Program-made: the position numbers and the translations under genes
Assembly (NCBI RefSeq): GCF_900103955.1
Contig: NZ_FNIL01000015.1
Span: 1-64,000, forward strand
Origin: Alkalicoccus daliensis
Lineage (GTDB): Bacteria > Bacillota > Bacilli > Bacillales > Salisediminibacteriaceae
DNA: 64,000 bases
Direction: 5' to 3'
In this document: positions 1-64,000 of the stretch, one piece after another
Layout of the letters: every line of letters begins with the position of its first letter
How positions within the stretch are numbered: position 1 is the stretch's first letter
The notes under the pieces: generated by a model
Told to the model about the DNA's origin: nothing
What the model saw: the letters and a program-made list of their open reading frames with translations, nothing else
The model's database searches: none

Positions 1-806
1 CCGCTCGAGTATTCGGAGGGGACGAGACCGGCGTATGCCATCAATTGTCCGGGGGTGCGGAACCGATGAAAGGATCCAATTTCTGCGACAATTCCGATGG
101 CTGTAATGAGTGCCACCCCTTTGAGGCATTGAAGTGCCTGAATCATGGGGGCGTGAACCCCTTGAATCGACTGAGTATAGATTTCGTCTTCCAGCCGTTG
201 CACGCGTAGTTCCATTTCTTTGAGCTGATGGTAATATTCCCGGAAAACAACCCGCAGGGTATCCTGAGAGAACTTCAGTGTATCTAACCACTCTCTGTAT
301 TTTTTCGTTTGGCGCTTCACGCCTTGCGGCGGTCGAAGCTCGTGGCGCAGGAGAAACTTGCTCAACCTTTGACGGGTCCGAAGTTCATCTTCTTTTGCAT
401 CTTCTCGGCAGCGCACCAGATCGCGCAGTGCTTCATCTGCTTCCGTCGGCACGTAAATCGAGGTTAACTCTCCGGCACGATACAGTTGTGCGAGCCGAAG
501 CGCATCCCGACGATCTGTTTTCACCCGCTCACCCGGTCGTTGGGGAATGAGAGAGGGGGCGATAATGTCACAAGAGATACCGAGAGAGAGTAGCAGCCGA
601 TACAATGGATAGCCCGTAGGACCGGCTTCATAACAGACACGCAGATGGTCCGATGGACCGAGTTTACGCATCAACTTTCGAACATTTTCTACCGTATGCG
701 GGATGGTGCCCCAAAAGCGAGGAGCATCTCGACCTGCATCGGCGATCGCAACAGCAATCGTGTTCTTGGAGACGTCCAGACCAACAAATTTTGTGGTATC
801 ATTCAT
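1..806 (-). CDS. IS110-family transposase, partial (C-terminal part lies outside the window)
   Basis: Reading the minus strand from ATG at 806 gives an uninterrupted 268-residue frame that runs off the window start. It begins MNDTTKFVGLDVSKNTIAVA, the N-terminal DEDD-type RuvC-like motif of IS110 transposases (first Asp in GLDVS). It continues with YEAGPTGYPLYR and KTDRRDALRLAQL, and ends in the transposase_20 helix-hairpin segment (ALITAIGIVAEIG, MAYAGLVPS). IS110 enzymes move circular element copies, and family members are guided by an RNA from the element's own non-coding end. Family length is about 340-430 residues, so roughly a quarter or more is missing because of the window edge, not necessarily because of decay. 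The family call is firm; the subgroup is not resolved. Confidence 0.9.
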   Translation of the reverse strand, partial: MNDTTKFVGLDVSKNTIAVAIADAGRDAPRFWGTIPHTVENVRKLMRKLGPSDHLRVCYEAGPTGYPLYRLLLSLGISCDIIAPSLIPQRPGERVKTDRRDALRLAQLYRAGELTSIYVPTEADEALRDLVRCREDAKEDELRTRQRLSKFLLRHELRPPQGVKRQTKKYREWLDTLKFSQDTLRVVFREYYHQLKEMELRVQRLEDEIYTQSIQGVHAPMIQALQCLKGVALITAIGIVAEIGSFHRFRTPGQLMAYAGLVPSEYSS

Positions 807-920
807 GATAAGCTGGCTCCTTTCGTAATGTAGCTCTGAGGGGGTAAGAGGTTCTTACAGATCTCTATACCCGATTAACCTACGTATTTACGGATAGGGT
901 GCCAGTTTCGTTCATGATAA
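807..920 (-). mobile_element. Probable non-coding left end of the IS110 element
   Basis: About 110 bases separate the transposase start from the first unrelated sequence. They contain a short perfect hairpin (GTAAGA-ACC-TCTTAC, 845-859). The word TTCATGATAA occurs at the start codon and again near 913. In IS110-group elements this non-coding end usually carries the bridge RNA. The outer boundary is not visible because the family lacks clear inverted repeats. Confidence 0.4.
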
Positions 921-1043
921 CTCAATGCGATGGATCTTCCAAAACTGTGTAAACTTCCATAGCCGCTTCAATGATCTTAAAGTTAACTTCACCGAATTTG
1001 TACAGGAGACTGTTGGTCGAGCGGAGCCATGCACCCTCTAAAA

Positions 1044-1256
1044 CAGGTTTCCGATTCGTTCTTATCTTTGGTAAACGCAAGAAAAAGATTGTTACTATTA
1101 CAAACTCTTTTACAAGTAAAAAAATGGAGGCAGGGCGGTTTTTCAAGACGCCTGCGGAAAAAGAAAGCGTGAAGATCATCCCGGCCGCCAGGAAGGGATA
1201 GCTGAAGGATTTCTCCGCGGCAAGCGAAGAAAAAGAAGCCGCCGCATATCTTTATT
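1044..1256. repeat. Dispersed non-coding repeat, copy A
   Basis: Two blocks here are identical to blocks in a second copy at about 27.8-28.1 kb: 39 bases (1140-1178 = 27911-27949) and 43 bases (1192-1234 = 28070-28112). The flanks (AGGTTTCCGATTCGTTCTT at 1044, GATTGTT at 1088) also align. Between the blocks copy A has only 13 bases, where copy B has about 120. Short ORFs cross it in several frames but none has a credible start or is conserved between copies, so it is treated as non-coding. Confidence 0.75.
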
Positions 1257-1304
1257 ATAAAAACACCAGACTTAAGCAGAGTCCTGTTTGAAAGGAGCAC
1301 ATAG

Positions 1305-2081
1305 ATGAGTATTGAATTTATGATCATTATATTCCTGATTGGTTTTATCGGTTCCTTTATTTCCGGCATGGTGGGTATCGGCGGATCCATTATCAAATAT
1401 CCGATGCTGCTGTATTTACCGGTAATCCTCGGATACACGGCTTTCAGCTCACATGAAGTGTCTGGAATCAGCGCGATACAAGTATTTTTTGCAACGATCG
1501 CAGGCGTCTGGGCTTACCGGGGCAGCGGGTATCTGAATAAAGCACTGATTGCTTACATGGGCGGGGCAGTGTTGATTGGAAGTTTTATCGGGGGCTTCGG
1601 ATCCACTTTATTATCAGAACAAGCAATCAATATCGTTTATGCGGTGCTCGCGACGATTGCCGTAATAATGATGTTTCTTCCTAAAAAAGATATTGATAAT
1701 ATACCGATGGATCAAGTAACGTTTAAACGCGGGACTGCAGCAGGCACAGCATTTTTTGTCGGGATCGCTTCAGGCATTGTCGGAGCAGCAGGTGCGTTTA
1801 TTTTAGTGCCGATTATGCTCGTGCTACTTAAAATTCCTACAAGAATGACGATTGCCACCTCCCTTGCCGTTACCTTTATTTCCTCAATAGGTGCGACTAC
1901 AGGAAAAATCATTACTGACCAGATTCTATATGGACCCGCTGCTGTAATGATTGTGGCAAGTATAATTGCCGCTCCGCTCGGCGCCAGGCTGGGCCAAAAA
2001 ATGAATACGAAATATCTTCAATCAATACTGGCATTGTTAATACTGGCAACCGCAGTAAAAATCTGGACCGAGATTTTTTGA
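1305..2081 (+). CDS. TSUP-family membrane transporter (sulfite exporter TauE/SafE type)
   Basis: This 258-residue, almost wholly hydrophobic protein has about eight membrane segments arranged as two similar halves, typical of the TauE/SafE (TSUP) family. The glycine-rich opening of each half is visible: GSFISGMVGIGGSIIKYPML near residues 16-35 and VGIASGIVGAAGAFILVPIM near 151-170. Family members export or import sulfite, sulfonates or other small organosulfur anions; the substrate here is not known. The ATG at 1305 follows AAAGGAG at a good distance. The gene stands alone between a dispersed repeat and a TVP38-type gene, so context does not identify the substrate. Confidence 0.85.
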   Translation: MSIEFMIIIFLIGFIGSFISGMVGIGGSIIKYPMLLYLPVILGYTAFSSHEVSGISAIQVFFATIAGVWAYRGSGYLNKALIAYMGGAVLIGSFIGGFGSTLLSEQAINIVYAVLATIAVIMMFLPKKDIDNIPMDQVTFKRGTAAGTAFFVGIASGIVGAAGAFILVPIMLVLLKIPTRMTIATSLAVTFISSIGATTGKIITDQILYGPAAVMIVASIIAAPLGARLGQKMNTKYLQSILALLILATAVKIWTEIF

Positions 2082-2202
2082 TTACTTTAAAAATATAATT
2101 AAGCGCGAACAGTTAAGTTGCTCCTGTTTTAGTGTATGGTAGAGAAAAGCAACCACACGAAGTAATTGCTTTTTTCCAGCAAAAAATAGGAGCATGTTAC
2201 AT

Positions 2203-2898
2203 ATGAATATAAAACAGAAACGCATTCTTTTTTCAGCGTGTGTTCTTTTCTTAATAATTTTATATTTCGTGCTGCCACCATTCCGCGGATTTGTGGATCA
2301 GGCAGTCTCGATCATCACGTCAGGAGAGGCCGGACAGCTGCAGCAGTTTATATTATCCTATGGCGTATTTGCACCTGCCATATCCACTTTCTTAATGGTG
2401 CTTGCCGTGATTATAGCGCCCATTCCTACTTTCATCATTACGTTTACCAACGGTCTTTCCTACGGTGTGCTTTTGGGAGGTCTTCTTTCCTGGGGGAGTG
2501 CTCTGATCGGAGCTGCGATCTGTTATTATCTTGCTCATTTTTTCGGCAGGCCACTCGTAGTGAAGCTCGTACCTGCGCGGCCGCTCGACTGGGCAGACGA
2601 ATTTTTTGAAAAATACGGGGTGTATGCGGTAATTCTCAGCAGGGTGGTACCGGTAGTTTCCTACGGCGCGGCGAGCTATGCTGCGGGCCTGACAAAAATA
2701 AAATTCGTTCCTTATATGATAGGTACCGCGATCGGACAGACCCCTGGAACATTTCTCTATTCCTATATCGGAGCGAGTGCCACTAATTCCTACACGTTTC
2801 TTTTCTGGCTGTTCGGGGCTATCATCGTATTCGGCGTTTTAGCCAGCATATTGAAAAAATGGATTTCCCGTAAAAGTTCTCAGAAGGATAGAAGATAA
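2203..2898 (+). CDS. TVP38/TMEM64 (DedA/VTT superfamily) membrane protein
   Basis: This integral membrane protein of 231 residues has an N-terminal anchor (residues 6-22) and the VTT/SNARE-associated core. The core shows APIPTFIITFTNGLSYG, then a glycine-rich segment and AHFFGRPLV, and later the LSRVVPVVSYGAASYAAG reentrant motif. Relatives in Bacillus (YdjX/YdjZ/YtxB type) act in membrane homeostasis, and DedA relatives move undecaprenyl phosphate or phospholipid head groups; the exact role here is unknown. An in-frame ATG at 2194 is only one base from the AGGAG sequence, while ATG 2203 is ten bases away and is preferred. Confidence 0.85.
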   Translation: MNIKQKRILFSACVLFLIILYFVLPPFRGFVDQAVSIITSGEAGQLQQFILSYGVFAPAISTFLMVLAVIIAPIPTFIITFTNGLSYGVLLGGLLSWGSALIGAAICYYLAHFFGRPLVVKLVPARPLDWADEFFEKYGVYAVILSRVVPVVSYGAASYAAGLTKIKFVPYMIGTAIGQTPGTFLYSYIGASATNSYTFLFWLFGAIIVFGVLASILKKWISRKSSQKDRR

Positions 2899-2920
2899 CC
2901 ATAATAAATATATGTGAGAG

Positions 2921-2946
2921 GTTTAAAAAATGCGGGCACCGTCTAT
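2921..2946 (+). promoter_or_regulatory. Candidate sigma-B-type promoter
   Basis: GTTTAA (2921-2926), a 14-base spacer and GTCTAT (2941-2946) resemble the sigma-B consensus GTTTAA-N12-14-GGGTAT, with a perfect -35 and 4 of 6 at -10. It lies about 35 bases upstream of the RsbR-like gene, which would fit feedback in the general stress circuit. Confidence 0.35.
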
Positions 2947-2982
2947 AGATAGAAATAGTCTACATATTAGGAGGAAGATTCC

Positions 2983-3801
2983 ATGCCATACATCGGTAAA
3001 GAACTATATGACCATTTCTTTCGCAGCGTAGACCAGGTAATTGACCGTATTGTCGCTGCTACATCTCAGGATCTTGAGTTCGAGCTCTCTCCAAAGGAAT
3101 TTAAGCTGCATCACGAGTTACTTTATAATTTATTCCTAAAGATTAAAGAGGAGCTCGATGAACAGGATACTACGGGCGCGATCAATTTGGATTATGATCC
3201 TGCCGATGTGTTAAGTGAGCAGGGATACGACCTGAATTACATTATTATGCTGCTTACTCAATTTCGATTGAACGTAGTAAAGGAAATTGAAGGGGAATTT
3301 CAAAAGCATGGAGTCGGGATCCTCGGAGATGCATTTTATTTCATGAACCGGATGAGTGATATTTTCGATCAGGCGATAAAAAATTCTACATCGCATTACA
3401 ATAACGAGTACCAATTAAACCTGCAAAAGCTGGAGAAAGAATTGCTGCTGCTTTCTGCCCCCGTTGTCCCGGTAAAAAAAGACATTTCTGTCTTGCCAAT
3501 TGTGGGCTCTTTAAATGAGGAGCGGGCAGATCATATTATCGAGAACGTCATACCGGAAGTCGTGAAAAACAACGTAACGATCCTGATTATTGATTTTTCA
3601 GCAATACTTCAATTTGACTCCTACGTGGCTTCCCGTGTGTTAGAGATTGCGAAAACGTTACATTTATTAGGTATACACACTGTCACTACAGGCATTCGGC
3701 CCGACATGGCTCGTGCAATAATAAATCTTGAAAGCACCGTCGATGATATCGAGACCTACCGGGATGTTAAAGAAGCGCTGGAAAATGTTGAGCTAAAATA
3801 G
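2983..3801 (+). CDS. RsbR-type stressosome protein (RsbT co-antagonist family, STAS domain)
   Basis: This 272-residue protein has a variable alpha-helical N-terminal half (about 1-150, sensor-like, non-haem globin-type length) and a C-terminal STAS domain (about 160-268). The STAS domain carries IDFSAILQFDSYVASRVLEI and TVTTGIRPDMARAIINL, which match the RsbR paralogue signatures. RsbR paralogues and RsbS build the stressosome that holds the RsbT kinase and controls sigma-B. In B. subtilis RsbRA two Thr residues are phosphorylated by RsbT. The first site aligns with Ser213 here (FDS where Thr is usual), while the TGIRP Thr (236) is kept. The gene is monocistronic, with AGGAGGA ahead of ATG 2983 and a possible sigma-B promoter upstream. 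Confidence 0.88.
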   Translation: MPYIGKELYDHFFRSVDQVIDRIVAATSQDLEFELSPKEFKLHHELLYNLFLKIKEELDEQDTTGAINLDYDPADVLSEQGYDLNYIIMLLTQFRLNVVKEIEGEFQKHGVGILGDAFYFMNRMSDIFDQAIKNSTSHYNNEYQLNLQKLEKELLLLSAPVVPVKKDISVLPIVGSLNEERADHIIENVIPEVVKNNVTILIIDFSAILQFDSYVASRVLEIAKTLHLLGIHTVTTGIRPDMARAIINLESTVDDIETYRDVKEALENVELK

Positions 3802-3938
3802 AAGATGAGAATGTTGAATTCAGATTCGGCTCCGGTGAAGATATCCGCTTCAATTTTTAAGAGGTTTTAAATAACGTTTCACTTAAGCCAAAGCGATCTT
3901 CACAATAGGTATAGCTAATATAGAAAGGGGAATGACAT

Positions 3939-4874
3939 ATGAAAGCAGTAATTATAGAAAACTATGGCGGCAGGGAACAACTGAAGGAAAGCGAAAGAGA
4001 GGTTCCTGCGATCACAGAAGAACAAGTATTGTTGGAAATACATGCCACTTCGATTAATCCAATCGACTGGAAACTGCGCGAAGGATATTTAAAAGAGATG
4101 CTTCCGTTTGATTTTCCGATTATTCTTGGCTGGGATGCGGCAGGAGTCATTACAGAAGTCGGCAGTAAAATTACGGATTTCAATGTTGGGGACCGCGTAT
4201 TTGCAAGGCCGGCAACGACTAATCAGGGAACCTATGCAGAATTTGTTCCGGTCGATCAGGAACTGCTCGCAAAAATGCCGGATGAGATGAGCTACGAGGA
4301 AGCTGCGGCGATTCCTTTAGCAGGACTCACCGCATGGCAGTGCCTGGTAGATTTTTCGGAAATTAAAAAAGAAGAGAAAGTATTAATCCATGCCGGTGCA
4401 GGCGGCGTTGGAAACTTTGCAATTCAAATAGCGAAACACTTTGGCGCCTATGTGGCAACGACTGCAAGCAAGGAAAATGAAGAGTTTGTAAAATCCTTAG
4501 GCGCGGACGAAGTGATTGATTATAAAGAGCAGGACTTCAGTGAAGTGCTTACCGATTATGATATCGTATTGGATGCTGTCGGCGGAGAAGTGCTGAAGAA
4601 AAGCTATAAAGTACTGAAGCAGGGAGGCAGGCTGGTTTCTATTGCCGGTCAGCCTGAAGAAGAAGAGGCGAAAAAATATAATGTTAAAGCAGGATCCCAC
4701 TGGCTCGAGCCGAACGGCAGACAGCTGCAGCAGCTAGCGGAGCTTTATACAGCTGGGGAATTAAAGCCGGTGGTTGGCAATACGTTTGATTTATCTGAAC
4801 AGGGTTTAAAAGATGCGCATGAGCTGAGTGAAACAAATCATGCCCGCGGAAAAATCGTGATTCAAGTAAAATAA
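3939..4874 (+). CDS. NADP-dependent oxidoreductase, zinc-free MDR/quinone reductase type
   Basis: This 311-residue medium-chain dehydrogenase/reductase has a GroES-like N-terminal domain (INPIDWKLREG, GWDAAGVITEVG, GDRV) and a Rossmann domain opening with HAGAGGVGNFAIQIAK (about 150-165). It lacks the Cys/His zinc ligands of alcohol dehydrogenases, which places it with quinone oxidoreductase / enone reductase members that use NADPH. Such enzymes reduce quinones and reactive enones and often protect against electrophiles; the substrate is not known. AAAGGGG precedes ATG 3939. It is a single gene ending at a strong terminator that carries an inserted ISL3 element. Confidence 0.87.
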   Translation: MKAVIIENYGGREQLKESEREVPAITEEQVLLEIHATSINPIDWKLREGYLKEMLPFDFPIILGWDAAGVITEVGSKITDFNVGDRVFARPATTNQGTYAEFVPVDQELLAKMPDEMSYEEAAAIPLAGLTAWQCLVDFSEIKKEEKVLIHAGAGGVGNFAIQIAKHFGAYVATTASKENEEFVKSLGADEVIDYKEQDFSEVLTDYDIVLDAVGGEVLKKSYKVLKQGGRLVSIAGQPEEEEAKKYNVKAGSHWLEPNGRQLQQLAELYTAGELKPVVGNTFDLSEQGLKDAHELSETNHARGKIVIQVK

Positions 4875-4907
4875 CCAATTTTATGGCCGGAATTTAACAG
4901 ATTAAAA

Positions 4908-4962
4908 AAGAAACAGCACCCAACCCTGCAGTGAAGCAGAGGTCAGGGGTGCTGTTTTTTTT
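4908..4962. terminator. Bidirectional intrinsic terminator interrupted by ISL3
   Basis: AAACAGCACCC pairs with GGGGTGCTGTTT around the loop at about 4920-4942. A-rich sequence lies on the left and eight T on the right (4955-4962). It would serve both the plus-strand oxidoreductase and the minus-strand Ltp gene that faces it. The ISL3 element begins at the base after the last T. Confidence 0.85.
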
Positions 4963-6343
4963 GGCTCTACAATATATGTTGGGGTTTTGAAACAATAAGG
5001 CATAAAGAAACACGCAGGCTCCTCTATCCTTTACACTTGAATTGTCGAGAAACAAGTTGAAGGAGAGGATCTGCGTGCATAGTATGTATTTTACCATGAA
5101 TTTCCCGGGGTTAGAAGAAGTGACTGTGACAAACACAGAAGTAGTGGAAGGTGCGATGCACCTTCATATCGAAATGGAACGCAAGCCGCACCGCTGTCCG
5201 CATTGCTCCGAACGAACGAGTAAAGTGCATGACTACCGGATTCAGAAGATCGATCACTTAAAGATGTGGGAACGGCCCACGGTCCTGTTCTATCGTCGCA
5301 GGCGTTATGCCTGTACGTGTGGAAAACGTTTTGCAGAACGGCGTACGTTTGTAGAACGATATCAGCGGCACAGTGTGGAATGGAATCAGGCGCTGGGGCT
5401 GCGGGTGATTCAGGGAAAAAACTTCACAGATAGTGCCAAGCAGTTTCATACCTCTCCGACAACTGCGATGAGGAGGTTCGACAATATCTCTGCCCCGATG
5501 CTGGAGGAAATAGAAGACCTCCCTGCGGTGATTGCGATCGATGAATATAAGGGAGATACGAATCAAGGGAAATATCAGGTGATACTGGCAGATGGGGTCA
5601 CAGGAGAACCCCTGGATATCCTCCCGGACCGTTCGGTCCAGACCGTCAAACGTTACTTGCAGAAAAAAGGAAGTCAAGTGCGCATCGTGGTGATGGATAT
5701 GAGTCCTTCTTTTAAGTCTGCCGTCCAGCAAGCTTTAGGGAAGCCAGTAATTGTGGCCGATCGATTTCATTTCTGTCGCTATATCTATTGGGCGCTCGAT
5801 CAGGTGAGGCGCCGCGTCCAAAAGGATTTTCATGAGTATGACAGAAGAAAATGTAAGCGAATGAAGCATGTGTTTCATAAAAAGTCGCATGAGCTCACAG
5901 AAAAACAGCGCTGGTATCTTGAACGCTACCTCTCGTTGTCTGAAGAGCTTCGCACCGCCTATGAACTGAAGGAAGCCTACCAGTCCTGGTTTCAAACAGC
6001 GAAAGAAGTAGGAAGAAGCGATGGGAGAAGAGTAAAAGAAGAGCTGCATGTGTTCTATCAGCGCGTGGTGGCATCCAAGATGCCCGAATTTCACAAAGCC
6101 ATAAAAACATTCCGAAATTGGGAAGTAGAAATCTTGAATAGCTTTATCTTTGGGTATACGAATGGGCCGATTGAAGGGTTAAATAATCAAACGAAGGTGA
6201 TCAAACGCAATGCCTTCGGATTTCAACGGTATGATCGCTTTCGTTTACGTGTATTGTTACACCATCAATGGAAAAAAAGACATTTTCAAGTAGGATAAGG
6301 GGCAGCGACACAAAGCCGCTACCCCAACAATTGACTTAGAACC
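4963..6343 (+). mobile_element. Complete ISL3-family insertion sequence, 1381 bp
   Basis: The left end GGCTCTACAATATATGTTGGGGT (first 20 bases at 4963) and the inverted right end ending at 6343 match at 16 of 23 positions, with GTTGGGGT shared exactly. The element is flanked by a direct repeat of eight T (4955-4962 and 6344-6351). This is the 8-bp duplication typical of ISL3, although a homopolymer makes the exact register ambiguous. Size, ends and transposase all agree with the family. Confidence 0.9.
5075..6298 (+). CDS. ISL3-family transposase
   Basis: The protein is 407 residues from GTG 5075, which sits 6 bases after AGGAGAGG; an ATG at 5042 lies ahead of this ribosome site and is less likely. 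The N-terminal zinc-ribbon is visible as HRCPHC and YACTCGKRF, with a helix-turn-helix segment after it (TDSAKQFHTSPTTAMRRFD). The DDE catalytic core follows, with AIDEYKG (first Asp), VVMDMSPSFK (second Asp) and the final Glu in GPIEGLNNQTKVIKRNAFGF. All key residues are present and the frame is open, so the element looks capable of movement. Confidence 0.95.
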   Translation: MHSMYFTMNFPGLEEVTVTNTEVVEGAMHLHIEMERKPHRCPHCSERTSKVHDYRIQKIDHLKMWERPTVLFYRRRRYACTCGKRFAERRTFVERYQRHSVEWNQALGLRVIQGKNFTDSAKQFHTSPTTAMRRFDNISAPMLEEIEDLPAVIAIDEYKGDTNQGKYQVILADGVTGEPLDILPDRSVQTVKRYLQKKGSQVRIVVMDMSPSFKSAVQQALGKPVIVADRFHFCRYIYWALDQVRRRVQKDFHEYDRRKCKRMKHVFHKKSHELTEKQRWYLERYLSLSEELRTAYELKEAYQSWFQTAKEVGRSDGRRVKEELHVFYQRVVASKMPEFHKAIKTFRNWEVEILNSFIFGYTNGPIEGLNNQTKVIKRNAFGFQRYDRFRLRVLLHHQWKKRHFQVG

Positions 6344-6359
6344 TTTTTTTTAGAATAAA

Positions 6360-7523
6360 TTAAAAACCTACTGCATCTGCGGCATTTGAAGCATCCTTAT
6401 TACTAAAGCCTTCGAATTCCAACTGTTCGATCAGTCCGGAGCGGGAAAAGGAGCTGAAACTAAGATAATGTTCTGCCATTTGTACCGCCTGGGCACTCCA
6501 GTCTACAGTGATGTTTTCAACTGCATATTCCGCATGCTCATTACTGAAGCCTTCAAATTCTAATTGCCCAATCAAGCCGCTTTTGGAAAAAGAAGTGAAG
6601 CTTAAATAATGTTCTGCAGTTTCCACTGCCTGCGCCTGCCAGTCTACCTCAATATTTTCTACTCCGTACGTTGCATCTTCCTTGCTGAAACCTTCAAATT
6701 CCAATTGCTCAATTAAACCGCTCTTGGAAAAAGAGGTGAAACTTAAATAATCCTTTGCAGTGTTTACTGCTTGCTGCTGTGATACAGTTTCTGCATTTGC
6801 TGGTTCCTCCGCAGCAACTCGCTCTTCTTCTTTTTCAAGTTCTGCCTCTTCAGCAGCAATTCGTTCTTCCTCCTCTCGGTCTGCTTCTTCTGCCGCAACC
6901 CGCTCTTCTTCTTCACGTTCGGCTTCTTCAGCAGCAATTCGTTCTTCCTCCTCTCGTTCTGCTTCTTCTGCCGCAATACGTTCTTCTTCACGTTCGGCTT
7001 CTTCAACAGCAATTTGTTCCTCCTCCTCTCGCGCGGCTTCCTCTGCAGCAATCCGTTCTTCCTCTTCGCGTTCGGCTTTTTCCGCAGCGATGCGCTCTTC
7101 CTCCTCACGTTCGGCTTCCTCCGCTGCAATGCGCTCTTCCTCTTCACGTTCGGCTTCTTCCGCAGCAATCCGTTCTTCCTCTTCGCGTTCGGCTTCTTCC
7201 GCGGCGATGCGCTCTTCCTCCTCACGTTCGGCTTCTTCCGCGGCGATACGCTCTTCCTCCTCACGTTCGGCTTCCACCTGCTGATCCGCTTCTTCCGCTA
7301 ATTCCGTTCCTGCCACATTCGAAACATTCTCTTCCACCGGCTCTGTCGATATTCCAAATAAAATTAAAAAAATAATGACAGCGGAACCAAAGTACATTGC
7401 AACTTTTTTTCTTTGTTTTTCCTCTGATGGACCCCATTTTAAAACAAGATTTGGTCTGATTAGACCAACAAAAAGCACCAAAACTGAAACAAGAAATAAT
7501 AAGAGAAATAAATCTTCCATCAT
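6360..7523 (-). CDS. Membrane protein with charged 13-residue repeats and three Ltp domains
   Basis: The protein has 387 residues. Two N-terminal membrane segments (about 4-24 and 41-60) flank a short basic loop. A coiled-coil-like stalk follows, made of twelve tandem copies of EREEEERIAAEEA; most are 13 residues, one is 12 and the last 14. The C-terminus holds three copies of a roughly 45-residue Ltp-type domain (pattern A..AEHYLSFTSFSKSGLI.QLEFEGFS...A.YAVEN..VDW, the last one cut short). Ltp domains occur in host lipoproteins and in the TP-J34 phage protein that blocks DNA injection. In Bacillaceae similar domains end many cell-surface proteins of unknown role. AAGGAGGT precedes two adjacent ATG codons; the second (7520) has better spacing. 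No lipobox is present. Confidence 0.75.
   Translation of the reverse strand: MMEDLFLLLFLVSVLVLFVGLIRPNLVLKWGPSEEKQRKKVAMYFGSAVIIFLILFGISTEPVEENVSNVAGTELAEEADQQVEAEREEEERIAAEEAEREEEERIAAEEAEREEEERIAAEEAEREEEERIAAEEAEREEEERIAAEKAEREEEERIAAEEAAREEEEQIAVEEAEREEERIAAEEAEREEEERIAAEEAEREEEERVAAEEADREEEERIAAEEAELEKEEERVAAEEPANAETVSQQQAVNTAKDYLSFTSFSKSGLIEQLEFEGFSKEDATYGVENIEVDWQAQAVETAEHYLSFTSFSKSGLIGQLEFEGFSNEHAEYAVENITVDWSAQAVQMAEHYLSFSSFSRSGLIEQLEFEGFSNKDASNAADAVGF
6815..7276 (-). repeat. Tandem 39-bp repeats, twelve units, inside the Ltp gene
   Basis: About twelve in-frame 39-base units encode the 13-residue charged repeat. Units differ at synonymous sites; one has lost a codon and another has gained one. 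Such arrays change copy number readily. Long open frames on the opposite strand are a by-product of the repeat. Confidence 0.85.
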
Positions 7524-7846
7524 CTTACCTCCTTATTCATATAATAGGTACTGGTATTCCAATTATTGCATAAAAAATGTGATAATTAGATAGGCACATA
7601 GTTGATATTATAAATATGTTTGCACACGACTATATCACCGGATTTATGAAGTATATTTACTTCTTTGAAAACTTTTTTAAGAGTATTTCCCCAGCTTTAA
7701 TATTAGGCATCTGCAAAATGAAAAAGATTAGCTTCTATAGTGAAAGAGGATCATAATAAATATTAAAATTTCTCCTAAACACACGCTCTGCAGCAAACAC
7801 TGGTATAATGTTCTCCTTACGTCTTTTTTAAACCGGGGAGTACATC
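7524..7846. other. Intergenic region between divergent genes, with one likely promoter
   Basis: An extended -10 element TGGTATAAT (7801-7809) lies about 40 bases upstream of the MFS gene. No clear -35, repeat or RNA structure was recognised in the rest. Confidence 0.45.
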
Positions 7847-9028
7847 ATGGCTATTCTGCTTTTAATTATTATTTATCTGGCTTTTATCAGCCTCGGCCTG
7901 CCGGACTCTATTCTTGGAGCTGCCTGGCCGGCGATGCAAAACGATTTTCAGGCTCCTCTAAGTGCGGCAGGCTTATTGTTTATGGTGGTCACCAGCGGTA
8001 CAATTCTTTCCAGCCTGCTCAGCGGCCGCGTACTGCTTCGCTATGGCACAGGACGCGTGACGCTGGTAAGCTGCTTTCTTACTGCTGCAGCACTTTTCGG
8101 ATTTTTTATTTCTCCTACGTTTCTTTGGCTGATTTTCTTTTCCATTGTGCTCGGTCTGGGGGCAGGGTCGATTGATACCGGCTTAAATCATTATGTGGCG
8201 AATCATTATAAAGCACATCACATGAGCTGGCTCCATTGTTTTTGGGGAATAGGAGCCACCGCAGGACCTGTCATTATGGCTTATCATATTTCCAGCCAGG
8301 AAGGATGGCGTTCGGGATATCTTACGCTCGCGATCCTGCAGTTCTGCCTGGTGCTCATTTTATTTATTTCGCTGCCGCTGTGGAATTTAAAAAGAAAGCA
8401 GCCTGCGCATTCTTCGGGGGAGGAAGCTGCCTCAATAGAAGCTGCCAGTGATCCTGGCAGCCACCCTTTTAGAATCAAAGGGGTGAAGTTAGCAATGCTT
8501 TCCTTTTTATTTTATGTCGGTGCCGAAGCCGCAGTAGGATTATGGGGAAGCAGTTATTTTGTGCACGTGAAAGGGATGGATCCTTCCACCGCTGCGCAGT
8601 ATATTTCGTTTTACTATGGAGGAATTACAGTCGGAAGGCTGATTACGGGATTTGTTAACTTTCTTGCAAGCAGCCGGATGCTCATCCTTTCCGGCCAGCT
8701 CATTTCCTTGGCCGGTATAATCTTCCTGCTGCTACCTTTACCAGATGGATTTCTACTGCCTGCACTTGTCCTGATTGGTTTAGGTTTTGCACCCATCTTT
8801 CCCTGTATGCTGCACGAAACTCCAGTTCGTTTTGGAGCCAGGGCATCCTCTGTCATAATGGGGTATCAGATTGCAGCCGCTTACGTGGGGAGCGCTTTGA
8901 TTCCGGCGTTTATCGGACTGAGTGCTTCCTTCATTTCAATCGCGATTTTTCCATTTTTTATTATTATGTTAATTCTCGGCATGCTCTATACTTCCGAAAA
9001 AATACATCTTTCTCTGAAACACAAGTAA
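7847..9028 (+). CDS. MFS transporter
   Basis: This 393-residue protein has about twelve membrane helices in two six-helix halves separated by a polar loop (about 187-210). The first half starts ISLGLPDSILGAAWP and includes GRVLLRYGTGRV, the loop 2-3 region of the major facilitator superfamily. HCFWGIGATAGP and GLGFAPIFPCMLHETP resemble the sugar/fucose-permease-like MFS branch (YfkF and FucP relatives). The substrate cannot be told from the sequence. It is a single gene, with ATG after GGGGAG and a probable extended -10 promoter at 7801. Confidence 0.85.
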   Translation: MAILLLIIIYLAFISLGLPDSILGAAWPAMQNDFQAPLSAAGLLFMVVTSGTILSSLLSGRVLLRYGTGRVTLVSCFLTAAALFGFFISPTFLWLIFFSIVLGLGAGSIDTGLNHYVANHYKAHHMSWLHCFWGIGATAGPVIMAYHISSQEGWRSGYLTLAILQFCLVLILFISLPLWNLKRKQPAHSSGEEAASIEAASDPGSHPFRIKGVKLAMLSFLFYVGAEAAVGLWGSSYFVHVKGMDPSTAAQYISFYYGGITVGRLITGFVNFLASSRMLILSGQLISLAGIIFLLLPLPDGFLLPALVLIGLGFAPIFPCMLHETPVRFGARASSVIMGYQIAAAYVGSALIPAFIGLSASFISIAIFPFFIIMLILGMLYTSEKIHLSLKHK

Positions 9029-9165
9029 AATAGGATAGGAAACAATTTTTCTTCCAGATTATTTTATAGTAAAGTTTGTTTTGGCTCTACCTTATCCACA
9101 CCAGACAATTATTTTCAGAATAGAATGATGCAATACAGAAAATTTGATCTCACGGAGGAACAAAA

Positions 9166-10029
9166 ATGACAAACAATGCGAAAGCGATATTTTTAGATAT
9201 GGATGGAACCATCCTGAATCATCAAAATAAAGTAAGCATAGAAACGAAAAAAATCATCGACTCACTCCGTAAGCAGGGGAAATACGTTTTTATAGCCACA
9301 GGGAGGGCTGCAGGAGAAATTGAGGAATTAGTGCCTGCAGGTTTTGAAGTAGACGGCATTATTTCTTCGAACGGAATGATCGGACATATTGAAGGGTTAA
9401 AATTATATAAGCATTCCCTCTCAATGGACCTTGTAGAACAAGTGATTCAGGAAGCAAGAACTCACGGAATTTATTATGAGCTTTTTCCATACGACCATCC
9501 GAGAATTACGCTGGCGCAGGATAGAGAATATATGAAAAAAGAAATCATGGACCCGAAGCCGGAAGATGTAGGCATGAACGAGTGGCTTTCCCGAAAGCAG
9601 GCGATCGCAGAGGATATTCATTGGACGAAAGGGATCCAGGGAGAGGAATTTTCAAAGTTTTACTGTTTTGCTAGAACAAAATCACATATTGACTCCTGGA
9701 AAAGTAAGCTGGAGGAACTGAAGAAAGAGCTTCCATTCAGCACGTCTATTTCTTCTCCATTCAATGTAGAAATTATGGTAGCGGACGTGAACAAAGCTAC
9801 CGGCATCCAAAAGATGCTGGAGCATTTCAAACTGGACCGTGCAGATACGCTGGCAATCGGAGACAGCAATAACGACCTGCCGATGTTTGAGTACGTGAAT
9901 TACGCGGTTGCCATGAAAAATGCTTCTGCAGAAATCCAGGAAATTGCAGATGAAGTAACGGCATTCTCCTGCGATGAAGAGGGAATTTCTCACTTTTTCC
10001 AAAACTATCTGGCAGCGGAGAAAAAATAG
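9166..10029 (+). CDS. Cof-type HAD-IIB phosphatase
   Basis: This 287-residue protein has the HAD nucleophile motif FLDMDGT (Asp11 and Asp13), ATGRA as motif II, a Cof-type C2 cap in the middle, and IGDSNNDLPMF as motif IV near residues 225-235. Family members dephosphorylate sugar phosphates, flavin or pyridoxal phosphates and similar small molecules, often with broad range. It is monocistronic, with GGAGGA ahead of ATG 9166 and a strong terminator downstream at 10203. It is one of three Cof-type HAD genes in this window. Confidence 0.9.
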   Translation: MTNNAKAIFLDMDGTILNHQNKVSIETKKIIDSLRKQGKYVFIATGRAAGEIEELVPAGFEVDGIISSNGMIGHIEGLKLYKHSLSMDLVEQVIQEARTHGIYYELFPYDHPRITLAQDREYMKKEIMDPKPEDVGMNEWLSRKQAIAEDIHWTKGIQGEEFSKFYCFARTKSHIDSWKSKLEELKKELPFSTSISSPFNVEIMVADVNKATGIQKMLEHFKLDRADTLAIGDSNNDLPMFEYVNYAVAMKNASAEIQEIADEVTAFSCDEEGISHFFQNYLAAEKK

Positions 10030-10202
10030 TAATGCTGCGGAGTATTTATTTAGTGCTGATAAGGGATTAACAAATTTTGTCTCCTTATTTCATAGGTAAA
10101 TAGGTACATTTTTACGCTTCGCATGCTTAATCGATTATGATTATTTCATGAGTCAACCTGTATATGTTACAATATGAGCATTATTAAGGTTAACAATCTA
10201 TA

Positions 10203-10246
10203 AAACAGCCAAAACCTTGAGAGAGAGGTTTTTTGGCTGTTTTTTT
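10203..10246 (+). terminator. Intrinsic terminator after the HAD gene
   Basis: AACAGCCAAAACCTT pairs with AGGTTTTTTGGCTGTT across a short purine loop, followed by a T run. Confidence 0.8.
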
Positions 10247-10476
10247 AAGTGGATTAGCAATGGACTGGCAATAATCAATCGTCCGTTACAGAAATATCAG
10301 GGAACGCCGTTTTTGTCACAGAAGAACATTTGGCGTAAAGATGACATTTCCAGACCGCTATTAAAAAAATTATTCCTAATATGATTCTATAAACATTGCA
10401 GTGCCTTTACCGAAAGTAAAGCAGCTGCATGAACTTTTTTATTCACGATTAAAATGCATAAGCGAGGTGATCCTGT
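10247..10476. other. Upstream region of the MurE paralogue
   Basis: About 230 bases without an ORF or recognised RNA. No clear promoter was assigned. Confidence 0.3.
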
Positions 10477-11934
10477 ATGAAATTACACCAGCTGTTAGCT
10501 GATATAGATATAAAAACACCGATGCAATCTGATATTGGTGATATCCCGGTCCATGAAGTAACAGATAATTCCGCAGATGTAAAAGAGGGGTACGTGTTTG
10601 TCGCGATAGGGGGATACTCCAGTGATGGACATGATTTCATTGAAGCTTCCATCCAGCAGGGCGCTTCACTTATTATTGGAGAAAAAGACATAGATAATCT
10701 TCCTGTTCCTTATATACAGGTGCCGAACAGCAGAAAAGTACTGGGGATGCTTGCCAGAAAACTTTACAGCGAGCCGGCGAAAGAAAAACTGATCATCGGT
10801 ATTACCGGGACGAACGGGAAGACCACTACCAGTTATATGCTTAAACATCTGCTGGAAAGCAGCGGAAAATCCTGCTCTGTCATTGGAACGATAGAAAATA
10901 TCATTAATGGAGAAAAAATCCCCAGCAGGAATACAACACCGAGTTCTCTTATTTTACACAAACTCCTGGCAATGAGCACCGATGAAGTAGTCATCATGGA
11001 AGTATCTTCGCATGGACTGTCGCAGTGCCGGATAGAAGGTGTGACGTTTGATTATTGTCTGTTTACCAACCTGCATCAGGAGCACCTCGATTATCACGGC
11101 TCCATGGAAAATTATTTTCAGGCGAAAAAACTTCTGTTTGAAAAGTTGGCTCCCGGCGGTACCGCTGTGGTGAATACAGATAATCCCTGGGGAGAAAAAC
11201 TGGCTGATCATTTACAGCATGAAGAAAAAAATGTCTATCGTATTGGAGCATCTGTCAGCAGTAATTTAAGAATTGCAGATATCAACTTACAAAATTCCAC
11301 AGCAACCGTGGAGGAAAGGGGAGAATCGAGCGCTGTTTTTACTCCGATGAATGGAATTCACAATATGTACAACATGATAATGGCATTTGGCACCGCTGCG
11401 TTAATAGGAGTAAGCAAAGAAAATCTTCTGCCGGCGCTCTTTCAGTTTAAAGGGGTGGAAGGAAGATTTGAAATATACAAACTGGCGAATGGTGCTGCCG
11501 TAATCGTGGATTATGCCCATACACCAGATGCCGTCGCCCACTGCCTGGCCACTGCAAAACAGCAGGGTGCAGGAAGAATCGTCCATGTGTTTGGATTTAG
11601 AGGAGACAGAGATCCGGGGAAGAGACAGGAAATAATGTCTGTAACCGCTTCAATGAGCAATCAGTATATACTAACCTTGGATGACTTAAATTCAGTTTCT
11701 TTCAGTGAAATGGAAACAACACTCACCTGGTTAAACAATACTTATGGCAATGAAAAAGGCCGTATTATTCCTGACCGTACAAAGGCCATTCAAACAGCAA
11801 TCGAAGAAAGCCAGCCGGAGGATTGGATTATCATCACCGGAAAAGGGCATGAGCAGTATCAGCAGAGCTACAAACTGCCTGCCAGATCGGACAAGGAAAT
11901 AGTGCAGTATCTCAGCAGCCCCGAAAATGTTTAA
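10477..11934 (+). CDS. MurE-family UDP-MurNAc-tripeptide synthetase, stand-alone paralogue
   Basis: This 485-residue Mur ligase adds the third amino acid to UDP-MurNAc-L-Ala-D-Glu in the cytoplasm. The three-domain order is clear: an N-terminal UDP-binding domain, an ATP domain with GTNGKTTT (111-118) and the carbamylated Lys217 (YFQAKK), and a C-terminal domain with VFGFRGDRDPGKR and GKGHEQYQ. The DAP-specificity motif DNPR is replaced by D-D-L-N (402-405), and TTPE is TTPS (153-156). Lys-type MurE proteins carry D-D-P-N-like motifs, so meso-DAP specificity is doubtful. The gene is not near other division or wall genes and has terminators on both sides, so it is probably a second MurE beside the one in the dcw cluster. 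Confidence 0.85.
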   Translation: MKLHQLLADIDIKTPMQSDIGDIPVHEVTDNSADVKEGYVFVAIGGYSSDGHDFIEASIQQGASLIIGEKDIDNLPVPYIQVPNSRKVLGMLARKLYSEPAKEKLIIGITGTNGKTTTSYMLKHLLESSGKSCSVIGTIENIINGEKIPSRNTTPSSLILHKLLAMSTDEVVIMEVSSHGLSQCRIEGVTFDYCLFTNLHQEHLDYHGSMENYFQAKKLLFEKLAPGGTAVVNTDNPWGEKLADHLQHEEKNVYRIGASVSSNLRIADINLQNSTATVEERGESSAVFTPMNGIHNMYNMIMAFGTAALIGVSKENLLPALFQFKGVEGRFEIYKLANGAAVIVDYAHTPDAVAHCLATAKQQGAGRIVHVFGFRGDRDPGKRQEIMSVTASMSNQYILTLDDLNSVSFSEMETTLTWLNNTYGNEKGRIIPDRTKAIQTAIEESQPEDWIIITGKGHEQYQQSYKLPARSDKEIVQYLSSPENV

Positions 11935-11991
11935 CGTAAAGGCCTTTGTGATTCATTAAAAGAAGAAAGACTTCTAAAGTTAAAGAAAATT

Positions 11992-12031
11992 AAGGAGGAA
12001 ACATTCATTCTGGATGATTCCTCCTTTTTTT
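11992..12031 (+). terminator. Intrinsic terminator after murE-like gene
   Basis: AAGGAGGAA pairs with TTCCTCCTT around a 17-base loop, followed by a T tract. Confidence 0.8.
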
Positions 12032-12163
12032 ATGAAAGAAGATTTATTTTTATAATAAGAACAACGGCTCTTCTGCCCGGAACCGGGTTTGACACAGCAG
12101 CGAACGGTAACAGAGCGTTACTATGTAAAATTAAAGAGCTGCAATACGGATTTCTTAACTACA

Positions 12164-12220
12164 CAAAAAAGCATCAGGATTTCACCGCAAGTGCGCTGAA
12201 TTTATCCTGATGCTTTTTTT
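12164..12220. terminator. Intrinsic terminator, bidirectional, downstream of zwf
   Basis: AAAAGCATCAGGAT pairs with ATCCTGATGCTTTT, with A-rich and T-rich flanks. It faces the 3' end of zwf on the minus strand, about 120 bases away. Confidence 0.75.
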
Positions 12221-12337
12221 AGATAGTATGAAGAAGTTCTTATAATCGAACTGCGCCAGCGAAAGAAAAGTCCTTTGAAAACTGAACAGTATTATTACCG
12301 GCAGACAGGTCGCTGTAAAACTTTTAAAATGAAGTTC

Positions 12338-13855
12338 TTACCACCATTTATGCTGATCTTTTTCCAGCAGCAGATCGGCAGCTTCCGGACCGGTGGAACC
12401 AGCTGGATAGAAATACAGCGGCAGCAGTTCCTGCTGGTATGCCTCAAGCAGTGGATCAATCCATTTCCACGAGAGCTCTACTTCTTTCCAGTGTGCAAAG
12501 AAGGTGGAATTACCAAGCATTGCGTCATGAAGAAGAAGTTCGTATGCTTCCGGATGATTTTCCGCATTGGTCGAGAAGTTGATCCAGGCAGGTTTAAACC
12601 GGTTGCTGGATGGATCCTTCATGTTCATTCGCATGGAAATATTTTCGTTCGGGCTGATCTCCAGTACAAGCAGATTGGGAGAGATTCCTTCCAGTACCTC
12701 TGTATCAGTAATTTTATTTTTGAATTCAATCAAAATCTGGGTAGATTTCTGATCCATCCGCTTTCCTGTACGAATATAAAAAGGTATTCCTTCCCAGGAA
12801 GGGTGGTCGATAAACAGGCGTGCTGCGAAATACGTATCATTTGCAGAAGCTGGATCAATTCCAGGCTCTTCTCTGTACCCAATCACCGGCGTATCCTGAA
12901 GTTCTCCGGCTTCATATTGTCCGCGGACAATATTCTGATAAGCATTTTCTTTCCGAATAGGGCGGAGGGAATCCAGAATCTCTGTTTTTTTCGCGCGCGT
13001 TTTGTTGTCCATGATTTTTTCCGGCAGATACACTGCAGTCATCATTAATACCTGCAGCAGATGATTCTGTACCATATCGCGGATGGCGCCGGATTTATCA
13101 TAATAATCGGACCTTCCTTCCACACCGACAGTTTCACTTGCTGTAATCTGCACGTTTGCAATCTGGTTATGGTCCAGCAGTGATTCCAGCACCGGATTGG
13201 CTAAAATTAAGGTTTTCAGGTTCTGTACCATCGGCTTGCCGAGGTAATGGTCGATTCTGTAAATTTCATCTTCACTGAACGTTTTGCTTAAATTGTTATT
13301 CAGCTGTCTGGCTGTTTCCAGATTGCTTCCAAAAGGTTTTTCAATAATCAGCCGTTTCCAGCCATTGTTTTTGCAGATGCCGCTCGAGTTAAGATTGGAC
13401 GTAATCAAATCGACCAGTCCCGGAGCAACGGACAGGTAAAACATACGGTTCTGCGGGATTCCAAGCTCTTCTTCTCTGCTTTCAATCATTTCCAGCAAAT
13501 TCTGATAGGAATCATCCGCCGTAGCATCAAATACACAGTAGCGGAACTTCTCTAAAAAATCCTCAAGCCGGGAAGCACGTACATTTCTTCTGGAATAATC
13601 GTGGAGCGATTCTCTCACTTTTCCCTGAAACACTTCATCTGAAAGTTTTGTTCTCCCCAGGCCGATAATAGAAATGTTTTCAGGGAGTCTGCCATCAAGA
13701 TACAAATTATATAATGCGGGATATAATTTTCGTTTAGCTAAATCACCAGTAGCTCCGAATAAAGCTAGTGTCATGTCCTGCATTGTCCTGATTTCCTGAA
13801 ATTCAGATAAATCTTCCTGCAGATCAGATCTTTCAGTTGGATTCTTTACATTCAT
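12338..13855 (-). CDS. zwf: Glucose-6-phosphate 1-dehydrogenase
   Basis: The 505-residue enzyme oxidises glucose 6-phosphate to 6-phosphogluconolactone with reduction of NADP, the entry step of the oxidative pentose phosphate pathway. The nucleotide-binding GATGDLAKRKL is at 34-44, EKPFG at 172-176, and the substrate/catalytic motif RIDHYLGK at 200-207. The length is slightly above B. subtilis Zwf because of a roughly 20-residue N-terminal extension. GGAGGT eight bases upstream of ATG 13855 supports the long start. The partner gnd lies 2.7 kb away on the other strand. A cre-like sequence sits about 260 bases upstream. Confidence 0.95.
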   Translation of the reverse strand: MNVKNPTERSDLQEDLSEFQEIRTMQDMTLALFGATGDLAKRKLYPALYNLYLDGRLPENISIIGLGRTKLSDEVFQGKVRESLHDYSRRNVRASRLEDFLEKFRYCVFDATADDSYQNLLEMIESREEELGIPQNRMFYLSVAPGLVDLITSNLNSSGICKNNGWKRLIIEKPFGSNLETARQLNNNLSKTFSEDEIYRIDHYLGKPMVQNLKTLILANPVLESLLDHNQIANVQITASETVGVEGRSDYYDKSGAIRDMVQNHLLQVLMMTAVYLPEKIMDNKTRAKKTEILDSLRPIRKENAYQNIVRGQYEAGELQDTPVIGYREEPGIDPASANDTYFAARLFIDHPSWEGIPFYIRTGKRMDQKSTQILIEFKNKITDTEVLEGISPNLLVLEISPNENISMRMNMKDPSSNRFKPAWINFSTNAENHPEAYELLLHDAMLGNSTFFAHWKEVELSWKWIDPLLEAYQQELLPLYFYPAGSTGPEAADLLLEKDQHKWW

Positions 13856-14097
13856 TCTTTAAACCTCCTACTATTCTAGTACTGGCAAAGCAGCACTGCT
13901 GTACCTGTTAACACCAGGTTTATATAAGTTCACATTCTCGCATCTTATAATTTAAAATGAATATTCTATAAATGGGATTATATGGAAAGTAGTCTCCATT
14001 CCAGAAGCAAATAGAAATCCGCTCATCGAATATCTATTTTTTATATCCTCCTATATTAGCGTGATTTTATATGGTTGTACATAAATTTGCAACATCA

Positions 14098-14173
14098 AAA
14101 CCGCATGAAAACGCTTTAATCAGCGGAAAATTGAAAAAAAGATGATTTTCTTTTACAGTATTCATGCGGGTTT
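14098..14173. repeat. Long inverted repeat upstream of zwf
   Basis: AAACCGCATGAA (14098-14109) is inverted as TTCATGCGGGTTT (14161-14173) with one extra base and about 51 bases between. No T tract follows, so a looping operator or leader structure is as likely as a terminator. Confidence 0.45.
14106..14119. promoter_or_regulatory. Candidate cre site (CcpA)
   Basis: TGAAAACGCTTTAA matches the catabolite-responsive element pattern TGWAANCGNTNWCA at all but the penultimate conserved position. It lies within the inverted repeat upstream of zwf. Confidence 0.4.
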
Positions 14174-14484
14174 CAGCGTGAATTATACTCTTTTTTAAAA
14201 TTCTTATAAGAATTGACGGAATTTAGTGTGAATTTATTTCACATCAGAAAATTACTGTATATTATTTCGTTTTTTAACATAAAAATACCATTTGAGAATT
14301 TTCTTGCCGGTTCAACTTTGATATGTGCCAAGGTGGTGGACTGAAAAATTAATTAATTTACACATCACTTATATCTCCTGCTGAAATGCCGCTTATAAAA
14401 AGATTTTGACTGGACAATTATATAAAAAACATGCGAAGGTAGATACATAGTTTGATAAAAATAAGTGAGAAAAGGGTGGATCAC

Positions 14485-15102
14485 ATGAAAATGTATGATG
14501 TAACAGGAACAATCTATGAAGGCATGACCGTGTACAAAGATAAGCCCGAGAAGCAGCCAAAGCTGAATACAGAGACAAACGGCTACGTGACGGAAACACG
14601 TCTGGAAGTAGATGTGCATACAGGTACACACATCGATGCGCCGCTTCATATGATCGAACAGGGAGAGACCTTCGAAACGATTCCGCTCGACAGCCTGGTG
14701 GGACAGTGTAAGGTCCTTGATCTGACGGACGTAGAGGATGGCGTCACAAAGAAAGATCTGGAAGCATTTGATATTCAAAAAGGAGATTTTATTTTATTTA
14801 AAACGAAAAACTCCTTTGAAGAAGCATTTAACTTTGAGTTTATTTTTCTGAAAAAAGACGGAGCAGAATACCTTTCGGAAATCGGCATCCGCGGCGTCGG
14901 CACAGATGCACTTGGAATTGAAAGAAGCCAGGAAGGACATCCAACACATAAAACGCTGTTTAACAACAATGTCATCATTATTGAAGGACTGAGATTGAAG
15001 GAAGTAGCAGGGGGAGATTACTTCATGGTGGCAGCACCTTTGAAACTGCACGGCACTGATGCGGCACCTGCGAGAATTATGCTGTTTGAAGGACTGAACT
15101 AA
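14485..15102 (+). CDS. Cyclase-family (kynurenine formamidase-like) metal hydrolase
   Basis: The 205-residue protein has the metal-binding signature HTGTHIDAPLHM (HxGTHxDxPxH) around residues 45-56 and a late HPTHKTLFNNNVIIIEGL segment, both typical of the cyclase / arylformamidase fold (PF04199). Members hydrolyse formylkynurenine, isatin or other amide-like or cyclic substrates; no tryptophan catabolic genes are nearby, so the substrate is open. ATG 14485 follows AAAGGGTGG at good spacing; a TTG at 14452 lacks a ribosome site. The next gene, a HAD phosphatase, starts 44 bases later and is probably co-transcribed. Confidence 0.87.
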   Translation: MKMYDVTGTIYEGMTVYKDKPEKQPKLNTETNGYVTETRLEVDVHTGTHIDAPLHMIEQGETFETIPLDSLVGQCKVLDLTDVEDGVTKKDLEAFDIQKGDFILFKTKNSFEEAFNFEFIFLKKDGAEYLSEIGIRGVGTDALGIERSQEGHPTHKTLFNNNVIIIEGLRLKEVAGGDYFMVAAPLKLHGTDAAPARIMLFEGLN

Positions 15103-15146
15103 GTACTGTAATCAGACAGAAAAACATTACTGCAAGGAGAGAATGT

Positions 15147-15980
15147 ATGTATAAATTAGTTGCAATTGATCTTGACGGGACGCTGCTCACAGACGATTTA
15201 CAAATACCGCCGGCGACTGTTGCCGCGATCCAGCAGGCGGCAGAAGCAGGGACAGTGGTTACGATTGCCACAGGCCGCATGTTTCCTTCGGCAAAACTGA
15301 TCGCCCTGCAGCTTGGCATCAACGTGCCGCTCATTACGTATCAGGGCGCATTAATCAAAGATGTGAACGAAAAAGAAGTCATGTACGAGCGCAATATTGC
15401 GCCGGACGTTGCCAATACGCTGATTAAAATCGCCCGGGAAAGAAACATTCATCTGCAGGTGTACCAGGATGATATACTTTACGGCGCGGAAGAAAATGAG
15501 AAACTTGTTACGTATGCGGGAAAAGTGAAAGTTCCGTATATGATAGAACCGGACCTGACAAAGCTTACGCAAAAAAGAATGACAAAATTACTTTTCATCG
15601 AGGATCCGGCGTACCTCGATGAACTGCAGCTGGAATTACAGGAGCTGCTCGGTGACAAAGCACATATCGCAAAATCTAAACGGCACTACCTGGAAATTAC
15701 GCATCCAGAGGCAAATAAAGGCAGCGCTCTATTGCACCTGGCGAAACAAATGGGCATAGCGCAATCGGAAACGATCGGCATCGGGGACAATCATAACGAC
15801 TTCGAACTGGTAGCCACCGCTGGACTCGGTGTCGCAATGGGCAATGCGGTACAGGAACTAAAAGACATCGCGCAGTATACTACTCTTTCCAATAATGAAG
15901 AAGGCGTCCTGCACGTGCTGGAGAAATTCGTTCTAAACGCACCAGTCCCTCCACCGTCAGATAGTAAAGTTGTAAAGTAG
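15147..15980 (+). CDS. Cof-type HAD-IIB phosphatase (YkrA/YxeH-like)
   Basis: This 277-residue HAD hydrolase shows AIDLDGT (Asp8/Asp10), ATGRM, and GIGDNHNDFEL with the motif IV aspartates near residue 212. The C2B cap lies between, as in sugar phosphatases of the SupH/YidA group. Natural substrates of such paralogues are usually unknown. AAGGAGAG precedes ATG 15147. It probably forms a two-gene unit with the cyclase gene and ends before the terminator at 16069. Confidence 0.9.
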   Translation: MYKLVAIDLDGTLLTDDLQIPPATVAAIQQAAEAGTVVTIATGRMFPSAKLIALQLGINVPLITYQGALIKDVNEKEVMYERNIAPDVANTLIKIARERNIHLQVYQDDILYGAEENEKLVTYAGKVKVPYMIEPDLTKLTQKRMTKLLFIEDPAYLDELQLELQELLGDKAHIAKSKRHYLEITHPEANKGSALLHLAKQMGIAQSETIGIGDNHNDFELVATAGLGVAMGNAVQELKDIAQYTTLSNNEEGVLHVLEKFVLNAPVPPPSDSKVVK

Positions 15981-16068
15981 CCGTTTGGGAGGGGAAGCAT
16001 TCAAGGGGAGCTCCGTCTGTGCACCGTATGAATAAAGATACAGAGATTATACTTTTTCTCCCACTGGC

Positions 16069-16105
16069 AAAGCGGATTTCAGTTGATGAAATCCGCTTTA
16101 ATTTA
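16069..16105 (+). terminator. Intrinsic terminator
   Basis: AAAGCGGATTTCA pairs with TGAAATCCGCTTT around GTTGA, followed by AATTT. The stem is strong but the T tract is weak. Confidence 0.65.
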
Positions 16106-16602
16106 TACAACTTTCTTCAAATGTCTTTGCAATTCTGGTAATATAAATATATTGTTTTAAAAAAGGGTTAGGAGATCAGTGCGCTGATACATAGCATTTG
16201 GGAGAGTTTCCAGCGTATTTATCTTCTCTTGACCGGGCTGGGCAGGTATCAGAAGGTTGTTCTTAACACTGAATCTTGTTTACCGGAAAAGCAGCCGGGT
16301 GAAAATGCTGCACAACGCAGAGATGAATAATTATGCTATACTGACTGTTATGGCTGAAAATGTTCATGTAGAAACTTAAGCAGCCAGGGAATGTTATGCA
16401 ATTTGAATTCTCAGCGTTTCACAGGGGATTCACAAAGCATGATGAAATTTCTCCTCCTTACCCTCGCGCGTAATTTTCAGAGACTTCCACTGAGGCAGCA
16501 AAATATCAAAAGCGATGAAACTTTTTGAAAAGTGTGGCATAGTATTTGTTATGAGAAAATGAAAGATACTTAAAACTATTAAATTAAAGAAGGAGAATAA
16601 AG
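16106..16602. other. Upstream region of gnd
   Basis: About 500 bases without a supported gene. No riboswitch signature was recognised; a promoter is expected here but none stands out. Confidence 0.35.
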
Positions 16603-18009
16603 ATGCAAAAACAACAAATTGGCGTAATTGGACTTGCAGTAATGGGAAAAAACTTAGCAATGAATATTGAAAGCCGCGGATTTTCCGTGTCTGTTTTTAA
16701 CAGATCCTACGAAAAAACAGAAGATTTCCTTGCGAACGAAGCAAAAGGCAAAAACTTCTTCGGAGCAAAATCTGTAGAAGAGTTTGTGAACTCTCTTGAG
16801 ACACCAAGAAGAATTATGCTGATGGTAAAAGCGGGCCCTGCAACAGATGCAACAATCGAGTCGCTCAAGCCGTATCTGGAAAAAGGCGATGTACTGATTG
16901 ATGGAGGAAATACCCTGTATGAAGATACGATCCGCCGGAATAAAGAGCTTGATGAAACAGGCATTCACTTTATCGGTACGGGCGTATCCGGGGGAGAAGA
17001 AGGGGCGTTAAAAGGACCTTCCATCATGCCAGGCGGACAGAAAGAAGCGTATGATCTAGTTGCGCCTATTTTCGAAGCGATTTCTGCAAAAGTAGACGGC
17101 GAGCCGTGTACTTCTTATATCGGTCCGGACGGCGCAGGACACTTCGTGAAAATGGTCCACAACGGGATTGAGTATGGAGATATGCAGCTTATTTCAGAAG
17201 CATATTTCCTGCTGAAAAATATTCTCGGTATGGAAACAGATGAACTTCACGAAGTATTTTCTGAGTGGAATAAAGGAGAGCTCGACAGCTATCTGATTGA
17301 AATCACTTCAGAAATCTTCACGAAGCAGGATGATGAAACAGGCAAAGCGATGGTTGACGTGATTCTTGATACTGCAGGACAGAAGGGGACAGGCAAGTGG
17401 ACAAGTAAAAACGCGCTTGATCTCGGTGTACCGCTGCCCCTGATCACAGAATCTGTATTTGCACGCTTTATTTCTGCAATGAAAGAAGAGCGCGTCAAAG
17501 CAAGCAAAGTCCTGACAGGTCCTTCTGCGAGTTTTGACGGAGACCGCAGCGAATTAATTGAAGCGGTGCGTAAAGCTCTATACATGGGGAAAATCTGCTC
17601 CTACGCACAGGGATATGCACAGATGCGTGCCCAGTCGGAAGAAAATGACTGGAATTTAAATTACGGAGAAATCTCCATGATCTGGCGCGGCGGATGCATT
17701 ATCCGGTCCCAGTTCCTGCAGAAGATTAAAGAAGCGTATGACAGCGATCCAGCGCTTTCCAACTTACTGCTTGATCCTTACTTCAAGGAAATCGTCAATG
17801 AATACCAGACAGCCCTGCGCGAGGTAGTAAGTGTCGCAGTAAAGCATGGTATTGCTGTGCCGACACTGGCAAGCGCTGTTGCATACTACGACAGCTACCG
17901 TTCCGCAGATCTGCCTGCAAACCTTATTCAGGCACAGCGTGATTACTTCGGTGCGCACACGTACCAGCGTAAAGATAAAGAAGGCACTTTCCACACGCAG
18001 TGGTTCTAA
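16603..18009 (+). CDS. gnd: 6-phosphogluconate dehydrogenase, decarboxylating
   Basis: This 468-residue protein is full length for the NADP-dependent Gnd/GndA group. It converts 6-phosphogluconate to ribulose 5-phosphate and CO2 in the oxidative pentose phosphate pathway. The Rossmann motif [13 protein letters not shown] is at 10-22. VSGGEEGA, then [19 protein letters not shown] with the catalytic Lys, and the C-terminal [14 protein letters not shown]-like segment are all present. It has its own strong terminator downstream. With zwf nearby on the other strand, only the lactonase step of the branch is not seen in the window. Confidence 0.96.
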
Positions 18010-18030
18010 TCCAATAATAGTTAACACACG

Positions 18031-18087
18031 CTCCCCTTACAGTAGAAGGAGAAGAGATTTCTTCCTTCTGCAGGAGGGGAGTTTTTT
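18031..18087 (+). terminator. Intrinsic terminator of gnd
   Basis: CTCCCCT pairs with AGGAGGGGAG, and an inner CAGTAGAAGGA pairs with TCCTTCTGCA, followed by TTTTTT. Confidence 0.85.
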
Positions 18088-18458
18088 ATTGGACTGAGAC
18101 CTTATCAGTACGATTAATTGTACTAATAAGTGTGAGGTAACTGGCTGGGCTGCGTTAATATCACTCACAGTTTGCAAGCATGAATGTATGAATGATATTT
18201 ACTCAAAGTGGAACAGAAGAAACTCTGAGGAAAAGATGCAGGAAACGCTGCGAGCATATTTAGAGATGAAAATTTAATTAAAAGTGGTGAGCAACAAAAA
18301 AGTCGATTAAAATGCACACGTTTACGATTACAATTAAAGTGATTGATCGTCCGTTTAGACAAATAGAAGAAGGTTGCCGGTGAGTGTCAGGTATTATTAG
18401 GTACAAAAGAAATTAACTAACATTACACGAGTCGAATAAATTCTGAATGTAAATAGTA
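18088..18458. other. Intergenic region without supported gene
   Basis: About 370 bases. Only a short inverted repeat AGTAC-N8-GTACT near 18108-18125 was noticed. Confidence 0.35.
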
Positions 18459-18507
18459 ATCAGCCCGTACCAAAGATTATTTTTAATCTAAGATACGGGC
18501 TGATTTC
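18459..18507. terminator. Bidirectional terminator after the FtsW-like gene
   Basis: AATCAGCCCGTA pairs perfectly with TACGGGCTGATT around a 24-base loop. It lies 45 bases beyond the stop of the minus-strand FtsW-like gene, with T/A-rich sequence on the minus-strand exit. Confidence 0.75.
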
Positions 18508-18551
18508 AATATGTGTTTTAAGAAGGAATCAGGTAATGAATTTCCACGAAA

Positions 18552-19802
18552 TTAATTTGTAATCGTAGGCGCTGCAATATCCTTTCTGCGATAAACGTTC
18601 AGTATAAGCCCTAATAGTGAAGAGTAAACTAGCAGCATGCTTCCTCCATAACTAATAAATGGCAGCGATACTGTTATGATAGGGGCTATTCCAAGACCCG
18701 TGAGAATGCTCCAGCAAGTGGGAACAACAAACAATACAGCCCCGCCGATTGCTAATAATCTGCCGAATAAATCCTTTGTTTGAAAAGCATTTAATGAAAT
18801 CCGCAAAATAAATGCAAAAAGCAGCAGACAAAGGATGGTTCCGAACACCCAGCCAAAAGAATAGATAAGAAATGGGAATACAAAATCTGTATGTGCTTCA
18901 GGCAGGTTTAAATTATGGTAAAGCCCATTGCCGAACCAGCCAGCCTCTGAAAGGATATTTCTCAATGGTATGAGAGTGTCAACGAGATTGCTGTTAGAAA
19001 AATGAGGAATCATCGTACTAATAAAAATGATACCTAAAATCAAATTACCCACGGATACTTTCATGGAATATTGTTTAGGAGCGTAAGAAAAAACATACAT
19101 CGCTAACACGCATAAAAAGTAAATAATGCTGAAGGTAAATTGCGGGACCATGACATAGAGAGGGACTGGAATCCAAAATAGGCACAATAGCGCTGCTTGT
19201 TTTTTCCAGCCTTTAAACTCACTGCTCTTGGCAAAAATGCCGGCCCACGCTATCAAAAATAAAAATAAGGATATCGCTGGACCATCAATTGTAATCCCCC
19301 CGAAAGAAATCCATCTTTTTGCTCCGTTCATCTCAATGCCAACTAAAAAAGTGGTGAAAAATACGATTAAGCCGCCTCCATAAAAATACATCCACAAATT
19401 TTTTAGTTTCCTGTAATCGAAGAAAAGAAATCCTATGAGAGCAAGAATTGAAAGGAAAAGCCAGACTGCCTGATTTTTTATGAAAGAAATACTGGATGCT
19501 GAAACACCATGAATCAATGGAAGAAAACTAATAGCTGCCAGAATGACAAATAAAACAATAAGCAGCCAATCCATTCTCGGCTTATGCAGGTGATTCATGT
19601 TTTCACCAACGATAGAGGGCTCTCCCATTTCCTGCATTGCTTTTTTATCTGCATCCTTTACAGATAATCCTCTTTCTTGAAAGGATTGGCTTAGTTCTTC
19701 CATATGATTACTAAGCTCCTTCTTGATCATGCTGTGAGCTTCCCTGGATTTCACTTTAGAGATTACTTTACTTAAATATTCCTCAAATTTAGAATAACTC
19801 AT
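18552..19802 (-). CDS. HAAS-domain FtsW/RodA/SpoVE-family membrane protein
   Basis: The protein has 416 residues. Residues 1-70 form an alpha-helical HAAS-type domain (YLSKVISKVKS...IKKELSNHMEELSQSF...GLSVKDADKKAMQEMGEPS), a module usually found with PadR regulators. A SEDS-family core of about ten membrane helices follows. NGAKRWISFGG (159-169), LPEAHTDF (300-307) and LPFISYGG (380-387) match FtsW/RodA signatures, and the catalytic Asp (306) is kept. The QPSE motif is degenerate (DGPA), and the EE after the Asp loop is absent. It may be a peptidoglycan polymerase or a modified, regulated relative. Its start overlaps the padR stop by 4 bases. Confidence 0.85.
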   Translation of the reverse strand: MSYSKFEEYLSKVISKVKSREAHSMIKKELSNHMEELSQSFQERGLSVKDADKKAMQEMGEPSIVGENMNHLHKPRMDWLLIVLFVILAAISFLPLIHGVSASSISFIKNQAVWLFLSILALIGFLFFDYRKLKNLWMYFYGGGLIVFFTTFLVGIEMNGAKRWISFGGITIDGPAISLFLFLIAWAGIFAKSSEFKGWKKQAALLCLFWIPVPLYVMVPQFTFSIIYFLCVLAMYVFSYAPKQYSMKVSVGNLILGIIFISTMIPHFSNSNLVDTLIPLRNILSEAGWFGNGLYHNLNLPEAHTDFVFPFLIYSFGWVFGTILCLLLFAFILRISLNAFQTKDLFGRLLAIGGAVLFVVPTCWSILTGLGIAPIITVSLPFISYGGSMLLVYSSLLGLILNVYRRKDIAAPTITN

Positions 19803-20230
19803 AAAGAAGCCTCTTCAATGAAGTTTTTCAGAGAATTCAGTTGTTTGGAATCTGGATGTTCCCGGGAAGCTGCATATTTTTTTCCTTTCGTAGTCAGGGA
19901 GTAGTATTTTTTGCCTTCTATCCATTTTGAAGTAATTATTTTCTTATTTTCAAGTAAATGCAAAAGAATATAAATCTGGCCTTCATTACTTTTGAAGCTG
20001 CTTTCATTTTTACGAAATAGCTGCGTGGAAATATCGTACCCGTGCTTTGCTTCTTCCTGCAGTGAATCTAATATATTTTTAAGGGTTTCTACTTTCCAAT
20101 ATTGAAGTTCCAGGTGATTTTGTTTTCTGCGGATTGTTTCTCTCACTGCATTTTTTCTCTCCTCGGAAAAAGAAAGATCTTCAAAGTCTTTTGATAAAGA
20201 ATTCTTTAAGTTAGAAAATGGATCGCCCAT
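19799..20230 (-). CDS. PadR-family regulator with N-terminal extension
   Basis: This 143-residue protein has a C-terminal PadR-type winged helix (about 47-125: KVETLKNILDSLQEEAKHGYDISTQLF...NEGQIYILLHLLENKKIITSKW...GKKYYSLTTKGKKY). It is preceded by about 45 residues (DPFSNLKNSLSKDFEDLSFS...) that resemble the N-terminal helix of anti-sigma proteins more than a PadR arm. It lies two bases after the ECF sigma gene and overlaps the HAAS-FtsW gene by ATGA, so the three are one operon. PadR proteins commonly act on, or with, HAAS-containing partners encoded next to them. Confidence 0.85.
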   Translation of the reverse strand: MGDPFSNLKNSLSKDFEDLSFSEERKNAVRETIRRKQNHLELQYWKVETLKNILDSLQEEAKHGYDISTQLFRKNESSFKSNEGQIYILLHLLENKKIITSKWIEGKKYYSLTTKGKKYAASREHPDSKQLNSLKNFIEEASL

Positions 20231-20232
20231 GG

Positions 20233-20793
20233 TTAAACCTCCTTTTTCATCTTTTCTTTTAATAACTTTCTGGCTTGTTTTAATCGAGTTTTTAATGTAT
20301 TACTATTTACACCCGTAATCTTGCTGATATTTGATAAAGAAAGCTCCTCGTAGTAATATAAAAAAACAACTTCACTGTATTTTATTGGTAAATCCATAAT
20401 GGCACTCGTCAAACTGTCTGCTACATTTTTTGAAATTATTTCCTCTTCCACATGCTTTGACTTGCTCGGAATATAATCCCAGATTTTATCGCTGAATTTT
20501 ATTTTCCGATAATGCCAGCTGCGCAAGTAATCCTTACAATGATTAATGGCAATTCGATACAGCCACGTTTTTATGGAGGACTTATTATTAAACTGTCCTA
20601 GTTTTTCATAACATTTAATAAATATCTCTTGCGTTAAATCCTCAGCTGTCGTTCGATCTTTTACATATGAATAAACAAGGTGCAGTACCTCATCGCTGTA
20701 ATTATCCATTAATTGGCCGATAATTTGTTCAGTATTTTCTATGCTATTAACATCTATTGCTATTTTTTCAGGTTCAGCCATGCTTTGTTTCAC
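20233..20793 (-). CDS. ECF-type RNA polymerase sigma factor
   Basis: This 186-residue sigma-70 family protein has region 2 (YSYVKDRTTAEDLTQEIFIKCYEKLGQF, KTWLYRIAINHCKDYLR) at about 42-95 and region 4 (LTSAIMDLPIKYSEVVFLYYYEELSLSNISKITGVNSNTLKTRLKQARKLLKE) at 128-180. It heads an operon with PadR and HAAS-FtsW genes, and no conventional membrane anti-sigma gene follows. It may direct transcription of wall-related genes and of its own operon. GAAAGGGGTG lies upstream of ATG 20793. Confidence 0.9.
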   Translation of the reverse strand: MKQSMAEPEKIAIDVNSIENTEQIIGQLMDNYSDEVLHLVYSYVKDRTTAEDLTQEIFIKCYEKLGQFNNKSSIKTWLYRIAINHCKDYLRSWHYRKIKFSDKIWDYIPSKSKHVEEEIISKNVADSLTSAIMDLPIKYSEVVFLYYYEELSLSNISKITGVNSNTLKTRLKQARKLLKEKMKKEV

Positions 20794-20937
20794 CCCTTTC
20801 TCTATGTTAGACGGAGGAACTATGATTTAGGTTTGGATTACTTAAAGAAAATTTGTATGTATCATAGAAATGGAAATTTTAAAAAATAATGTTTTCTGTA
20901 GATGGAGCTGCAGCTAAATTATCGAAGGAGTGAAAAT

Positions 20938-21128
20938 ATGTTTGGGAATAAAAAAAGAAAGAGAAAAGATTTTATGTGAAATTATTATAAGTCGTACCTT
21001 CGTTTGGGAGGATAATGATTTTGGTCGATCGAAATACGGGAGTGAATTACCTCCAATTCATGTTCGGTACAGGCTGTGAAATTACCCTTTTGTTAGATGA
21101 AAATGGACAAGTTGCTGCAGAAGAATAG
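20938..21128 (+). pseudogene. DUF6440-family protein, frameshifted remnant
   Basis: GAAGGAG and ATG 20938 open MFGNKKRKRKDFM then stop. A second frame continues as KILCEIIISRTFVWEDN, and a third frame from 21015 gives ILVDRNTGVNYL...LLLDENGQV to the stop at 21128. Read together this is the DUF6440 pattern (MFG-K-rich start, ILVDxxTGVNYL, LLDxDGxP), with at least two frame breaks. The function of DUF6440 is unknown. Confidence 0.65.
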
Positions 21129-21358
21129 ATGTTGGGCGGTTTGAATTGAAAAGGGGGAAGCAGTTTGGCACACTTCAGGAAATAACCACCACTTTTCGCA
21201 GAGGCGATAGTTTCTTAGGTGAAGATATAAGATTTATTTCAAATGCTGCTGTTGATTTTTTCATTCGGAATAGTAAGCCCAGGGGCTCACAATACTAGAG
21301 AAATATGAGCATCACGTTAGCTGTTTACTTTTTGCTGACAGAATCTTTTTAACTGATG

Positions 21359-21466
21359 CTATTTGAAATATCGGTACCCATCTGCTCCAAGCATAAAATC
21401 ATAATAATCACATTCATCGAGTGCAGCATTTGCAGTAATGTTGTTCAGAGATTCATGAAGTTCTAA
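21359..21466 (-). pseudogene. Possible C-terminal gene fragment
   Basis: The minus strand ends in ELHESLNNITANAALDECDY then YDFMLGADGYRYFK and a stop at 21359. The composition looks like real protein, but no start or upstream body is present and a terminator-like hairpin lies just upstream. The family was not recognised. Confidence 0.3.
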
Positions 21467-21467
21467 A

Positions 21468-21496
21468 CGTGCAAAAGAGCAGAACCTGCTCTGCTC
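21468..21496 (-). terminator. Intrinsic terminator after GNAT gene
   Basis: On the minus strand AGAGCAG-GTT-CTGCTCT is followed by TTTTG. It lies about 35-60 bases past the GNAT stop codon. Confidence 0.65.
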
Positions 21497-21530
21497 CTTT
21501 CGTATAATTTCAGTTTTAACTGTACGGTAA

Positions 21531-21959
21531 TTAATGCTTATACCATTCCATTAAATATTCTTCCTCTTTTGTGTTTTCATCTAATAATTCTTTTTTTACT
21601 ACAAAAGAATTTCTAAGGTAAAAGTCTGCTGCCCTGAAATTTTTTTTGTAAACTTTTAACTGTATAAAATCATATTGGTCCTTTACGTAATCTAATAACT
21701 CTTTCCCATAACCCATTCCTTGATATAGCGCATTGACAAATAAAGCAGCCAAATAATTATCCACCATTGATACAAATCCGATGATTTCAGTTTCGTTTCG
21801 AATAATGTAGTTCTCTGCTAACGGAAAATATTTAAGTTTCATGTCATTCCTTTGAGATGCCCAGTATTTTGCGTCAACAAATCCGTGAGCTGTTACTGAG
21901 CCTTCATACCATATGTCCATCATCTCTTCTAATTCCGCATTATTATTTAATCTTATCAT
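21531..21959 (-). CDS. GNAT-family N-acetyltransferase (YjaB-like)
   Basis: The protein has 142 residues from ATG 21959, chosen because GGAGGT lies eight bases upstream; the earlier in-frame ATG at 21974 contains the ribosome site itself. The GNAT fold shows IIGFVSMVDNYLAALFVNALYQGMGYGKELLDYVK, with the acetyl-CoA P-loop pattern Q-x-x-G-x-G (QGMGYG), and LKVYKKNFRAADFYLRNSF as the final strand and helix. Members acetylate amines on small molecules or proteins; the target is unknown. It is monocistronic with a terminator. Confidence 0.85.
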   Translation of the reverse strand: MIRLNNNAELEEMMDIWYEGSVTAHGFVDAKYWASQRNDMKLKYFPLAENYIIRNETEIIGFVSMVDNYLAALFVNALYQGMGYGKELLDYVKDQYDFIQLKVYKKNFRAADFYLRNSFVVKKELLDENTKEEEYLMEWYKH

Positions 21960-22388
21960 TAGAAAAACCTCCATCCTGTCACTGCTTTAAAATTAGTCGC
22001 ACGAGTGTCAGAGAAAGTTACAGAAAAAAGGTAAGCATTATGCTAATGATAAGGCTTTAAGTGAAAATTTAAAATGACTTGCAAGTCAGCTGCAAAAAAG
22101 AACGTTGCAAGGCAAAGTTACTCATCCGGGGATAGGAGGGGAGAGAAAAGAATTAATGTATAGGATCAATAAACATTAAAACATCTAAAATTTGTATCAT
22201 ATATCTGAGTTGTACGGTTTCTAAAACAACTTCTCTTAATAAACAAACAATGAATACCCTGAGCTGCTCACTCTATTGTAAAAAAGTTTACCTATAATCA
22301 CGATAGAATATTTGTGATGATGTTTTATAAAAACCATTCACCTTCCAAATGAAAGAGAACAAAATGTTAGGGTACTTATCTTTATAAG
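21960..22388. other. Intergenic region between GNAT and marR
   Basis: About 430 A+T-rich bases. The palindrome GTAAAAAAGTTTAC near 22277 is the only structure noticed ahead of the marR promoter. Confidence 0.3.
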
Positions 22389-22417
22389 TTGACAGCTAAA
22401 TATCAAACTGATATATT
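22389..22417 (+). promoter_or_regulatory. Sigma-A promoter of marR
   Basis: TTGACA (22389-22394), 17-base spacer and TATATT (22412-22417). The -10 overlaps the palindromic operator at 22415-22430. Confidence 0.7.
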
Positions 22418-22430
22418 TAGTCTGCTAAAT
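22415..22430. promoter_or_regulatory. Palindromic operator ATTTAG-N4-CTAAAT ahead of marR
   Basis: ATTTAGTCTGCTAAAT is a perfect 6-4-6 palindrome overlapping the -10 of the marR promoter. Three related TTAG-N4-CTAA sites lie after the gene, pointing to MarR autoregulation. Confidence 0.6.
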
Positions 22431-22455
22431 AAATTGAGCAAGTGGAGGTTTACCT

Positions 22456-22881
22456 ATGAATAATAAGGTGGACTGTGATATTCGCGAGTCTTTAGATAAA
22501 GTTTCCTCCCGGATGCGTCGAGATTACAGTGAAAGTTTAAGAGAACTTAATCTGTATGTAGGCCAGGATAATTTGCTTTATCGTCTATGGAGAGAGGATG
22601 GAATTACACAAATGCAGCTGTGTGACCATTTAAAATGTGAGCCTCCGACCGTAACGAATATGGTCAAGTCATTGGAACAAAACGGATTCATTCAACGTAA
22701 ACGGGATGAACAAGATGCCAGAGTCATGCGAATCTATCTCACAGATAAAGGAAGAGCATTAGAGCAGCCGGTGGATGCCAAATGGAAACACCAGCAGGAA
22801 AAATTACTGCATTCTATCTCACCGGAAGAACGTTTGGTGTTAAGAGAATTGATGATGCGAATGGAGAGAAACTTATTTTAA
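22456..22881 (+). CDS. MarR-family transcriptional regulator
   Basis: This 141-residue protein is a typical MarR. Dimerisation helices lie at both ends, with a winged helix at about 40-105 (LWREDGITQMQLCDHLKCEPPTVTNMVKSLEQNGFIQRKRDEQDARVMRIYLTDKGRAL). The wing motif RDEQDARVMRIYLT is intact. It has its own promoter overlapped by a palindromic operator, and three further related operators lie between it and the monooxygenase gene. It therefore likely represses itself and the downstream redox genes until a ligand binds. The ligand is unknown; aromatic or electrophilic compounds would fit the neighbours. Confidence 0.9.
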   Translation: MNNKVDCDIRESLDKVSSRMRRDYSESLRELNLYVGQDNLLYRLWREDGITQMQLCDHLKCEPPTVTNMVKSLEQNGFIQRKRDEQDARVMRIYLTDKGRALEQPVDAKWKHQQEKLLHSISPEERLVLRELMMRMERNLF

Positions 22882-22900
22882 GTTTTCTCTGAGTATTTAC

Positions 22901-23030
22901 TTAGCAGACTAAATAAATGCTGCACATTAGTGTATTTAACTTTAGTCCAAGGTAATCATTTAGATTAGCCTACTAGGAAGAATAAGTGAGATAGCGGTTA
23001 ATTTTCGGAAAATTATTTAGCAAGCTAACT
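22901..23030 (+). promoter_or_regulatory. Cluster of three TTAG-N4-CTAA operators
   Basis: TTAGCAGACTAA (22901-22912), TTAGCCTACTAG (22965-22976) and ATTTAGCAAGCTAACT (23015-23030) share the half sites of the operator ahead of marR. They sit in the 250-base gap before the monooxygenase gene, spaced 64 and 52 bases apart. Confidence 0.55.
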
Positions 23031-23130
23031 ATCAGCAGGAAGTTCGTTTAAAGAAAAAAAGCTGATACAAAATTCATCACAGGGGCATTGAACGAAACTG
23101 GGCCCGTCTAAATCAAAGGAGAATACAAAC

Positions 23131-24468
23131 ATGACAGAACGAAAAGAAATGCAGCTGGCATTACAAATGGTTTCTGGGTACGGTGCGGAATTCAGCGCCT
23201 GGAGAATGCCGGGTACTGACCCGGCAGCCTATACAAATACGGACAGTTACGTGGAACGGGCGAAAATAGCAGAAAAAGGGAAATTTCAGATGATTTTCAT
23301 CGCAGACACTCCTGCCTTAACCGTTGACCTGGGACCGCAGACGCCGATGTTTCCAATGGATCCAATGCTCGCTCTTATGGCTGTGGCCAGGGAAACCAAG
23401 CATATCGGACTGGTGGCAACCCACTCTACAACGTTTAATTACCCTTACAACATTGCGCGTCAGTTTAAAGCACTGGATGTGATAAGTCGTGGACGTGTCG
23501 GCTGGAATGCGGTGACCTCCTCCACTCCAGCAGCGGCAGCGAACTTTGGTATGCAGGTTGCCAGCCGAAAAGAACGATATGCCAAAGCGCATGAATCTAT
23601 CCAAATTGTCCAAGCGCTGTGGGGGAGCTGGGAATCAGATGCTGCGACACTGGATGCAGAAGGCGGCCAATTTGCCGATATGGACAAAATTCAGCCAATC
23701 AATCTTCAAGGAGAGTATTATGCCTCCCGAGGCCCACTGCCAATTCCACCATCCGAACAGGGCCAGCCGGTGATTTTCCAGGCTGGTGGGGGAGAAGAAG
23801 GCCTGGAGTTAGCGGGAAAATATGCTTCCGGCGTCTATGCGAACCCTTATGACATCGATTCTGCCCGGGAGCACCGGAAAGCGCTTCGGCAAAGTGCCAC
23901 TCGTTTTGGCAGAAATCCAGATGACATTAAGATGTATGCCGGCTTTATGTTTTCCATCGGCGCAACGGAAGAAGAAGGCTTGGAACGGCGCAGACAGCTG
24001 ATGAGCTTCAATCCCGACGAGATTCCAGGGCGGGTCAGCTACCTTGGTTCCATGGTAGGCCTGCGGTTATCGGTGCATTCCATGGATATTGATCAGCCTT
24101 TACCAGCTGACCTGCTGGAACATGCCTACGCCAATCCACAGGATCCCCGTTCCCCCAGAGCCTTGCAGCTGCTCAAAAAAGGACTTTCCATCCGGGACGT
24201 GCTGGCGCACGGCGTCATCAATTATCATCCGGTAGTTGCCGGTACCGCGGTGCAGGTGGCAGACTTCCTGGAAGAATGGTTTTTGGCAGGCGCGACGGAC
24301 GGTTTTTCCGTTGTGCCAGATATCGCCTACGATGGCGTTGCCGATTTTGTGGAGCAGGTTGTTCCGATTTTGCAGGAGCGCGGATTGTTCCACAAAGAGT
24401 ATGAAGGAGAAACACTGCGTGAGAATATGGGCGTTTCTTATCAATACGGAAGCGCTCAGACAAATTAA
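23131..24468 (+). CDS. Flavin-dependent monooxygenase, NtaA/SnaA/DszA (LLM) family
   Basis: The 445-residue protein belongs to the two-component FMNH2-dependent monooxygenases of the bacterial luciferase-like superfamily. The NtaA/DszA-type start is visible (AWRMPGTDPAAYTNTDSYVERAKIAEKGKFQMIFIADT), followed by the core ATHSTTFNYPYNIARQFKALDVISRGRVGWNAVTS and the nucleotide-binding QAGGGEEGLELAGKYASGVY. Relatives oxidise nitrilotriacetate, sulfones, alkanesulfonates or xenobiotics with FMNH2 from a separate reductase. The nitroreductase-like gene 24 bases downstream could supply reduced flavin. AAAGGAGA precedes ATG 23131. It is likely repressed by the adjacent MarR protein. Confidence 0.88.
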   Translation: MTERKEMQLALQMVSGYGAEFSAWRMPGTDPAAYTNTDSYVERAKIAEKGKFQMIFIADTPALTVDLGPQTPMFPMDPMLALMAVARETKHIGLVATHSTTFNYPYNIARQFKALDVISRGRVGWNAVTSSTPAAAANFGMQVASRKERYAKAHESIQIVQALWGSWESDAATLDAEGGQFADMDKIQPINLQGEYYASRGPLPIPPSEQGQPVIFQAGGGEEGLELAGKYASGVYANPYDIDSAREHRKALRQSATRFGRNPDDIKMYAGFMFSIGATEEEGLERRRQLMSFNPDEIPGRVSYLGSMVGLRLSVHSMDIDQPLPADLLEHAYANPQDPRSPRALQLLKKGLSIRDVLAHGVINYHPVVAGTAVQVADFLEEWFLAGATDGFSVVPDIAYDGVADFVEQVVPILQERGLFHKEYEGETLRENMGVSYQYGSAQTN

Positions 24469-24492
24469 AAAATGACTAAAGGAGAGATTTAC

Positions 24493-25233
24493 ATGAATCA
24501 TACAATTGATTTGCTTCAAAATCATGCATCTATTCGTTCTTTTACCAACGAACCAGTAACAGAGGAACAGCGGAGTGAAATATTTAAGGCAGCGAACCAA
24601 ACGTCTTCATTCAGTCTGCTGCAGGCTGTTTCGATTATTCGAATTACTGATCCAGAACTGCGCAAAAAAGTGATGCAGCTTTCTGTAAATCAACCTTATA
24701 TTGAAGAAGCAGCAGAGTTTTGGATTTTCTGCGCGGATTTTAACAGGAATCAGCAGATTGCACCAAAGGTAGATCTTGACTATATTGAATACCTGTTAAT
24801 AGGTACATTCGATGCCGGGCTCATGGCGCAAAATGCTTTAACAGCCGCAGAAGCAATGGGACTGGGTGGTGTCTATATCGGTGGGGTAAGAGCGAATATT
24901 GAAGAATTAACCGAGGCATTAAATTTACCAGAGCTTGTGATCCCTTTAGTGGGACTGTGCATTGGCCATCCTGCTGGAGAGAAACCAGGAGTGAAGCCGC
25001 GTTTACCTCAATCAATGGTAATGTTTGAAAATCAGTATCAGCCATTAGATGAAGAAAAATTAGCAGATTACGATCAACAGATGCGTGAATATTACCAAGG
25101 TCGACCTGTGAAAGCTCCTTTCTCCGTGAAGAAAGTAAAGGGATGGAAAGACCATATTGAAGATCATCTGGAAAGAAGCAAACAGCCGTTAATGCTTGAG
25201 TATTTAAATAAGCAAGGGTTTGCTAAAAAATAA
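24493..25233 (+). CDS. NfsA-type NADPH-dependent nitroreductase / flavin reductase
   Basis: The protein has 246 residues from ATG 24493, which is preceded by AAAGGAGAG; the TTG-type start upstream has no ribosome site. It matches the NfsA/Frp group of FMN oxidoreductases: HASIRSFTNEPV near the N-terminus (FMN phosphate Arg), EAAEFWIFCADF, GLMAQNALTAAEAMGLGGVYIGG, and LPELVIPLVGLCIGHP. Members reduce nitroaromatics, quinones or free FMN with NADPH. Placement directly after an FMNH2-dependent monooxygenase suggests it supplies reduced flavin. Confidence 0.88.
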   Translation: MNHTIDLLQNHASIRSFTNEPVTEEQRSEIFKAANQTSSFSLLQAVSIIRITDPELRKKVMQLSVNQPYIEEAAEFWIFCADFNRNQQIAPKVDLDYIEYLLIGTFDAGLMAQNALTAAEAMGLGGVYIGGVRANIEELTEALNLPELVIPLVGLCIGHPAGEKPGVKPRLPQSMVMFENQYQPLDEEKLADYDQQMREYYQGRPVKAPFSVKKVKGWKDHIEDHLERSKQPLMLEYLNKQGFAKK

Positions 25234-25302
25234 ACAGGTATCGCTTAGAGCAATTAACATCGCCATGTTTTATCGTTTGAAGATAAAAAGGAGTGTGTGG
25301 AC

Positions 25303-26406
25303 ATGAACAAAAAAATCAGAGCAGGTATTATTGGTGGATCCATTAATAACGGCTGGGCTAAAGGAACGCATATACCGGCCATACAGCATTTGAATGAGCT
25401 GGAGCTCACGGCAGTTGGCACGAGTAATATGGAGAGTGCGAAAAAAAGCGCGGCAGCTTTTCATGCGGCTCATGCATTTGATAAAGCGGAAGATTTGGCG
25501 CAGCATGCTGATGTGGATATGGTTGTCGTAAGCGTCAACGTGCAGGAACATTATCGTGCAGTAAAAGCGATTCTTCCTGCAGAGAAGCCTATTTATTGTG
25601 AATGGCCATTGGGATCAAATACAGCAGAAGCGCAAGAGATGCAGGATTGGGTGGAGTCCCGGCAATTGAACAATGCGATTGGATTACAGGCCAGGCAAGC
25701 TCCAGCCGTTAATTATGTGAAAGATTTGGTGGCGGAGGGCTATGTCGGAAAAGTGTTGTCTGCTAATTTAAAGATATCTATGGATGTTATGGGAGGCGTA
25801 GGGGATAAAGCCACTGCCTACCTGTATGACCGCAGGGCAGGAGGAAATTTGTTCACTATTGTGGGCGCCCATAACCTGGATGCATTCACCTATATGCTTG
25901 GAGAATTCAAGGAGCTTTCCGCTGTTACCGCCCAGCAGTATCCTCAAGTGGAGTTGGTGGATATCGGGGAAGTCATTGAAAAAACGACAGATGATCAAAT
26001 ATTGATTACAGGAAAATTAGAAAATGACGCCGTAGCGAATGTTCATATACAAGGGGGAGTGAAGCACCAAACCGGTCTTACTCTTGAAATTTTAGGAGAC
26101 AAAGGCACTCTCGTACTCGAGGCACCGGCTTCCATTCAGTTCGGTTCGCACGAGTTGCGGGGGGCTGGCCCGAATGATGCAGCACTGCAGCATTTACCCG
26201 TGCCGGATCATTATTACCAGGCACCTGATTCGCTGAAAAATGATGCAGGCTTTGTGCTGAATGTTGCACAGGCTCATCGGAAGTTTGCCAAAGATATACA
26301 GGAAGGAACCTCCGAGACTCCTGGTTTTGCAGAAGCCGTAAAACTGCACCAGCTGCTTGATACTGTAGAAAGAGCTGCCCAAACAGGAGAACGTCAGTAT
26401 TTATAA
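25303..26406 (+). CDS. Gfo/Idh/MocA-family oxidoreductase (Gal80-like)
   Basis: The protein has 367 residues from ATG 25303, with AAAGGAG nine bases upstream; the GTG at 25297 is too close to it. The N-terminal Rossmann domain begins RAGIIGGSINNGWAKGTHIPAI, a form typical of the Gal80-like subset. It has EKPIYCEWPLGSNTAEA in the place of the usual EKP catalytic motif, with the Lys/Pro pair shifted to CEWPLG. The C-terminal alpha/beta domain is complete. Members oxidise or reduce sugars and inositols with NAD(P), while Gal80-like proteins can be non-catalytic. It follows the nitroreductase by 69 bases and may be co-transcribed. Confidence 0.85.
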   Translation: MNKKIRAGIIGGSINNGWAKGTHIPAIQHLNELELTAVGTSNMESAKKSAAAFHAAHAFDKAEDLAQHADVDMVVVSVNVQEHYRAVKAILPAEKPIYCEWPLGSNTAEAQEMQDWVESRQLNNAIGLQARQAPAVNYVKDLVAEGYVGKVLSANLKISMDVMGGVGDKATAYLYDRRAGGNLFTIVGAHNLDAFTYMLGEFKELSAVTAQQYPQVELVDIGEVIEKTTDDQILITGKLENDAVANVHIQGGVKHQTGLTLEILGDKGTLVLEAPASIQFGSHELRGAGPNDAALQHLPVPDHYYQAPDSLKNDAGFVLNVAQAHRKFAKDIQEGTSETPGFAEAVKLHQLLDTVERAAQTGERQYL

Positions 26407-26507
26407 AACCTCTTAGAATTTTTGCACTAATGCGTTGCTTCCTGCATCTTTCAGGGTAAAAGGTTATTAAACAGTTAAACGGTACTGATGTTAAGGAGGA
26501 TGCTATT

Positions 26508-27485
26508 TTGAAGGTCACCCACAAAATGGTGGATAAGCAGCTGCGGACAAGAGGGATGCTGTTTAATTTATTAGTGAAAAAATCAAATGAAGAAAAATTT
26601 ATAGCGTCTATGCATCATTCAAAGAAACGAATGGAAAAATCGTTTCGCGGAAAGGATGTCAAAGGGCTGGACTGCAGTGAAGACTGGGTAAAGAGAAGCG
26701 ATGGTTCGAGTATTCGCGTACGAATTTACCGGCCGCTTCATCAGGTAGAAGATGTTCCCGGCGTATTATGGCTGCACGGCGGTGGGTATGCACAGGGATT
26801 GCCTGAAATGAGCGGGGAAATGTACAAGCGGTTGATACAAGCGGGGGATTGTGTGATTGTCGCTCCTGACTACCGTTTGTCCATTGAAGCACCTTATCCT
26901 GCGGCGCTTGAAGACGCTTATGATGTCTTATTATGGATGAAAGACAATGCGCATGAGCTGGGAATTCGTAATGATCAACTGATGGCAGGGGGAGAGAGTG
27001 CCGGCGGTGGCTTAACGGCGGCGCTGACACTTTATGCCAGAGATAAAGGAGAAGTAAATATTGCCTTTCAAATGCCGCTTTATCCGATGATCGATGATCG
27101 AATGGTGACAGAATCTGCAAGAGAGAATAATGCGTATATCTGGGATACAAAAATGAACCGCTGGGCTTGGAAATTATACCTGGGAGATTTATATGGAAAA
27201 GAAGTACCTGTATACGCAGCCCCCGCAAGAGCGGAAGATTACAGCAGTCTGCCGCCAGCTGCTACCTTTGTCGGTGATATCGAACCGTTCCGGGATGAGA
27301 CGATCACATACGTTGAAAACTTAAAGCAGAATGGAACGCCGGTGGACTTTGAAATATACAAAGGAGCTTTTCACGGATTCGATATTATTCACCCGAAAGC
27401 GAAAATAAGCAGGGATGCGAGAGACTTTTTAATGAATGCATTTCAATATGCGGTGAAGCATTATTTTGCTGCCCAGAAAAAATAA
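26508..27485 (+). CDS. Alpha/beta hydrolase, HSL-type esterase
   Basis: The 325-residue protein starts at TTG 26508, seven bases after AAGGAGGA. It has the hormone-sensitive-lipase signature HGGGYAQG (oxyanion hole), GGESAGGGLTAAL with the nucleophile Ser, VGDIEPFRDET with the catalytic Asp, and GAFHGFD with the catalytic His. Substrates are usually short acyl esters, including lactones and xenobiotic esters. It closes the set of redox genes that follow marR, with a 100-base gap before it and a terminator after it. Confidence 0.9.
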   Translation: MKVTHKMVDKQLRTRGMLFNLLVKKSNEEKFIASMHHSKKRMEKSFRGKDVKGLDCSEDWVKRSDGSSIRVRIYRPLHQVEDVPGVLWLHGGGYAQGLPEMSGEMYKRLIQAGDCVIVAPDYRLSIEAPYPAALEDAYDVLLWMKDNAHELGIRNDQLMAGGESAGGGLTAALTLYARDKGEVNIAFQMPLYPMIDDRMVTESARENNAYIWDTKMNRWAWKLYLGDLYGKEVPVYAAPARAEDYSSLPPAATFVGDIEPFRDETITYVENLKQNGTPVDFEIYKGAFHGFDIIHPKAKISRDARDFLMNAFQYAVKHYFAAQKK

Positions 27486-27571
27486 AAAGCGGTTATTAAG
27501 TCTAGGCAGGACAGAAATGATGCCTCCTTCGGATGTTAAACAGAGAATTGTTCCAACCCATAAGCAAAAGT

Positions 27572-27600
27572 AACCCTCACGACGGTGAGGGTTGTTTTTA
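27572..27600 (+). terminator. Intrinsic terminator after esterase gene
   Basis: AACCCTCAC pairs with GTGAGGGTT around GACG, followed by GTTTTTA. Confidence 0.85.
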
Positions 27601-27712
27601 TTAGAAACATCACAAATGATACCAATTAAAAAAAACTATGATTATTTAGATGATACATACGGAGATTTAAATTATTTATTTAATAATAAAGCTCTATTAA
27701 TGCTCGTTGTTG

Positions 27713-28150
27713 ATAAGAGAAAATTTCGCTGCAACTCGGCCGGCTTGCCGTGGACGAGCTCCTCAGCTTCCTCGCTGCGCTGCGGGGTCTTCCCAGCTCG
27801 TTCTTCCACAGGCGTCCGCCGGTTTCCGCTCCGTTCTTCTCTTTGAAAAACAAAAGAAAGAGATTGTTTTTATAACAAGTTTTTCTATCAATAAAATGAA
27901 GAGAAGGCGATTTTCAAGACGCCTGCGGAAAAAGAAAGCGTGAAGATCAAAGGTTCGTCTCGCACTGCAGACGAACTCGTAAAGCAGGGGGCAGCCAGCC
28001 GGGCTCTCGAATCTAAGCAAGACGGTATTTGTTTTGCTTGGATTGGCTGCGCGGAACCCTGCTTATTTCGAAGGGATAGCTGAAGGATTTCTCCGCGGCA
28101 AGCGAAGAAAAAAGAGCCGCAGGCATACCTTTCTTACATCAACATCAGCC
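27713..28150. repeat. Dispersed non-coding repeat, copy B (longest)
   Basis: It shares the 39- and 43-base identical blocks with copy A (1044-1256), with about 120 extra bases between them. The last 25 bases (GAAGAAAAAAGAGCCGCAGG at 28104) also match copy C at 38.8 kb. It contains an internal inverted pair: TTCCACAGGCGTC near 27805 faces GACGCCTGCGGAA near 27918. G+C-rich stretches contrast with the surrounding A+T-rich DNA. Short open frames across it are not conserved. Confidence 0.75.
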
Positions 28151-28343
28151 TTTAATAGAGCCAAAAATAAAAATCCAAGGCTTTAAAAACGGAAGACTGA
28201 CTTTTCACAGAGACGGAGATATAGAAATGATAGTGTATATTCCTGACTCATACACATTGAAGCTTTAGAGCGCTTCTATACGCTATGCTGCAGCATAAAT
28301 CAGTTATGTATTAACGAAAGATAGTTTTGGTAGATTGGAATTA
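28151..28343. other. Intergenic, no feature recognised
   Basis: About 190 bases between repeat copy B and the minus-strand small membrane protein gene. Nothing recognisable was seen. Confidence 0.3.
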
Positions 28344-28640
28344 TTATTTTCCAATGTTTTCGACCCATTCGAGCAGCTGCTTTTTAGGATAATACACGCT
28401 GTTATTAATAATGATGTGAGGAATATCAGCATGTTCTCTAAGTAATGCCTCTACATCCTTTTTCTCGATTCCCAGTGTGTGATGTACATGTTTTTCATGA
28501 ATGAGTTCTCTTTCATCTTCCTCCGTGAAATAATCCATTGTATTTTTAGCCTCAGGATTTTTAAAATTTTTCAGTCCATCCCCAATAAAATAAGCAGCTG
28601 CAGCCAGTCCGATGGCAAGCCAGAAAAAAGTTAGTTCCAT
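28344..28640 (-). CDS. Small membrane protein with HTH_17-like C-terminus
   Basis: The protein has 98 residues. A single N-terminal membrane helix (about 4-22, FFWLAIGLAAAAYFIGDGL) is followed by a charged linker and KKDVEALLREHADIPHIIIN then NSVYYPKKQLLEWV. That end looks like the second half of an excisionase/MerR-type helix-turn-helix (pattern IPHIKIGxRYYxPKxxLLEWI). Whether it binds DNA is unknown; the membrane tether would be unusual. GAGGATCT lies upstream of ATG 28640. It is a single gene in an accessory-looking region. Confidence 0.6.
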   Translation of the reverse strand: MELTFFWLAIGLAAAAYFIGDGLKNFKNPEAKNTMDYFTEEDERELIHEKHVHHTLGIEKKDVEALLREHADIPHIIINNSVYYPKKQLLEWVENIGK

Positions 28641-28843
28641 AAGAGATCCTCATTTCCTTAGATGATTTTGATTTTATTTTAACATAAATTACCATAGTTA
28701 CCACTGGAACTTAGTGAATTACATTTTTAGGAATGATAAACTTATTGTAAAGAGTAGATAGAATTCCTGGATCTGCATTTCATTATTTTACAGCTGAAAA
28801 AGCTAAGTTATAGTATTAAAAACGATTTGAGGAGTTGGGAGTA

Positions 28844-29383
28844 GTGGATAAGAAAGAAGCAGCAAAAACCATGGTTCATTTGGAAGAACATAGCGCCCAT
28901 TGGGAAGCGCAGTATAGTCATGAGAAGAATAAAATTATGGATATTATTGGTGATGAAGTTGATACTATTGAACATATTGGAAGTACCGCTGTAAAAGACC
29001 TAAAAGCTAAACCGATTAATGATATTATGGTCGGGATAAAAGAATTAAAACTTGCACCAGATCTTATCGATCCATTAAGTGAAATAGGGTTCGAGTATGT
29101 CCGAAAAGATGAATTTCCTGACAGGGGATTTTTCAGAAAGGGATCTTGGGGAAACGGTACTTGTCATTTACATCTTGTTGAAACAAAGAGTACAGAGTGG
29201 AAGGAAAAATTATTATTTCGAGAGTATCTTAGAAATTATCCAGATGTAGCAAATGAATACGAATTGCTTAAAAGTAAACTTGCTGCGGAATATAAGAATG
29301 ACAGAAGTTCCTATACTCAAAAGAAAGAACCTTTTATTCAAGATATTATTAAAAGAGCTAAAAGAAGTATTGAATGTTTTTAG
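28844..29383 (+). CDS. GrpB-family (nucleotidyltransferase-fold) protein
   Basis: The protein has 179 residues from GTG 28844, which lies nine bases after TGAGGAG. The GrpB/UPF0157 signature IEHIGSTAVKDLKAKPINDI (usually HxGSTAVPGLxAKPIIDI) is at about 44-63. RGFFRKGSWGNGTCHLHLVE and LFREYLRNYPDVANEYELLK follow, as in the family. The fold is that of nucleotidyltransferases, with some members fused to dephospho-CoA kinase; the reaction is unproven. The usual Pro-Gly after GSTAV is Lys-Asp here. Confidence 0.85.
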   Translation: MDKKEAAKTMVHLEEHSAHWEAQYSHEKNKIMDIIGDEVDTIEHIGSTAVKDLKAKPINDIMVGIKELKLAPDLIDPLSEIGFEYVRKDEFPDRGFFRKGSWGNGTCHLHLVETKSTEWKEKLLFREYLRNYPDVANEYELLKSKLAAEYKNDRSSYTQKKEPFIQDIIKRAKRSIECF

Positions 29384-29520
29384 CATCCTAAAAATTCCTG
29401 AGAATTATACGGTAAATATTCTCTTATCTTTTCTAAAATTAAACCCAGAGCACTGCAGCTCACCAATAAAACTAGCCCAGCAAATAGAATTAGTAAGAAG
29501 CGAACAAGGGAGAGATCAAA

Positions 29521-30021
29521 ATGGTAGTAAGAGAAATAGAAACCAATGATGTAGAAAAGTTAGCAAGCCTTATAAAAAAGGTAGATAGCAGCTCTGCTTA
29601 TATGCTTTGGGAAGCTGGTGAAAGAAATATTCAATCAGATACCCAACTTAAAATGATTGAGAACCTAAAGAAAGCAGAAAACTCGACCATGCTTGTGGCA
29701 GAAAAAGAAAATGAGTTGGTTGGCTACTTATTAGCTGTAGGCGGAAATGCTCGCCGCAATAAACATTTGGCGTATGTTGTAATAGGGATATTGAAAGACT
29801 TTAGAGGAAAAGGAATCGGAAAACAGCTGTTTCAAAAATTAGAGCAATGGAGTGTGAATCAACAAATACGCAGGTTAGAACTAACAGTAGTAACGAAAAA
29901 TGAAGAAGCAATATCTTTATATAGGAAAATGGGATTTGAAGTGGAGGGAACGAAAAGAAACTCTTTACGAATTGAGGACAAATTCGTTGATGAGTTTTAT
30001 ATGTCGAAGCTTTTACGTTAG
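29521..30021 (+). CDS. GNAT-family N-acetyltransferase
   Basis: This 166-residue GNAT protein has ELVGYLLAVGGNARRNKHLAYVVIGILKDFRGKGIGKQLFQKLEQW with the acetyl-CoA loop RGKGIG, and LELTVVTKNEEAISLYRKMGFEVEGTKRNSLRIEDKFVDEFYMSKLL as the C-terminal strand and helix. This pattern is close to ribosomal-protein/antibiotic-type GNATs (RimI/RimJ-like, YhdJ). The acceptor is unknown. GGGAGAG precedes ATG 29521. The 137-base gap to grpB holds nothing recognised. Confidence 0.87.
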   Translation: MVVREIETNDVEKLASLIKKVDSSSAYMLWEAGERNIQSDTQLKMIENLKKAENSTMLVAEKENELVGYLLAVGGNARRNKHLAYVVIGILKDFRGKGIGKQLFQKLEQWSVNQQIRRLELTVVTKNEEAISLYRKMGFEVEGTKRNSLRIEDKFVDEFYMSKLLR

Positions 30022-30272
30022 TGGTCCTAATTCATCAATGTATTCAGATTGCTGTATATGCAATAAATAAGCAAGGATTAGAGATTTGGGTATTTATAGG
30101 ATTTGAAAAATAGGATAAGAGAACTTTTAAAGATAAAGTATGTGATAGCTTAAAAACAAAAAATATATTGTTAGAAGTGTTGTCTTTGATAATATTCTCT
30201 TTAAAAAATTATGATGCTCTAATATTTTTTGTGACTTCGACCACAGTTCCACCTTTTTAATTTATGAATTGA
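30022..30272. other. Intergenic, no feature recognised
   Basis: About 250 A+T-rich bases downstream of the GNAT gene; nothing recognisable before the shared terminator. Confidence 0.3.
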
Positions 30273-30316
30273 AAAAACACTAAAATCCTCAGTTTTAGAA
30301 GTCTTTAGTGTTTGAA
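30273..30316. terminator. Bidirectional terminator between convergent genes
   Basis: AAAACACTAAA pairs with TTTAGTGTTT, with an inner AAAATCC...TTTTAGA loop. It lies between the plus-strand GNAT gene and the minus-strand VOC gene. Confidence 0.6.
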
Positions 30317-30380
30317 GGATAATTTAATTGTTAACAGTATTTTAAAATTCCTACCTATTCTCCAGTACTTAGAAGAGTCT

Positions 30381-30839
30381 CTATTTCTCTAATAACTCTT
30401 CCCATTCTAAAATTGAAAGTTTATCATTGACATCTTTTAAGTGGGAGGGAACGTCTACGTAACACATAAATTCTAAGCTGTTTTTATCCGGATCTTCAAA
30501 ATAAACTGAAGCATTCCCTTGATAAGGCCTTACGAAAGGTTCTATTGATTTTCTATTACCAAAAGGAACTATTGATACTCTCTTATTTTCAAGCCATGCT
30601 AAAGCATTTTTCATGTCTTCATAATCTATTGTAAAAGCTATATGTTTTAAAGAGGGGTGATATGAAGTTTTATACTCCTCTCCTTCCCAAAGTCCTAACC
30701 AACTTTCTTTCTTAACAATCCAAAAAAAAGCGGAACTATTGTTTCGCCAAGCAATCTCTAAGCCTAATTTCTGATAAAAATCAATAGATTGTTCCAAGTC
30801 GCTTACAGGTAAATGTGCTTCATACAATCCTTTTATCAT
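30381..30839 (-). CDS. VOC-family (glyoxalase/fosfomycin-resistance fold) protein
   Basis: The protein has 152 residues from ATG 30839, directly after AGGAGGATGT. An upstream in-frame ATG at 30908 lies before the ribosome site and is rejected. Two beta-alpha-beta-beta-beta modules are visible. The first begins LYEAHLPVSDLEQSIDFYQKLGLEI with a metal-type His. The second carries LKHIAFTIDYEDMKNALAWL, ending SVYFEDPDKNSLEFMCY with the last metal Glu. Members include glyoxalases, dioxygenases and thiol transferases to fosfomycin; the reaction here cannot be assigned. Confidence 0.85.
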   Translation of the reverse strand: MIKGLYEAHLPVSDLEQSIDFYQKLGLEIAWRNNSSAFFWIVKKESWLGLWEGEEYKTSYHPSLKHIAFTIDYEDMKNALAWLENKRVSIVPFGNRKSIEPFVRPYQGNASVYFEDPDKNSLEFMCYVDVPSHLKDVNDKLSILEWEELLEK

Positions 30840-30964
30840 ACATCCTCCTAATATTAAATGAAATTTGAAATCAAAACTAATAATACAATATTTTTCCATA
30901 TTAAACAAATGAAATTTGATGATTAATTAATATATAAAGCATCAATTATAGGAATAATAAAATT

Positions 30965-31261
30965 ATGCTTCTAGAAACAACCGAGATGGTAAACGGTTGG
31001 GCTGCTGAAGGATATTTAGGTGTTAATATAGAAACCGCTACTACATTCGCAATTGCGAAGAAATTCAATAAAAAAGCAATAAGCTTGTTAAATCTGTCAG
31101 ACCATCTAATTCCTGGAGAGACTTTATATTCATATACAAAAGAAAGAGAAAAATTAGAAATGGAATTGGACAAAAAGAAAAGGGGTGTAGCGTGGTACAT
31201 ATCGACAGTCGCTGATACATTGTATGATGAAATAAATGGAAAGCATTATAAGCTTTCCTAA
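30965..31261 (+). pseudogene. Nucleoside phosphorylase, C-terminal remnant
   Basis: The 98 residues ETTEMVNGWAAEGYLGVNIE then TATTFAIAKKFNKKAISLLNLSDHL match the C-terminal third of PNP/UDP-type uridine phosphorylases (the E-M/I-E-T active-site strand and the SDH loop). The phosphate- and ribose-binding N-terminal two thirds are missing, and the 120 bases upstream contain no trace of them. No ribosome site precedes the ATG. It is best read as a 5'-truncated gene. Confidence 0.65.
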
Positions 31262-31269
31262 GAACCTCT

Positions 31270-31316
31270 AAGAATCCCAAAAGCTTTGTATAGATAAAGC
31301 AGAGGGGATCTTTTTC
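31270..31316 (+). terminator. Intrinsic terminator
   Basis: ATCCC...GCTTT and AAAGC...GGGAT nest to a hairpin followed by CTTTTTCT. Confidence 0.6.
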
Positions 31317-31438
31317 TCTGTATAGCTGTTTCCATTTAACTCCTTAGTCAATGACATAGCTGCCGCGCCACGAACCAGCACAATTATCCTTTGATTATAA
31401 AAATTTTAAAAATAAAAAATGAAGGGTGAGATGAGTGT

Positions 31439-31939
31439 ATGACAAAATATATTAAAATTAGTTTGGCTCAGCGAGGTGTTTCCTGTATTGCTAGACTTTT
31501 GGAAGAAGAGGCTCCAAGAACTTGTGAAGCAGTCTGGGAAGCTCTTCCACAAAGCGGTCAAGTTTATCATGCGAAGTACGCTCATAACGAAATTTACAAT
31601 ATGGTACCTCCTTTTCCTGAAAAAGAGATCGGATTGGAAAACTCTACGGTAACTCCAATTCCTGGGGACGTTTGTTATTTTTACTTTCAATCAGGTCAAT
31701 TGGATAAAGCTTTTAAAGAAGAGAAAAACATTTCTCATCTACCAGGAGTAGTAGATTTAGCTGTTTTTTATGGAAGAAACAATTTACTGTTGAATGGAGA
31801 TATTGGCTGGGTACCGGGAAATGTATTCGCAACGATTGAAGAAAACCTTCCGGCTATGGCAGAAGCATGTAACGATGTATGGTTTGCGGGAGCGAAGGGG
31901 GAACAGTTAATTTATGAACGATATGAATATAATAAGTAG
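31439..31939 (+). CDS. DUF3830-family (cyclophilin-like fold) protein
   Basis: This 166-residue protein contains the DUF3830 pattern: the start KYIKISLAQRGVSCIARLLEEEAPRTCEAVWEALP, then HAKYAHNEIYNMVPPFP, PGDVCYFYF, and VDLAVFYGRNNLLLNGDIGWVPGNVFATI. The family has a cyclophilin-like barrel related to DUF3237/DUF369-type proteins and is often near hydantoinase or amidohydrolase genes, none of which is present here. Function is unknown. The GTGAGATGAG region is a modest ribosome site; the start at 31439 is likely. Confidence 0.75.
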   Translation: MTKYIKISLAQRGVSCIARLLEEEAPRTCEAVWEALPQSGQVYHAKYAHNEIYNMVPPFPEKEIGLENSTVTPIPGDVCYFYFQSGQLDKAFKEEKNISHLPGVVDLAVFYGRNNLLLNGDIGWVPGNVFATIEENLPAMAEACNDVWFAGAKGEQLIYERYEYNK

Positions 31940-32235
31940 CACAGGTACGCATACAATAATAAATCCGTAAAAAAGGGGGCCTCACTAGTAATTGATGTGC
32001 GAAATAAGGAAAAAAATAGTGGGGGACAAATTAAGAATCCTGTTCTGTGCAACAGCAATCATTAACCGTCCTGGCATGGTATAGCTTTACTGAAAACTGT
32101 CTACAAATAAGTTCCTAATAATTCTTGAACTCTTTTTCGATGACCGTCCATATGAAAAATTTCTCTATTTCTTTTTCACCCAGTCACCTTTCACTCGAAA
32201 CTTATTAATATATAGCCCAATACGTTCATTAAAGT
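31940..32235. other. Intergenic upstream of the defence cassette
   Basis: About 300 bases without a supported gene. The next 170 bases hold the palindromic array listed separately. Confidence 0.3.
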
Positions 32236-32252
32236 ATGTGTAATTATGCGAA

Positions 32253-32345
32253 CGTTCGAAAAGTAAAAATAAACTTTTTTGAACTTATAATTTTCGAAAA
32301 ATTATACCGAGATTTGCCGTTCGAGAAAGTGTACTTTTTCGAACG
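32253..32345. repeat. Nested palindromes with repeated TTCGA motifs ahead of SIR2-HerA
   Basis: CGTTCGAAAAGTA (32253-32265) is inverted as TACTTTTTCGAACG (32332-32345) with one extra T. Between them lies a second palindrome centred on TTTTCGAAAA (32291-32300), flanked by ATAA and TTAT, and a further TTCGAGAAAG at 32320. Four TTCGA-type motifs fall within about 95 bases. This looks like an operator array or structured leader about 100-180 bases before the SIR2 start. Confidence 0.6.
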
Positions 32346-32436
32346 AATAAATATTCAACCAAAACAGTTCACTCGAGTTCCAAATTTTGTTAAAGTTAAT
32401 CTGACAGTTTATTTTTAATATGAAGGAGGTTTTTTA

Positions 32437-33567
32437 ATGATAGAAGAAAGAATGAGAAAAAAGATGTTTTATTGGAGAGGGAAAGAGGACAAACTAAGCC
32501 ATTTAGAATTCGATCAACAAATTCAAGAAATTTCAAAGTTCATTCAACAACAATGTAAAAGTGAAAATTTACATTTTTTGATAGGATCAGGTTGCTCTCT
32601 CCCTCATGTGCCATTAATGAGCAAAACGTTTGATAATATAAAATCAAATACTGAAATTAGTTCATGTCTTGGTGATTATGCAGAAAGTAACGATATAGAA
32701 GGATATTTAAATTGGTTAAAGAATGCAATGACATTTTTACAAAGTGGAGATGAATACAACAAATACGCAAAAGCTTTTAAAAAAACAAAGGAAAGCTTGT
32801 TATTGACAATCCCTAAATCTTATACTGGCTTATCAGAAGCAGAAAATATTAAACTCATCACAACCTCCGATAATTATAAGAAATTTTATAATAGCATATT
32901 GAGTCATAGAGAATACAAAGACTTTACTCCTATAAACATATTCACTACAAATTATGATTTGTATAATGAAATTGCAATGGAGCAAAATGGTATTCATTAT
33001 GCCAATGGTTTTAGAGGGTTAATTAATAGAACATTCGATCCTCAGAACTATAGAATGAGACTAGTTGATGATGAGAATAGGTACAAAGAGAAATGGACAA
33101 CAGTTAAGAGATTTATAAAATTACATAAAATCCATGGATCAATAGATTGGAATTACGATACTAATTTAAAGACTATCGTTCAATCATCTAACTCTTTGTC
33201 AAAAGAAGGAAATGAGAACGTAATGATCTATCCTACAATTAACAAACACTTAGAAACTCAACAATCACCTTATTCAGAGCTTATGAGAGAATTTACAATC
33301 AACTTACAAAAAAGAGATTCAACTTTAATAGTGATAGGATATGGATTTCCGGATTCACATATTAATCAATTAATATCTCAAGCTTTAAACAATGACGACT
33401 TTAATCTCATAGTGTTTGGCGACAAGACAGAACAAAATGCCAAAGAGTTTTATAATGAGAACAAGGACAGAAATAATTTTCATTTTATAGAAGGAAATTA
33501 TAATAACAATAAAGATGGCCACCATTTTAATAATGTTATTAAATTTTTAGGTGGGTTTAAATTATGA
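32437..33567 (+). CDS. SIR2-family NADase, effector of a SIR2-HerA defence cassette
   Basis: This 376-residue protein is of the SIR2_2 type. FLIGSGCSLP (47-56) is the dinucleotide-binding loop, FTTNYDLYNE (169-178) contains Asn172, and KIHGSIDWNY (231-240) contains the catalytic-type His233. VIGYGFPDSHINQLI (299-313) closes the fold. Known proteins of this type hydrolyse NAD+ during phage infection and cause abortive infection. The next gene, a HerA ATPase, overlaps by 4 bases (ATGA), which fixes the pair as SIR2-HerA. The strong site GAAGGAGG precedes ATG 32437. A+T-rich codon use (AAA, AAT, ATA, AGA) stands out from the neighbours and suggests transfer. Confidence 0.9.
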   Translation: MIEERMRKKMFYWRGKEDKLSHLEFDQQIQEISKFIQQQCKSENLHFLIGSGCSLPHVPLMSKTFDNIKSNTEISSCLGDYAESNDIEGYLNWLKNAMTFLQSGDEYNKYAKAFKKTKESLLLTIPKSYTGLSEAENIKLITTSDNYKKFYNSILSHREYKDFTPINIFTTNYDLYNEIAMEQNGIHYANGFRGLINRTFDPQNYRMRLVDDENRYKEKWTTVKRFIKLHKIHGSIDWNYDTNLKTIVQSSNSLSKEGNENVMIYPTINKHLETQQSPYSELMREFTINLQKRDSTLIVIGYGFPDSHINQLISQALNNDDFNLIVFGDKTEQNAKEFYNENKDRNNFHFIEGNYNNNKDGHHFNNVIKFLGGFKL

Positions 33568-35372
33568 GAAATCAAAACAGTATAGGAGTAATTAATAAAG
33601 TATTTCCAAATAAAATAGTAATGGAAATTTCTAATTCTAATAAACTTATTCATAATTATAAAGGCGATCTATATACTTTTGCCGGAATAAATAATTTCAT
33701 AACCATCTATCAATCTAATTCTAATAAATTTATTTACCAAGTAATTGGTTTATATGAACAAGAAAACCCGATTGTGGATGATGAAATGTCTAAATTTAAA
33801 GAGAAGCTATACTTTGAAGCAGTTCCTCTAGGTGAAATCGAAAATCAAACGTTTAATTTCGGTTTATCAAAATTCCCTATGGTAGGAGATTCAGTCTTTT
33901 TAACACTAATTGAAGATGTCAATTCAATCTTAAGATTAAATGATAAAGAGAGTTATTCAATAACTTTAGGGAAAATGGCTTCTTTTGACAGTTATTATCC
34001 CCAATTAAATATAGACAGTTTGTTTTCTCATCATACAAGTGTTTTAGGTAATACAGGCTCAGGTAAGTCAACAACTGCTAGAAAGCTGATAGCTGAAGTT
34101 ATCAATAAACTTAGTACAAATACTGAGGTAAATAATGCTAATTTTATAATATTCGATGTGCACGATGAGTATGAGTCTATTCCTCTTGACTATTTAAACA
34201 GAATAGATGTTGAAAAAGAATTATCTATACCTATAGAATCATTGAACAAAGAAGACTGGATTAATTTAGTTCAACCTTCACCTGGGGTGCAACTCCCAGT
34301 CTTAATGAATGGTTTAAGACTAGGAAATTTAATGAGTTCAAGTTCAAATTTCAAAGATTGGATAAATGCTTATTGTGCCTTATTTATGTATGAAAATGTA
34401 CATACTGATGTAGTAGGTAAAAGAGCCAAAATAATAAAATTGTTAGAAGCTGTTAAAGACAATGGTATTAATCAGCAACTACAAAATTATAATTCGCAAT
34501 ATGCGAATTTTAGAAGTGGAGATGAAGAGTCATTTAAAAGAGTTATCAAAGAATTTATAAAGAAACTTTCAGGCTATGAGTATGAAGAATGTAAATCAAT
34601 TATTGAAGAATCGATAGGAGAAGCTGATTGCACGGTAACAAGTTTATCTTATCTCGAAACAGGAATCGATATGGTGCTTCTATTTGAAGAGATTAGAGGT
34701 AACGATCAAGCTAGGTCTCATTGCTCTACTCTTATGACGCGTATTGAGAACTTGATTTCCACTTACAAAAACACCTTATTTGATAATAGTCCGCACAAAT
34801 TAAAAACATATTCTAATGTTATGAAATTTGAAAAAGGTTTTACAGTATTTAAAATTTCAAGCTTAGATGATACTGATTTGACCTTTTTCACAAGTTATTT
34901 TTTAAGAATATTATATTCTAAGCAAAAGCAAATTCGAAAAAGTGATAAAAATATAAATAATATGTACCACATTGTATTAGATGAGGCACATAAATATATA
35001 CACGAAAGAAATTTTGAAGATTCCATCTATTCGTTGAGGATGTTTGAACAAATTGCTAAAGAAGGAAGAAAGTTCGGGATATTTATGATTCTTGTTAGTC
35101 AAAGACCAGGTGAACTTTCAAAAACAGTTTTATCACAATGTAATAACTTTATTTTGCATCGTATAAGAAATAATATCGATTTAGATCAAATGAGAAAGAG
35201 TATTCCATATCTTACCGAATCTCAACTTACAAGAATATCTTTTCTCAGAACAGGAAGTGCTTTATTAGTAGGAGAAGCATTTTCTATTCCTATGGAAATA
35301 ATTATTGATGGTAACGACCAGGGGAGCTCTTCATCAACTTTACCTCCTTCTAAGGCATGGAAAATGAAATAA
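33564..35372 (+). CDS. HerA-like hexameric ATPase/translocase of a SIR2-HerA defence cassette
   Basis: The protein has 602 residues. An N-terminal HAS-barrel-like region (about 1-135) precedes the FtsK/HerA-type RecA core. Walker A GNTGSGKST is at 162-170, FDVHDEYESIP follows (acidic motif), Walker B HIVLDEAHKYI has Asp473-Glu474, and KEGRKFGIFMILVSQRPGELSKTVLSQCNNFILHRI carries the sensor and arginine-finger-like segment. In characterised SIR2-HerA systems this ATPase assembles with SIR2 and controls its NADase activity. No NurA nuclease gene is adjacent, so a DNA-end-processing HerA-NurA role is unlikely. Base composition is as A+T-rich as the SIR2 gene. Confidence 0.9.
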   Translation: MRNQNSIGVINKVFPNKIVMEISNSNKLIHNYKGDLYTFAGINNFITIYQSNSNKFIYQVIGLYEQENPIVDDEMSKFKEKLYFEAVPLGEIENQTFNFGLSKFPMVGDSVFLTLIEDVNSILRLNDKESYSITLGKMASFDSYYPQLNIDSLFSHHTSVLGNTGSGKSTTARKLIAEVINKLSTNTEVNNANFIIFDVHDEYESIPLDYLNRIDVEKELSIPIESLNKEDWINLVQPSPGVQLPVLMNGLRLGNLMSSSSNFKDWINAYCALFMYENVHTDVVGKRAKIIKLLEAVKDNGINQQLQNYNSQYANFRSGDEESFKRVIKEFIKKLSGYEYEECKSIIEESIGEADCTVTSLSYLETGIDMVLLFEEIRGNDQARSHCSTLMTRIENLISTYKNTLFDNSPHKLKTYSNVMKFEKGFTVFKISSLDDTDLTFFTSYFLRILYSKQKQIRKSDKNINNMYHIVLDEAHKYIHERNFEDSIYSLRMFEQIAKEGRKFGIFMILVSQRPGELSKTVLSQCNNFILHRIRNNIDLDQMRKSIPYLTESQLTRISFLRTGSALLVGEAFSIPMEIIIDGNDQGSSSSTLPPSKAWKMK

Positions 35373-35418
35373 ATAGGTTAACATAATCCCACATATTGGG
35401 AGCTAAAGAACTACAACT

Positions 35419-35452
35419 GCGGGAAGTGACTGAACAAAGTCTCACTTCCCGC
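35419..35452 (+). terminator. Strong hairpin after the HerA gene
   Basis: GCGGGAAGTGA pairs perfectly with TCACTTCCCGC around a 12-base loop. The sequence after it is not T-rich, so it may be a 3' stabilising stem or a weak terminator. Confidence 0.55.
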
Positions 35453-35537
35453 CCTGATCTGTCTGTATAAATTCACTTTTCGAAGTTTAAGTGATCTTTA
35501 GAGAAATAAGGAATTCTCCTTGAATGCTAAATACACC

Positions 35538-36329
35538 TTAAAAGAACTCATATAACCCCTTTACAAAATAATTGTAGTCCCATTCATTCATAATCCTTGC
35601 TCCGTAGCCTTTAAAGAAAAGCTCTTTGTCATTTTCAGTTTCAAAGGCCTTCGGTTTGGGACGTACCGCAAGCGAAACATCATACCGCGGGTCGCCATAA
35701 GATCCGCCACCCCAGTCAATTATTCCAGCTACTTTCCCATGATTGACTATTACATTGTCAATCGTAAAATCACCGTGGATTAATACCTGTTTTATTTCAG
35801 CGGGTTTTATCACCTTTATATGTTGCAACAATTCTGCATCTCCATCCACAGTGGAAGTCTTTAGGTTAATATCTGCTTGAGCCAGCATTTCGTCCAGCCA
35901 TGATTTTTCGTATATTAATTCACTTGGACATGGAGTTGAATGGACTTGAGCGAGTATTTTTCCGAAATTAAAGATAATTTCCTGCCTTTTCTCCTCAGCT
36001 ACTTCATTGGATAAAGCTGTTCTCACTGTTTCTCCCTCTATCAACTCGAATAACGCCCACGATTGATTGTTGGTTTCTTGTTCAACGAATTGATGAACGG
36101 TTGGAATCGGTAGGTTAGTAGCGGCTAAATGATTGAGGACGGACACTTCTCTGTTTAATGAAGTGTTATTTGGCATTCCTTTCGTTCTTTTAAGTACAAA
36201 AAAGCCGTTTTTACATTCAATTACCCCTACGTTCGAAGTATAACCTTGCCGCGGAAATGTAATGGACTTGATTGTGCCGACAAAGTCTTTTATTTCAGTT
36301 GGAATTTCATATATTTGTATGGGTTGCAA
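35538..36329 (-). CDS. Aminoglycoside phosphotransferase-family kinase
   Basis: This 263-residue APH/choline-kinase-fold protein starts at TTG 36329, seven bases after GAGGTG. The N-lobe shows VGVIECKNGFFVLKRTKG with the ATP Lys. LFELIEGETV is the hinge. VLIHGDFTIDNVIVN is the catalytic loop (Asp and Asn), and VAGIIDWGGGSYGDPRYDVSLAV is the metal motif. Members phosphorylate aminoglycosides, macrolides, homoserine, choline or fructosamine; the substrate cannot be deduced. Clinical resistance should not be inferred from the fold alone. Confidence 0.87.
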   Translation of the reverse strand: MQPIQIYEIPTEIKDFVGTIKSITFPRQGYTSNVGVIECKNGFFVLKRTKGMPNNTSLNREVSVLNHLAATNLPIPTVHQFVEQETNNQSWALFELIEGETVRTALSNEVAEEKRQEIIFNFGKILAQVHSTPCPSELIYEKSWLDEMLAQADINLKTSTVDGDAELLQHIKVIKPAEIKQVLIHGDFTIDNVIVNHGKVAGIIDWGGGSYGDPRYDVSLAVRPKPKAFETENDKELFFKGYGARIMNEWDYNYFVKGLYEFF

Positions 36330-36580
36330 TTAGATACACCTCAAGAAGTTAGAATGAATTATTAAGATTAATTCGATTTTGTTAATTGAAAATCCTTTTC
36401 GCGACTTGAATAAAAAAGGCGGCGAATTGTGCTTCAAAAAGTAGCTTCTCGCATTTAAAGTTTGGAAAAGTGAACATTTAAGAACGATCAATAATTTTCC
36501 TTAAATGATTATAAATAATTAACCTTATTGTAAAATAAATAATGGTATTCAATTACATTTCACAAGTTATCAGAACCATT
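36330..36580. other. Intergenic region, no gene
   Basis: About 250 A+T-rich bases upstream of the kinase gene; nothing beyond its probable promoter region. Confidence 0.3.
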
Positions 36581-36624
36581 AAAAAGAGAGAAGGGGACTG
36601 ATGGAAGCAACCTTCTCTCTTTTA
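36581..36624. terminator. Bidirectional hairpin
   Basis: AAAAGAGAGAAGG pairs with CCTTCTCTCTTTT around about 15 bases, with T-rich flanking on the right. No gene ends directly at it. Confidence 0.6.
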
Positions 36625-36896
36625 TTATTTTTAAAAAGCGACATATTTTTATTAATAGGCTAATCAATCATTTACTTAAAATTGCGGTAGAGAAGATAGG
36701 TTATATCTGGATCGTTCATTTAAAACGAAAAATCTTGTAAAATAAGCGGTTGGTGTTACTAAAATAAATAAGACCACAGCAGCTCGGATTTTTATTTTAT
36801 AATGCGCATTTCTCTACTCGGCCGGCAGTCATTTTAACAAAGTTTATCTTAATGACGAAAAACCTGCTGGCCAGCTGTACAGATCACGAAACCTCT
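36625..36896. other. Intergenic region, no gene
   Basis: About 270 bases without a supported gene or recognised signal, ahead of the 3' end of the phospholipase D gene. Confidence 0.3.
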
Positions 36897-38354
36897 CTAA
36901 TATGTGCTGAACCTGGTAACTTTCTGCAGGGTGTAAAGAAAGTATTTAAACGCAGGGTAGGAGGGGGCATACTCCTCATAGGCTGCTGTAAAAATGGCAT
37001 CCTCATTATTCCAGATGCGGTGAAAATAATCATCCACTTCTGTCATAATTTCCGTATCTGCCGGAGCGGTGACGCTGATATTGTTTTCCAGATTAAAATC
37101 ATCCAGGTTCCGTTTCGTAAAGTTTGCAGCCCCTGCAATAACATTTCCTACTTCTCCGCGGTCCGCATACAAAATTTTGGAGTGATACTGTTCGTCCTGG
37201 GTATCATACCAGCGGACGTTCATATTTTCTCCCCCGCGCCTTTTCAGTTCACTGGCTACGGGCAGGTTGGGAATACCAATTTTGTCCTGGCCGAATGCAT
37301 CCTGATTAGGATCCAAAATAATATTTACCGTGACGCCACGAGAAGCAGCGGTTAAAAGGCTTTCAATAATATTCCTGTCGGACAAGTAAAACAGGCCGCA
37401 CCAGATCGTATCGCCTTCTTCCGCAGCAGCAATGACTTTACGTAGTGCCTGCTTCGTTTTCCCTTCTGTAATCATCTGTGCCTGCACCGGCCTGTCTTCT
37501 TCCCCGCTCGATACGATCCATTCATCCAGCTCCTCTTCGGTGGGAAAACGGCTGAGATCACCATCGGAAAAGGCGGCTACTGCTTTTTCAGATTCCACGA
37601 TGTCCCGCAGCGTTTCTCCCTGCACCCTTATTCCAATATTGGAATGATGAGCACTTGCATCATGCGCATTGGCAGACGTAATAATGCCGGCATTTTCACT
37701 CACGATGGTTTTTCGGTGGTTTGCTTTTGTATTCGCGAGCTTTAAGTAAGAGCGGACTGTTGCATCGGGAGCGTCTTCTCCAAACACGTTCGGGAGCCAG
37801 CCGCTGCCGCTCTGGCCAAACCACTGCAGGCCGATCCGCCAGAATGCGGTATAAAAATAATTGGAATCTCTTAATCGGGTTAAATCTGTATAAATGACTT
37901 CTGCTCCTGCTGCTTCCAGAGGATCTATATGCGCAGACCTGTGAGAAAAATAAGTGGTATTGATCGGGTCGGTAATAAATACTACTTTCATCTCCGGATT
38001 TTCTTCCAGCCTTGCTTCAATACGGTCGGTAAATTCCCGGCTCAGCTCCGGAAAACTGCCGTCTTCTGTCGAAAAGTCATTCACTAAAAACATATCTATG
38101 ATTAAAAAGTGCTCCGCTTCGTCGATTAAAGCAAACACTTCTTCAAAAATTTCATGTTCATAAACTTCTTCGTTTTCTTCATTCAGATAAGTAAGGTCAT
38201 AGAGAAATGATATTTCTTCTTCTGCAATCATCCGGGCCTCCCCAAGGTAGCTTACGTTTTCCGGAAGAGGTTTCAGCTGATGATAGGCAATCACACCAAG
38301 ATACAATACGCCAAAAGCAGCGGCAGCGATCCACAGCTTTTTTTTCATAAACAA
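36897..38354 (-). CDS. Phospholipase D-family membrane-anchored protein (cardiolipin synthase-like)
   Basis: The 485-residue protein has an uncleaved-looking N-terminal anchor (about 7-24) and an extracytoplasmic or membrane-surface domain with two HKD motifs. The first is ANHRKTIVSENAG (His213, Lys215). The second is QYHSKILYADRGEVGNVIAGAANFT. GSTN-like asparagines follow each. PLD-family enzymes transfer phosphatidyl groups via a His intermediate; cardiolipin synthases have this architecture but usually with two membrane helices. The single anchor and the long acidic insertions make a phospholipase/transphosphatidylase of unknown substrate equally possible. GGAGCAG lies upstream of the start, and M3 is an alternative. 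Confidence 0.82.
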   Translation of the reverse strand: MFMKKKLWIAAAAFGVLYLGVIAYHQLKPLPENVSYLGEARMIAEEEISFLYDLTYLNEENEEVYEHEIFEEVFALIDEAEHFLIIDMFLVNDFSTEDGSFPELSREFTDRIEARLEENPEMKVVFITDPINTTYFSHRSAHIDPLEAAGAEVIYTDLTRLRDSNYFYTAFWRIGLQWFGQSGSGWLPNVFGEDAPDATVRSYLKLANTKANHRKTIVSENAGIITSANAHDASAHHSNIGIRVQGETLRDIVESEKAVAAFSDGDLSRFPTEEELDEWIVSSGEEDRPVQAQMITEGKTKQALRKVIAAAEEGDTIWCGLFYLSDRNIIESLLTAASRGVTVNIILDPNQDAFGQDKIGIPNLPVASELKRRGGENMNVRWYDTQDEQYHSKILYADRGEVGNVIAGAANFTKRNLDDFNLENNISVTAPADTEIMTEVDDYFHRIWNNEDAIFTAAYEEYAPSYPAFKYFLYTLQKVTRFSTY

Positions 38355-38754
38355 CTGCTCCTTTCGTTCAGGTGCTGTTAATTTAACGGATGTTTCAACG
38401 TTTGAAATGGAGCTTTCATAAATGATCCGCAGGCAAGGGACATAAACGACAACCAGTGAATTTTATCCTGAATAAAGAGAATTACAGGTATTATATTATG
38501 ATCGATGATTATCCATGTATTTGAAAAATACGTATAGGGAATGAAAAGGCAGTGTCTGGCGTTTTAAATCTTCGCCTTTGTAGAGGAAATTTTCGGCTCG
38601 AAGCACACCGGGCTCCTCTTCCAGCTTTCCTGAGACACAAGCGCCTCGCATAACCTCTTGCTACTGCGAAATGTCTGTAAATAGGAGGAAGGAATAATGC
38701 TGTCTTTTCCCTCGTGAAAACTGCAGTATTGTTTTTTCAAGCGTGCTCTCTTCC
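38355..38754. other. Intergenic region, no gene
   Basis: About 400 bases with no supported coding potential, leading into degenerate repeat copy C. Confidence 0.3.
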
Positions 38755-38820
38755 AGCATGGGAGAACTGAAAGCCTTCTCCGCGGGAAGTGAAGAAAAAA
38801 GAGCCGCAGGCTTCCTAAAA
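38755..38820. repeat. Dispersed non-coding repeat, copy C (degenerate, partial)
   Basis: CTTCTCCGCGGGAAGTGAAG and AAAAAAGAGCCGCAGGC (38775-38811) match the right end of copy B (28090-28125) with few changes, and its 5' side aligns weakly. Only the right-hand part of the repeat is preserved. Confidence 0.6.
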
Positions 38821-39073
38821 CAAAATGGGGCTTTAACTAAAATATTCATTTCCAGTTTGTATTCATCGAGCAGGTTAAAATGTTTTTACTTAGCATTTCG
38901 GAAAAATGCTGCTAGGCCACAGCCCAGTCACATTAAAAAAGAAATAGAAGACAGAATTACTGCCGATCTATTTCCTTTCATCTTTTGCTGATGATTTAAA
39001 AAGAATGATTTAGGGCATTCGTACCTGTAAATCCAGTTAGTTAAAACTTATATGTTCACAGATAGCTTGTTAA
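38821..39073. other. Intergenic region, no gene
   Basis: About 250 bases between repeat copy C and the possible small peptide gene; nothing recognised. Confidence 0.3.
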
Positions 39074-39139
39074 TTACTTTCTGCGATTCATAAATCTTCT
39101 TATCATTTTAAATACCATAAAAAACTTAAATATTTTCAT
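39074..39139 (-). CDS. Possible 21-residue cationic membrane peptide
   Basis: The minus strand carries a near-perfect ribosome site GGAGGTGAG (39143-39151), TAGC, and then ATG opening MKIFKFFMVFKMIRRFMNRR plus K and a stop. The peptide is alternately hydrophobic and basic, compatible with an amphipathic helix. No homologue is recognised, and conservation cannot be tested here. The quality of the ribosome site in a 1.1-kb gene-free stretch is the main support. Confidence 0.4.
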   Translation of the reverse strand: MKIFKFFMVFKMIRRFMNRRK

Positions 39140-39491
39140 GCTACTCACCTCCGTATCTGATACGTTTTCCTGTATTTGCGTATATGTGATTATTCCGGTT
39201 TTAATTTCTTCCTTACTTAATTCTTCGGTTCGCATGCGCCTATTCCTTTTCTATTGCCATATTTTTAATGGGTCAAACACAAGATGTATTAAAAGTACCT
39301 GGAGAAGAGGCTTCTCATGATGCTTCCTCTCCATAAAGGAATAGCCATTTGGAGTGTAAACATAACCAGGATGGAGGGTGTGCCGCTGATAATCTTAAAA
39401 TAACTGGCATAACTAATAAATCTGAGAGGTAGCAGTTTGAACGAGTGTTCCAGAGGTTTAAGATACCTCTGGGAAATCCGCCTGCGAGGAT
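39140..39491. other. Intergenic region with one hairpin
   Basis: CCAGAGGT and ACCTCTGG (39450-39472) form a perfect 8-bp stem with a 7-base loop just past the stop of the merR gene. No clear T tract follows. Nothing else was recognised. Confidence 0.4.
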
Positions 39492-40319
39492 CTATCTTTT
39501 AGTTGAGTTTTCCACCTTTATAGACAGTTTTATTAAGTATTTTTCTATTCCACTCACGGACAGTCCGTCCAGAAGGACATCTTCATAAAAATAGCTTGCC
39601 AGTGATAAATGATGCTTAGCGGCATAGTCCATCATTTGATTGTATGCTTCGAGCATATAATCATCTTGCACTTGATACGTGGTTAAATAGATACCTGCAT
39701 CCAGCTGCGCATTCGCTTTATCAGGATCTGCTATCCGTGTGAATAGGGAGGAGGAGCTGTTCATCAGGGTTTCTTCAGTATATGTTTGTTTTTTTTCTAT
39801 CATCCATCCCGGGCTGCGGCTTGATGGTACTTCTAATTGCTCTAACTGTTGATAGTGGAAGAACATAGAGTCGACGATATCTTTTTCATTGTGAAGCGGC
39901 TTTAGTGGAGTTTGAATTAAATAGCTCGTTTCGCGTTCCTCCAGAATGATTTCCCCTGCCGGAACACGCAAAGCTTCTTGCGTGTCCCCTGTTTTTTTCA
40001 GCACCTGGTCCTGTCTTTGCTGCAGCTTTTTTATTTTATGATCCAGCTCTTCTTTTTTATGATTTAGCAAGTCGAGCAGTGCTTCAGGGGACCGTTTATC
40101 TAAATAGTCTTTTATTTCTTTCAAAGGCATATCCAATTCTTTCAGTGTCGTGATGACATTGAACACTTCGACCTGAAAGGGAGAATAATACCGGTAACCA
40201 TTTGTTTCCACGATTTCTGGAGAAAAAATCCCCACTTTGTCGTAATAAAAAAGAGTATCTTTTTTTATCCCTATTAATTTAGCGAATTGGCCAGTAGTGA
40301 GGTAAGGCCCATTTTTCAT
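39492..40319 (-). CDS. MerR-family regulator with effector-binding C-terminal domain
   Basis: The protein has 275 residues. The MerR winged helix is at about 5-75 ([72 protein letters not shown]). A coiled coil (about 80-110) and a roughly 150-residue GyrI-like/BmrR-type ligand domain follow. It is divergent from a GAP-family membrane protein gene. The 78-base gap carries a 19-bp-spacer promoter with a palindrome, the classical MerR-activated arrangement. The ligand is unknown; multidrug-type organic cations are common for this domain. Confidence 0.88.
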
Positions 40320-40332
40320 ATATATCTTCTCC

Positions 40333-40363
40333 TTGACTATAGAGTTACTCCATACTTTATTGT
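40333..40363 (+). promoter_or_regulatory. MerR-type promoter with 19-bp spacer
   Basis: TTGACT (40333-40338), exactly 19 bases, and TATTGT (40358-40363). The spacer contains TATAGAGTTACTCCATA (40338-40354), an imperfect palindrome. Long spacers with a central dyad are the hallmark of MerR-activated promoters, so the divergent membrane protein gene is the likely target. Confidence 0.65.
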
Positions 40364-40397
40364 AACATGAGTAACTTTAAATAAAGGAGATAAAATC

Positions 40398-41066
40398 ATG
40401 TTAACTTTAGAACTAGTTTGGACACTTACAGGATTGGCGACTTTGGATGCTCTGGTCACCTCTACTCTTTATGTGGTGATCGTGATGCTGCTCACTGCCC
40501 GGCGACCTGCAGCCACCAGTATCTCCTATGCCTTCGGGGCACTGGGGTCATTCTTTGTGCTGACAATGCTCCTGTACTTCGGGTCAAGCTACATGGCGGA
40601 AATGATGAATACCTTTACGTTTTGGGTGCGCAGTATCGTGGTCTTCGCCGCCGCAGGTTTTTTTGTGTATCTGGGTATTAAGCGCTTCAAGTCCCGACCA
40701 CGCCACGGAATGAAACTTCCTGGTTGGGTGAACCCTTGGACAGCCTTTCCTTTTGGCATTTTATTGATGCTTATGGACATTCCCTTCTCTTTTCCGATGT
40801 TTTTAGCAGTGGAACGTCTGGTGGAATTAGAGATTACTCCTCAGATTGCTTCCCTTACACTGTTCGTTTATACATTGGTGAGTAGTTTGCCCACAGTGCT
40901 CCTTATTGGGGTGGGGCTGATTTTCCGGAGACGGGCTCAAAACTTCCTTCAGCGGCTTTTAAACCGTTTTACCAGCGGATACGCGAAGGCAAGCTGGAGG
41001 ATTGCTTTCATTCATTTCAGTCTGTCGGCATTCTGCCTGAGTCTGCTGATTGTGATGATCCGGTAA
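40398..41066 (+). CDS. GAP-family (Sap-like) six-helix membrane protein
   Basis: The 222-residue protein has about six membrane helices. The GAP/Sap (sulfolipid-1-addressing-protein-like) layout resembles LysE-type small transporters: an ALVTSTLYVVIVMLL start, a YLGIKRFKSRPRHGMKLPGW loop with basic residues, and PWTAFPFGILLMLMDIPFSFPMFLAV. Actinobacterial relatives help export glycolipids; the substrate here is unknown. AAAGGAGAT precedes ATG 40398. Control by the divergent MerR regulator suggests an efflux or envelope response role. Confidence 0.7.
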   Translation: MLTLELVWTLTGLATLDALVTSTLYVVIVMLLTARRPAATSISYAFGALGSFFVLTMLLYFGSSYMAEMMNTFTFWVRSIVVFAAAGFFVYLGIKRFKSRPRHGMKLPGWVNPWTAFPFGILLMLMDIPFSFPMFLAVERLVELEITPQIASLTLFVYTLVSSLPTVLLIGVGLIFRRRAQNFLQRLLNRFTSGYAKASWRIAFIHFSLSAFCLSLLIVMIR

Positions 41067-41533
41067 CAGCTTTCGGCTGCAATTCAAAGGCACCTCCATG
41101 AAAAATTGCAGGGGGAGCAGTGGGTGCCCTGCAGGAAAAGTCAGCCCCGGAACATTATCTGCACCAGGGATGGCGTCAGTGCTGGCTAACCCAAGCTGTT
41201 TCGGGGAAAACTGTGCCGTTGACATACGCTGTCGAAAAATGAGAAAAGGGACAAGACCGGCAGAACACAATGACATGATTAGGTTCGAGATGGATGGAAT
41301 AGCCTGTATGCGGACAGATAACGATTTGTAAACGATTCGAATGTTAATTCAAGAGTTTGGCTTCTTCAGATAAATTTCAAGCATTTTAAGGAAGAAGCGA
41401 TTAAATGAGATTGTAGTTTCTCTAATAAAACTTACATGAGGGATTAAGTTAGTGAAATTTATTAGATGAGCCAATTTTATATTCTGAACCAAGAGGCTTT
41501 AAACCCGAAAACTAAGAAGCTACCTAAAATCTA
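41067..41533. other. Intergenic region, no gene
   Basis: About 470 bases between the GAP-family gene and fbp. Short ORFs on both strands lack ribosome sites. Confidence 0.3.
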
Positions 41534-41571
41534 AGAGAGAAGAGGCTGCGACCATTACCTTTTCTCTTTTT
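41534..41571 (+). terminator. Probable intrinsic terminator
   Basis: AGAGAAGAGG pairs with CCTTTTCTCT, with one mismatch, around 12 bases, followed by TTTTTTG. It lies well upstream of fbp. Confidence 0.55.
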
Positions 41572-41741
41572 TGTCTGTAAAAGTTTTCTGTCAATTTGAC
41601 TAGCTACTCTACCGTATCTGATTTAAACTAAAGGTAGAGAGAAAACCCCTTCTTATACATAGAACTGGGGAAAATGAATGTTATAAAGAAAGATTTTCCT
41701 TAAATTAAAACTGAAGTAAAAAGGATAAAGGGGGTTTCCGG

Positions 41742-43676
41742 ATGATGAATTTACAGTATTTAGATTTGCTTGCACAGAAATATGAAAGTGAAGAAAAAGT
41801 AGCTACTGAAATTATTAATCTTGAAGCAATACTTGATCTGCCGAAGGGAACGGAACACTTTGTGAGTGACCTGCACGGGGAATACCAGGCGTTTCAGCAC
41901 GTGCTGCGGAACGGATCGGGGAACGTGAAGGTGAAAATCATGGATCTTTTCCAGGAGGAGCTGCAGGAATCAGAAATCAACGAGTTTGCGACGCTGATTT
42001 ATTACCCGGAAGAAAAGCTGAAAATGACAAAAATTCACTTCAGCAGCAAACAGGAACTGCGGGAATGGTATATAGAAACCATCGGCCGGATGCTGAAGCT
42101 TGTTTCCTACGCGGCGTCAAAATACACCCGCTCGAAGCTGCGGAAAGCTCTGCCGAAACAGTTTGTCTACATTATTGAAGAGTTACTTTATAAAAAGGAC
42201 GAGTTTGATAATAAGAAAGCATATTACGAAAAAATGCTGGACCGGATCATTTCCTTGAAGCAGGCAGATAAGCTGATTGTCGGCCTGGCCTACACGACGC
42301 AGCGGCTCGTAGTGGACCATCTGCACGTAGTCGGGGATATTTATGACCGGGGACCGGATCCGCACTTAATTATGGATACGCTCATCAATTATCATTCCGT
42401 AGATATTCAGTGGGGGAATCACGATGTGCTGTGGGCAGGGGCCTTTGCCGGTTCGAAAGTATGCCTCGCAAATATCATCCGCATCTGCGCTCGCTACAAT
42501 AACCTCGATATTATTGAAGATGTTTACGGCATCAATCTGCGTCCGCTGCTGAACCTGGCGGAGAAATATTATGATGACCATCCGGCTTTCCGCCCGAAGC
42601 GGGTGACAGATGAAACGTTAACCGAGCAGGAGCAGCTGCAGATCACGAAAATTCATCAGGCAATCGCCATCATCCAGTTTAAATTGGAGAGCCCGATTAT
42701 TAAAAGACGTCCCTGCTTAAATATGGAAGACCGGCTCCTACTGGAAAAAGTGGATTATGAGAAAAAAGAAGTCACGCTGCACGGTAACACCTATTCTGTG
42801 GACAGCGCCTGCTTTGCCACAGTCAATCCCGATAATCCGGCTGAATTATTAGAAGAGGAACAGCAGGTCATTGATAAACTGCTTTTCTCCATCCAGCATT
42901 CTGAGAAATTGACGAGACATATGAATTTTCTCATGAAAAAAGGCAGCCTTTACTTAAGGTACAATGGAAACCTGCTGATCCATGGCTGTATTCCATTGGA
43001 TGAAAACGGAAGTATGAAAGAAATGGAGATTGAAGGTAAAACATATGCAGGGCGGGAGCTGCTCGACGTGTTTGAACGCTATCTGCGCTATGCTTTTGCC
43101 CATCCGGAGGAAACCGATGACTTTGCGACTGATATGGTCTGGTATCTGTGGACGGGAGAAAATTCCTCTCTTTTCGGAAAACGAGAAATGACCACCTTTG
43201 AGCGGTATTTCATCAAAGAAAAAGAAACACACAAAGAACGAAAAAACCCCTACTATTACCTGCGGGAAGATGAAAACGTATGCCGCAGCATGCTGGCAGA
43301 ATTTGACCTGGACCCCGAGCAGGGCCGTATCATCAATGGCCATACGCCGGTAAAGGAAATCGACGGGGAAGATCCGATCAAAGCAAACGGAAAGATGATC
43401 GTAATCGACGGCGGCTTCTCGAAGGCGTATCAGTCCACCACGGGAATCGCGGGCTATACGCTCCTTTACAACTCTTATGGGATGCAGCTCGTCGCGCACC
43501 AGCTGTTTAACTCAAAAGAGGAAGTGTTAACGAAAGGAACGGACGTCCTGTCTGTCAAACGGCTTGTTAATGAAGAACTGGAACGGAAAAAAGTACGGGA
43601 AACAAACATCGGAGCAAGATTGCTAAAGGAAATTGAGAGCTTGAATGATTTGCGGGAGCACCGCTATATGAAATAG
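41742..43676 (+). CDS. fbp: Fructose-1,6-bisphosphatase, class III
   Basis: The 644-residue protein has the size and sequence of the Bacillus-type Fbp, which hydrolyses fructose 1,6-bisphosphate in gluconeogenesis. Calcineurin-type metal motifs are visible: [11 protein letters not shown] (about 41-51), [25 protein letters not shown], and a late [33 protein letters not shown] with the final His. Two ATG codons lie at 41742 and 41745 behind AAAGGGGG; either may be used. It is monocistronic with a strong terminator 30 bases downstream. Confidence 0.96.
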
Positions 43677-43709
43677 ATAACTGCCGTAAAATCAGCTATA
43701 CCATACTAT

Positions 43710-43757
43710 AAAAGAGAGAAGAGAGGCTTACCCAGGCACTGCTTCTCTCTTTTTTTG
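43710..43757 (+). terminator. Intrinsic terminator of fbp
   Basis: AAAGAGAGAAG pairs with CTTCTCTCTTT around an 18-base loop, followed by seven T. Confidence 0.85.
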
Positions 43758-43797
43758 ACGAAAACACCCCAAATTAAACAGAGGGGACAGCGCCCAT

Positions 43798-44682
43798 ATG
43801 TATGGATTTATCGTGAATACTACCGCAGGCAGCGGAAAAGGAAATAAAGTTTGGAAAAAAGCAGAAGCAGCGCTTAAAAAGAATGGAACACCTTATCTGG
43901 TTTCTTTCACAGAAAAGCCGCAGGATGCGGGGCGGCTTGCAAAAGATCTGGTCCAGCGCGGTGTAAACGCAGTAGTGGCAGTCGGGGGAGACGGTACGGT
44001 AAATGAAACAGCGGAGGTTCTTTTACACAAGTGCATCCCGTTAGGAGTCATTCCTGCAGGATCAGGAAACGACTTTGCCCGAAGTCTTGCTGTTTCAAAT
44101 AATGTGGACCAAGCACTCTCACGTATCATAGAATATCAGCCGAAAAAAATAGATGTTCTTTCATTAGGAGACTCCTGCTGCTTAACGGTTACCGGTATTG
44201 GATTTGACGCCGCCGTAGCCAAAGCTGCCAACGAATCTTACTTGAAGAAATGGTTCAACGCGGCAGGGCTGGGGCGCTTGTCTTATGCTGCCGGTGTGCT
44301 GCACGTGTTAACCTCGTTTTCACCGACACATATGACGATTACGATAGACGGCCACAAACGGGTTTTTACGGATGTGTGGCTTACCGCAGTGGCAAACGCA
44401 CCGAACTACGGAGGTAATATTCGAATCTGTCCCGACGCGGAAAATACGGATGGTTACTTGAACCTCTGCATTTTACACGGCAGAAAGAAATGGCCGCTTC
44501 TGCGCAGGATCCCGAGCATCTGCCAGGGAAAGCACCGGCCGAATAAAAATATCAGCTTTTTTAAGGGGAAAGATGTGCATATCCACGCGGATAGTCCGGT
44601 ACTTGTTCAAAGTGACGGGGAAGTAGTCACAGAAACACCGGTGCGGGTGCAGATTTTACCAGGAGCGCTTACAGTATTATAA
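43798..44682 (+). CDS. YegS/BmrU-type lipid kinase (diacylglycerol kinase catalytic family)
   Basis: This 294-residue soluble kinase of the DAGK_cat family has an N-terminal FIVNTTAGSGKG (nucleotide loop), VVAVGGDGTVNETAEVL (the GGDGT signature, about 58-74) and IPAGSGNDFARSL. The C-terminal beta-sandwich ends in VQSDGEVV. Members phosphorylate diacylglycerol or related lipids at the membrane surface, and BmrU-type paralogues have unclear substrates. The start at 43798 follows GAGGGGACAG. It is a single gene, followed by the TPP riboswitch. Confidence 0.88.
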   Translation: MYGFIVNTTAGSGKGNKVWKKAEAALKKNGTPYLVSFTEKPQDAGRLAKDLVQRGVNAVVAVGGDGTVNETAEVLLHKCIPLGVIPAGSGNDFARSLAVSNNVDQALSRIIEYQPKKIDVLSLGDSCCLTVTGIGFDAAVAKAANESYLKKWFNAAGLGRLSYAAGVLHVLTSFSPTHMTITIDGHKRVFTDVWLTAVANAPNYGGNIRICPDAENTDGYLNLCILHGRKKWPLLRRIPSICQGKHRPNKNISFFKGKDVHIHADSPVLVQSDGEVVTETPVRVQILPGALTVL

Positions 44683-44861
44683 ATGCTGTTTAAATGATTA
44701 AAACAAAAGAAAGTGACTATTAAAGAGGAAAAAGCATCATCCCGGGAGCGCAGCCGGGCTTGCAAAAGTATTTTTCTTTTCAAAGCACTTATCATTTCTC
44801 CAGTTGCAAACCTTTCTTCACTATGGTAGAACTAAACTAACAACTGAATTACTAAGCACCA

Positions 44862-44954
44862 CCACTCTAGGGGGGCTGCGCTGCAGCTGAGAGAGACATT
44901 TGTCTTGACCCTTATTCACCTGATCTAGTTAGGACTAGCGGAGGGAAGAAGTGG
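44862..44954 (+). promoter_or_regulatory. TPP riboswitch aptamer (THI element)
   Basis: The conserved core is present in order: GGGGGGCTGCGCTGCAGCTG, the CTGAGA box (44886), GACCCTT (44908), the ACCTGATCTAG box (44919) and GGACTAGCGGAGGGA (44932-44946). P1 is formed by CCACT (44862-44866) with AGTGG (44950-44954). It controls the ylmB-tenA-thiZXY operon that follows. Confidence 0.95.
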
Positions 44955-45034
44955 CAGGATCGATTAAGTTTCTCTCGTAAACTTAATTTTTCATGGCCGA
45001 TACCACTTCTTCCATTCGCGGAAGAAGTTTTTTT
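44944..45034 (+). terminator. TPP riboswitch expression platform (antiterminator/terminator)
   Basis: Terminator: ACTTCTTCC-ATTCGC-GGAAGAAGT, then seven T (45005-45034). Antiterminator: GGAAGAAGTGG (44944-44954) pairs perfectly with CCACTTCTTCC (45003-45013), which is the terminator's left arm. P1 of the aptamer uses AGTGG of the same segment, so TPP binding frees the terminator and switches the operon off. A small AAGTTT...AAACTT hairpin lies between. Confidence 0.9.
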
Positions 45035-45068
45035 GTGTCTAAAAATTGCGTTTTCAGGAGGGATGAAT

Positions 45069-46349
45069 ATGTCCGAAACTAAGCTTCAGCTGGTGATCGA
45101 AGATATTGAAGCAAGACAGGAAGAATTAATTTCTTTAACGAAAAAGCTGATTGCCTATGAAACACCTGCGCCGCCAGCGAGAAATACAGCGGAAGCACAG
45201 GGGTTTGTGGAAAACTACTTACAGGAAATGAACTTTGCTGCGGATCGTTGGGATGTTTATCCCAATGACCCTAACGTGGTGGGAACGAAGCAAGGAACAG
45301 ACAGCGCACATTTTCAAAGTTTGATCGTCAACGGCCACATGGATGTTGCAGAAGTGCGCCCGGAAGAGAATTGGGAATATGCACCGTTTGAAGCTGTCGA
45401 AAAAGACGGCAGGCTGATCGGACGCGGTGCAGCGGATATGAAAGGCGGACTTGCCGCTTCGCTGTTTGTACTCCGTTTGTTTCATGAGCACGGGATCGAA
45501 CTGCCCGGCGATCTGATTTTCCAATCCGTGATCGGCGAGGAAGTAGGGGAAGCGGGCACCCTTCAGTGCTGCAAAAAAGGTTATACAGCAGATTATGCGG
45601 TAGTCGTCGATACGAGCAATCTCCATATCCAGGGGCAGGGAGGCGTAATTACCGGCTGGGTGACGATTAAAGATCCGAACACGTATCACGATGCCAACCG
45701 GAGGCAGATGATTCATGCCGGCGGCGGTATGGCCCAGGGAGCAAGCGCGATTGAAAAAATGGTCGTCATGATTGAGAGCCTGCAGACGCTGGAGCGGCAC
45801 TGGGCGGTGTCCAAGCACTATCCCGGATATCCGCCGGGGACAAATACGATCAACCCCGCAGTAATCGAGGGAGGCAGGCACGCAGCATTTATTGCAGATG
45901 AGTGCCGGCTCTGGATCACCGTCCATTTTTATCCGGACGAATCCTACGAAACAGTAAGCAGGGAAATTGAAGAACATCTGCTGCATGCGGCAAACGCAGA
46001 CCCATGGCTACGGGAGAATCCGCCGCACTTTACCTGGGGCGGGGAATCGATGATTGAAGAACGGGGCGAAGTGTTCCCTGCTTTTGAAGTAGATCCGCTG
46101 CACGGCGGGACGGAAACCTTAAAGCAGTCTTATCAGGAAGTGTTAAAAGAAACACCGGTACTGGACGTATCTCCTACAGTTACAGACGGCGGCTGGCTTG
46201 CAGAAGCTGGAATTCCTACAGCGCTGTTCGGCCCGGGAGAACTTTCAGAGGCGCATGCGGTAAATGAATCTGTCGCCATACAGGAACTGCTCGACTTTTC
46301 CAAAGTAATGGCAGATTTTATGTATCACTGGTGTCATACGAAAAAATAA
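45069..46349 (+). CDS. ylmB: Formylaminopyrimidine deformylase, M20 family (thiamine salvage)
   Basis: The protein has 426 residues from ATG 45069, six bases after AGGAGGG; the ATG at 45063 is too close. It is an M20 dizinc amidohydrolase with VNGHMDVAEV (metal His/Asp), GRGAADMKGGLAAS, IGEEVGEAGT (catalytic Glu pair) and a late FGPGELSEAHAVNES (metal His). The riboswitch upstream and tenA directly downstream identify it as YlmB. YlmB hydrolyses N-formyl-4-amino-5-aminomethyl-2-methylpyrimidine to the aminopyrimidine used by TenA. By sequence alone it would be called acetylornithine deacetylase-like. Confidence 0.9.
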   Translation: MSETKLQLVIEDIEARQEELISLTKKLIAYETPAPPARNTAEAQGFVENYLQEMNFAADRWDVYPNDPNVVGTKQGTDSAHFQSLIVNGHMDVAEVRPEENWEYAPFEAVEKDGRLIGRGAADMKGGLAASLFVLRLFHEHGIELPGDLIFQSVIGEEVGEAGTLQCCKKGYTADYAVVVDTSNLHIQGQGGVITGWVTIKDPNTYHDANRRQMIHAGGGMAQGASAIEKMVVMIESLQTLERHWAVSKHYPGYPPGTNTINPAVIEGGRHAAFIADECRLWITVHFYPDESYETVSREIEEHLLHAANADPWLRENPPHFTWGGESMIEERGEVFPAFEVDPLHGGTETLKQSYQEVLKETPVLDVSPTVTDGGWLAEAGIPTALFGPGELSEAHAVNESVAIQELLDFSKVMADFMYHWCHTKK

Positions 46350-46368
46350 TTAAAGGAGCGTGATTCAG

Positions 46369-47043
46369 ATGAAATTCAGTGAAAGACTTCATACAAAGTT
46401 GCAGCCGATCTGGAGAAAAAACCACAGCCACCCGTTCGTGGTGGAAATGGGGAAAGGCACGCTGGCAGAAGAAAAATTCCGCTTTTTTATGGTGCAGGAT
46501 TATTTATATTTAATTGAATACGCGAAGCTGTTTGCGATCGGTGCGGCGAAAGCAGAGGACGTGGAGACGATGGGGCGTTTTGCAAGTCTGCTTGACTCCA
46601 CGATGAATGAAGAAATGGCACTGCACCGCCAGTATGCAAAGCAGTTTGGGATCACCGAAAAAGAGCTGGAAGAAGCAGAACCATCCCCGACAACGCTTGC
46701 TTACACACATTATATGCTTCATGTCGGACAGAACGGAGGATTAAGCGAGCTGCTTGCAGCCCTGCTCCCATGTGCCTGGAGCTACTGGGAAATCGGCCGG
46801 GAGCTTGCGGCAGTTCCCGGTGCTGCGGATCATCCGCTTTACGGAGAATGGATCCGCATGTACAGCTCTGAGGAATTTGCCCAGACCGCGCAGTGGTGCA
46901 TTGACCTGCTGGATGACGTGACCGGGGACGCTTCCGAATTAACGCTGCAGAAGCTGGAAAAAATCTTTTTGAATACGACAAGATTTGAATATCTGTTCTG
47001 GGATATGGCTTACAACGAAGCGATGTGGCCGATGGATGAGTAG
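46369..47043 (+). CDS. tenA: Aminopyrimidine aminohydrolase (thiaminase II)
   Basis: The protein has 224 residues from ATG 46369, ten bases after AAAGGAG. TenA converts 4-amino-5-aminomethyl-2-methylpyrimidine to HMP for thiamine synthesis. The nucleophile Cys falls at residue 135 (LLPCAWSYWEIG), the same number as in B. subtilis TenA, which supports this start. MVQDYLYLIEYAKLFA and the C-terminal TRFEYLFWDMAYNEAMWPM with the catalytic Glu are present. It overlaps thiZ by 8 bases within the riboswitch-controlled operon. Confidence 0.95.
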   Translation: MKFSERLHTKLQPIWRKNHSHPFVVEMGKGTLAEEKFRFFMVQDYLYLIEYAKLFAIGAAKAEDVETMGRFASLLDSTMNEEMALHRQYAKQFGITEKELEEAEPSPTTLAYTHYMLHVGQNGGLSELLAALLPCAWSYWEIGRELAAVPGAADHPLYGEWIRMYSSEEFAQTAQWCIDLLDDVTGDASELTLQKLEKIFLNTTRFEYLFWDMAYNEAMWPMDE

Positions 47044-47794
47044 CTCGCTGCTGGAAATGAAAAATCTCCATTTTCAATATGGTAAGGAAGCAATTTTTGA
47101 GGATCTTTCCCTGCAGGTGAATCAAGAGGAATTTGTCAGCGTGATCGGTCCGAGCGGCTCTGGAAAAACTACACTGTTCCGGTTGATAACCGGGCTGGAA
47201 GCACCGCAGCAGGGAGAAGTGCTCCTGCAGGGGAAAGCCGTCACTTCTGCAGGCGGCAGGATCGGATATATGCCGCAGCGGGATCAGCTCATGCCCTGGC
47301 GCACAATCCTGGAAAATGTCATCCTGCCGCTGGAGCTGCAGGGCATCAGAAAAAAAGAGGCGTGTGAAAAGGCACTGCCGCTGCTTGCTTCTTTCGGGCT
47401 GGAAGGAACGGAGCATTCCTATCCCGGCGAGCTTTCCGGCGGGATGCGCCAGCGGGTGTCATTTCTCCGCGCCTACTTAACAGGAGCGGAAGTACTCCTG
47501 CTGGATGAGCCATTCAGTGCGCTGGACGCCATTACGCGCCTTTCCATGCAGGAGTGGCTCACCGCGCAGTGGACAAAGTGGAAAAAAACGATTATTTTCA
47601 TCACGCATGATCTCGATGAAGCGCTGTTTTTATCTGACAGGGTGTTTGTCACAAGCACACCACCGATGACGTCGCTGAAGGAGCTGCAAATTCCGCTGGC
47701 ACGTCCGAGGACGATGGAAGATGTGAACGATCCTTCGCTGCTGCAGGTAAAACGGGAGCTTCTCCGTCAGTTCCGCGCCGAAGGAGTGCTGTAA
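47036..47794 (+). CDS. thiZ: Thiamine-pyrimidine ABC transporter, ATP-binding protein
   Basis: This 252-residue ABC ATPase has Walker A GPSGSGKTTL (about 37-46), Q-loop YMPQRDQLMPWRT, signature LSGGMRQRV, Walker B VLLLDEPFSALD, and the H-loop FITHDLDEALFLSDRV. The start ATG 47036 lies inside the last codons of tenA (8-base overlap). Sequence type (nitrate/taurine/sulfonate group) and position mark it as ThiZ of the ThiXYZ importer for formylaminopyrimidine. Confidence 0.92.
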   Translation: MSSSLLEMKNLHFQYGKEAIFEDLSLQVNQEEFVSVIGPSGSGKTTLFRLITGLEAPQQGEVLLQGKAVTSAGGRIGYMPQRDQLMPWRTILENVILPLELQGIRKKEACEKALPLLASFGLEGTEHSYPGELSGGMRQRVSFLRAYLTGAEVLLLDEPFSALDAITRLSMQEWLTAQWTKWKKTIIFITHDLDEALFLSDRVFVTSTPPMTSLKELQIPLARPRTMEDVNDPSLLQVKRELLRQFRAEGVL

Positions 47795-47829
47795 ATGAAG
47801 AAAAAAAGTTACATACGGGGCTGGCGCTG

Positions 47830-48588
47830 ATGAAGCAGGTTGCAGAAAGGTATTATTTTTTATCGATCGGCATTTTCCTTTCATTTTTGCTTGTCTGGGA
47901 AATTACCGCCAGGGGCATTGCACTTGCGTTCATCCTCCCTTCTCCGACTGAAGTAATAATCCGTCTCTGGGAGCTGCGGGAACCATTGCTGCTGACACAT
48001 CTGCCGGCGACGCTCTCCATCATTTTAGTGGGACTAATCATTTCGGTGCTGCTCGGCACCGGGCTTGCTTCCTGGATGTCGTGGAATACAACAGCGGAAA
48101 AAGCTTTTTACCCGCTGTTGATTGCTTCGCAGACAATTCCTGTGATTGCCCTTGCTCCAATTTTCGTCCTTTGGTTCGGGTATTCCATCTGGAGCAAGGT
48201 TGCTGTGGCGGTGCTGATCACGTTTTTTCCCATTACGGTGAATACGTTCGACGGCCTCCGCTCCACGAGCAGGGAGCTGAAAGAATTAATGCGGACGATG
48301 GGTGCTTCGAGAAAAGACATTTTCCTCAAACTGTCCCTTCCTTCCGCGCTTCCTTCCTTTTTTTCCGGGCTGAAGGTGGCGGTCACGCTCAGCGTCATTG
48401 GCGCTGCGATCGGGGAATGGCTCGGAGCGCAGGAAGGGCTCGGCTACTTCAGCCGGCGGATGATGACGCAGTTTGACGGAGCAGGTGTGTTTGCACCGAT
48501 TGTATTACTTTCGCTGGTCGGGGTGCTGCTGTTTATAGGTGTTGTAGTATTAGAAAAATGGATCTTAAAATGGAGGAGTTATACATGA
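47830..48588 (+). CDS. thiX: Thiamine-pyrimidine ABC transporter, permease
   Basis: This 252-residue permease has about six helices and the binding-protein-dependent transport signature (EAA loop) ELKELMRTMGASRKDIFLKLSLPSALPSFFSGLKVAV near residues 146-182. It belongs to the SsuC/TauC/ThiX group. It follows thiZ by 35 bases and overlaps thiY by ATGA. It forms the membrane channel of the HMP-precursor importer. Confidence 0.92.
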   Translation: MKQVAERYYFLSIGIFLSFLLVWEITARGIALAFILPSPTEVIIRLWELREPLLLTHLPATLSIILVGLIISVLLGTGLASWMSWNTTAEKAFYPLLIASQTIPVIALAPIFVLWFGYSIWSKVAVAVLITFFPITVNTFDGLRSTSRELKELMRTMGASRKDIFLKLSLPSALPSFFSGLKVAVTLSVIGAAIGEWLGAQEGLGYFSRRMMTQFDGAGVFAPIVLLSLVGVLLFIGVVVLEKWILKWRSYT

Positions 48589-49598
48589 GAAAGCTCGAGA
48601 AAAGAAACAAAAGTGTTATTGCCGGAGCATTGATCCTTACTGGAGGGCTGCTTGCAGGGTGCGGCAACGGCAGTGAGGCGGAGCAGGAAAACGCAAGTAT
48701 CGATATTATGCTTGACTGGTATCCCAACGCGGTACACAGCTACTTATATGCCGCAGAAGAAAATGGCTATTTTGAAGAAGAAGGACTGGATGTGGAAATT
48801 CACTTTCCGACGAATCCGACAGACCCGATCAATTTAGCAGCCTCAGGACAGATGACGCTTGGCATTACCTATCAGCCGGACGTGATTACCGCGAGAGCAA
48901 GCCAGGATATTGATATTAAATCAGTAGCTGCGATTGTGCGTTCGCCGCTGAACCATATTGTTATGCTGGAAGACAGCGAAATAGAAAGTCCGGCGGACCT
49001 GGAAGGAATGCAGGTCGGCTACCCGGGGATTCCCCTGAATGAAGCGTTAATTCAAACGATGGTGACGGAAGACGGCGGTGATCCGGAACAGCTGGAAATG
49101 ATAGATGTAGGATTTGAGCTCGGCTCCTCCCTCGTCAGTGAAAGAGTAGATGCAATTATTGGCGCCTATATCAACCACGAAGTGCCGCTGTTGGCACACG
49201 AGGGCACGGAAACGAAGAATATTAATCCGGAAGACTACGGGGTTCCGCCATATTATGAGCTTGTCGTAGTAACAAACGATGAGACGTGGGAGGAAGAGGA
49301 AGAACATATCCGCGCCTTCTGGAGGGCTGCATCCCAGGGCTACGAATGGATGGCGGATAATCCGGAGGAAGCAGTGGAGCTTCTCTTAAATAACCAGGAT
49401 GAAGCAAACTTCCCGTTAATAGAAGAAGTCGAGCAGGAAAGCCTGGAAATTCTTCTTCCAAAGATGGAGTCCGCAGAAGGCTTCGGCAGCCAGAGCGAAG
49501 AAGACTGGCAGACAGTCGCTGACTGGATGCTGGAAATGGAGCTGATAGAAGAAAGCCCGGAAATAGAAGAGATTTTTGAAAATCTGGGAGAAGAATAA
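48585..49598 (+). CDS. thiY: Thiamine-pyrimidine ABC transporter, substrate-binding lipoprotein
   Basis: The protein has 337 residues from ATG 48585, preceded by GGAGG and overlapping the thiX stop. The lipoprotein signal peptide ends in LLAGC with Cys26. The NMT1/THI5-like binding domain shows IDIMLDWYPNAVHSYLYAAEENGYFEEEGLDVEI, GITYQPDVITARA and GYPGIPLNEALIQTM. It captures formylaminopyrimidine outside the cell. The protein is strongly acidic (many Glu at the C-terminus), as expected for exported proteins of salt- or alkali-adapted bacilli. Confidence 0.93.
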   Translation: MRKLEKRNKSVIAGALILTGGLLAGCGNGSEAEQENASIDIMLDWYPNAVHSYLYAAEENGYFEEEGLDVEIHFPTNPTDPINLAASGQMTLGITYQPDVITARASQDIDIKSVAAIVRSPLNHIVMLEDSEIESPADLEGMQVGYPGIPLNEALIQTMVTEDGGDPEQLEMIDVGFELGSSLVSERVDAIIGAYINHEVPLLAHEGTETKNINPEDYGVPPYYELVVVTNDETWEEEEEHIRAFWRAASQGYEWMADNPEEAVELLLNNQDEANFPLIEEVEQESLEILLPKMESAEGFGSQSEEDWQTVADWMLEMELIEESPEIEEIFENLGEE

Positions 49599-49608
49599 AA
49601 CGATAGAA

Positions 49609-49644
49609 AACTCCGGTTTCTTCGAGGGGAGCCGGACCTTTTTT
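49609..49644 (+). terminator. Intrinsic terminator of the thiamine salvage operon
   Basis: TCCGG pairs with CCGGA, with further pairing of GGTTTC and GGGAGCC-side bases inside, followed by CCTTTTTTAG. Confidence 0.7.
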
Positions 49645-49962
49645 AGGTAATGAAAGTTATCGCTTATAAGGAACTAAGGCGAGGAAGATCAGAGGATCAG
49701 TGTAGTCTGAGAATCCAAGTGACCTTCTGGAAGACCATTGAGCACGAGCGGAATCGATGAAAGCCGTGGGGAGCTTTTGAATTATTAATCGAAGGCAGGC
49801 TCTCGGGCAAGCCTTCGCCAAAAGTGTAACAGCAAACGAAGATTCATTATGCAATTACTATAGGATGACTTATAAAGTTGATTCAATCTGGATAAACTCA
49901 GGCAAAAAAAAGAAACCATTTCCTTCTCTAAGGCGTATAACAATTTAGAGAGGGTGATTTGC
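49645..49962. other. Intergenic region with possible structured segment
   Basis: About 320 bases. CGAAGGC...GCCTTCG (about 49790-49817) forms a 7-bp stem, and the stretch 49660-49775 is less A+T-rich and purine-biased without an ORF. It may be a degenerate element or a small RNA; nothing firm can be said. Confidence 0.3.
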
Positions 49963-51657
49963 ATGGGAAGAAAAACAAATACTATAATACTTACTTCTTT
50001 ATTTTTCATCGCAATGCCTGTAACTGCAAGCGCGTTTGAACTCACGATTCCGGAAGCAGAAATTGATGCCTATCTGCAGGAAGATGGAAGCGTGCAGGTG
50101 GAAGAATCTTTTACGTATGATTTTGAAGGAGACTTTAACGGTGTGGTGCGTACTCTCAACCATCCGGGATACGCTCCAATAGTGAATCTTGAAGCATATG
50201 AAGGCGGGGAAACGCTTGAGATCGAAACAGTAGAGCAGATGGAACATCGTATTCACCGGCCGGGAGAGGATGAGACTTTTACGGTAGACCTCCACTACAC
50301 GATTGAAGACGGCGTAGAGCTTTACGAGGATCTTGGGGAATTTCACTGGTCCTTTTTTGACAGCTCAAACGAAACCGATTATGAATCGATGCAGATCCGA
50401 GTGTACCCGCCGGGAGCATCAACGGAAACAGAAGCCATCGGTTATCGCGCAGCCGAAGGGACTGAACAGATCGAAGATGACTATGTACTGTTTGATCTTG
50501 GGCATGTCGAAGGCGGAGAGGACGGAGATGTCCGCGCTGCTTTTGACGAAGCACTGTTCGCCGGGGTGACGAGAACGGCAGAAGGCTCCGCTGCAGAAGA
50601 GATACAGGAAGAAAGAGATGATCGGGAGGAAGCTGCCGCGGCTGCTGCAGCCAGAGAGGATTTCCTTGCAACTGCTGCTCCGATTGCGATTCCTTTACTG
50701 GCTCTGTTATTTTTAAGTGTCATTTATGTAGACCGAAAAAAATACAGTCATTTAAAGCAGAGCGCCTACTCTAAAGATTTAACTCCTGGCGCACCGCCGC
50801 TGGAGCTGAGCATGCCGGCAACCTTGTATTATGTACGGCCGACGGTGGCTCCGGAAATGCTTACCGCTTCTTTACTGGATCTTGTCCGGCAGGGTAAAGT
50901 AACACAGGAAGGTGAGGACAGCTTCCGTCTGGAGAGCAGAAAAAATCTGCTTGCCCATGAAGAGATTCTTGTTTCGATGCTGTTTGACGAAATGGGAGAA
51001 AACGATGTGTTTCATTCCTCAGATATGTCTGCATATTTGCAGGACGAAAAAAATTATGAATCGTTTGAAGCAAAAAAAGCAGAATGGCAGAAAGCGGTAG
51101 TAGAGGAAAAGAAAGCAGCAGACTTAAAGATCAACAAAACAGGGTTTAAGCTGGGGCTCGGGGCTGCTGCATTTCTACCGCTGGCTTTGGGCATCGTGTA
51201 TATCGTGCATGGCATGGTGGTGCCATTTGTTGTGTTACTTGCTTTATATTTATTCGTTTTCGGATATGCATTAATCTACCAGCCGAGAACGGAAAAAGGA
51301 TGGACGCTGCTGAGAGACTGGCGGGATTATAAAGACGAAGTTGCTGATTACGAAATGCAGGACTGGCAGCGGCTGTCGCCGGAAGAACAAAAGATTGCTT
51401 TTATTTACGGGCTCGGCCTGAACCTGAAATCTGTGAAGAAAATGAGCGGTGACCTGACTAAGGAATTTTCTGCAGCTCCTGCTTCCGGAGGTTACCGAAG
51501 TGATGTACCAATCTTTATGACTGCGGGCCTTCTCGCAAGCACCCAGTTTCAATCGTCTTCTGCAGAAGCCGCGAGTTCCTTCAGCTCCTCCAGCAGCGGT
51601 GGAATTGGCGGAGGCACAGGTGTCGGCGGAGGCGGCGGAGGTTCCGGCGGTTTTTAA
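49963..51657 (+). CDS. DUF2207 domain-containing membrane protein
   Basis: The protein has 564 residues from ATG 49963. A signal peptide (about 1-24, ending VTASAFE) leads to a DUF2207 ectodomain (about 25-200; EIDAYLQEDGSVQVEESFTYDFEGDFNGVVRTLNHPGY). An acidic spacer, a membrane helix (about 228-246), a cytoplasmic winged-helix-like region (TASLLDLVRQGKVTQE), two more helices (about 395-435) and a Ser- then Gly-rich tail (GGIGGGTGVGGGGGGSGGF) follow. This is the common layout for the family, whose role in the envelope is unknown. A terminator follows. Confidence 0.88.
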   Translation: MGRKTNTIILTSLFFIAMPVTASAFELTIPEAEIDAYLQEDGSVQVEESFTYDFEGDFNGVVRTLNHPGYAPIVNLEAYEGGETLEIETVEQMEHRIHRPGEDETFTVDLHYTIEDGVELYEDLGEFHWSFFDSSNETDYESMQIRVYPPGASTETEAIGYRAAEGTEQIEDDYVLFDLGHVEGGEDGDVRAAFDEALFAGVTRTAEGSAAEEIQEERDDREEAAAAAAAREDFLATAAPIAIPLLALLFLSVIYVDRKKYSHLKQSAYSKDLTPGAPPLELSMPATLYYVRPTVAPEMLTASLLDLVRQGKVTQEGEDSFRLESRKNLLAHEEILVSMLFDEMGENDVFHSSDMSAYLQDEKNYESFEAKKAEWQKAVVEEKKAADLKINKTGFKLGLGAAAFLPLALGIVYIVHGMVVPFVVLLALYLFVFGYALIYQPRTEKGWTLLRDWRDYKDEVADYEMQDWQRLSPEEQKIAFIYGLGLNLKSVKKMSGDLTKEFSAAPASGGYRSDVPIFMTAGLLASTQFQSSSAEAASSFSSSSSGGIGGGTGVGGGGGGSGGF

Positions 51658-51664
51658 TATAGCA

Positions 51665-51698
51665 GGCACCTGTGGATAATTTCACAGGTGCTTCTTTT
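51665..51698 (+). terminator. Intrinsic terminator
   Basis: GCACCTGTG pairs with CACAGGTGC around GATAATTT, followed by TTCTTTTAA. Confidence 0.8.
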
Positions 51699-51739
51699 AA
51701 TACTACCGTAAGAATTTTGCATATTAAGGAGGTTCTAAG

Positions 51740-52192
51740 GTGACGTATCAAGCGAAGAGGGACAGTACATTTACTTTGTTGATTATCGGTATAATCTTAC
51801 TGACCGCAGCCAGCTGTTTCCTTCCAGTTATTTTCACCGCAGGAAGAGTGTCAGCTTCAGAAATAATTATTTTATCAGCCATTTTTATTTTTACAAGCAG
51901 CTTTGTTCTGTGGATCAGTTTTTCCATGAGTTATGCTTTGAAAGAAACGTACTTACATTTACAGGCAGGCCCAATAAAAAAGAAGATTTCCTATAAAGAT
52001 TTAACAGAAGTAAAGCAGACGAAAAATATTCTTATTGGATTTCGTTTGCTTTCTTCCAAAGACGCACTGGAGCTTTTTTATAAAACGTCGATTCTTGGGT
52101 CAGTCAAGATTTCACCTGCGCGGCAGGAAGAATTTGTTACTGAACTTCTAAAGCGAGCTCCCCATATGAAGGATCTTCGTAATATTGACTAA
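51740..52192 (+). CDS. Small membrane protein with bacterial PH-like domain
   Basis: The 150-residue protein starts at GTG 51740 behind GGAGGTT. Two membrane helices (about 9-32 and 40-66) precede a roughly 80-residue PH-like domain (YALKETYLHLQAGPIKKKISYKDLTEVKQTKN...LLSSKDALELFYKTSILGSVKISPARQEEFVTELLKRAP). That pattern matches short bacterial PH proteins of the YdbS/YvbH type. The role is unknown. It is a single gene. Confidence 0.75.
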   Translation: MTYQAKRDSTFTLLIIGIILLTAASCFLPVIFTAGRVSASEIIILSAIFIFTSSFVLWISFSMSYALKETYLHLQAGPIKKKISYKDLTEVKQTKNILIGFRLLSSKDALELFYKTSILGSVKISPARQEEFVTELLKRAPHMKDLRNID

Positions 52193-52313
52193 TCTGCAGA
52201 CGCTAAAAGAAGCAGAGGAGAGGAATCAGCAAAATCAAGGCTGCAGAGTGTATTTTCTTGACAATCTTTCCCTCTTTCATCGTAAAATGTAGGAAGAGAA
52301 AGGGGAGAGACTG

Positions 52314-53024
52314 GTGGATACTACTGTACATATAGAAAAAGATCATTCGCTCCGCCAGGGATTAACGGCGGGGCTTTCCATTGCGTTCGGCTATATGCCG
52401 GTCGCAATAACTTTCGGACTGCTTGCAGGATCAACGGGACTTACTGTAGTGGAAGCGGTCCTGATGAGCATGATCGTATTTGCCGGTGCTGCACAGTATA
52501 TGGCGCTTTCCATGATCGCAGTCGGTGCGGGGGCAGTGGAAGTTATTTTAGCTACGTTTATTGTGAATTTTAGACACCTGCTGATGAGCGCCGCAATTCA
52601 GGAACGGGCCGAGCCTTCCTCAAAGCGCTACCGGGCGCTGTTCGGCTTTTTTCTCACAGACGAGGTGTTCGCCGTATCTTCAGTAAAGGAAGCTCCGATC
52701 AAGGCACCTTACATACTCGGTGTCGGGCTGGTGGCGTATTCCAGCTGGGTAGGATTCACCGCTGCCGGCTACTTTACCGGAGCAGTGCTGCCGCCGGTGC
52801 TGCAGGAAAGTATGGGAATTGCTCTCTATGCACTGTTCATTGCGCTGCTGGTACCATCGATCAAAGAAGCAGGCAGGCCTGTGCTGATCCTGGCACTGAT
52901 GGGCGGCGGCCTGCACTGGATTTTCCAGCTCCAGCTTGCCACAGGATGGGCGATTATGGCAGCAACGATTACTTCTGTCATCATTTATGAACTGGTGGAG
53001 CAGAGAGGGGAGCGTAAGTCATGA
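52314..53024 (+). CDS. azlC: AzlC-family branched-chain amino acid exporter, large subunit
   Basis: The 236-residue protein starts at GTG 52314 after AAGGGGAGAG. About seven helices are present. AzlC signatures include LTAGLSIAFGYMPVAITFGLLAG, AQYMALSMIAVGAG, FIVNFRHLLMSAAIQE and FLTDEVFAV. With AzlD it forms a permease that exports branched-chain amino acids, known from azaleucine resistance in B. subtilis. The AzlD gene overlaps by ATGA. Confidence 0.92.
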   Translation: MDTTVHIEKDHSLRQGLTAGLSIAFGYMPVAITFGLLAGSTGLTVVEAVLMSMIVFAGAAQYMALSMIAVGAGAVEVILATFIVNFRHLLMSAAIQERAEPSSKRYRALFGFFLTDEVFAVSSVKEAPIKAPYILGVGLVAYSSWVGFTAAGYFTGAVLPPVLQESMGIALYALFIALLVPSIKEAGRPVLILALMGGGLHWIFQLQLATGWAIMAATITSVIIYELVEQRGERKS

Positions 53025-53326
53025 GAGAAGAAATTTTCTGGATGATTCTCGGTATGGGAATTGTCACATATATCCCAAGGCTTCTTCCGCTGATCGCCTT
53101 ATCTACGGAAAACTGGCCGGACTGGCTGCGCCGTATGCTTTCCCGCGTGCCGTATGCCGTGCTTGGAGCACTGATTTTTCCGGGAATTATGTATGCACAG
53201 GAAACAATATGGTATGGACTGCTCGGAGGAGTGGTTGCTTTTTTTATCTCCTACCGCGGTGCACCGCTGATAGTTGTCGTCGCAGGCACCATTCTGCTCC
53301 TTACCGGTGTGAATCTGGTGCTGTAG
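53021..53326 (+). CDS. azlD: AzlD-family small subunit of the branched-chain amino acid exporter
   Basis: This 101-residue, four-helix protein has the AzlD pattern GIVTYIPRLLPLIALSTENWPDWLRRMLSRVPYAVLGALIFPGI. Its start overlaps the azlC stop by 4 bases, as in other azlCD pairs. A terminator begins at the stop codon. Confidence 0.92.
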   Translation: MREEIFWMILGMGIVTYIPRLLPLIALSTENWPDWLRRMLSRVPYAVLGALIFPGIMYAQETIWYGLLGGVVAFFISYRGAPLIVVVAGTILLLTGVNLVL

Positions 53327-53366
53327 AAAAAACTTCCTGGTCCAGCTGCCGGGAAGTTTTTTCTAT
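53326..53366. terminator. Intrinsic terminator of azlCD
   Basis: AAAAAACTTCC pairs with GGGAAGTTTTTT around about 14 bases; T- and A-rich on both sides. Confidence 0.8.
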
Positions 53367-53586
53367 AAGCAAAGAAATATAGCAGAGCGGATAAAAATAA
53401 ATAAAGGGAACAAGTCCCTCTGTTGTTGGAATTTAATAGACGAATTCCCTTTGAAAAAGGTATATAAAGTCCTTTTTTTCATCGATATGAGAAACACACG
53501 TTAGGGAACCCCCAGTCGAGGGTAGAACGATATATAAGCTTCTTTAAAAATAACAAGGAAGACGCAACAAAAAAGGAGGAACTAAG

Positions 53587-54087
53587 TTGAAACCATCTAT
53601 GAGACATCATCCTAGTGAATCTTTAAGCGTCACCCTGCCTTATCAAACCAAGCAGGACCTAATAGATATATTTATGAAATCCTGTGTTGCGAAAAAAGAG
53701 TATTTAGAGCCGTTAAATACACTTGCGCTCCGGGATGGATTGTTAGAATTATTTTCCAGAGATGAGTACGGATGCTTTTTCACGGAGCATGGAGAATGGC
53801 GGCCTCACATTATGGAAATGACGGAGGAAGAAAGAAACCTCTATCTCTATTATCACGTGAAAAGAAACGCTGAAGAATTTTGGGAAGATGAACCGGAAGT
53901 TGCAGCTGAATTCATTGAATCACAGCTCCCTATTTTAAGTTACAGTGAATTACCGGCCTCGTTTACGGCCAAGTTATACTGCACCACCTTAAAAAAACTG
54001 ATCAACCAAAGAGAATGGGAACAGTTTTTAAGCGTCTTCGGCCCGAGTGTCGGAACGCCTCATTATTCATTTTTATTTAAAGTATAA
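53587..54087 (+). CDS. Conserved-looking hypothetical protein
   Basis: This 166-residue soluble protein has no signal peptide or membrane segment. The codon pattern and the AAGGAGGA site before TTG 53587 support a real gene. It is rich in aromatic and acidic residues (GCFFTEHGEWRPHIMEMTEEERNLYLYYHVK, NAEEFWEDEPEVAAEFIESQL). The segment FTAKLYCTTLKKLINQREWEQFLSV is loosely like the IDEAL helix of Bacillus proteins, but the match is weak. The product is not recognised. Confidence 0.6.
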   Translation: MKPSMRHHPSESLSVTLPYQTKQDLIDIFMKSCVAKKEYLEPLNTLALRDGLLELFSRDEYGCFFTEHGEWRPHIMEMTEEERNLYLYYHVKRNAEEFWEDEPEVAAEFIESQLPILSYSELPASFTAKLYCTTLKKLINQREWEQFLSVFGPSVGTPHYSFLFKV

Positions 54088-54120
54088 GTGTGACACACGC
54101 TTCTGCAATTATATTTTATA

Positions 54121-54162
54121 CCGGCCGGCTCTCTAAAAACTGGGGGAGCGGCCATTATTTTT
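54121..54162 (+). terminator. Probable intrinsic terminator
   Basis: GGCCGGCTC pairs imperfectly with GGAGCGGCC around about 16 bases, followed by ATTATTTTTG. Confidence 0.6.
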
Positions 54163-54182
54163 GTTTTATTTTTGAATATACA

Positions 54183-54213
54183 AAAAGACGACGGATAATT
54201 AACTCCGTCGTCA
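54183..54213 (-). terminator. Terminator overlapping the M15 peptidase stop codon
   Basis: GACGACGGA pairs perfectly with TCCGTCGTC (54187-54212). On the minus strand it is followed by TTTTTG. The stem begins in the stop codon of the M15 gene. Confidence 0.8.
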
Positions 54214-54792
54214 GCTTTCTTCAGAATTATCCTTTTCGGCTTCTGCCAGCTGCAGTTCCTGAATTGTCAGGCCAAACGTCATTTGAATATGCGGATAATC
54301 AAGGAAATTTGTCCAGTCTCCGCCCCATTCAAAGCCAAGATCCTTTGCAATTTCTGCAACTTCCAGCCAGTCCGGTGTACCACTGCCGTTAAAATCAGTA
54401 TCCACATCCCAGATAAGCGAGCCGTCCTCCGCCTGTAATGCATAATCCAGAGCCAGACCGTAGTTATGATAGGATTCGCCGCCGGCTGCGTGGGTAACAA
54501 TGTCTCCGCCGCTCGTCCGTCCCTGTGCGTAAAGGTCGTCCTGCCTTTCATGAGAACGGTAACCTTCTGTAATAACTACGTCAATATTTCTTGCTGCTGC
54601 ACGAGCCAGCAGTTCTTCTTTCGCTTCTTCCACGAGAGGATAAAGGCCTTCTTCCGCAACTACCTCCTCGGCAGTTACACGAGGATCCCGAGCTTCCTCT
54701 GTTTCTCCAGGTTCTTCTGATACGTTCCAATCTATATAAGAAAATGCCACAAGGGTGAATACTGCAAATATTAATAGAAAAAAGCGGTACAT
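54211..54792 (-). CDS. M15-family peptidoglycan peptidase (CwlK/VanY-like)
   Basis: The protein has 193 residues. An N-terminal signal anchor (about 3-18) and an acidic spacer lead to an M15 zinc peptidase domain: YRSHERQDDLYAQGRT, then GESYHNYGLALDYAL with metal His and Asp, and NFLDYPHIQMTFGL with the last metal His. This is the pattern of L-Ala-D-Glu endopeptidases such as CwlK, with D,D-carboxypeptidases as alternative. It cleaves cell wall peptides outside the membrane. No lipobox Cys is present. Confidence 0.87.
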   Translation of the reverse strand: MYRFFLLIFAVFTLVAFSYIDWNVSEEPGETEEARDPRVTAEEVVAEEGLYPLVEEAKEELLARAAARNIDVVITEGYRSHERQDDLYAQGRTSGGDIVTHAAGGESYHNYGLALDYALQAEDGSLIWDVDTDFNGSGTPDWLEVAEIAKDLGFEWGGDWTNFLDYPHIQMTFGLTIQELQLAEAEKDNSEES

Positions 54793-54968
54793 ATATCTTC
54801 CCCTTTCCGATTTTTCCTAACTCTCCCATTTTATCATATTTTGAATTATTTGGGTAGTTAGACAGGGGAGCAGAATTAACAAGTCTTTCCACTGGATTTA
54901 AAAAATTCATTTCGATACTATAAAATTGTAACCTAATAACAAACTGATATAGAAAAGAGGCATGGGGC

Positions 54969-55841
54969 ATGAAAATACTCGTCACAGGAGCGACAGGGAA
55001 CTTAGGGTCAAAAATAGTGCAGAAATTACTCGGAAAAATTTCAGCAGAAGAGCTTGCAGTGAGTGTGAGAAATCCGGAGACAGCTGAAGGATTGGGAAAG
55101 CAGGGAGTGGAAGTACGATACGGAGACTTTGATTACCCCGATACGCTGGATAAGGCATTTGCAGGAGTGAACCGGCTGCTGATTATTTCCACCGATGGGG
55201 CAAATGAAGTAAGGATAAAGCAGCATACGAACGCTGTAGCCGCAGCAAAACGTGCCGGGGTTTCTTTTATTGCCTACACAAGCATTGCAAATGCACAGGA
55301 AAGCACGAACAACATGGCACCTCCGCATAAAGCAACCGAGCAGGCAATAAAGGAATCCGGTATTCCTTACGCATTTCTGCGCAACAACTGGTATTTGGAA
55401 AACGAAGCAGGAAGCATTCAAGGGGCAATGGCCGGTGCACCGTGGGTTACTGCAGCAGAGGATGGAAAAGTCGGATGGGCGCTGCAGGAAGATTATGCAG
55501 CAGCTGCAGCAAACGTGCTGACAGAAGAAGGACATGAAAATAAAACCTATGAACTTTCGGGTCCGCTGTATACGCAGGAGGCACTGGTGAAGGCCCTGGA
55601 GCAAGTGCTGGATCAACACATTTCACTGGAAAAAGTGGAGGGCGAGACGTACGCGAAAGTGATGAAGGACGCTGGTCTGCCGGAAGGTATTATTCCCATC
55701 GTGGCAGCGATTCAAAGAGATATTCGTAACGGTACACTGGCAGTGGAAAACAGTGATTTCGAAAAAGTAATTGGCCGACCAGTTACACCGTTAAAAGATG
55801 CTTTAAGTAAACTGGTGCGAGAACTGGAAGAAAATAAATAG
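54969..55841 (+). CDS. NmrA-type NAD(P)H:quinone reductase (QOR2/YtfG-like)
   Basis: This 290-residue atypical short-chain dehydrogenase has MKILVTGATGNLGSKIVQKLL (first 20 residues hold the GxxGxxG loop), VSVRNPE (NADP-preferring basic residues), GDFDYPDTLDKAFAGVNRLLIIST, and later YTSIANAQ and LRNNWYLEN as in QOR2. Members reduce quinones or sense NADP redox state. AGAGGCATGGGGC precedes ATG 54969. It is monocistronic. Confidence 0.88.
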   Translation: MKILVTGATGNLGSKIVQKLLGKISAEELAVSVRNPETAEGLGKQGVEVRYGDFDYPDTLDKAFAGVNRLLIISTDGANEVRIKQHTNAVAAAKRAGVSFIAYTSIANAQESTNNMAPPHKATEQAIKESGIPYAFLRNNWYLENEAGSIQGAMAGAPWVTAAEDGKVGWALQEDYAAAAANVLTEEGHENKTYELSGPLYTQEALVKALEQVLDQHISLEKVEGETYAKVMKDAGLPEGIIPIVAAIQRDIRNGTLAVENSDFEKVIGRPVTPLKDALSKLVRELEENK

Positions 55842-55925
55842 TATATAAACTGAGGACAGGGCGCGCCCTGTCCTTTAAAATCCGCAGTGCTATTCAATCA
55901 ATAAAAAAATTCTAAAAGAAAGGGC

Positions 55926-55954
55926 TTGCACCAAATTTTATTCTCGTGTAGTAT
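55926..55954 (+). promoter_or_regulatory. Sigma-A promoter of licT/bgl
   Basis: TTGCAC (55926-55931), 17-base spacer, TAGTAT (55949-55954). Confidence 0.75.
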
Positions 55955-55957
55955 TAA

Positions 55958-55971
55958 GGAAAACGTATACA
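55958..55971 (+). promoter_or_regulatory. Candidate cre site just after the licT promoter
   Basis: GGAAAACGTATACA fits the CcpA element at all strongly conserved positions except the first T. Its position around the transcription start fits catabolite repression of a beta-glucoside operon. Confidence 0.5.
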
Positions 55972-55977
55972 AAGAAC

Positions 55978-56043
55978 GGATTGTTACTGTTAAATCAGGC
56001 AAAACCGACGACCAGTGTGAATTGGTCTGGTTTTGTCTTTTTT
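55978..56043 (+). promoter_or_regulatory. RAT antiterminator and overlapping terminator ahead of licT
   Basis: The ribonucleic antiterminator GGATTGTTACTG-TTAAATCAGGCAAAACC (55978-56006, shown in two parts) matches the LicT/SacT/SacY RAT consensus. Its 3' end GGCAAAACC is also the left arm of a terminator closing with GGTTTTGTC and six T (to 56043). LicT binding would stabilise the RAT and block the terminator, giving autoregulation. Confidence 0.92.
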
Positions 56044-56064
56044 GCGGTTTTTGGGGGTGAAGGT

Positions 56065-56901
56065 GTGAAGATTCGCAAGATCCTGAATAACAATGTAGTA
56101 GTTTCCGATAAAGATAACCAGGAAGTCATTGTCATGGGCCGTGGGATAGCGTTTAATAAGCGGAATGGCGAATTGATTGATGAGGAGAAGGCGGAAAAGG
56201 TTTTTACGCTGGAAGATGCAGATATCATTAAAAAGTTCAAGACGCTGCTTGCGGATATTCCGGTAGAATATATGGAATTATCCGAGCGGGTGATCAACTA
56301 TGCGAAGGTGCATTTGGGAAAAAAGCTAAATGACAGTATTTACATCTCTTTGACGGACCATCTTCATTTTGCCATTGAAAGGTACCATGACAACATCGCA
56401 ATTAAGAATGCACTGTTGTGGGAAACAAAGCACTTGTATAAAGAAGAATTCTCCGTTGGCATGGAAGCATTGAATATGGTCTTTGACCAGTTCAACGTTA
56501 TTCTTCCGGAGGATGAGGCGGCTTTTATTGCACTGCACTTAGTGAATGCACAGCTGAATGAAGATATGACTAATGTGATGGATATGACAAAAGTCATCCA
56601 GGATATTCTTACGATCGTGAAATACAATTTCAAAATGGATTTCGATGAAGATTCGCTTTCCTACTACCGGTTTTTAACGCATTTGAAATTTTTTGCACAC
56701 CGGCTGGTGAAAGGCACCCATTATACAGGGCAGTCTGAAGATGATCTGCTCGAAGTAATCAAAGCAAAATATCCAGAAGCCTACCGATGTTCTCAAAAGA
56801 TAAAAGTGTTTGTGGACAAACAGCACGGCTACGAGCTTATGGAAGAAGAAATGCTGTACTTAACAATTCATATTGAAAGAGTAGTAAAAACAACCAAATA
56901 A
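56065..56901 (+). CDS. licT: BglG/LicT-family transcriptional antiterminator
   Basis: The protein has 278 residues from GTG 56065, behind GGGGG; an earlier frame extends through the RAT and terminator and is rejected. The N-terminal CAT RNA-binding domain (KIRKILNNNVVVSDKDNQEVIVMGRGIAFNKRNGELID) is followed by two PRD domains with conserved His residues (LSERVINYAKVHLG, ISLTDHLHFAIER; DEAAFIALHLVNAQ; FLTHLKFFAHRL; LTIHIERV). PTS phosphorylation of PRD His residues adjusts activity to beta-glucoside and glucose supply. It binds the RATs before its own gene and before bglP. Confidence 0.93.
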   Translation: MKIRKILNNNVVVSDKDNQEVIVMGRGIAFNKRNGELIDEEKAEKVFTLEDADIIKKFKTLLADIPVEYMELSERVINYAKVHLGKKLNDSIYISLTDHLHFAIERYHDNIAIKNALLWETKHLYKEEFSVGMEALNMVFDQFNVILPEDEAAFIALHLVNAQLNEDMTNVMDMTKVIQDILTIVKYNFKMDFDEDSLSYYRFLTHLKFFAHRLVKGTHYTGQSEDDLLEVIKAKYPEAYRCSQKIKVFVDKQHGYELMEEEMLYLTIHIERVVKTTK

Positions 56902-56915
56902 TTATCCCGAATTTA

Positions 56916-56984
56916 GGATTGTGACTGAAAAGGCAAAACCTAAATGGAACTTTCGCATGCGAAGGTATCCATTTAGGTTTTTTT
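56916..56984 (+). promoter_or_regulatory. Second RAT and terminator ahead of bglP
   Basis: GGATTGTGACTG-AAAAGGCAAAACC (56916-56940) is a LicT-type RAT. It overlaps a terminator whose stem is AACCTAAATGGA with TCCATTTAGGTT (56937-56979), followed by T. This makes bglP expression depend on LicT a second time, downstream of licT. Confidence 0.9.
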
Positions 56985-57044
56985 CGTGAAAGGAGCAACA
57001 AAATGAGGCAGGCTAGGGCACCAAATGTATAAAAGAAATTTTAG

Positions 57045-58958
<1,914 letters not shown>

Positions 58959-59023
58959 GCATTAAAATTATCAATTAATAGGTGAAGGAAGTAATAGAGA
59001 TCCGTCTTGGCGGATCTCCATAA

Positions 59024-60505
<1,482 letters not shown>

Positions 60506-60530
60506 TGTAATAAAACGACCAACTATATTC

Positions 60531-60566
60531 AGGAGAAGGGGATTTCCCCTTCTTCCTATTTTTTTA
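60531..60566 (+). terminator. Intrinsic terminator after bglH
   Basis: AGGAGAAGGGGA pairs with TCCCCTTCTTCCT around TT, followed by ATTTTTTT. It lies between bglH and the HAD gene, so the latter would depend on read-through or its own promoter. Confidence 0.85.
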
Positions 60567-60588
60567 AGGGAAGAAAGGATGAAGATAT

Positions 60589-61425
60589 ATGCAGAAAGCT
60601 GTATTTTTAGATGTTGATGGAACGTTAGCAAATAATAACGGTATCGTTCCAGCCTCTGCAGCAGCAGCTGTCCAGCAGGCAAGAAAAAACGGTCATTTCA
60701 TTTTTATATCCACAGGCCGTACTAAAGCAGAATTATTCAGTGACATTTTGGATATCGGATTTGACGGAATTATTGCAGCGGCCGGCGGCTACATAGAATA
60801 TGAAAACAATGTACTTCTGCACCAAACAGTAAAACAGGAAGATGTAGCGTATCTTGTAAACTTCTTTAATCAGCACAAAATTGACTTCTATTTAGAATCA
60901 AACGGAGGTCTTTACGCAAGCAAAAACTGTAAAACCCGCATCCGTAAGATTATTGATGATTTTATTTTGAAAAATCCTGAAAGCCGGTCAGAAGTGGAGA
61001 AAGGCATTATGCCTTTTCACGATGCACTGGTCGCAGGGGAAGAGCTGGTACGTCCGGATATAAACAAAATTTCTTTTTTAGGATCTGATGTGCCGATAGA
61101 AACAATAACAGAGGAATTCTCTTCTAAGTTTCACGTGATTCCATGTACAGTATCGCTATTTGGGAAAAACAGCGGTGAATTATCAATTCCAGGTATTCAC
61201 AAAGCAACAGCGATCGCACAGCTGCTGGAACATCTTCAATTAAGCAAAGAGCATACATATGCTTATGGAGACGGAATGAATGATATAGAAATGCTCGAAT
61301 ACGCGCAGTACGGTATTGCTATGGGAAATGCGAAAGAACCAGTAAAACAAGCGGCTGATGATATTACAGAGACACCTGATAATAACGGCATATATAACAG
61401 TTTTGTGAAGTATGGAATTATTTAA
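60589..61425 (+). CDS. Cof-type HAD-IIB phosphatase next to the bgl operon
   Basis: The 278-residue protein has FLDVDGT (Asp8/Asp10), STGRTKAE, and YGDGMNDIEML near residue 226, with a Cof-type cap between. It begins 83 bases after bglH, just beyond a terminator. Sugar phosphatases of this family often accompany PTS operons and may relieve sugar-phosphate stress; that role is an inference. AAAGGATG is a modest ribosome site. Confidence 0.88.
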   Translation: MQKAVFLDVDGTLANNNGIVPASAAAAVQQARKNGHFIFISTGRTKAELFSDILDIGFDGIIAAAGGYIEYENNVLLHQTVKQEDVAYLVNFFNQHKIDFYLESNGGLYASKNCKTRIRKIIDDFILKNPESRSEVEKGIMPFHDALVAGEELVRPDINKISFLGSDVPIETITEEFSSKFHVIPCTVSLFGKNSGELSIPGIHKATAIAQLLEHLQLSKEHTYAYGDGMNDIEMLEYAQYGIAMGNAKEPVKQAADDITETPDNNGIYNSFVKYGII

Positions 61426-61484
61426 AAAGAGATGTAAAGAAAAGCATTCTTAATAGGAGCATGAAAAACTGTTTTACCATCCAT

Positions 61485-61841
61485 CTAATTATTTTCTTCT
61501 TTGAACTGTAAATCGTTCAAGTTTTTGTTTGCAGAATACATTATCTGATAAATTTCATTCTCATTTTCTACCCAGTAATGATATGTTACCTCAGGCTCAT
61601 CTTCAAATACCACGCCAATATAATAGGGGTTCAAATGCTTGTAGCCATCTTCCCGGTGCGGCACCGTGGTAAGATTCCAGTTCTCTTCCGGATACTGCTC
61701 TTCTAAATAAGGGGCTAACATTTCTGCCTTTTTGTCAATCTGCCAGTCCAGCCATACAGGACGAAAGATAAGAACTGCGCTCAGGCTTAAAACAATCAAA
61801 AGCACGCTTATAACGCTCAGTTTTTTCCAGGAAAACTTCAT
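61485..61841 (-). CDS. DUF3139-like small membrane-anchored protein
   Basis: The 118-residue protein has an N-terminal anchor or signal (about 8-26) and an extracellular acidic domain. GYKHLNPYYIGVVFEDEPEVTYHYWVENENEIYQ resembles DUF3139 proteins of bacilli. The function is unknown. AAAGGAGAC precedes ATG 61841. No good terminator follows. It is a single gene convergent with the HAD gene. Confidence 0.7.
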   Translation of the reverse strand: MKFSWKKLSVISVLLIVLSLSAVLIFRPVWLDWQIDKKAEMLAPYLEEQYPEENWNLTTVPHREDGYKHLNPYYIGVVFEDEPEVTYHYWVENENEIYQIMYSANKNLNDLQFKEENN

Positions 61842-62051
61842 TGTATCTGGTCTCCTTTAATTCGAATTTAGAAATTAAGACAACTTTTATATTTTAAAGT
61901 CCAGATACGGTAAATACATCTTTATACTCCACTGATTTCATCAGGCAGTAGAGGGTGTGTGGGTTCTTTACCCAACTGATCCCCTTTGCTTATTTTAACA
62001 TTCAATTCCAACAAAAACCCTAAATTTTCTATTTCTTATTCATCTGTGTAA
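61842..62051. other. Intergenic region between divergent transcripts
   Basis: About 210 A+T-rich bases upstream of the T-box promoter; nothing further recognised. Confidence 0.3.
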
Positions 62052-62060
62052 TGATATAAT
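62052..62060 (+). promoter_or_regulatory. Extended -10 promoter of the T-box transcript
   Basis: TGATATAAT has a perfect TATAAT with the TG extension; the -35 region is poor (TTTCTT at 62032). Transcription would start near 62067. Confidence 0.6.
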
Positions 62061-62079
62061 GTTAAAAATTTCTAAAATG

Positions 62080-62357
62080 CAGTGATGAGAAAAGTAAACA
62101 GAAATATTACCTCACAGAGAGCTCCGTCCGCTGAAAAGGAGCAGGTTAATTTTTTGTTGAAACAAGCCTCTGAGCAGGGCACCGGAACCTTACGGAAAGG
62201 GGATGGTGTGACGGGAGCTCCCGTTACAGAGCCAGGGTATAAGCATTTACTGCCGTACCTGATGAGGTTAATATGGAGACATATTAATAAACTGGGGTGG
62301 CACCACGATTATAAAATCTCGTCCCTGAGACATTCGTCTCGGGGATGGGATTTTTTT
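62080..62357 (+). promoter_or_regulatory. T-box riboswitch with terminator ahead of an MFS gene
   Basis: Stem I shows AGTA (62093), the AGAGAG bulge (62115), an apical GCTCC...GCTGAAA-AGGAGC hairpin and a 3' specifier strand beginning GAAACAAGCC (62159). Stem III is TTAATATG-GAGA-CATATTAA (62268-62287). The T-box GGGGTGGCACCACG (62294-62307) is followed by a terminator ATCTCGTCCC...GGGATGGGAT with seven T (62315-62357). The specifier codon is not certain; ACA (Thr) and CAA (Gln) are candidates from position. Confidence 0.88.
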
Positions 62358-62385
62358 GTTTATAAGCTGAGGAGGAGTGAGGAGA

Positions 62386-63645
62386 ATGAAAGCAAAAAAT
62401 TTGTTTAAAAAGTGGAAATACCCATCCATTTTGCTGCTGGGAATAGGGATCTCCAATCTGGGAGCATGGATGTACTTAATTGCTTTAAATTTAATTATTT
62501 TCAATCTGACAGGATCGCCGCTTGCTGTCGCGGTGCTTTACATTTTGCTTCCTGTCGCTGCGCTAGCTACAAATTTATGGGCGGGGAGTGTGGTTGACCG
62601 GCTGAATAAACGGAACTGTATGATTTTTCTAGACATCTTTCGGGCAATCTTAATTTTTCAGATTCCGTGGCTGCTTGAACATTCATTGTGGCTCGTTTAC
62701 ATGATAGTATTTTTTATCAATATGGCAGGCGCAGTGTTTGGTCCGGCTTCAATGGTATATATCACAAAGTTGATCCCCGTGAAGGAACGCAGAAAATTTA
62801 ATTCCTTCCGCAGCTTGATTGATTCCGGAGCTTTTCTTTTAGGGCCAGCGCTTGCAGGACTGCTGTTTATGGTCGGTTCCCCGGAATTTGCGATTACTTT
62901 CAATGCATGTGCCTTCTTTTTCTCCGGGATGATCACTTTGTTCATGCCGGATTTGGAAAAAAATCTTAAAAATGATTTGGGTAAGGAGAAAATCTCTTCA
63001 GCCATGTTGAAGAAAGATTTTTTCATGGTGATGAATTTCAGCAGAAAACACTTGTATATCATGCTGGTTTATTTCCTGTTTACATCTGTGATTATTATGA
63101 CGGAAGCAGTTGATTCTCTGGAAGCTGCTTTTGCGAAGGAAGTGCTCTTATTATCAGATAGTGATTACGGTTTCTTAGTGAGTATTGCAGGTGCCGGGAT
63201 AATTGCAGGGGCCATTTTGAACACCTTACTGGTAAAAAAGCTGACTGTATCTGCTCTGATCGGGCTCGGTGCGGTTTTTGTTTCCTCCGGGTACCTGCTT
63301 TATGCATTCTCGCACACATTTTTCATGGCAGCAGCTGGCTTCTTTTTTCTCTCCTTTTTCACAGCCTTTATTCACACTGGATTTCTTACGTTTTATCAGA
63401 ACAATATTCCTGTCGAGGAAATGGGAAGGATCAGCAGTATCTATGAGCTGATTCAGGCGGTATTTGTTATATTCACGACCCTGCTCATCGGTTTTCTTGC
63501 ACAGGCAGTATCAATTCAAAATGCAGTCATAGCTGGAGCGTTCGTCATGCTATTTTTTGCTGCAGTGTTAAGTTTCTTCTGTATGCCTGCTTCCAAGAAA
63601 GAGTATTTTCAGGATATCCCGGTGGAAGAAACAAAAGCAGTATAG
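62386..63645 (+). CDS. MFS transporter, drug-efflux (Mef/EntS-like) type, T-box controlled
   Basis: The protein has 419 residues from ATG 62386, six bases after GAGTGAGGAG; GTG 62377 is upstream of the ribosome site. Twelve helices are present. IGISNLGAWMYLIALNLIIFNLTGSPLAVAVLYILLPVAALATNLWAGSVVDRLNKRNCMI shows the MFS motif A (G-x-x-x-D-R) of the MFS_3 group, which includes macrolide and siderophore exporters. The T-box leader ties expression to a scarce amino acid (uncharged tRNA). This suggests the substrate is an amino acid, peptide or amino-acid-linked compound rather than a drug. Confidence 0.87.
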   Translation: MKAKNLFKKWKYPSILLLGIGISNLGAWMYLIALNLIIFNLTGSPLAVAVLYILLPVAALATNLWAGSVVDRLNKRNCMIFLDIFRAILIFQIPWLLEHSLWLVYMIVFFINMAGAVFGPASMVYITKLIPVKERRKFNSFRSLIDSGAFLLGPALAGLLFMVGSPEFAITFNACAFFFSGMITLFMPDLEKNLKNDLGKEKISSAMLKKDFFMVMNFSRKHLYIMLVYFLFTSVIIMTEAVDSLEAAFAKEVLLLSDSDYGFLVSIAGAGIIAGAILNTLLVKKLTVSALIGLGAVFVSSGYLLYAFSHTFFMAAAGFFFLSFFTAFIHTGFLTFYQNNIPVEEMGRISSIYELIQAVFVIFTTLLIGFLAQAVSIQNAVIAGAFVMLFFAAVLSFFCMPASKKEYFQDIPVEETKAV

Positions 63646-63780
63646 AGCGTTTTAATTGGGAGTGTAAAAAAATAACAATTATGAAACTGGAAATTGTATA
63701 ATAAGTTTATATTAATCAGCAGATATCACTAACAAAAAATACAATGTTTTAATAGAGAACCTGAATGGAGGAATATCTAA

Positions 63781-64000
63781 ATGAGATTTCCAAAAGTAAT
63801 GGCAGCTTTATTTGCGTCTATTCTCACTGCAGTCTGCATGCCGGTTATTCTTCCTCTCTTTGATGAGCCGGGTGCTTATTTTGCAAACGTGTTAATTTAT
63901 GCGCTGTACACCAGTCCTGTTATATATTCCTATGGCATAGCAGCTTCTAAACTCTCGGAATTTTTAAGCGGGAAATATCACAAACGTTTTTCAAAATTTT
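63781..64000 (+). CDS. Small membrane protein, cut by window end
   Basis: From ATG 63781, with TGGAGGA eleven bases upstream, the open frame continues to the window edge (73 residues seen). It starts MRFPKVMAALFASILTAVCM and contains two membrane segments (about 5-24 and 34-54) followed by a basic stretch (KYHKRFSKF). The family was not recognised and the length is unknown. Confidence 0.65.
   Translation, partial: MRFPKVMAALFASILTAVCMPVILPLFDEPGAYFANVLIYALYTSPVIYSYGIAASKLSEFLSGKYHKRFSKF

Follow-up and report, generated by a model that had tools for sequence, protein, structure and literature searches.

A SIR2-HerA gene pair of the anti-phage defence type beside an orphan res site in Alkalicoccus daliensis

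An operon of the SIR2-HerA type of anti-phage defence was identified in a 64,000-nucleotide stretch of the Alkalicoccus daliensis genome (contig NZ_FNIL01000015.1; hereafter the window), where it is preceded by a three-part recombination site (res) of a Tn3-type serine resolvase. The system is probably located on acquired DNA, having arrived together with the res site of a plasmid or Tn3-type element whose resolvase was then lost. The gene pair had been recognized in the first-pass annotation, which was made by a model from the letters of the sequence. The res site (32223-32345) was absent from that annotation, and no other feature of the locus is as informative. An orphan res site of ~120 bp was detected before four different anti-phage or candidate anti-phage operons in sister species, which may be a new observation, as a variant of a known arrangement.

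The SIR2-like protein, a putative NADase effector of 376 aa (32437-33567, + strand), and the HerA/DUF87 ATPase of 602 aa (33564-35372, + strand) are encoded by two intact ORFs, of which the overlap was read from the sequence as ATGA. All motifs quoted in the first-pass annotation were located in the translations, namely FLIGSGCSLP at residue 47, TTNYD at 170, and KIHGS at 231 of the SIR2-like protein, together with the Walker A motif GNTGSGKST at 162 and the Walker B motif HIVLDEAH at 469 of HerA. The annotation had assigned the pair to the SIR2-HerA defence type and suggested a search with defence models. When this was run, both proteins matched PADLOC models over nearly their full lengths, with 2.1e-93 for SIR2 (residues 8-369 of 376) and 1.6e-98 for HerA (residues 4-584 of 602). 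Pfam gave SIR2_2 (50.5 bits) and DUF87 (80.5 bits), each above its cut-off. In the PDB, the SIR2-like protein matched 8yhx (8e-68) and HerA matched 8yho (3e-116); the top solved-structure matches of the two proteins are chains of one complex, 8yhx. The NCBIfam equivalog cut-offs were not reached by SIR2_antiphage (119 of 500 bits) or by HerA_antiphage (180 of 850 and 146 of 800 bits). Because these scores are far under the curated cut-offs, the pair represents a subfamily other than the named equivalogs. On these sequence matches it is classed as another member of the known SIR2-HerA (Nezha) defence systems, a system type that is itself well described.

In the available part of a study on SIR2-HerA homologues (PMC11559045), a complex of 12 SIR2 and 6 HerA subunits was described, which hydrolyzes NAD+ and causes infection-triggered NAD+ loss and protection from phage. 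The same part reports that alanine replacement of N168 and H227 in the Vibrio cholerae SIR2 homologue abolishes immunity. The motifs TTNYD and KIHGS place the likely catalytic residues of the present protein at N172 and H233, whose spacing is nearly equal to that of the Vibrio pair, the correspondence being one of motif and not of alignment. By analogy with this family, the HerA hexamer would carry subunits of the SIR2 NADase, and infection would cause the complex to destroy NAD+, so that phage growth stops at the expense of the cell. Defence through NAD+ depletion is hence the most likely activity of the window's pair.

The SIR2 and HerA genes have a GC content of 28.9% and 29.5%, respectively, whereas the window as a whole has 42.1%. 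The direct neighbours are at 38.5% (DUF3830) and 39.1% (APH), and genes farther away reach 45.7% (PLDc) and 45.3% (hydrolase). The contrast in composition that had been noted before is therefore real, and it extends over an A+T-rich tract of ~28-37 kb, which is wider than the pair. A strong HerA match was found in one of the eight genus genomes, the window's own. Matches of any strength came to two of the eight, the second being a distant one (26-30% identity) in the sister genome G001. At E <= 1e-25, nine of the 397 order genomes have a match to the SIR2-like protein, namely the window's own, five others with 53-60% identity, and three with 32-35%; the named relatives with matches are Salibacterium aidingense, Paenibacillus wynnii, and Sporosarcina luteola. 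Among plasmids, 70 records matched SIR2 at E <= 1e-20, of which 54 are from Listeria (~36% identity among the matches listed), and the best match was on a Paenibacillus plasmid (52% identity). Because of the 29% GC and the strong HerA match in only one of eight genus genomes, the pair was likely acquired horizontally, in agreement with the transfer presumed earlier. Conservation of the pair in all relatives at a normal composition is excluded, because HerA is strong in 1/8 and SIR2 present in 9/397 genomes.

The surroundings had also been described as a patchwork, and as far as they were compared they proved to be one. A left stretch (31393-31948) matches one stretch each in the sister genomes G002 (89% identity) and G004 (85%), and a right gene (36892-38408) matches stretches in G004 (90%) and G003 (83%). 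The counterparts of the two in G004 are on separate contigs, and gene order in the fetched surroundings differs from that of the window. In the proposed comparison of the locus among relatives, the flanks of the window pair, and likewise of a CBASS locus in the sister genome G007, gave gene-level matches only, and none of the sister genomes yielded an empty site that would prove the borders of the insertion.

The res array was discovered in a genus search using the DNA upstream of SIR2, which gave a 148-nt match to G002 (73% identity) and shorter matches in G003 and G001. The whole III-II-I array spans 123 bp (32223-32345, + strand), and its site I faces the operon, 91 bases before the SIR2 start. 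Sub-site III (CGTTCATTAAAGTATGTGTAATTATGCGAACG; 32223-32254) is an inverted repeat, and serine resolvase genes in the loci L035, L049, and L050 have the same III-II-I array next to them. Sub-site II (32253-32285) is an inverted repeat sharing two bases with III. Sub-site I (32318-32345), the crossover site, is a 28 bp dyad with a central GT dinucleotide, and is the sole copy at <=3 mismatches in its own genome. The site-I-like pattern gave one match in the window versus none in 100 shuffles. Across 33 loci examined, the junction RACGTTC was located 67 (+-1) bases before site I in 20 (the window and 19 others); this count drops L099, which is identical to L098, as well as the reverse row of a palindromic site in G404, and scores L053, whose letters differ, as a miss. 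In G003 (L035) the same array is directly upstream of a Resolvase-family gene (PF00239, 1.4e-24). Two Planococcus plasmids hold the intact order of resolvase, III, II, I, and cargo, with genes annotated as "recombinase family protein". Eight further plasmid loci were retrieved through the similarity of their resolvases, and in all eight the site-I-like sequence that matched best was just upstream of the resolvase, with 0-5 mismatches (<=3 in 6/8); in one of them (L129) an annotated Tn3-family transposase follows the resolvase. Exact site I was not detected in virus contigs. By its sequence and these relatives, the window array is identified as the three-part res site of a Tn3-type serine resolvase.

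Neither a cognate resolvase nor a remnant of one was found in the window, nor was a resolvase of this kind found in the genome, whose one PF00239 match is in a gene that we take to be yneB-like, beside lexA and transketolase. The combination of res site and operon would most likely have come on a plasmid or Tn3-type element, of which the III-II-I site of the serine resolvase remains 91 bases before the operon. The resolvase gene would since have gone, leaving res as the only part of the resolvase module. With its own resolvase gene gone, the site would need a cognate resolvase supplied in trans in order to recombine, and any present use would depend on this. According to the portion of PMC9943657 available, Tn3-type resolvases disfavour sites on separate DNA molecules by ~thousandfold or more, so that arrival would have to be explained by another route or by something that happens rarely. 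A scan for Tn3 terminal repeats around the cassette gave none, a weak negative because it also detected none around the transposase of the Tn3-like L129. Reading by eye of the ORFs (>=70 aa) listed for 26-42 kb revealed no transposase.

A possible far end of the acquired segment was located at 36459-36486 (+ strand), where a degenerate, uncertain second site-I-like sequence differs at 4 of 22 specified bases. It is the only match at <=5 mismatches in the window besides the res site, and is just before the stretch alike in G004 (36563 onward). The expectation at <=4 mismatches is 0.0032 per 64 kb and strand, a figure derived from just one event in 20 Mb of simulated sequence. Between the two is an APH-family phosphotransferase gene of 263 aa (35538-36329, - strand; PF01636, 1.1e-27), which gave no PADLOC match at 1e-5 and is perhaps a passenger between two site-I copies, and as such a candidate member of the unit. 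If the second site is real, SIR2, HerA, and APH may form a unit of ~4.1 kb. This unit is held loosely because the other five genus loci show no second copy at <=5 mismatches in their fetched stretches.

Site I at <=1 mismatch was found in 7 of 35 family genomes. Six of these are the near-complete ones among the eight genus genomes, which have it once each, and the seventh is one of the 27 other family genomes. In the order it occurs in 18 of 397 genomes, and a reversed-pattern control gave none. The genes beyond site I differ from one genus genome to another. The position belongs to SIR2-HerA in the window and to GajA-GajB (Gabija) in G004; G007 has there a type II CBASS operon, which encodes a SAVED nuclease effector, a cyclase, and E1-E2 and JAB proteins. 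In G002 a SLATT-like protein (0.0074, a weak match) comes first, and behind it a protein of the candidate family PDC-S39/DUF4209 (1.7e-35). G003 has genes for an ArsR-family regulator and a heavy-metal P-type ATPase in this position, and G001 only a 75-aa ORF with no PADLOC match. A defence operon, that of G002 being a candidate, is thus present beyond site I in 4/6 genus genomes, in each case reading away from site I and starting 91, 95, 155, and 129 bases beyond it in the window, G007, G004, and G002, respectively. On the other side of res, defence genes were found in two of the six loci, which are AbiE in G004 and a C-terminal SAVED piece in G003. A HicB-family gene was also observed on this side in G003. 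Altogether, res and defence genes are located within a few kilobases of each other in 5/6 genus genomes, which is a robust observation. The distances suggest a preference of defence operons for the site-I side; since the left side has defence in 2/6 loci, giving Fisher p 0.28 for right versus left, such a side preference is not established within the genus.

It is quite possible that the pair is an ordinary SIR2-HerA system, that res is a fossil of a mobile element, perhaps from another arrival, and that the adjacency of defence genes is a small-number coincidence in accessory DNA. The loci outside the genus are consistent with this. All 23 places from the order search were fetched, and defence was found beyond site I in one of 17 res or resolvase loci (the Paenibacillus plasmid pJ45TS6), or in two when a weak PDC-S66 match (8e-9) is included. 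This count covers the one or two nearest genes per locus (the nearest gene alone for L078), takes pJ45TS6 by homology and not by PADLOC, and leaves out ten lone site-I places. Eight more plasmids, three of them near-copies from Priestia megaterium, had no annotated defence gene on the site-I side, as judged from incomplete annotation and not from PADLOC; on one of them an EVE-domain gene was observed on that side. A general rule of defence beyond site I is hence unsupported outside the genus. Coincidence is also favoured by the defence genes on the opposite side in the genus, as well as by broken or partial resolvases: L084 and L094 each have one next to a retained site, and L083 has one next to a lone site I. 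Against it stand the four of six genus loci with an operon 91-155 bases from site I and reading away, for which comparison with the 17 outside loci gave Fisher p 0.008. Leaving out the two loci to which SIR2 had led changed the value to 0.0075; with the weak match then counted it was 0.028, and with the G002 candidate also discounted as defence 0.048, all with a grouping made after the data had been seen. With six near-complete genomes representing the genus, these small numbers hint at an association.

A stronger reading of the same association is rather unlikely. By analogy, chromosomal orphan res sites might serve as docking points, at which the resolvases of visiting plasmids or transposons exchange the cargo beyond site I, so that each genus genome would have one slot through which SIR2-HerA, CBASS, Gabija, and other systems are swapped. 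The part of PMC7157771 at hand proposes that toxin-antitoxin pairs of Tn3 transposons were exchanged in this way, through recombination at site I. Active exchange is opposed by the disfavour of Tn3 resolvase for sites on separate molecules, and by seven other SIR2-HerA pairs, which lack such a site.

A res site specific to SIR2-HerA was rejected because seven other distinct close pairs (L006, L007, L109, which equals L005, and L110-L113) lack site I, their best sequences having 7-8 mismatches; no such resolvase adjoins them. The absence of the array from these loci also bears on the idea that the inverted repeats are an operator or promoter regulating SIR2-HerA, unrelated to recombination. Their end 91 bases before the start codon would suit such a role, and, according to the section of PMC7157771 available, promoters under repression by resolvase lie within the res sites of Tn3 elements. 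The operator reading is set back, however, because the same array precedes resolvase genes and unrelated genes. Together with the fixed spacing of the three sub-sites and a promoter search at the locus that gave no excess over shuffles, this leaves regulation as a quite improbable function.

Tn5053-family transposons prefer insertion beside res sites, and such "res site hunters" are in print; an operon brought by one of them, the transposon since being lost, is nevertheless most improbable here, since no Tn7/Tn5053-type transposase is among the ORFs listed around the pair or the other genus loci, and the four operons differ, none of them with transposon ends. That the pair is a chromosomal SIR2/HerA repair or metabolic module is hardly credible: HerA-type ATPases also act in repair and the NCBIfam HerA repair models gave 104 and 88 bits, but the defence model scored far higher (329 bits), and the pair occurs in few genomes, with SIR2 as the partner of HerA just as in the solved complexes.

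The link between res and defence has a wider meaning if it is true in more genomes. It would offer a site-specific route for swapping defence operons, and would extend the known rule of toxin-antitoxin pairs abutting res site I. The orphan site I could then be used as a DNA bait for defence operons yet to be recognized, of which the SLATT-like/DUF4209 pair of G002 would be an example. The neighbourhood of res and defence in sister species hints at how defences move between bacteria, and merits a wider count. No statement of a link between res sites and anti-phage operons was found in titles or abstract openings, in a search whose coverage excludes most subscription journals and all bioRxiv preprints. 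Recombinases often adjoin anti-phage genes, with a function given as unknown in the part of PMC12529663 available. A paper on Tn7-like cargo (PMC8649781) deals with resolvases in transposition and with resolvase acting in trans, and cites "res site hunters"; defence operons at res are not mentioned in the portion available.

The locus combines features of several known systems. Compared with the SIR2-HerA (Nezha) system of 8yhx and 8yho, it has the same overlapping operon of a SIR2-like protein and HerA, the TTNYD and K-I/L-HGS motifs, and Walker A and B; it differs in the sequence subfamily, which is not that of the named NCBIfam equivalogs, and its activity is expected from the family. The only other SIR2-HerA pair with a res-like array was found on pJ45TS6 (NZ_LC597664), where a resolvase and an inverted-repeat array precede SIR2-HerA in a layout equal to that of the array and operon in the window, with SIR2 52% identical. 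In this plasmid, however, the resolvase is intact, and the repeat letters are of the GTCTATAA type, with 7 mismatches to the window site I, which is no match. The Tn3 res site, of 114 bp with three dimer sites in the available text of PMC9943657, is similar to the 123 bp array in its three inverted-repeat sub-sites, fixed spacing, and central dinucleotide. Intact relatives of the window array share the Tn3-type layout, in which site III is towards the resolvase gene and site I is distal. The window site differs in being an orphan, as neither a cognate resolvase nor a transposase was seen here, nor were terminal repeats. According to the consulted part of PMC7157771, the position just past site I is where toxin-antitoxin pairs are located "in every single case" among the TnpR-bearing Tn3 transposons analysed. 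The present arrangement is alike in that a module is directly beyond site I and reads away from it, whereas here whole anti-phage operons occupy this position, on chromosomes and without a transposon.

A type II CBASS operon was found at positions 9535-14464 of L047, a locus of the genus genome G007, where it starts 95 bases past res site I, the crossover sub-site, and encodes a SAVED-PDDEXK effector, a cyclase, E1-E2 and JAB. The res-bearing locus of G003 (L035:115-5238) contains an intact resolvase and res site, which are adjoined by a CBASS effector fragment comprising the C-terminal SAVED part as well as a HicB-family gene; a heavy-metal P-type ATPase and an ArsR regulator are located on the opposite side. 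For G004, a Gabija pair was detected past res site I within L037:5255-15622, and this stretch is a small defence island. AbiEi/AbiEii-like genes are situated on the side opposite the Gabija pair, and a gene of the PADLOC candidate family PDC-S02 is located further left together with pieces of the cognate resolvase. Past res site I of the G002 locus, the minus strand carries a two-gene unit (L032:6139-8778) that is a candidate defence system; it encodes a DUF4209 (PDC-S39) protein and a membrane protein that weakly matches SLATT.

Site-I palindromes were also observed in chromosomal intergenic regions (L085-L089, L091-L093, L095, and L096), each standing alone, and neither a III/II junction nor a resolvase match was detected at these loci. 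The patchwork region of the window is flanked on both sides by copies of a dispersed repeat family (1046-1281, 27651-28160, and 38760-38811), which are 74-93% alike; the family is also present in L032 and in two further loci, L039 and L114.

A further protein annotated as SIR2 family (L130:9082-9606) is encoded on a plasmid of Priestia megaterium; roughly 4 kb separate it from the resolvase, and it lies on the side facing away from site I. The HerA homologue of G148 (L111) looks interrupted: its reading frame stops after 65 residues, and the next ORF is one of 398 aa on the reverse strand. The SIR2-HerA pair of G050 (L112) is preceded, at 1.8-3.2 kb upstream, by a gene for a large serine recombinase (474 aa, PF00239). 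A 7.5-kb contig of Salibacterium aidingense (L005) carries, in this order, an IstB-like piece, recognized by eye, a SIR2-HerA pair that is 60% identical to the window pair, and a fusion of reverse transcriptase and trypsin-like domain.
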